Below the pieces are notes generated by a model. That model saw nothing but the letters and a program-made list of their open reading frames with translations. It did no database searches and was not told the DNA's origin. From the IMG/VR virus record IMGVR_UViG_3300035670_001275, positions 1 to 23,252 of that record: a stretch of DNA of 23,252 nt. One strand, 5' to 3'. Positions within the stretch are counted from its first letter, which is position 1. Every line of letters begins with the position of its first letter. Positions 1-23,252 of this stretch are shown here, in pieces. This DNA comes from a virus. Both the position numbers and the translations under genes were made by a program.

Positions 1-900
1 TCATCAATGAATTTACTTCACTATGATGAATGGAAAGATACAGATGCTGTTGAAACTATGGTTTATTTCTTGGATGCTGTTGTTACCGAATTTATCAGTA
101 AAATTGATGACATTCGTAACAGTGGTACATTAGAAGGTCAAAGAGCGTTCTTCTACTTGGAAAAGGCTTACAACTTCGCAAAAAGACAAAGAGCTTTAGG
201 TCTTGGTGTTTTGGGTTGGCATTCTTTCCTACAGTCTAAGAACCTACCATTCGATAGCAAACAAACTGCAAAATTGAATGTCGAAGTGTTCAAACTTATA
301 AAAGATAAGTCTTACAAAGCATCTGAAAATTTGGCTGAAATGTTCGGAGAACCTGAAACTTTGATTGGATATGGGAGACGTAATGTGACTCTAAATGCTA
401 TTGCACCCACCACATCATCCGCTTTCATTTTGGGGCAAGTTTCACAATCTATTGAACCTATTTGGTCTAATGCTTATGTGAAAGACGTTGCTAAATTGAA
501 GGTGACTATCAAGAACCCTGTTCTGAAAAAGTTACTTGTTGAACTTGGTAAGGACACAAAAGAAGTGTGGGATAGTATCAAAAAGTATGATGGATCTGTC
601 CAACATTTAGAATTTTTGACAGATGAACAAAAAGATGTCTTTAGAACTTTTGCTGAAATCAATCAATCATCGATTATCAACCAGGCGGCTATTCGTCAAG
701 ATTACATAGATCAGGCTCAGTCTTTAAATCTTATGATTTCTCCTGACATGCCGACCAAGGATGTAAACAAACTTCTGATTGACGCATGGCAGTTGGGTGT
801 CAAAACACTTTACTATCAACACTCTATGAATTCGGCTCAAGCTTTCGCAAGAAAGAAGTTGAATCTAAATGACCTTGAATGCGTGGCTTGTCAGGCATAA
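1..900 (+). CDS. nrdA: Ribonucleoside-diphosphate reductase large (alpha) subunit, class I, C-terminal part (5' truncated by window edge)
   Basis: This is the C-terminal ~299 residues of a class I ribonucleotide reductase alpha subunit, which reduces ribonucleotides to deoxyribonucleotides for phage DNA synthesis. The reading frame is open at base 1, and the first ATG (base 7) is internal: the opening SSMNLLHYDEW fits the segment just after the conserved CNL(S/A)S motif. Visible family landmarks are QRALGLGVLGWHSF (~61-74), the phosphate-binding stretch APTTSSAF followed by SIEP (~132-152), the Tyr-Tyr radical-transfer pair in KTLYYQHS (~268-275), and a C-terminal CVAC pair matching the mobile redox cysteines that accept electrons from thioredoxin or glutaredoxin. 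The catalytic Cys and the ATP-cone, if present, lie upstream of the window. A strong terminator follows directly, so transcription is separated from the structural genes. The beta subunit is not in the window. Confidence 0.95.
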   Translation, partial: SSMNLLHYDEWKDTDAVETMVYFLDAVVTEFISKIDDIRNSGTLEGQRAFFYLEKAYNFAKRQRALGLGVLGWHSFLQSKNLPFDSKQTAKLNVEVFKLIKDKSYKASENLAEMFGEPETLIGYGRRNVTLNAIAPTTSSAFILGQVSQSIEPIWSNAYVKDVAKLKVTIKNPVLKKLLVELGKDTKEVWDSIKKYDGSVQHLEFLTDEQKDVFRTFAEINQSSIINQAAIRQDYIDQAQSLNLMISPDMPTKDVNKLLIDAWQLGVKTLYYQHSMNSAQAFARKKLNLNDLECVACQA

Positions 901-926
901 TAGTGTAATATCATTCATAACGAATG

Positions 927-959
927 AAAAACCCATCACTAACGTGGTGGGTTTTTTTT
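927..959 (+). terminator. Intrinsic (Rho-independent) terminator after nrdA
   Basis: The left arm AAAAACCCATCAC (927-939) pairs with GTGGTGGGTTTTT (944-956) across a TAAC loop, with one T-G wobble. Eight consecutive T residues (952-959) follow. It lies 27 nt after the nrdA stop and closes that transcription unit before the baseplate genes. Confidence 0.93.
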
Positions 960-980
960 ATATCCTAAAAAAAATTTTCG

Positions 981-991
981 AATATATTTAT
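981..991 (+). promoter_or_regulatory. Putative phage promoter-like motif AATATATTTAT upstream of the gp25-like gene
   Basis: This 11-mer lies just after the terminator and 5 nt before the ATG at 997. The same 11-mer recurs at 18887-18897 before another gene. A related form, AAACTATTTAT, occurs at 3351-3361 and 20918-20928. The shared core is TATTTAT, the reverse complement of ATAAATA, which resembles the T4-type late promoter element but on the opposite strand. Whether it acts as promoter, leader or translation signal cannot be read from sequence. Confidence 0.4.
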
Positions 992-996
992 CACAT

Positions 997-1458
997 ATGG
1001 CAAACGGTAAAACATATGGATTAACATTCCCTTTCGTAGATTCATTTGATGGAAAATACTTAGATCTTACTGACTATCCTGCGGAAGAGATCAGAAGTAA
1101 CCTTATTCATCTTCTTTTGACTCGAAAGGGATCACGATATTTTTTACCGAATTTCGGAACAAGACTTTTGGAGTATATTTTTGAACCATTAGATGGTCCC
1201 ACATTCCAAAGTATCGAAGCTGAAATTAGAGACTCGGTACAACTTTTTATGCCACAATTACAACTGACCAACATTTCAATCACCTCACCTACAGGCGAGG
1301 CTGCAGGATTGACAGCAACAGAGGCTGGTGGTGTAATTGACCCCGCAGAGAGGAGATACAATCAAGACGTTGGTGAATATACGGCAACAGTAAGAATTGA
1401 TTATTCGATAAGCAACGACGTATTCAACACAAAAGATTTCGTTATTATAAATATTTAA
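997..1458 (+). CDS. gp25: Baseplate wedge protein, gp25-like (GPW/gp25 family)
   Basis: The 153-aa product matches the gp25/GPW/TssE-type baseplate wedge protein, a small core component that contacts gp6 and helps start sheath assembly in contractile tails. The family signature is clear: a ...LTRKGSRYFLPNFGTRLLEYIFEP... segment (residues ~41-64), in which the Arg-Lys-Gly turn is followed by Asn-Phe-Gly and the conserved Phe-Glu-Pro. An amphipathic helix and the Ile-rich beta strand (TNISIT) follow. T4 gp25 is about 132 aa. The extra length here comes from a polar insertion at ~100-125 before the final strand. The ATG at 997 has no Shine-Dalgarno but sits 5 nt after the AATATATTTAT motif. The gp6-like gene follows after 4 nt, reproducing the T4 order 25-6. 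Confidence 0.92.
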   Translation: MANGKTYGLTFPFVDSFDGKYLDLTDYPAEEIRSNLIHLLLTRKGSRYFLPNFGTRLLEYIFEPLDGPTFQSIEAEIRDSVQLFMPQLQLTNISITSPTGEAAGLTATEAGGVIDPAERRYNQDVGEYTATVRIDYSISNDVFNTKDFVIINI

Positions 1459-1462
1459 GGTT

Positions 1463-3304
1463 ATGGCTGAAAGAAGAATATCCTATACTGTAAGAGATTT
1501 TGCGGCAATCCGACAAGAACTTGTAAACTATACAAAAACATACTATCCAGAATTAATTGATAACTTCAATGACGCCTCAGTATTTTCAGTATTTTTGGAT
1601 TTGAACGCTGCGGTTGCTGACAACCTACACTACCATATCGATAGAAGTATCCAAGAAACAGTTCTACAGTTTGCCCAACAGAGATCCTCAATCTATAATA
1701 TTGCTCGAACTTATGGATTAAAAATACCAGGACAAAGACCATCAATAGCCTTAGTTGATTTTTCAATCACCGTACCGGCATCTGGTGACAAAGAAGATGA
1801 AAGATATTTGGGTATCTTACGAGCTGGAAGTCAGGTGATCGGTTCAGGTCAAATTTTCGAAAACTTGTATGATGTAAACTTTGCATCACCATTCAACCAA
1901 GACGGATTTCCCAACAGGTTAAAAATACCTAATTTCGATGGTAGTGGTAATTTGATTAACTACACAATTACGAAAAGAGAAACTGTTGTAAACGGAATTA
2001 CAAAAGTATTCAAAAGAGTTATAACACCAAATGACGTTCGTCCATTCTTCGAATTCTTCCTACCTGAAAAAAATGTACTTGGTGTAACATCGATTATCCA
2101 AAGAGATGGTACCTCGTATTCTAATGTGCCGACATCACAAGAATTTCTAAGTCCTCAAGGAAGATGGTATGAAGTACCAGCTCTTGCGGATGATAGAGTT
2201 TTTATTGAAGATCCGACTAAGCCTTCAGATAATCCTTCGATAAAAGTTGGAAGATATATTCAAACTCAACAAAGATATATTACAGAATACACTCCTGAAG
2301 GATTTTTGAAAATTACTTTTGGTGGTGGTACGAATACCGCGGAAGATCAACTTAGAGAATTCACCGCACTTGACGTTCCATTGAAAATACAAAGATATCA
2401 AAATAACATGATGTCATTGGGATCAACCCCAAAAGCAAACACCACCTTGTTTATTCAATACAGAATCGGTGGTGGATTGGGTACTAATTTGGGTGTAAAT
2501 GTAATCAATCAGATTGGTGCTGTGGATTTCTTTGTAAACGGACCGTCGGATATCATTAATACATCTGTGATAAATTCATTGGCATGTAATAACGTTACAG
2601 CGGCCATCGGTGGGGCGGGTTATCCATCGACAGAAGAAGTAAGAAATTATGTAACTTATAATTTCTCGGCTCAAAATCGTGCGGTAACAATCAACGATTA
2701 TGAAGCGATAATTAGAAATATGCCGGGTCAATTTGGTGCACCGGCAAAAGTATCGATCACAGAAAACAATAACAAAATTTTGATCAACGTTCTTTCGTAT
2801 GATTCTTCAGGAAATTTAACATCTGAAGTTTCACAAACCATGAAACAAAATCTTGCGGAATATTTGTCAAATTATCGTATGATAAATGATTATGTACAAA
2901 TTGGAAACGCACAAGTTATTGATCTTGCAGTTGATGTTCAAGCGGTGTTAGATTCGGCACAAAATCAAGGGGCGGTTATATCAAATATTATTGATAGAGT
3001 TACAACATTCTTTAGTCCGACTATAAGAGAAATGGGTGAAGATATTTTAGTTTCAGAATTGAGTAGACTTATCCAATCTGAAAATGGTGTTGTAAGTGTA
3101 GGGGAAATTAAAATATTCAACAAAGTTGGGGGTCAATACAGTTCATCTCAAACATCGATGCCCTACTCCGATTTAGCGACCAAAGAAATTTCATTGGTTG
3201 ACAATACTATTTTTGCTGAACCCAATCAGATTTATCAAGTTAGGTTCCCATCTAAGGACATAACAGTACGTGTCAAAAATTATCAGACAACAAACTTCTC
3301 CTAA
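1463..3304 (+). CDS. gp6: Baseplate wedge protein, gp6-like / baseplate J-like
   Basis: The 613-aa product is close to T4 gp6 (about 660 aa), which with gp25 and gp7 forms the wedge and joins neighbouring wedges into the ring around the tail hub. The N-terminus has the family pattern: a YTVRDFAAIRQEL segment, a YYPELIDNFND turn and a long helix ending DNLHYHIDRSIQETVLQFA with a following RSSIYNIARTYGLKIP (~1-90). The J-like part near residues 380-415 shows GYPSTEEVRNY, AQNRAVTINDYEAIIRNMPG and then the alternating beta/alpha C-terminal domain. The start at 1463 lies 4 nt after the gp25-like stop. An AAGG sits only 2 nt before the ATG, too close to be a normal Shine-Dalgarno. The next gene is separated by 75 nt. 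Confidence 0.92.
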   Translation: MAERRISYTVRDFAAIRQELVNYTKTYYPELIDNFNDASVFSVFLDLNAAVADNLHYHIDRSIQETVLQFAQQRSSIYNIARTYGLKIPGQRPSIALVDFSITVPASGDKEDERYLGILRAGSQVIGSGQIFENLYDVNFASPFNQDGFPNRLKIPNFDGSGNLINYTITKRETVVNGITKVFKRVITPNDVRPFFEFFLPEKNVLGVTSIIQRDGTSYSNVPTSQEFLSPQGRWYEVPALADDRVFIEDPTKPSDNPSIKVGRYIQTQQRYITEYTPEGFLKITFGGGTNTAEDQLREFTALDVPLKIQRYQNNMMSLGSTPKANTTLFIQYRIGGGLGTNLGVNVINQIGAVDFFVNGPSDIINTSVINSLACNNVTAAIGGAGYPSTEEVRNYVTYNFSAQNRAVTINDYEAIIRNMPGQFGAPAKVSITENNNKILINVLSYDSSGNLTSEVSQTMKQNLAEYLSNYRMINDYVQIGNAQVIDLAVDVQAVLDSAQNQGAVISNIIDRVTTFFSPTIREMGEDILVSELSRLIQSENGVVSVGEIKIFNKVGGQYSSSQTSMPYSDLATKEISLVDNTIFAEPNQIYQVRFPSKDITVRVKNYQTTNFS

Positions 3305-3325
3305 CCTATAGTTTTTTGAAGATTT

Positions 3326-3347
3326 CATTATTTTATATAAAATAGTG
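3326..3347. repeat. AT-rich palindrome in the gap after the gp6-like gene
   Basis: TATTTTATATAAAATA (3329-3344) is a perfect 16-bp palindrome. It extends to 3326-3347 with two more pairs and one T-G wobble. A second, outer inverted pair (ATAGTTT at 3308-3314 and AAACTAT at 3351-3357) flanks it and overlaps the promoter-like motif. It could be a weak terminator, an operator or a processing hairpin. There is no GC-rich stem or clean T-tract, so terminator function is uncertain. Confidence 0.55.
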
Positions 3348-3350
3348 GAT

Positions 3351-3361
3351 AAACTATTTAT
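3351..3361 (+). promoter_or_regulatory. Putative promoter-like motif AAACTATTTAT upstream of the 1661-aa structural gene
   Basis: This 11-mer is identical to the one at 20918-20928 and shares the TATTTAT core with 981-991 and 18887-18897. It ends 18 nt before the ATG at 3380, in the only gap inside the baseplate block. It is therefore the natural place for transcription to start for the following long cluster. Confidence 0.42.
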
Positions 3362-3379
3362 CATAGAAAGTTTGTTTTA

Positions 3380-6300
3380 ATGTCCAAATCGTATAGAATA
3401 AGAACCCAAGTAGGTGTAGATAGACAAGTGAATGTTCAATTGGATCAGGACTTTGATCAAATTGAAATACTTTCGCTGAAAATTAGAAGTGAAGATGTCT
3501 ACACACGAATGTGTGCTGATTATGGTGTTGTAGTTGGACGCGTATTCACAAATGGGGGGTACGGAGTACCGAATGCAAAACTTTCAATATTCATACCGAT
3601 AGATGATGAAGACTTAAATAATGAAGTAATTCGTGAACTATATCCTTACGAAAGTATTGAAGATACAAATGAAGATGGATATAGATACAATCTTTTACCA
3701 TACGAAAAAAGTCACGGTGGACACGTACCTACAGGAACATTCCCAAGTAGGAATGATGTTCTAACAAATCCTGCACTTATCCAAGTTTATGACAAATATT
3801 ATAAGTTCACAGTAAAAACAAATGGTAGTGGCGATTTCATGATTATGGGTGTTCCAATTGGAACACAAACTCTTGTCATGAATTTGGACCTTTCAGATAT
3901 TGGACCATTCTCCATGTCACCACAAGATTTGGTTAGAATGGGTAGAGCTTCTCAAAGTGACTTCAACACCGCCGACTTTAATAGTTCAGTAGATTTCCAA
4001 TCGTTACCTCAAATTGTGACACTGAACCAAAGTATCAATGTACAACCTTTTTGGGGTCAACCAGAATTATGTGAAGTAGGGATTGTTAGATACGATTTCA
4101 ATCTTGGTGATGTTGGTGTCAGTATAGAGCCGACCTCTATGTTTATGGGGTCTTTAACCACAAATATTGATGATAAGGCAATTGCCAACGGATGTCGACC
4201 ACCAAGTGAAATGGGAAATCTTTGTAACCTAACAACTTCTTCTGGTGAAATAGTTGCAATTAGACAAACTATATTTCAAGACAGTAATGGTTTACCAATT
4301 TTGGAACAAGCAGAATTACCAAATGGTGGTAAAGTAATCGACGAAGAAGGAACTTGGTTGTTGGAAGTACCGATGAATTTGGATTATGTTACAACAAATG
4401 AATTCGGAGAACAAATATTGAGTAATGACCCGAAGGTTGGAGTACCTACAAAAGGAAAGTATAGATTTAAGGTTAAGTATGGGCAATCACCAAGTTTGGA
4501 ATTGTCAGAAACAAGAAGAGCGTATTTTTTAGTTCCAAATGTAAAGGAATATGGTTGGTCTAATTCTGTTACCGACCCATACTATAGTTTGAACACAAAC
4601 TCTCAAAACTATAAAGATTTATTAGGATCTTATTATTTCGGACTTGATTGGTCGGGATATACCAATCCACAAGCCGCAGTTAATTGTGAGGATACATTCT
4701 ATGAATTCGCCTATAATAAAGTTTATACGGTTTCTGGACTTATCGACCAATATTTTAAAGGTTTGAATCGGGGTAATTTTATTGGAATCAAAGAAATTAC
4801 TGATTCACAGTGTGCTTCGGAAAATAACAAATATCCGGCAACAGATGGCGTTAGGAATTTCGATTTATTATTTTTTATTGTCAATATTTTACTGACAATC
4901 CTATCGCCATTAGCGATTGTATTGATACCCGTTTTACACTTTGTTGCCCAATTTTGGCCAATATTTAGAACAATCATAAAGTTTGTATTCCCCACATATT
5001 GGAATATTTCAGCTGTTATCATGATAGTTACCGCACTGGGTTCTGGAGGTATTGCATGGGGATTACTCGGACAGGCGGTATTTAACTTCGCCTTAGCAGC
5101 TGCTTGGAACGCACTAGTATCACCACTTTTAGATAATTTCACATTGAAAGAATTGAAACTACCAATGTTGAGTTATCCCGACTGTGAGGCGTGTGACTGT
5201 GAAATTAAAGATTTGAATTTAAATTATCCTGGATTCGATGTTGCATACGGTGGAGTTCCAAATCGTAATGTTGGACCATATGTCATACAATATCGAAATA
5301 GTGATTCTTTATTAATACAATCTAATAGTTCAACTACGTGGGGAGATCTTACAGGTGACCCGAGTAATACTGACCCGCAAGGTATTGACTCTAGTTTATA
5401 TCCGAGTGGAACCCAAACAGAAAGGGATGAAAAATACCAATCTGACATTGCAGGATTTCAGTATGCTTTGGGTGGTTATCCAAGCGGACCATCCGTAGGT
5501 ATGAGTGTGGTTACAGTACCAAGTCAAAACATCACAAATCCAGGATTACTTCAAGCTAACATTATTCTATCGCAATCAATGAATCTTGCTAACATCAGAG
5601 AAAGATATTTTGAGGATTCTAATGTCATACAAACTACGGTTTCTAATACAAGTCTCATTTCTGATAGTGTGACTGATAATGTTATGGTTTTATTGATGCA
5701 ACCTGGTACACTTATTCCTGAGGGTACTCTGATGAGTTTTGTGGACCCTACGACAATTACCGATTTGAACTTATCTTCCACAACTCAAAACCAATTTGGT
5801 AACTATTCGATTACAGGAACATCTCAAACAGGTGTTATTTCTAAAACTATTACTTACATACAAACAAACGGATTACCTGCCACCGCTAATTTATATATTA
5901 CTGGAAGTACGTCTGATTCTTATTATAAACGTGCTACTGGAGTTGAGTACTTCCAAGTTTTAACTGGTATGACAGCATTGGATGTTGAAAATACATTAAG
6001 TCCTTCGGGTTCACTTTTACGAAAATATTTCATTGACAAAACCCAATACATTGGATACAGAGATAGTGCTGGTAATTCGAGAAATGTTACTTTGAACTCT
6101 TTGAAATCGATTGGTGATAATTGGGAGAATTATGTTTTCTATTTCGTTGTAAGAGGTGTTGATCCTTATACCGAAAAACAAAATATAAAATATGATTTAT
6201 CAAAATTATTTGGTTATGCTTTAGGGAGTAATAGTGTTTCAGTTGAAGGTTCATATTATTTGAATATACCTATACAACCAAACTCGGGAAGCGGATCGTG

Positions 6301-8365
6301 GAGGACAAATGGTAAGACACCTGAAAGTCACCAAACACCGTATAGTTCATCGCCACTTTATCATGTACCATTTAATTTTTCGGTATCCCAACAAGATTTT
6401 CAGTCAGTAACAACGAATTCAATAAGTTATTATTCTTCATTGGATAAAGATCAATTTGGGTTTACACCTCATCCGGGATATTATCCTTTACAGAACTTTC
6501 TGAATAGTGTATATACTGTTGGGAGTGGACCTTCTATGTCGGATGATGGGTCGATAAATCAGGGTGTTAGATTTCAAGGTATAGGACCGTCCGCACTTTA
6601 TCAAGGTGTTATTGAGGGTGGTTCATTAGCCGCTGGTCAGTCAATTCGATACTCATTATATTCACCAAAATATTCGAGTAGTTTGAATGTTACAATTTCT
6701 TATAGTAATATCTTATCAAATCCCAAATTAGTTTTGAGATCTGACAGATTACCAACTTCAGACGTTTTGAATAATTCAGGACTCAATTCATTTAGTTTGT
6801 ATTTGAATCCAAACTTTGCAATTTATTTATTGGATGATTCACAACAAGGACAACCAATTGTACTACCTGGTGGTTTTGGTTTGGGACAACAAGTTGAGGG
6901 TCAAGGTTTAGATAATACTTTCGACAGAGTCATATCATCTTTCAGTTGTTCAGGAATGGTGCCATTAGCTTGTTATGGAAAAGATTCTAACGGTGGTTTA
7001 ATTATTAAGACACCGTGTCCTGCAAATGAAAATCCTGTGAGGGTTCAAGATGGTTGTTACGATTTGTTATCACCTGATGACCGAGGAAGTTATATCAGAA
7101 CTATTAGACCGGCAATTCAAAATTATTTTGAATGGTTACAAAGATTTAGACTAACTTTCGCATTTTGTCGTGGAGTTTTTTCTCACATATTTGTTAATTC
7201 TTGGATAAACGGAAATTTATATGCATTCCCATTCAAAAATAAGCCGAGTTTTGATTCAAATAATAGATTACAAGTAAGACAGATAACTGGTGTTGCACCA
7301 TTCCAACAGGTAAAATATTCATTCTGTGCAGACACAATTGTATTTGATCCCAATTCAAATAATTTTTACTACAGATCAAGTCCTTGGGATGAGATTAATT
7401 CAAGATTCATCGGAAAAGCATCCCCAACATCAACAGCTGGAGGTATTATCCCGGGTATTCAAATTGATCCGTTGAATCAATATAATTTATTATATCCAAC
7501 GACTATCATGGATTTAGGTCCTAAATATATTTGGAGTAAGGACGTTATTTTGTCACCTAATTATTATGGATATCAAATGGACAATCTTAATTCCACATCA
7601 TGGAATGAGATTGATAATTTATCTCAAATTTTCATTATATCACGATTGGTAAATGTTACTTTCTTACAGCAAGTATTATCAAGTGGCCAGGCGGCTTTAT
7701 CAGAATTTTTTACAAGAGATGGTCAAAGAATAGATGGTGACTACGCACAGATGCTACAGATAAATTCTCAGTATGGTATTTCCCCATTTAACGAAGGAAA
7801 CTACGTTGATGACCCATCAGTTCCTGGTGACAACCCAATATACATATCAACCACAAACAATGGATCTTCTGTCTTTGGGTTATTTTATAATTCTTATCCT
7901 GAATCAAGAGATTTGATTAGTCCAAGAAGAATTGACCGAAATAATACAGGCTCCGTACTCATCGCAGATTATTTGGAAGTCAAATCCCAAGAGGTCCCGT
8001 TCTATCAGTGGAGAAACAACGCTTACACACCATTAGGTGCATCTTCAGAACCATCAATTTTTGGAAATGATCGTAATACTTGGTATTCAGTGATATCTGG
8101 ATTTAGAGGTTTGAACATATTGTCGAAAAAATACCAAGAACTTGATAGACTTAATACACCATTCTTTATAGGTAATAATGGACAGATAGAAAACAAGGTT
8201 GGATATATTTTCCAAAGAAATCCTGCGGGTGAATATGAACCTCAAAATTCTGGTGGATATAATTTTACTACATTAAATTCTGCACCTTGGTATTTCTACT
8301 TTGGTCTCAAGACGGGTGGTAGTGCGATGGATAAATATAGACAGTTATATATTGGTGGAGAATGA
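3380..8365 (+). CDS. Very large virion structural protein (baseplate/tail associated), unknown function, with an internal hydrophobic segment
   Basis: This 1661-aa protein does not match a family I can name. Near the N-terminus, GVVVGRVFTNGGYGVPNAKL (~48-67) and KTNGSGDFMIMGVPIGTQTL (~147-166) look like the two halves of a carboxypeptidase-regulatory-like (Cna-B-type) beta sandwich with an insert between them. Residues ~494-588 are strikingly hydrophobic and could form two or three membrane-spanning helices (for example LLFFIVNILLTILSPLAIVL). A Cys cluster, CEACDCE, follows at ~602-608. The remaining ~1050 residues are Ser/Asn/Gly/Tyr-rich and beta-like. It follows the gp6-like gene, where T4 has gp7, but similarity to gp7 is not visible. 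The stop overlaps the next start (ATGA at 8362). There is no Shine-Dalgarno. A baseplate or tail-periphery role is inferred from position only. Confidence 0.8.
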   Translation: MSKSYRIRTQVGVDRQVNVQLDQDFDQIEILSLKIRSEDVYTRMCADYGVVVGRVFTNGGYGVPNAKLSIFIPIDDEDLNNEVIRELYPYESIEDTNEDGYRYNLLPYEKSHGGHVPTGTFPSRNDVLTNPALIQVYDKYYKFTVKTNGSGDFMIMGVPIGTQTLVMNLDLSDIGPFSMSPQDLVRMGRASQSDFNTADFNSSVDFQSLPQIVTLNQSINVQPFWGQPELCEVGIVRYDFNLGDVGVSIEPTSMFMGSLTTNIDDKAIANGCRPPSEMGNLCNLTTSSGEIVAIRQTIFQDSNGLPILEQAELPNGGKVIDEEGTWLLEVPMNLDYVTTNEFGEQILSNDPKVGVPTKGKYRFKVKYGQSPSLELSETRRAYFLVPNVKEYGWSNSVTDPYYSLNTNSQNYKDLLGSYYFGLDWSGYTNPQAAVNCEDTFYEFAYNKVYTVSGLIDQYFKGLNRGNFIGIKEITDSQCASENNKYPATDGVRNFDLLFFIVNILLTILSPLAIVLIPVLHFVAQFWPIFRTIIKFVFPTYWNISAVIMIVTALGSGGIAWGLLGQAVFNFALAAAWNALVSPLLDNFTLKELKLPMLSYPDCEACDCEIKDLNLNYPGFDVAYGGVPNRNVGPYVIQYRNSDSLLIQSNSSTTWGDLTGDPSNTDPQGIDSSLYPSGTQTERDEKYQSDIAGFQYALGGYPSGPSVGMSVVTVPSQNITNPGLLQANIILSQSMNLANIRERYFEDSNVIQTTVSNTSLISDSVTDNVMVLLMQPGTLIPEGTLMSFVDPTTITDLNLSSTTQNQFGNYSITGTSQTGVISKTITYIQTNGLPATANLYITGSTSDSYYKRATGVEYFQVLTGMTALDVENTLSPSGSLLRKYFIDKTQYIGYRDSAGNSRNVTLNSLKSIGDNWENYVFYFVVRGVDPYTEKQNIKYDLSKLFGYALGSNSVSVEGSYYLNIPIQPNSGSGSWRTNGKTPESHQTPYSSSPLYHVPFNFSVSQQDFQSVTTNSISYYSSLDKDQFGFTPHPGYYPLQNFLNSVYTVGSGPSMSDDGSINQGVRFQGIGPSALYQGVIEGGSLAAGQSIRYSLYSPKYSSSLNVTISYSNILSNPKLVLRSDRLPTSDVLNNSGLNSFSLYLNPNFAIYLLDDSQQGQPIVLPGGFGLGQQVEGQGLDNTFDRVISSFSCSGMVPLACYGKDSNGGLIIKTPCPANENPVRVQDGCYDLLSPDDRGSYIRTIRPAIQNYFEWLQRFRLTFAFCRGVFSHIFVNSWINGNLYAFPFKNKPSFDSNNRLQVRQITGVAPFQQVKYSFCADTIVFDPNSNNFYYRSSPWDEINSRFIGKASPTSTAGGIIPGIQIDPLNQYNLLYPTTIMDLGPKYIWSKDVILSPNYYGYQMDNLNSTSWNEIDNLSQIFIISRLVNVTFLQQVLSSGQAALSEFFTRDGQRIDGDYAQMLQINSQYGISPFNEGNYVDDPSVPGDNPIYISTTNNGSSVFGLFYNSYPESRDLISPRRIDRNNTGSVLIADYLEVKSQEVPFYQWRNNAYTPLGASSEPSIFGNDRNTWYSVISGFRGLNILSKKYQELDRLNTPFFIGNNGQIENKVGYIFQRNPAGEYEPQNSGGYNFTTLNSAPWYFYFGLKTGGSAMDKYRQLYIGGE

Positions 8366-10092
8366 GTAATAATCAATACAATATAATCAAACCTGATCTT
8401 CAGTACGCATCGGCACCTGAGAGTGATATTTCGATCAATACTTATTTGGATCAAACTCAGTCTGAAGTGATTGATTATGATAGAACTGTCACAGTAAATT
8501 TGGCAACCCTTTTCGATAACGAAAGAAATCAATCGAACACTTTTAGACCAATATTAAAAATTTCATATCTTTATGAAAATTCTTTGGTTGGTTCTACGGA
8601 ATACGAAGTATACAGAAACCGATTGTTTTATGTCAACCCTGAATTATCTAGTCCTCTTTTAGGTGGAAATGATATTTGGAGTGGACTACCTTCATATCAA
8701 GAATTTGAATTCATCAGAACTGATGAAACAAATCCACAGGTAAATTACAGATCGAAAAGTGCTTCATCATACAATTGGAGTGTTGTGTATTCGTACCCAT
8801 ATATAAATGATTTCAACGTACCAATGAATTATTATTTTCAAGATAATTCAAGTTTACCGTCATGGGTTTCTGGTGATGGAATTCCTTTTTATATATCCGC
8901 AGGTTCTGATAATGGGTTACCTATTTTACAATTCAATTGTATTGTCAAACATGGTTTGTCCGAGGGAGAATGGGTAGAATTATCCTTCTCTTATCAAGGG
9001 ACTAATACTTTTCAAGTCTTTAGTTTGGGTAATGGTACTGAGGGGTCTGATGAGTACATATTCAATTTGGAAAATATCGGATACACAGGAACTACTTTTG
9101 ACACTGGAAACAATGGTACTTTCAAAAGAATTTATGATATAAATAATTCCGGTGAATCTAAATCAACATACTACGTGAGAGTTCACAAAGTTATAACCGA
9201 TCCAAGTGATTCCATATTAACTTCGAATGGCTTTGAACTCAATTCTTATAATGACTATTCTGCTTATCAGTTCTCTTCCCTTACACCTAATAATGTATCC
9301 AACATAGCTAAATGGCAAAGTTCGAATAGTTACAATGTTACCGTATCACGTGACATGGAAATAACTGAAAGACTTTTGGATAATAACAACAGACCTGTAA
9401 GTCAAATTTTTGCAACTTTCCAAAATGTTGGATACTATGGTTGGTGGAATAAATTACGAAGAGGTTGGGAATTCAATATGTTACCAGGTCAAACGAATCC
9501 ATGGTGGGACCTCACAAATGGTTTGGCGGTAGAATCTAATTTGACAACTTCGTATGTGAGGAGCATTGATGGAAGTAGTGTTTGTGTAAACCCACCTGAT
9601 TGCTACACTTTCACGGTAAACCTACCTCGAATAAGTGGTGATACTTTATATGGAGATTGGTGTGAGTTTAATAATATCACACAGACAGAGAGAGTCTTGT
9701 CCAAATACATGAATAAACTCACCTATTATAACAAGGGATTTGATGTCAGTGGACAACCAACTTCAAACCCTAACGGATATTACTACCAAGTTCACTTTCC
9801 TGTTGTATTGAAAGTTTTTTCAGATTATATCGAGTCAGCTGATTCAGATTTTGTTGAGGGAGTTCCTAATTATGCATATTACAGTCAAAGTTTGAAAAGT
9901 TGGTTATGGAGAGATTTATATCCTCTGGGTTTTATAGATACTAATGGTGATGGTGTTGATTATCCATTCTTAAATGATAGTCATTATCCTTTTACTGATA
10001 TTGTCTTTAGATTATATCCTGAAGGGGCTTCCTTTGACATAAACTCATTATACTCGGTCGTACCAGACCCAATTATCGATGGCTGTGAATAA
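8362..10092 (+). CDS. Phage structural protein of unknown function (576 aa)
   Basis: I do not recognise this protein. It is acidic, aromatic-rich (many Tyr, Trp and Phe) and predicted mainly beta, with no signal peptide or membrane segment. Features include a central SEGEWVELSFSYQGTNTFQV stretch followed by a glycine-rich turn, a WW-containing segment (GYYGWWNKLRRGWEF and NPWWDL, ~355-388), and an NGDGVDYPF loop (~530). Four Cys lie in the C-terminal half. The start overlaps the previous stop by 4 nt (ATGA), and the next gene begins inside its last codons. This tight coupling, and its place between wedge-type genes, suggests a baseplate or tail component made in fixed proportion with its neighbours. 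That role is inferred. Confidence 0.82.
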   Translation: MSNNQYNIIKPDLQYASAPESDISINTYLDQTQSEVIDYDRTVTVNLATLFDNERNQSNTFRPILKISYLYENSLVGSTEYEVYRNRLFYVNPELSSPLLGGNDIWSGLPSYQEFEFIRTDETNPQVNYRSKSASSYNWSVVYSYPYINDFNVPMNYYFQDNSSLPSWVSGDGIPFYISAGSDNGLPILQFNCIVKHGLSEGEWVELSFSYQGTNTFQVFSLGNGTEGSDEYIFNLENIGYTGTTFDTGNNGTFKRIYDINNSGESKSTYYVRVHKVITDPSDSILTSNGFELNSYNDYSAYQFSSLTPNNVSNIAKWQSSNSYNVTVSRDMEITERLLDNNNRPVSQIFATFQNVGYYGWWNKLRRGWEFNMLPGQTNPWWDLTNGLAVESNLTTSYVRSIDGSSVCVNPPDCYTFTVNLPRISGDTLYGDWCEFNNITQTERVLSKYMNKLTYYNKGFDVSGQPTSNPNGYYYQVHFPVVLKVFSDYIESADSDFVEGVPNYAYYSQSLKSWLWRDLYPLGFIDTNGDGVDYPFLNDSHYPFTDIVFRLYPEGASFDINSLYSVVPDPIIDGCE

Positions 10093-10861
10093 TAGAAGAA
10101 TAGTTTTACCGAATGCTGTTGGAACAACTTTGGATATCCCAATTGAACAGACATGGGATTTCCAAGGATTGCAACAATCTGTGGAACAATATGAATTAAG
10201 TGTTCTTGAGACTATTATAAATAAAGATGAGGATTTTGAAATTACAAGATTTGCCCACGACGAAAATCAAAATCAAGACACTTCGATATCATATGTTTTC
10301 AAACTTTGGGATCCGAATGTTTTTGGTGGTGCTTATGTTGAATCCTACACCTCGAAATTTAGTGTGGATCAAATATATTACTATTCACAACCATTCACAA
10401 AATCTTTTTGGAAATTGGATCTTTATACCTCACCTCAAAATAGAGATCAACAGGCTTATATTACCATAATACTTCCAACCCAACAAGGATTTGTTGAAAA
10501 TGCTTTGTTGAATGGAACCACAAATGTGAATATAAAAAAACCTACATATAGATTGGACTATGTCGGTGATAAAGAAGGTTTTTTTATTTATTGGTTGAAA
10601 AAGAGAGATTTCTTGGACATAAATGAATTTTACATGACCGCAAAATTTTTTGATGGAAATACGGGACAATTCATTAAGATGTTGAATACACCTCAAAACA
10701 CTCTATCTAATCCAACGGATTTTCCTGGTGATGAATATTTTTATTATAAAGTTATCTTGGATTATCCAACACAAAAATATAATGTTTACCAATACCCGTC
10801 ATTGGTAAAAGCTGGGACAAAAACTAATCCCATAACTTGGTATGAATATGTAAATCCATAA
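10079..10861 (+). CDS. Phage structural protein of unknown function (260 aa)
   Basis: I do not recognise this 260-aa protein. It is soluble, rich in Tyr, Phe, Asp and Asn, contains no Cys, and has the alternating aromatic/polar pattern of a beta-rich virion protein. An acidic segment lies at ~45-65 and a YFYYKVILDYPTQKYNVY strand-turn-strand near the C-terminus. The start at 10079 overlaps the preceding gene by 14 nt. The first codons, ATGGCTGTGAATAAT, fit, and no better start lies nearby. Its stop and the next start share a base (TAATGG). A baseplate-proximal role is inferred only from the gene cluster. Confidence 0.8.
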   Translation: MAVNNRRIVLPNAVGTTLDIPIEQTWDFQGLQQSVEQYELSVLETIINKDEDFEITRFAHDENQNQDTSISYVFKLWDPNVFGGAYVESYTSKFSVDQIYYYSQPFTKSFWKLDLYTSPQNRDQQAYITIILPTQQGFVENALLNGTTNVNIKKPTYRLDYVGDKEGFFIYWLKKRDFLDINEFYMTAKFFDGNTGQFIKMLNTPQNTLSNPTDFPGDEYFYYKVILDYPTQKYNVYQYPSLVKAGTKTNPITWYEYVNP

Positions 10862-11940
10862 TGGAAAGTCAAACGATGTATGTGAATATTTCACCGGGTG
10901 ATTTATCTACCTTGGTTCATGATGTTACGCTTTCAGGTCAAACATTTGGGGTTTATTCTGGTATGACTCAAATGTTAACTGGAGGGACTAATAACACATC
11001 ATTATTCACCGGATTAACGATTCCTATTTTATTAGTTCAAAATACTGTAGATTTAGGATATTACTCAGTTTTCGATGGTGCCATTTTACAACAAAATGTG
11101 GTAACAAATTTTATATTTTCATCGACTACATCAAACCCGTATGAGTGGTTTGTATTCAATACTGTCGATTCTGAATTCAATGCATTTTTGCAGTTATCGA
11201 GTTATTTTATTGATTGGGGTGATGGAAGTCCTCAACAACAAATTACAAACTATGCTCCAAATTCTATTTCTCACTTATATCCGAATGTAAGTGCTGAATA
11301 TACGATAACAATGTATCAAAATAATCCTTGGGGTAATACAACTGTCAGTAAAATCATACAGACCCCTTTTGTTGACGTTCCAAATTTTAACCCACAAGGT
11401 ACCGCCTACTTTACACCAAACGTTGGTTCATGGACTGCTACGCCAGTATCCTACAATTACATATTCACAGGAGATAGTGTGAATGTTGTAAGTGCTCAAA
11501 CTTCGAACAATTATACCACAGTACCATTTACTATCACGGGATTAACATCTTCAAGAATTACGGAGTTACAACAATATGGTACCAACCAATATGTCTTGTT
11601 ACTACCCGTAAAAAAAGAAGGTGTTGATTTCGGTATTATTACCGACATAAATTTATCTTATACCGCTTATACCATACAAGATGTGAATTATGTGGATTTT
11701 GCGGATGGTACTACAATTTATGAAATTCAGTCATCAGGGTTGATCGAAGAATGGATGGTTGCAGAACCATTGGTAAAAGATGAATTATTATTAGGTGTTG
11801 CGGGGCAAGCAGAAATACAATCAAATGTATTTATTGAAAGAGGGAAAAACTCAGCGTATGAACGAGTCCAAAGAATTGGGGAAGTTGATAACTTGGGTGA
11901 CCTAATAAAATATGGATATCGATTCTTTAACGTAATATAA
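10861..11940 (+). CDS. Structural protein with a PKD-like domain (359 aa)
   Basis: This protein carries a PKD-like beta-sandwich signature: FIDWGDGSPQQQ (~116-127) followed by ISHLYPNVSAEYTITM (~136-151) and an NNPWG turn, the classic WGDGS...H.Y...Y.ITL pattern. PKD folds mediate protein-protein or protein-carbohydrate contacts in surface proteins and are frequent in phage tails and in Bacteroidota adhesins. The C-terminus (VFIERGKNSAYERVQRIGEV, then LGDLIKYGYRFFNV) is a charged, helical tail that may anchor it to the baseplate. That is inference. The start shares a base with the previous stop, and the next gene begins 1 nt after its stop. There is no signal peptide, as expected for a virion part assembled in the cytoplasm. 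Confidence 0.82.
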   Translation: MESQTMYVNISPGDLSTLVHDVTLSGQTFGVYSGMTQMLTGGTNNTSLFTGLTIPILLVQNTVDLGYYSVFDGAILQQNVVTNFIFSSTTSNPYEWFVFNTVDSEFNAFLQLSSYFIDWGDGSPQQQITNYAPNSISHLYPNVSAEYTITMYQNNPWGNTTVSKIIQTPFVDVPNFNPQGTAYFTPNVGSWTATPVSYNYIFTGDSVNVVSAQTSNNYTTVPFTITGLTSSRITELQQYGTNQYVLLLPVKKEGVDFGIITDINLSYTAYTIQDVNYVDFADGTTIYEIQSSGLIEEWMVAEPLVKDELLLGVAGQAEIQSNVFIERGKNSAYERVQRIGEVDNLGDLIKYGYRFFNVI

Positions 11941-11941
11941 T

Positions 11942-12850
11942 ATGGCAACAGGAACCTATGGAACAATAAGACCGGCAGATGTTTCTCCTGAAGACGTTCA
12001 AATCATAATGAACTACACACCTTCAAGGGATGTAACAGATAATTTTGTATTGACTCAGCTCAACGCAAGTCAGATACTACGTCCATATTTTAACAACAAC
12101 CAAACTGGTGGAAACACTAATGAAATTCTTGGTGGATTATACAACTTGAGATTACCATCAAACGTTTTCAATCAGTTAGGTATCTATACTCTCTATATCA
12201 GGCCGGCAGAAATAAGAACAACGATTACAGATTGTGGTGTATTATCAGCACTACCAAACGTAAAAGGTATTGTAATTGATTTATCAAATGTACCCAATCA
12301 ATTTGTAAACAAATTTGTGGCACAAGGACTAGTTGGATTCAGAGTTGAATACTTGAATCCTGATGGTAGTAAAATACCAAACTTTTTTAGAATTATTACA
12401 TCAAATTTCTTTTGTGAGCCTATCGTTCAAAATCTTACAAACACACAACAAAAATCTGTAAGATATAGATATACGGAAGGACAAACCAATTTGGTATTCT
12501 GTACTCTCTCACCAAGTTCAGCACCAACTAACAAACCAAATGCAACGCCATTTATAGGTCAACCTGCACAAAGTATTATTTTGACCAATACATTCTTCAA
12601 CCCACTTACATTAGAAGTTACGGTTGGACAATACGATTTGGATACACTCGGAATTGCCTTCTACGGAAATCAGACTAAGAGTATGGAAGATGGTATTTAC
12701 ACAATTTACGACGAAGAAAATAACATCTATCAGCAGTTCAATCTTTACGAAATTAAGGATGACTTCAATAATCTATTGTATGAAGTCAAAGAAAACCGTG
12801 GTGATAACATCGACTTTAGTAAAAATTTCCAAAATATTACTGAGCAATAA
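11942..12850 (+). CDS. Phage structural protein of unknown function (302 aa)
   Basis: I do not recognise this protein. The N-terminus (GTIRPADVSPEDVQIIMNYT) is helical and acidic. The middle (~75-115) alternates hydrophobic residues in beta-strand style (IYTLYIRPAEIRTTI, then VKGIVIDLSNVP). The C-terminal third ends in an acidic segment with repeated IYTIYDEENNIYQQFNLYEI-like strands and a helix (ENRGDNIDFSKNF). Three Cys are spread out. The start lies 1 nt after the previous stop, and the next gene begins 2 nt after this one ends, so it is translationally coupled in the baseplate cluster. Its size and place before the 984-aa wedge-like protein suggest a baseplate component. This is not demonstrated by sequence. 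Confidence 0.8.
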   Translation: MATGTYGTIRPADVSPEDVQIIMNYTPSRDVTDNFVLTQLNASQILRPYFNNNQTGGNTNEILGGLYNLRLPSNVFNQLGIYTLYIRPAEIRTTITDCGVLSALPNVKGIVIDLSNVPNQFVNKFVAQGLVGFRVEYLNPDGSKIPNFFRIITSNFFCEPIVQNLTNTQQKSVRYRYTEGQTNLVFCTLSPSSAPTNKPNATPFIGQPAQSIILTNTFFNPLTLEVTVGQYDLDTLGIAFYGNQTKSMEDGIYTIYDEENNIYQQFNLYEIKDDFNNLLYEVKENRGDNIDFSKNFQNITEQ

Positions 12851-12852
12851 TA

Positions 12853-15807
12853 ATGGCTAAAAAGTTTATTCCTAATACCGCAGCATCTGGATCGGGAACT
12901 CCATTTGACAATATTGTCGGTTTGCAAACCGTACAAGGGGGTGGACTTACGCAAGGAAATTTTGAATTTTCAACACAATTATCTGAAAAGGTAAACCGAA
13001 CTTTCAACATCGGGGTTTTCCAAGATCCAATAAGTTTACAGGATTTAGATATTGAATCTGTAAATCAATCACGAGAATTATTAGCAAAAGAATATAGAGT
13101 TTATCCAAACTATGATTTATCACAAGTAACAAACTTCACCATTTTTGGTTCGTTACAAAAACGATTGGAAGTTTCGGTTCAGAGAATCCTTAATTTTTTT
13201 CCTGCGGCTCTCGAAGTTGATAAAACATATTATGATTATTCTACAGGATTAACTGTTACCAATATTTCTTACGATTCGGTTACAAACGAGACTCAATTTG
13301 AGATTGATGTAACAAGAATAAAAAACCCTTTTTCGATTGATTATTCAGTCAATTCTATAATCAATCTCCAAAACAGAGAAAGTGAATTTTCTCCTTTGAG
13401 AGACTTGACTAATAGATACCGAGATTATTCATTATTCAATTCACTTGGTGAATTTCCAATTGTTGATTTCACCCCATCTCAAAGTTTGTTCGGAGGAATA
13501 ATCACAGTTGTGGTAATTGGAGAAGCGTTTCCAAATTTGACAGACACAACTGAAAGTGTTTACATAAAGCCTAACACATATTATACAGAAAAATCATTCA
13601 CAGAGGATTTTGACGAAGTCGAAAAATTCTTATTGAATAGATTGGCAAATCCAATTTATACCGCAACATTTTCTGTTCCTGTCGAGAATGATAATGGAAT
13701 ACTTTCGGTATCAAGTAAAAGTGTAACATGGCCAAAAGATGGTTTGTGGAATTTAGATATAAGGAGTGACAGATTTGAGTTATATCTCGAGGATCTAAAT
13801 CAAATTGGTGTTGAGTTTGACGCCTTCAAAACTAATTTGATCGCAAGATTTTTAGTCACAGAGTCCTTACTTGAATTTGATACTCCTGACCACAAAGTCA
13901 GAAAAGTTTTACAAATCTACGGAAGGAGTTTCGATCAGATCAAACAATTTATTGACGCCTTAGCTTATATGAACTCTGTTTCATATAATCCTGGTAATGA
14001 TATACCATCGATGTTGTTAAAAAATTTGGCAGCAACCTTGGGATGGAGTACAAATATTTCACCAATAACTGAAGAAAGTTTTTTGAGTTCGGTATATTCA
14101 ACAACAGGAGTGACACAGTATGAGGGATTCTCAAGAGAACTGACACCGAGTGAATTGAACTATCAGTTTTACAGAAACTTAATTCTGAATTCGGCTTATC
14201 TTTTCAAATCTAAAGGAACTAGACGATCGATTGAATTTACTCTGAGATTAGTTGGTGCCCCTGACGCTCTTATTGAATTTAATGAACATGTTTATCTCGC
14301 GGATCAAAGAATCAATATGAGACAGTTTGATCAACAGTTTGCTCAAATAACTGGTGGTACCTACGTTGATATTGAAACTTCATATGTTCCAGGTGATACG
14401 TTTACAATTCTCGGTGTTCCGTACACTGGTTTTGCGACAACTCAAAATGTAACAATAGTTGATGAGGTAAGAGAAGATTATCCTGTTGATGAATTCGGTT
14501 ATCCTCAAGCACCCATTGCAAATGACGATTACTTCTTTGAAAAAGGTGCTGGATGGTTTGAATCTACACCACAACACAGAAGTCCTGAACAAGTTAACCA
14601 ATCCTTATCTGTCTTTACAGGTAGTAGTCCTAACATACAGACATATTTGGAACCATTTACTTACGGACAATTATATTTCAACAAATTTAGGTTCTTCCCC
14701 TATATGAATATAGGTTTTAGACTGAAGTACACAATTGATAATAAAAAAAGTTGGCAGGCACCTGTCTTCCGAGTTGCCAGAAACGCGGGATATGAGGCGT
14801 ACTACACTGCCGGTGATGAGAAGTTGGTATTGAATGCGAAGAATGTGGATTTATTCATAAATCCATCTCAAGGTATTTTATACAACGTATGGAAAATGTC
14901 TTCGGATTATAATTATCCGATTCCAAATACAGGATACACACCAACGTTCCCGAGTTTGGGATCAACGAATTGGTCGTTTATAAATCCACAGCCTAACAAG
15001 AAAACCTTTTTTGAATTTGCTCAAACATTTGTGAAAACAACCATCAATATACGAGATCGTTGGTATTCAACAGATGGTAAGACAAGTGGATATCCTGATT
15101 TATTGAATATTTTTTACAAGTACCTTTTATCTAATCAGACAGTCGGTATTCCAAATGATAATTTTTTATATCAAAAGTTGATTGAATATGTTCAAGGAAT
15201 AGGACCTTATTGGATAAGACTTACCCAACAAATGATTCCGGCAACGACTATTTGGAATACAGGTGTCAAGTTCGAAAATTCTGCATTACAAAGACAGAAA
15301 TTTGTTTATAGAAAACAAAGAGGTTGTCAGATCATTCCTGTTGAGAAAGATCCATGTATTGCTCTTGGAAATTTATTTGGTTCAGATTGTTTGAGAGAAA
15401 GTGCTGATTGTTTTGTTTATCCTTGGATTGGAACGTCCTCAGGAGTAAACTCTTTTTCGCAAATTTTATATTCTGTTTTAGATTCATATCTTATAAGTAA
15501 CGGATTATTGATTGGTGATTGTAATACAAACAGTTTGTATTCTGAATGGTATGTTGAAGTAAAAATCGACGGGACCACAATCATACAAAATCAATTCTTT
15601 ACGGGATACGGTATATCCCAAGTTCCAACTAACATACAGTGGAAAAACGCCTTGGTTTTCTATTTGAGTCAATTGATAACATTTGGTTATGGATTCACTC
15701 TTAATGGAAATACAATAACGGTTTACAAATTGGGTTGTGCTGAAGATACTATACCAAGTACTCTACAAATCAATGTGGGGATAAATATTGATATAGATTG
15801 TGTATAA
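12853..15807 (+). CDS. Probable large baseplate wedge protein (gp7 / P2 gpI-like segment), 984 aa
   Basis: The 984-aa length is close to T4 gp7 (about 1032 aa), the largest wedge subunit that joins gp6 and gp25 to the periphery. Two stretches support a tail/baseplate assignment: a helix pair QIYGRSFDQIKQFIDALAYM with NDIPSMLLKNLAATLGW (~355-400), and YRNLILNSAYLFKSKGTRRS followed by IEFTLRLVGAP (~440-470). The latter resembles the 'H..KGT..A....L...G' pattern of P2 gpI-type tail proteins. The last ~110 residues form a separate domain that resembles one in the next gene (FFTGY...PT motif, with several Cys). The gp7 equivalence is an inference from length, motif and cluster context. The start lies 2 nt after the previous stop. 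The stop TAA overlaps the next ATG. Confidence 0.72.
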   Translation: MAKKFIPNTAASGSGTPFDNIVGLQTVQGGGLTQGNFEFSTQLSEKVNRTFNIGVFQDPISLQDLDIESVNQSRELLAKEYRVYPNYDLSQVTNFTIFGSLQKRLEVSVQRILNFFPAALEVDKTYYDYSTGLTVTNISYDSVTNETQFEIDVTRIKNPFSIDYSVNSIINLQNRESEFSPLRDLTNRYRDYSLFNSLGEFPIVDFTPSQSLFGGIITVVVIGEAFPNLTDTTESVYIKPNTYYTEKSFTEDFDEVEKFLLNRLANPIYTATFSVPVENDNGILSVSSKSVTWPKDGLWNLDIRSDRFELYLEDLNQIGVEFDAFKTNLIARFLVTESLLEFDTPDHKVRKVLQIYGRSFDQIKQFIDALAYMNSVSYNPGNDIPSMLLKNLAATLGWSTNISPITEESFLSSVYSTTGVTQYEGFSRELTPSELNYQFYRNLILNSAYLFKSKGTRRSIEFTLRLVGAPDALIEFNEHVYLADQRINMRQFDQQFAQITGGTYVDIETSYVPGDTFTILGVPYTGFATTQNVTIVDEVREDYPVDEFGYPQAPIANDDYFFEKGAGWFESTPQHRSPEQVNQSLSVFTGSSPNIQTYLEPFTYGQLYFNKFRFFPYMNIGFRLKYTIDNKKSWQAPVFRVARNAGYEAYYTAGDEKLVLNAKNVDLFINPSQGILYNVWKMSSDYNYPIPNTGYTPTFPSLGSTNWSFINPQPNKKTFFEFAQTFVKTTINIRDRWYSTDGKTSGYPDLLNIFYKYLLSNQTVGIPNDNFLYQKLIEYVQGIGPYWIRLTQQMIPATTIWNTGVKFENSALQRQKFVYRKQRGCQIIPVEKDPCIALGNLFGSDCLRESADCFVYPWIGTSSGVNSFSQILYSVLDSYLISNGLLIGDCNTNSLYSEWYVEVKIDGTTIIQNQFFTGYGISQVPTNIQWKNALVFYLSQLITFGYGFTLNGNTITVYKLGCAEDTIPSTLQINVGINIDIDCV
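15460..15804 (+). other. C-terminal domain apparently shared with the adjacent SprB-repeat adhesin
   Basis: The end of the 984-aa protein contains a VLDSYL helix, EWYVEVKIDGTT, FFTGYGISQVPTNIQW, then LVFYLSQLI and a beta tail ending in IDIDCV. The next protein, at 18405-18767, has the same order: [34 protein letters not shown], then AVENLLTGI and a beta tail ending in IDYVILC. The matching order and the common FFTGY....[IV]PT..Q[WY] core suggest duplication or exchange of a domain. Confidence 0.6.
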
Positions 15808-18800
15808 TGCCTAGTAGTAATTCAGTATATCTCGTTTGTTGTTATGACGCTACACGATCATTTCTTGCACCCAATCCTACTGTAAATGGAACACCCAATT
15901 CATCTTTTGTTCCTGGTAATACATACGTGGGTCAAGACTCTATCAATGGAAATATTTGTTATTCGGCTAGTTCCACTCCTGTGGGTACTGTATATAATTT
16001 GCAACAAACAAGTTATACGTCCACAATTGACTGTGATGATTGTCAATTATCATATGGATCGTATTGTCCCGTTGTTGTAACTTTTGCAGATGCAATTTTA
16101 GTCAATTGTTGTGATCCAACCGAAACATTGGACGCACGAGTTCCCAATACATACACACCAGGTGTACAGGCAATCAGATATGATGACAAATGTTGGACTG
16201 TACAGTCGTTTGGTGGTTCAGGTGGTGTTGAGTTGTATGGTGGTTATGACGGCTGTGCTTTTTGTGTTGGTCAATTCCCGTGTTGTGACTGTGTCCAAAT
16301 GAATTTGGGTTCGGCTTTGTTTACCTTTGCGGATGGTGGCAACATTTTTGTTGACTATGTAGCATGTAATGGAGATTCTGAAACCTATACTGGAACTTCA
16401 ATCGATAATATCTTCAATATTTGTCATCAATCAGGTACTACATTAACAACTTATTTTACAGTTGCTTCAACACCATTTTCCACAACAACATATCCTTATG
16501 ATCCCTTATTCATAGGTCCCCCCAACGGAGAAATAAGTGCAACAACTGTTGATGTATGTTCGGGAGAACCATGTGGTCCATTACCATCTGCGACACCCAC
16601 TCCTACACCAACTATTACTCCGACACCTACACTTACGGTAACCCCCACCATTACGCCGACACCTACTCGTACTTTACCTTTCTTACCTTCAGAGTTGGAA
16701 TACACTTTGAGTGTTACTGGTACTTGTACCTCACCAACAGGTGCTATTTGTGTCACTCCATCGGGAGGGGTTCCACCATATACGGTAGAGTGGTTATCAC
16801 CAGCTTTGGGATTTGGTTTGTGTAAAACTGGTCTTACGGCGGGTAACTATCAGATCAAACTTACGGATTCCACTTCACCTGTCAATCAGACGATTTACAT
16901 CAGTGCTACGGTTGGGGGTTCTATGACTATGGGTATATCCAATGTTACGGATACCACTTGTGGTTTGGACAATGGTAGTGCGGTGGTTTATAGTGTATCA
17001 TCCAATTCTAATGTTACCTATTATTTGTATTCGGGTTCAAGTGTTTTGAATTCGGTCACCACAACTAATAATATTGCTAGTTTCAATCAGTTGGCACCAG
17101 GAACATATTATGTTTATGGTGTGGGTGTTGATGGTTGTACGGCAACGACAGCCAATTTTGTTGTCAACGATTCGGATCCTTTGGATTTCGGATTTTGGGT
17201 TGTAAATGACACTCAGTGTTTGAGTCCTAGTGGAAAGTTATTTATCACGGGTCTTACTGGGAATGCCCCTTACACTTACCTATGGAGTAACTTGGAGACC
17301 ACATCGAGTATTACGGGACTTAGTTTCGGGTCCTATTCGGTTACTGTTACAGACTCACAAGGTTGTGAGGTTACCAAATCTGCTTTGGTGGATTACGTAC
17401 CAGGTTTGGGATTGGGAGCGTGGAGTGGTGAATCCCCAACATGTTTCAATGCCGACGGATCTTTGACTCTAACCATAACGGGGGGTACTGGTCCATATTT
17501 CTATTCGGGTAGTAATGGAACAACCATCGTTACCTACGCAACGGCTTATACCTTTACCAACTTGGCAGCGGGTTCCTTCTTTGTTGAAGTAACAGATGCC
17601 GCGTTATGTAAACAATTATTCAGTACAACACTAATTACCCCCACCTCATTTTACGATGTAGATGCTGTGGTTACAAATTCGACATGTTCATCCACCAACG
17701 GTTCATTGAATGTATCGTTACAAGGGGGTAGTCCGCCATATACCTATTCGCTCAGTTCATTGACCTCTTCGGTTAGTGCGACAACGAATTCCACTCAATA
17801 TATCTTTGGTGGTTTGGCTAATGGTACTTATCAACTAACCATTACTGATGGGGGTGAGTGTACCTACGATACTTTAGTTACAATCAACTCAACGGATCTA
17901 TTCACGGTTACACCATCCGCGACCACCGCATCTTGCGGACTTAGTAATGGTGAATTGACATTGTTTGCCACCACGGGTGGAACTCTTCCATATACCTATA
18001 CATTGGATAACGGACAGAGTCTTACAACAACCAACTTATCGGCAACATTCTCTTTGTTACCATCGGGTCCCTATCAGTATTATGTTACAGATGCTGGTGG
18101 ATGTACCGTATCAGGTAACACAAGTGTGGGGGATATTAGTCCGTTGAACTTCTCATTATTCCCAACTCAACCATTATATCCTTCAACAACGGGTAGTATA
18201 TCAGTTTTGATTTCTCAAGGACAACCTCCGTTTAGTTTTACGTGGTCATCAAACGTACCAGGAAATCCTCAATCAATATATGTGACAGGACTAACTGCTG
18301 ATACTTACACATTGACCATTGTTGACGACAACGGATGTGTACAAACAAGAAGTACGGTAATTGAACCAGCAGGATTCCAACAGACCTATCAGACATATAC
18401 CATGTGTGAATCTGATTTTGTGTTTACCTCTGCAACAAGAAGAACGATGCTCGATATGGTGTATGAAGGGTTTGTTGATTTGACGGCACCCGAAACAGGA
18501 TGTACCCTTTCATCGATGACCTTTACCATTGAAGTGGAAGTTAGCGGTAACACCTATTCGGATACGTTCTTCACAGGATATACATTGACGGATATTCCTA
18601 CTGATACTCAGTATTTCACCGCAGTTGAAAACTTGCTTACAGGAATCACAGGAGTTTCACAAGTGATTATCGATCCTGTTACCTCTCAGGTTTCTATATT
18701 CACGGAGGGGGAATTGGCAAACAAACCTGTGGTGATTGATTTGATTATTGATTATGTGATATTGTGTCCAACACCATGTCCCACTCCGACTGTGACTCCA

Positions 18801-18884
18801 ACACAAAGTGAAACCCCTACACCTACACCTACGGTAACTGAAACTCCGACTCAAACACCTACGGTGTCCACAAGTTCGACTTAA
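15807..18884 (+). CDS. Large modular tail fibre / adhesin with Cys-rich modules, seven SprB-like repeats and Thr-Pro linkers
   Basis: The likely start is the ATG at 15807, overlapping the previous stop (TAATG). A TTG nine bases upstream is in frame but less likely. The product is ~1025 aa. Residues 1-~165 hold two Cys-rich modules (CC...CY...CDDC, then CC...CW...CAFC). After another Cys-containing domain comes a first Thr/Pro linker (~260-290). Next are about seven repeats of ~70-80 aa with the SprB pattern: Cys, Asn/Asp-Gly, GG..PY.Y.W, a GL..G.Y.VT..D..GC close. A separate ~120-aa domain (18405-18767) and a Thr/Pro tail ending in STSST follow. SprB repeats are known from a Bacteroidota gliding adhesin. 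In a phage virion such repeats most likely build a long flexible fibre that binds the host surface. No signal peptide is visible. A receptor-binding role is inferred. Confidence 0.85.
15825..16295 (+). repeat. Two Cys-rich CC...C[YW]...CxxC modules
   Basis: Module A (about 15825-16074) reads VCCYD, then NICYS, DCDDC and YCP. Module B (about 16102-16295) reads NCCDP, then DKCWT, GCAFC and PCCDC. Both share a Cys-Cys pair, a Cys followed by an aromatic, a CxxC and a final Cys. Three further copies lie in the next gene (20164-20872). Confidence 0.65.
16587..16677 (+). repeat. Thr-Pro-rich linker, first tract of the SprB adhesin
   Basis: About 30 residues of TPTPT / TVTPTIT type, coded by ACN-CCN steps with mixed third positions. 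It joins the Cys-rich head to the SprB-like repeats. It is likely a stiff, extended spacer. Confidence 0.85.
16700..18375 (+). repeat. Seven tandem SprB-like repeats (protein-level)
   Basis: Seven units of about 70-80 residues can be laid out, each with an early Cys ([53 protein letters not shown]; the last unit has PLYPSTTG with the Cys lost). Most then have a G..PY/PF.Y core, and the close is a D..GC-like turn (DSQGC, DAGGC, DDNGC). Units 1 and 4 deviate at the closing turn. The DNA copies are well diverged, so these are old protein repeats rather than recent tandem duplications. Confidence 0.8.
18405..18767 (+). other. C-terminal domain of the SprB adhesin, apparently shared with the 984-aa wedge-like protein
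   Basis: This ~120-aa domain begins at [20 protein letters not shown], contains [20 protein letters not shown] and IPTDTQY, and ends IDYVILC before the terminal Thr/Pro tract. It aligns by eye with the last ~110 residues of the preceding protein (15460-15804). Confidence 0.6.
18768..18881 (+). repeat. Thr-Pro-rich C-terminal tract of the SprB adhesin
   Basis: About 38 residues of [12 protein letters not shown] / ETPTQTP type ending the protein. The same vocabulary (SETPT, TQTPT) opens the stalk of the next gene, so the two genes share low-complexity sequence across their boundary. Confidence 0.85.
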
Positions 18885-18886
18885 AA

Positions 18887-18897
18887 AATATATTTAT
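18887..18897 (+). promoter_or_regulatory. Putative promoter-like motif AATATATTTAT in the 17-nt gap before the Thr-Pro stalk gene
   Basis: Identical to the 11-mer at 981-991. It fills most of the 17-nt gap and ends 4 nt before the ATG at 18902, close to the 5-nt spacing at the gp25-like gene. Confidence 0.4.
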
Positions 18898-18901
18898 TGT
18901 A

Positions 18902-20875
18902 ATGCCATCACAAATTCAAATAACAAGTTTCACTGGAGCCTTACCCGCTCAAGTTTTTGTTGCTGATGTGTATGGTAATAACAGTAGTTTTTTGGGAACA
19001 TTGACTGTTCCTGTTCCACCGACAGTTTATTTTACGTTACCTTCTATATTTGATTTTGCTCCTGCGGTGATGATCACTTTGATTGATGCAAATGGTTGTG
19101 AAGAATTTACAATTGATGAATGTTTGGTTGTATTCCCTTCACCGACTCCAACACCATCAATTACTCCAACTGTAACACCAACAATAAGTGAGACGCCAAC
19201 TCAAACTCCGACACCAACTATTTCTGAGACTCCAACACAAACTCCGAGTGTTACACCTACGGAAACACCGACTCAAACTCCGAGTGTAACTCCATCGCCT
19301 GATCCGTCTCAAACACCTACTCCTACAGTTACACCAACTGTAACTGATACTCCGACGCAGACTCCGACACCAACTATTTCTGAAACACCTACTCAGACTC
19401 CAACGCCTACTGAAACTCCGACACCAACCATTTCAGAGACGCCAACCCAAACTCCTTCAGTTACACCATCTTCGGATCCGACTCAGACTCCAACTCAGAG
19501 TGTGACTCAAACTCCTACACCAACAATTTCTGAATCACCAACACCAACTGTAACACCAACTGTTTCTGAAACTCCGACTCAGACGCCAACTCCAACAATT
19601 TCGGAGACACCAACTCAGACGCCTTCTGTTACACCTACAAGTGATCCGACACAAACTCCAACTCAGAGTGTAACACAGACTCCGACACCAACAATAAGTG
19701 AGAGTGCAACTCCGACGCCTACAATCAGTGAAAGTTCAACTCCAACACCGACACCAACAATAAGTGAGAGTGCAACTCCAACGCCTACACCAACAATAAG
19801 TGAGAGTGCTACTCCTACACCAACAGTTACACCTTCTTCGGATCCAACACAGACACCGACCGTAAGTGTTACACAAACACCAACACCTACTATTAGTGAA
19901 AGTGCAACTCCAACGATTACACCTACCATCACGGTTACGCCTACTATCAGTGAGTCATCGACACCTACACCAACACCTACTATTAGTGAAAGTGCAACCC
20001 CAACCCCTACACCTACAATCACGGTAACTCCTACGATTAGTGTTACTCCGACTATATCTGTAACTCCTACAATTTCTGTTACACCTACCATTAGTCCTGC
20101 GGTTTCGCCTACGCCAACACCAACTACAAGTACTAACTATTCCTATTACATAATGACATTAACTGATTGTTGTACCGGTATTGGATATGAGAATGTAAAA
20201 ATCAAGACACTGGTTGGTGCTGGGGCGGGACCAGGTAAGATAATATTGGCTGATATTGGAAATGGATTTGGTCTATCATGTTTTGTAATTGGAAGTCAAA
20301 CTAACAACACCGCAACAACTTCTGTCACAGCTCAAGCGGTTTACAGTGATTGTCCAACATGTTTGTCAAGTGGATCAATCACATGTCCTGACATTAGAAG
20401 ATTACAAGATTGTTGTGATAATTCTATTGCTTGGTACGCATATATACCTAATAGTCTTTCTTCAGGTACTATCATCTCTTCAACAGGAAGATGTTATTCC
20501 ATTGGAGCAATATTTACGGGTGTGACACCAAACGTACAATTTGCATCGTTGTATTCGACAGGTGCGAATGATTGTGTGGCTTGTAATGCTGCAAATCCAT
20601 GTCCTACACCAACTCCAACTGTAACTCCAACAACTACCCTGACACCAACACCGACAATTAGTCCTGCGGTTGTTTCTTACTTGGCACAACCTGTAAATGT
20701 AAGCTGTTCCTTTACGGCAGGACCAATTACATTCTTGAGTACTTCTAATCCAGCTGTGGGTGAATATTTCAAAAACGGAGCTACTTGTTATAAGGTTGTA
20801 AGTGGAACTCCATTTAGTCCCTCGTTCACTTATAACGGGACTTATCAAAATGATTGTTCATTCTGTTTCACTTAA
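18902..20875 (+). CDS. Modular fibre protein with a ~330-aa Thr/Pro stalk and three Cys-rich modules
   Basis: The 657-aa protein has an N-terminal beta domain (~1-78; IQITSFTG, a [10 protein letters not shown] turn and an IDANGCEEF close). A very long Thr/Pro/Ser/Glu stalk (~79-410) follows, with recurring phrases such as [17 protein letters not shown] and SDPTQTPT. Residues ~415-657 contain three Cys-rich modules (DCC...CF...CPTC...CP; DCC...CY...CVAC...CP; and a variant SCS...CY...CSFC) split by a short second Thr/Pro linker. No signal peptide or membrane helix is visible. Stalk plus distal Cys-rich domains suggest an extended fibre whose tips bind host surface or other fibre proteins. I do not recognise the Cys-rich family by name. 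The ATG has no Shine-Dalgarno. The next gene is 72 nt away. Confidence 0.83.
19136..20132 (+). repeat. Long Thr-Pro-Ser-Glu low-complexity stalk (~332 aa)
   Basis: Almost every second residue is Pro or Thr. Higher-order phrases repeat: the block [20 protein letters not shown] occurs three times (about 19472-19536, 19640-19705 and 19837-19902), with many synonymous differences, including Ser coded by TCN in one copy and AGY in another. The tract ends with four or five TISVTP units. Long antisense open frames here are artefacts of composition. Confidence 0.92.
20164..20872 (+). repeat. Three Cys-rich modules of the stalk protein
   Basis: Module C (about 20164-20392) has DCCTG, LSCFV, DCPTC and ITCPD. 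Module D (about 20403-20606) has DCCDN, GRCYS, DCVAC and NPCP. Module E (about 20698-20872) has SCSF, ATCYK and DCSFC at the protein end. All keep the CxxC and the Cys-aromatic. C and D also keep the Cys-Cys pair. They match modules A and B in the preceding gene. Confidence 0.68.
20602..20668 (+). repeat. Short Thr-Pro linker between Cys-rich modules D and E
   Basis: About 22 residues ([20 protein letters not shown]) join the fourth and fifth Cys-rich modules. The linker ends in SPAV, the same close as the end of the long stalk. Confidence 0.85.
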
Positions 20876-20888
20876 TTTAGAAATTTTC

Positions 20889-20908
20889 TAATCCTTACGG
20901 ATTATTTT
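20889..20908 (+). terminator. Weak terminator-like hairpin after the stalk gene
   Basis: TAATCC (20889-20894) pairs with GGATTA (20899-20904) around a TTAC loop and is followed by TTTT. The stem is only 6 bp, so termination would be weak. It lies 13 nt after the stop at 20875. Confidence 0.5.
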
Positions 20909-20917
20909 AAAAAAAAC

Positions 20918-20928
20918 AAACTATTTAT
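20918..20928 (+). promoter_or_regulatory. Putative promoter-like motif AAACTATTTAT upstream of the 350-aa gene
   Basis: Identical to the 11-mer at 3351-3361, with nearly the same spacing to the start (19 versus 18 nt). It follows a weak terminator-like hairpin, as expected for a new transcription start. Confidence 0.42.
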
Positions 20929-20931
20929 GAA

Positions 20932-20945
20932 ATGAAATATTTCAT
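20932..20945. repeat. 14-bp perfect palindrome between promoter-like motif and start codon
   Basis: ATGAAATATTTCAT is a perfect 14-bp palindrome ending 2 nt before the ATG at 20948. It could be an operator or an RNA hairpin affecting initiation. It also contains an out-of-frame ATG. Confidence 0.5.
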
Positions 20946-20947
20946 AC

Positions 20948-22000
20948 ATGGCTTGTACTTGCAAAAAACACACATTACAAAATATCACATCTAAAATTGC
21001 GGTTGTTACCTACAATAGATGTTCTGATAATGCTTTTATTGACGAGCAATACATACAACCTGGTGCCACAGTTAATCTTTATTACGTAAATGACACTTAC
21101 TACACAGCATATGGAAATGCTTTAGTAACGGTGGCGATTGAAAACTGGCCGGCAGGTTGTGATATTACTCCGACACCGACTCCGAGTGTTACAATGACAG
21201 TAACACCAACGTCATCAACAGGTGCCCCAACTCCAACCCCAACGTCGTCGGAGACTCCAACACCAACTCCTACATTGACACAAACACCAACGGTAACCCC
21301 TACGGTGACACCAACAACAGGAGTTACAACAACACCGACACCAACATTGACATCAACACCAACATTGACACCTAGTTCAACAGTTGCTGGCCCACCAGCA
21401 TTGATTTTCATCGAATCTTCAGATGATGCGGTAAATCCTGCGGCTAGTCCAAACACGGATATTTTGGCTTACATGATCTCAACTGGTGCGACAACTTGGT
21501 TCGGTTTCCAAGTTTCAGGTATTCCGAATTTCGGAGATGCGAATCAGGTGGCGGATTTCTTGTTGTGGATGGATTGGCCAGGTTTCGTAAATGGTACGAC
21601 AAATAATACCAATGGAACATTGACGGCAAACATCCCTCAAGTTTCAGGTGGTTTAGATTCCTATGGTAATGTAATCGATGCGTTTACTTTCATAACAACA
21701 GAAGTACCTGCAGGTTCTGTTACAGGTAGTATCTATTACATCGTATTAGCACCACTTACTCAAACTAATAGTCAGATTTATTCACAAATAGCGATTGATT
21801 ATAACAACTCACCTCAATCCATGATTTCGTACAATACAGAATCTTCATTGAGATCAACTAACATAGTTTACTCAGGACCTAACTGGGAAAACACTACATA
21901 CAGAGTCTACACTCAATCTCCGAACAATGGATTTACAAACGGTTCACCTGGAGTTACGGACTCAACCAATAATTACTTCAAAGGTAGCACCCTAATCTAA
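20948..22000 (+). CDS. Modular fibre protein: small Cys-containing head, Thr/Pro linker, C-terminal globular domain
   Basis: The 350-aa protein begins with a compact domain (~1-72) that starts MACTCKKHTLQNIT and includes YNRCSDNAF, an IQPGATVNLYYVNDTYY strand pair and an AGCDI end. A Thr/Pro linker of ~73 residues (21167-21384) follows. The C-terminal ~205 residues (from ~PPALIFIESS) form a beta-rich, Cys-free domain with WFGFQVSGIPNFGD, FLLWMDWPGF and NGSPGVTDSTNNYFKGSTL. I do not recognise either folded domain by name. The layout (small head, stiff spacer, larger domain) fits a short tail spike or fibre, or a linker joining the baseplate to a receptor-binding domain. The gap upstream holds a weak terminator, the AAACTATTTAT motif and a palindrome, so it may be separately transcribed. 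There is no Shine-Dalgarno before the ATG. Confidence 0.83.
   Translation: MACTCKKHTLQNITSKIAVVTYNRCSDNAFIDEQYIQPGATVNLYYVNDTYYTAYGNALVTVAIENWPAGCDITPTPTPSVTMTVTPTSSTGAPTPTPTSSETPTPTPTLTQTPTVTPTVTPTTGVTTTPTPTLTSTPTLTPSSTVAGPPALIFIESSDDAVNPAASPNTDILAYMISTGATTWFGFQVSGIPNFGDANQVADFLLWMDWPGFVNGTTNNTNGTLTANIPQVSGGLDSYGNVIDAFTFITTEVPAGSVTGSIYYIVLAPLTQTNSQIYSQIAIDYNNSPQSMISYNTESSLRSTNIVYSGPNWENTTYRVYTQSPNNGFTNGSPGVTDSTNNYFKGSTLI
21167..21384 (+). repeat. Thr-Pro-rich linker of the 350-aa fibre protein
   Basis: About 73 residues of TPTPTPSVTMTVTPT / [15 protein letters not shown] type, the fifth Thr/Pro tract in the window. It separates the N-terminal head from the C-terminal domain. Confidence 0.88.
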
Positions 22001-22011
22001 ATAATACAAAA

Positions 22012-23252
22012 ATGAGCGTTCCCTACAAAAACCCAATATCAGGATTATTTGTCTCCTCACCGTCCTCGGTGAACCCAACATCAACTTTCGGAACAAACTT
22101 CAGTGTTCTCCAAATTGGTGGATACATGGAAGTTTACAACTTAACTGACCTCCAATATTCTACATTTGGAAATACAGGTAATATCGAAAATTCAGGAAAT
22201 ACAATTCCTGTTACACTTTATGTAAGACAAGCACCAACAATCTCAGACCGATTGACATTGAACAGTGATGCAATATCAACAGGTCGTAGAAGACTTGGTA
22301 TGTTGGTATACGTTCATGAAACTAACCTAACTTACCAATTTCAAATTGATGATTATCAAACATTGTGGGACAATGCAGTTGCTGCGAATTGTATCAGCAC
22401 TGGATCGACATCATATTCTGTATTCAACAGAATTGGTGGCGTAGAACAAGCTGCGGGACAATCATTTATAGATGCTTGGACAGGATCAACAATTGAAGGT
22501 ATAAGTGGTACTTCAAGAAATGATGCTCGTTGGAGAATATTTTACGGAAGTGATACGAGAATTACGGGTGGAACTTTCGACGAATCGACCGCAACTTTAG
22601 ATTTATTCGATAGTTCAGGAAATACTATTAGTGTTACGGGTGTAACAGGTGTAGAAATAACAGGTGGTACTTACAACTCAGGTACAACTTCGATTGAATT
22701 ATATAACTCAACTGGAGGTACGGTAACCATTTCAGGTTTTACAGGTGCTTCGGGTTCTTCAGGAACTAGTGGTACTTCAGGGCAAGACGGAACATCAGGT
22801 ACATCAGGTACAAATGGGTCAAGTGGTTCTTCAGGTACTTCAGGAACAAATGGATCGAGCGGTTCGTCAGGTACGTCAGGCTCGAGTGGAAGTTCAGGTT
22901 CATCAGGTACATCAGGACAAGACGGAACTTCGGGTTCTTCAGGTACTTCAGGACAAGACGGAACCTCGGGTTCTTCAGGTACCTCAGGAACAAATGGATC
23001 AAGCGGTTCTTCAGGTACCTCAGGTACGAATGGTTCTAGCGGTTCTTCTGGTACTTCAGGTACAAATGGTTCAAGTGGAAGTTCAGGTTCATCCGGTACA
23101 TCAGGACAAGATGGAACTTCGGGTTCTTCAGGTTCTTCAGGCACATCAGGACAAGATGGAACTTCAGGTTCTTCAGGTTCATCAGGTACCTCTGGTACAA
23201 ACGGATCGAGTGGTTCTTCAGGTACCTCAGGTACAAACGGATCGAGTGGTTC
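22012..23252 (+). CDS. Tail fibre-like protein with a collagen-like Gly-X-Y tract (3' truncated by window edge)
   Basis: The frame opens at ATG 22012, 11 nt after the previous stop, behind the A-rich leader ATAATACAAAA. It stays open to the window end (413 full codons). The N-terminal ~190 residues are a beta-rich domain with MEVYNLTDLQYSTFGNTGNI, VTLYVRQAPTISDRLTLNSD, RIGGVEQAAGQSFIDAW and SRNDARWRIFYGSDT, which I cannot assign to a named family. Two short beta-hairpin repeats follow: ITGGTFDESTATLDLFDSSG and ITGGTYNSGTTSIELYNSTG (~190-240), a motif style common in phage fibres. From residue 242 an unbroken Gly-X-Y tract runs off the window. Phage collagen-like proteins normally form trimeric fibre shafts. 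The receptor-binding tip or a further domain probably lies beyond the edge. The long proline-rich antisense frames here are composition artefacts. Confidence 0.88.
   Translation, partial: MSVPYKNPISGLFVSSPSSVNPTSTFGTNFSVLQIGGYMEVYNLTDLQYSTFGNTGNIENSGNTIPVTLYVRQAPTISDRLTLNSDAISTGRRRLGMLVYVHETNLTYQFQIDDYQTLWDNAVAANCISTGSTSYSVFNRIGGVEQAAGQSFIDAWTGSTIEGISGTSRNDARWRIFYGSDTRITGGTFDESTATLDLFDSSGNTISVTGVTGVEITGGTYNSGTTSIELYNSTGGTVTISGFTGASGSSGTSGTSGQDGTSGTSGTNGSSGSSGTSGTNGSSGSSGTSGSSGSSGSSGTSGQDGTSGSSGTSGQDGTSGSSGTSGTNGSSGSSGTSGTNGSSGSSGTSGTNGSSGSSGSSGTSGQDGTSGSSGSSGTSGQDGTSGSSGSSGTSGTNGSSGSSGTSGTNGSSG
22735..23252 (+). repeat. Collagen-like Gly-X-Y tract built from four triplets (GSS, GTS, GQD, GTN)
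   Basis: Starting at GFT GAS, every following triplet to the window end is GSS, GTS, GQD or GTN: about 57 triplets without a break and without a single proline. In this stretch GQD is always between two GTS, and GTN is always preceded by GTS and followed by GSS, which gives 12-residue units such as GTS-GTN-GSS-GSS and GTS-GQD-GTS-GSS. Codons vary freely between copies (Ser as TCA, TCT, TCG, TCC, AGT, AGC). Confidence 0.95.

Follow-up and report, generated by a model that had tools for sequence, protein, structure and literature searches.

A Cys-rich module of about 70 residues, present five times in two adjacent genes of an uncultured virus, is a real domain, and its copies form one undescribed domain family without a match in any library searched. 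We put at about 0.6 the probability that these are disulfide-stabilised tail-fibre modules with an adhesive role. Within that reading, binding is the least certain step, after the family itself and the pairing of its cysteines.

Two adjacent genes carry five Cys-rich modules

The stretch of DNA analysed (the window) comprises 23,252 bases of viral sequence, positions 1-23,252 of record IMGVR_UViG_3300035670_001275. It contains a contractile-tail baseplate block with gp25-like (997-1458) and gp6-like (1463-3304) wedge genes, followed downstream by large fibre-type genes; a tRNA search of the window found none. All five modules (M1 to M5) lie within genes A and B, which are adjacent and on the same strand. 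The first ATG of gene A is at 15807, and the listed TTG start, 15798, lies upstream of it.

15807-18884, + strand: gene A, 1025 aa (ORF listing); in order M1, M2, a second Cys-rich domain type, a PT linker, a SprB repeat array and a PT-rich tail
15807-16073, + strand: M1, CC..CY..CDDC..CP; divergent member
16074-16286, + strand: M2, CC..CW..CAFC..PC; independent profile E=9e-6, 24.8 bits
16281-16575, + strand: second Cys-rich domain, of another type, related to the gene C N-terminus (small profile)
18902-20875, + strand: gene B, 657 aa (ORF listing); in order a conserved N-terminal domain, a PT-rich stalk, M3, M4, a short PT linker and M5 at the C-terminus
19136-20116, + strand: PT-rich stalk/linker of gene B (from the translation)
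20129-20389, + strand: M3, CC..CF..CPTC..CP; independent profile E=1e-5, 24.7 bits
20390-20605, + strand: M4, CC..CY..CVAC..PCP; most typical copy; independent profile E=4.9e-10, 38.6 bits
about 20672-20872, + strand: M5, CS..CY..CSFC; last residues of gene B
20948-22000, + strand: gene C, neighbour of gene B; PT-linker fibre protein whose N-terminus has the second type of Cys-rich domain

An earlier note on this DNA had described five such modules, and all are present near the coordinates it gave, with bounds now refined. The CxxC strings are the five that it quoted (CDDC, CAFC, CPTC, CVAC and CSFC), and each module has a Cys before an aromatic residue (CY, CW, CF, CY and CY in M1 to M5). Its statement that four of the five have a starting Cys pair and a closing Cys also stands: M1 to M4 open with CC and close with CP or CC. 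M5 starts with CS and has no closing Cys; numbering the cysteines Cys1 to Cys6 in order, it is a four-Cys form without Cys2 and Cys6.

The SprB repeats of gene A matched Pfam PF13573 in six stretches (E=9e-27; best stretch, residues 546-576). Since SprB repeats are typical of Bacteroidota adhesins, the host of the phage is likely to belong to the Bacteroidota. An adhesin repeat of the presumed hosts makes up a large part of this phage fibre gene, and a literature search found no paper tying SprB repeats to phage fibres.

Gene C has no module of the five-copy CC/CxxC family. The second Cys-rich type, roughly C.C...Y..C..G...IC, occurs in the window after M2 (16281-16575) and at the start of gene C (20948-21160); a five-sequence profile of it matched in 20 loci, and in six related loci (L093-L097 and L103) it stands at the start of gene A, replacing the CC modules. 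Gene D (22012-23250) encodes a GTSG collagen-like stalk. A protein of locus L310 has an N-terminus similar to that of gene D, then a very long stalk and six CC modules at its C-terminus.

The modules share ancestry

Outside the cysteines, the window modules are only 9-16% identical (four modules compared), and ancestry was therefore tested with profiles. Such low identity is what would be expected if the five segments were alike in Cys-rich composition without common ancestry. Pattern counts spoke against this: the two regular-expression matches in gene A and three in gene B were reached by 0/5000 composition-preserving shuffles, and again by 0/5000 when the Cys-rich segments alone were shuffled. 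Furthermore, an independent profile, built from viral hits on other contigs and containing no window sequence, matched M2, M3 and M4. The two remaining copies were weak on this profile, M5 scoring 10.2 bits (E=0.35) and M1 9.5 bits (E=0.55) against a maximum of 9.9 bits over 4000 shuffled segments; on a wider family profile they reached 15.9 and 12.9 bits, respectively, against a shuffled maximum of 11.3 (shuffled-sequence noise ceiling, 9.9-11.3 bits). M1 and M5 are thus individually marginal on the independent profile, which is the other point in favour of chance. The membership of M1 is supported by its orthologues and by a predicted order of strands and helix like that of M2 and M4. Family membership of M2 to M4 is near certain. 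Chance resemblance, which is also opposed by the predicted topology common to the modelled modules and by Cys spacing kept over 76 loci, is effectively refuted for M2, M3 and M4 and very improbable as an account of the five.

Homologues occur in uncultured phages

We fetched 160 related loci via two neighbouring products, the gp6-like protein and a 984-aa protein. On iterative profile searching, gene A proved to open with a pair of modules in many of the nearer relatives (those ~71-90% identical in the 984-aa protein); single modules occur in gene B of L083 and in gene A of L100 and L101, and in the more distant relatives whose sequence was read throughout, gene A begins straight with the SprB-type array. 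For DNA-level scans, a looser pattern matched mostly by chance, and a tighter one with PC at its end was adopted. This strict pattern hit 52 viral contigs, with the motif in a long open frame in 51 of them. Applied to 257 Gb of bacterial and archaeal genomes, it matched 6 times, and the sole match in an open frame is low-complexity. In a further survey with the profile, 395 genomes from a single phylum, the sample being centred on a Mucilaginibacter genome, gave 4 weak matches (E 0.002-0.003), 3 of them with internal stops; neither of these two cellular-genome surveys yielded a convincing member. A collection scan with a single protein as query, the tail of gene B, brought up no relatives.

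The final family comprises 207 domain hits at 76 loci, so that at least 76 uncultured phage loci carry it. Its profile was positive on 12/12 phage records taken as positives, with 1 to 35 copies per contig, and a single protein has up to 10 copies. The contig of L255 (G005) holds 35 copies and that of L318 (G021) 26, in proteins of up to 3843 aa. A Gp23-type major capsid gene is present in 7 of 31 module-bearing or related records, some of the contigs being 280-326 kb long; the other records may be fragments.

The earlier note knew of no named family with this pattern, and we likewise obtained no match in Pfam, PHROGs, NCBIfam or PDB sequences. The best Pfam-A E value on the modules was 0.11, not significant, and on multi-module proteins Pfam gave nothing significant except a collagen stalk. 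NCBIfam had no module match. PHROGs returned for the modules single weak matches (at least 0.01), the remainder being isolated and weak or on PT/GTSG stretches; phrog_15511 was rejected as the identity of the module, as its match falls on the PT stalk of gene B. A PDB profile match, 3mp2, was also rejected (E=0.14). Thirteen family members scanned against SprB PF13573 gave no match at E<=1, tblastn of three module queries against cultured-phage records gave none, and a literature search found no description of the module. The claim of one domain with conserved Cys spacing was borne out: a profile search, the check that the earlier note had proposed, found this spacing in about 150 distinct homologues, which outside the Cys frame are about 10-35% identical.

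Predicted fold

AlphaFold2 modelled M4 from 80 family sequences with a pLDDT of 91.8 and a pTM of 0.77. The model has strands at residues 2-8, 16-20, 29-32 and 35-42, then a helix at 63-69 that begins at the CxxC. A model of the M1-M2 pair (24 sequences; pLDDT 80.2) has a like order of elements in both halves, again with the helix at the CxxC; because further members of the family were in its alignment, this model is not fully independent as a test. Structure prediction, another check suggested earlier, thus gave the same element order in M4 and M1-M2, the only modules modelled. The predicted fold of the module is four beta strands and a short helix beginning at the CxxC.

A PDB structure search with both models returned no significant match. 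The nearest solved shape was mitochondrial bL33 (Foldseek best E=1.9; TM-score 0.57 on the target; non-significant); with either model it was the closest small shape in the PDB, at a probability of 0.2-0.35. The best BFVD matches were uncharacterised proteins of uncultured phages, one of them annotated as SprB repeat. A BFVD match in Sulfitobacter phage phiCB2047-B was judged a small beta-barrel resemblance and rejected as a member; the length-matched protein of that phage, SUFG_00037, has no Cys frame and no convincing profile match.

Paired loss of cysteines points to disulfides

In 128 non-redundant members, Cys1, Cys3, Cys4 and Cys5 are nearly invariant (126-128/128); 110 of these members have Cys2, and Cys6 often lies beyond the aligned end. 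Cys6 was therefore scored by direct reading of the sequence after Cys5. Among modules below 50% identity, it is kept in 87 of 92 with Cys2 versus 3 of 17 without (Fisher P=4e-11), and the co-loss persists below 40% identity (P=1.6e-7); these tests take modules as independent, and thinning to 40% lessens relatedness but does not remove it.

A second count, which included degenerate modules and was anchored on Cys3, separated those with a single N-terminal Cys into two flavours: Cys4 and Cys5 kept with Cys6 absent (n=17), or Cys5 and Cys6 kept with Cys4 absent (n=6 by rule plus one by eye, residues 1676-1725 of L318 ORF 8725-14283). When both N-terminal cysteines are present, Cys4 and Cys6 are both kept in 94/107 (Fisher P=8e-13). 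By rule, five modules break the two-flavour scheme; in most of them, judged by eye, the second Cys is displaced or a Cys of the next module is borrowed. Exceptions to the pairing are found in L298 ORF 1-1542 (residues 383-450), in L087 (residues 102-168) and in a few modules with a displaced closing Cys. In some modules of the second flavour, the strand register puts the remaining Cys at position 2 (YALYLFNSVC versus YKTVNARKCC). The forms seen, in a pattern scan that favoured six-Cys modules, are thus six-Cys, four-Cys without Cys2 and Cys6, and four-Cys without Cys1 and Cys4; joint loss of Cys3 and Cys5 was not seen among the family modules. Cys number is even and loss is paired, with few exceptions, as in disulfide-rich secreted domains. 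In the second module of the L303, L308 and L252 arrays, the CxxC is widened to Cx4C (CESNVC, CEDETC and CESSVC) and all six Cys are kept.

The earlier note had found metal binding attractive for a protein folded in a reducing cytoplasm. Cys1, Cys3, Cys4 and Cys5 would then hold zinc or iron in a ribbon-like fold, with Cys2-Cys6 as an optional bridge. The near invariance of precisely these four cysteines is consistent with such a site, as is the nearest, non-significant, fold, since bacterial relatives of bL33 can be zinc ribbons. However, the seven modules of the second flavour lack one N-terminal Cys and Cys4 yet keep Cys5 and Cys6, and this loss would break a Cys1-Cys3-Cys4-Cys5 site. No His replaces a conserved Cys in the 128 non-redundant sequences, and Cys number drops in twos. 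Nor does the module group with zinc ribbons or bL33-like proteins: the small shape is similar, but structural matches have E of at least 1.9, there is no sequence match, and the Cys arrangement differs, with one CxxC knuckle only and paired Cys loss. We therefore consider a metal-binding module improbable, and the proposal less supported than disulfides, which better fit the pairwise loss of Cys1 with Cys4 and of Cys2 with Cys6.

From this paired loss, disulfides Cys1-Cys4 and Cys2-Cys6 are likely, and Cys3-Cys5 would follow by elimination only. The three predicted bonds would hold the domain together, a minority of copies keeping two. Against disulfides stands the reducing cytoplasm in which phage proteins are made; the bonds would have to await the opening of the cytoplasm at lysis, or form in cells that have some oxidising capacity. 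The objection is not fatal, because Agrobacterium phages Milano and 7-7-1 have disulfide-rich virions (PMC12796354); their bonds link capsid or tail subunits, whereas those of the module are predicted within a small repeated fibre module.

Probable placement on fibres and exchange between relatives

PT-rich or GTSG stalks accompany the modules in 43 of 68 distinct module-bearing ORFs, and 35 of the 68 have two or more modules. These stalks and linkers, together with the gp25-like and gp6-like wedge genes upstream, suggest that the modules belong to tail fibres, on which the domain would be hung singly or in arrays via Pro/Thr linkers or GTSG stalks. A module-bearing protein of 1807 aa (L255 2-5422) also has a metzincin-like HEMGHTFGLHH motif, and some fibre proteins may thus include a protease domain.

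At corresponding places, close relatives carry different sets of modules or different tips, in agreement with the exchange between fibre genes suggested earlier. Where gene B of the window has three modules, that of L083 has a single one plus a C-terminal domain unrelated to them. Gene A, in both L082 and L083, continues past a PT linker into an extra C-terminal domain that is absent from the window. Exchange probably takes place at the PT linkers. In six related arrays, non-Cys identity is 34% at the same position across phages versus 21% between different positions in one protein, and these arrays are therefore old, with specialised positions.

The modules might instead only stiffen or lengthen the fibre without touching a receptor, like the accessory Ig-like domains of virions. 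Modules also lie inside long proteins, at N-termini and between PT linkers, in many copies, and the identity kept by position across phages is scaffold-like. Against a purely structural part stand the last module ending the protein in 18/68 ORFs (ORFs cut by contig ends included), the alternation of modules, from one close relative to another, with tip domains of a quite different kind, and the strong divergence outside the cysteines. We regard such a spacer as unlikely, and prefer the adhesive role; the receptor binding proposed in the earlier note is plausible. A rigid Cys frame would let the remaining sequence diverge, and the arrays would therefore most likely be interchangeable adhesion or receptor-binding heads, exposed on the fibre and touching the host surface.

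Known systems and implications

Small beta domains shuffled on fibres are a known kind of system; the domain family itself has no description in the libraries searched. Accessory Ig-like domains of tailed phages are small beta domains that virion proteins have acquired and that move from gene to gene. The modules resemble them in this respect but are Cys-rich, have a C-terminal helix and no Pfam Ig match, and suggest no Ig topology. Like the SprB repeat of Bacteroidota gliding adhesins, whose array adjoins the Cys modules in gene A, the module is repeated and presumably extracellular; SprB, however, lacks the CC/CxxC frame, and no family module matches PF13573. T4 gp37 and gp12 contain metal-bound fibre parts. 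These, too, are distal parts stabilised by a chemical cross-link, but they use His-based metal sites, and the modules have no His in place of a conserved Cys.

The family provides an annotatable domain for large fibre proteins of uncultured phages that lie outside all libraries searched, and the disulfide map offered here is testable. For proteins synthesised in the cytoplasm of a bacterium, it would be unusual for disulfides to form the default frame of a fibre domain. More tentatively, the module may be a phage-specific, disulfide-locked and exchangeable recognition unit, with up to 10 position-specialised copies per fibre and dozens per virus, that varies host binding and whose bonds form outside the cytoplasm. 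If so, part of the host range of environmental phages could be read from the arrays.
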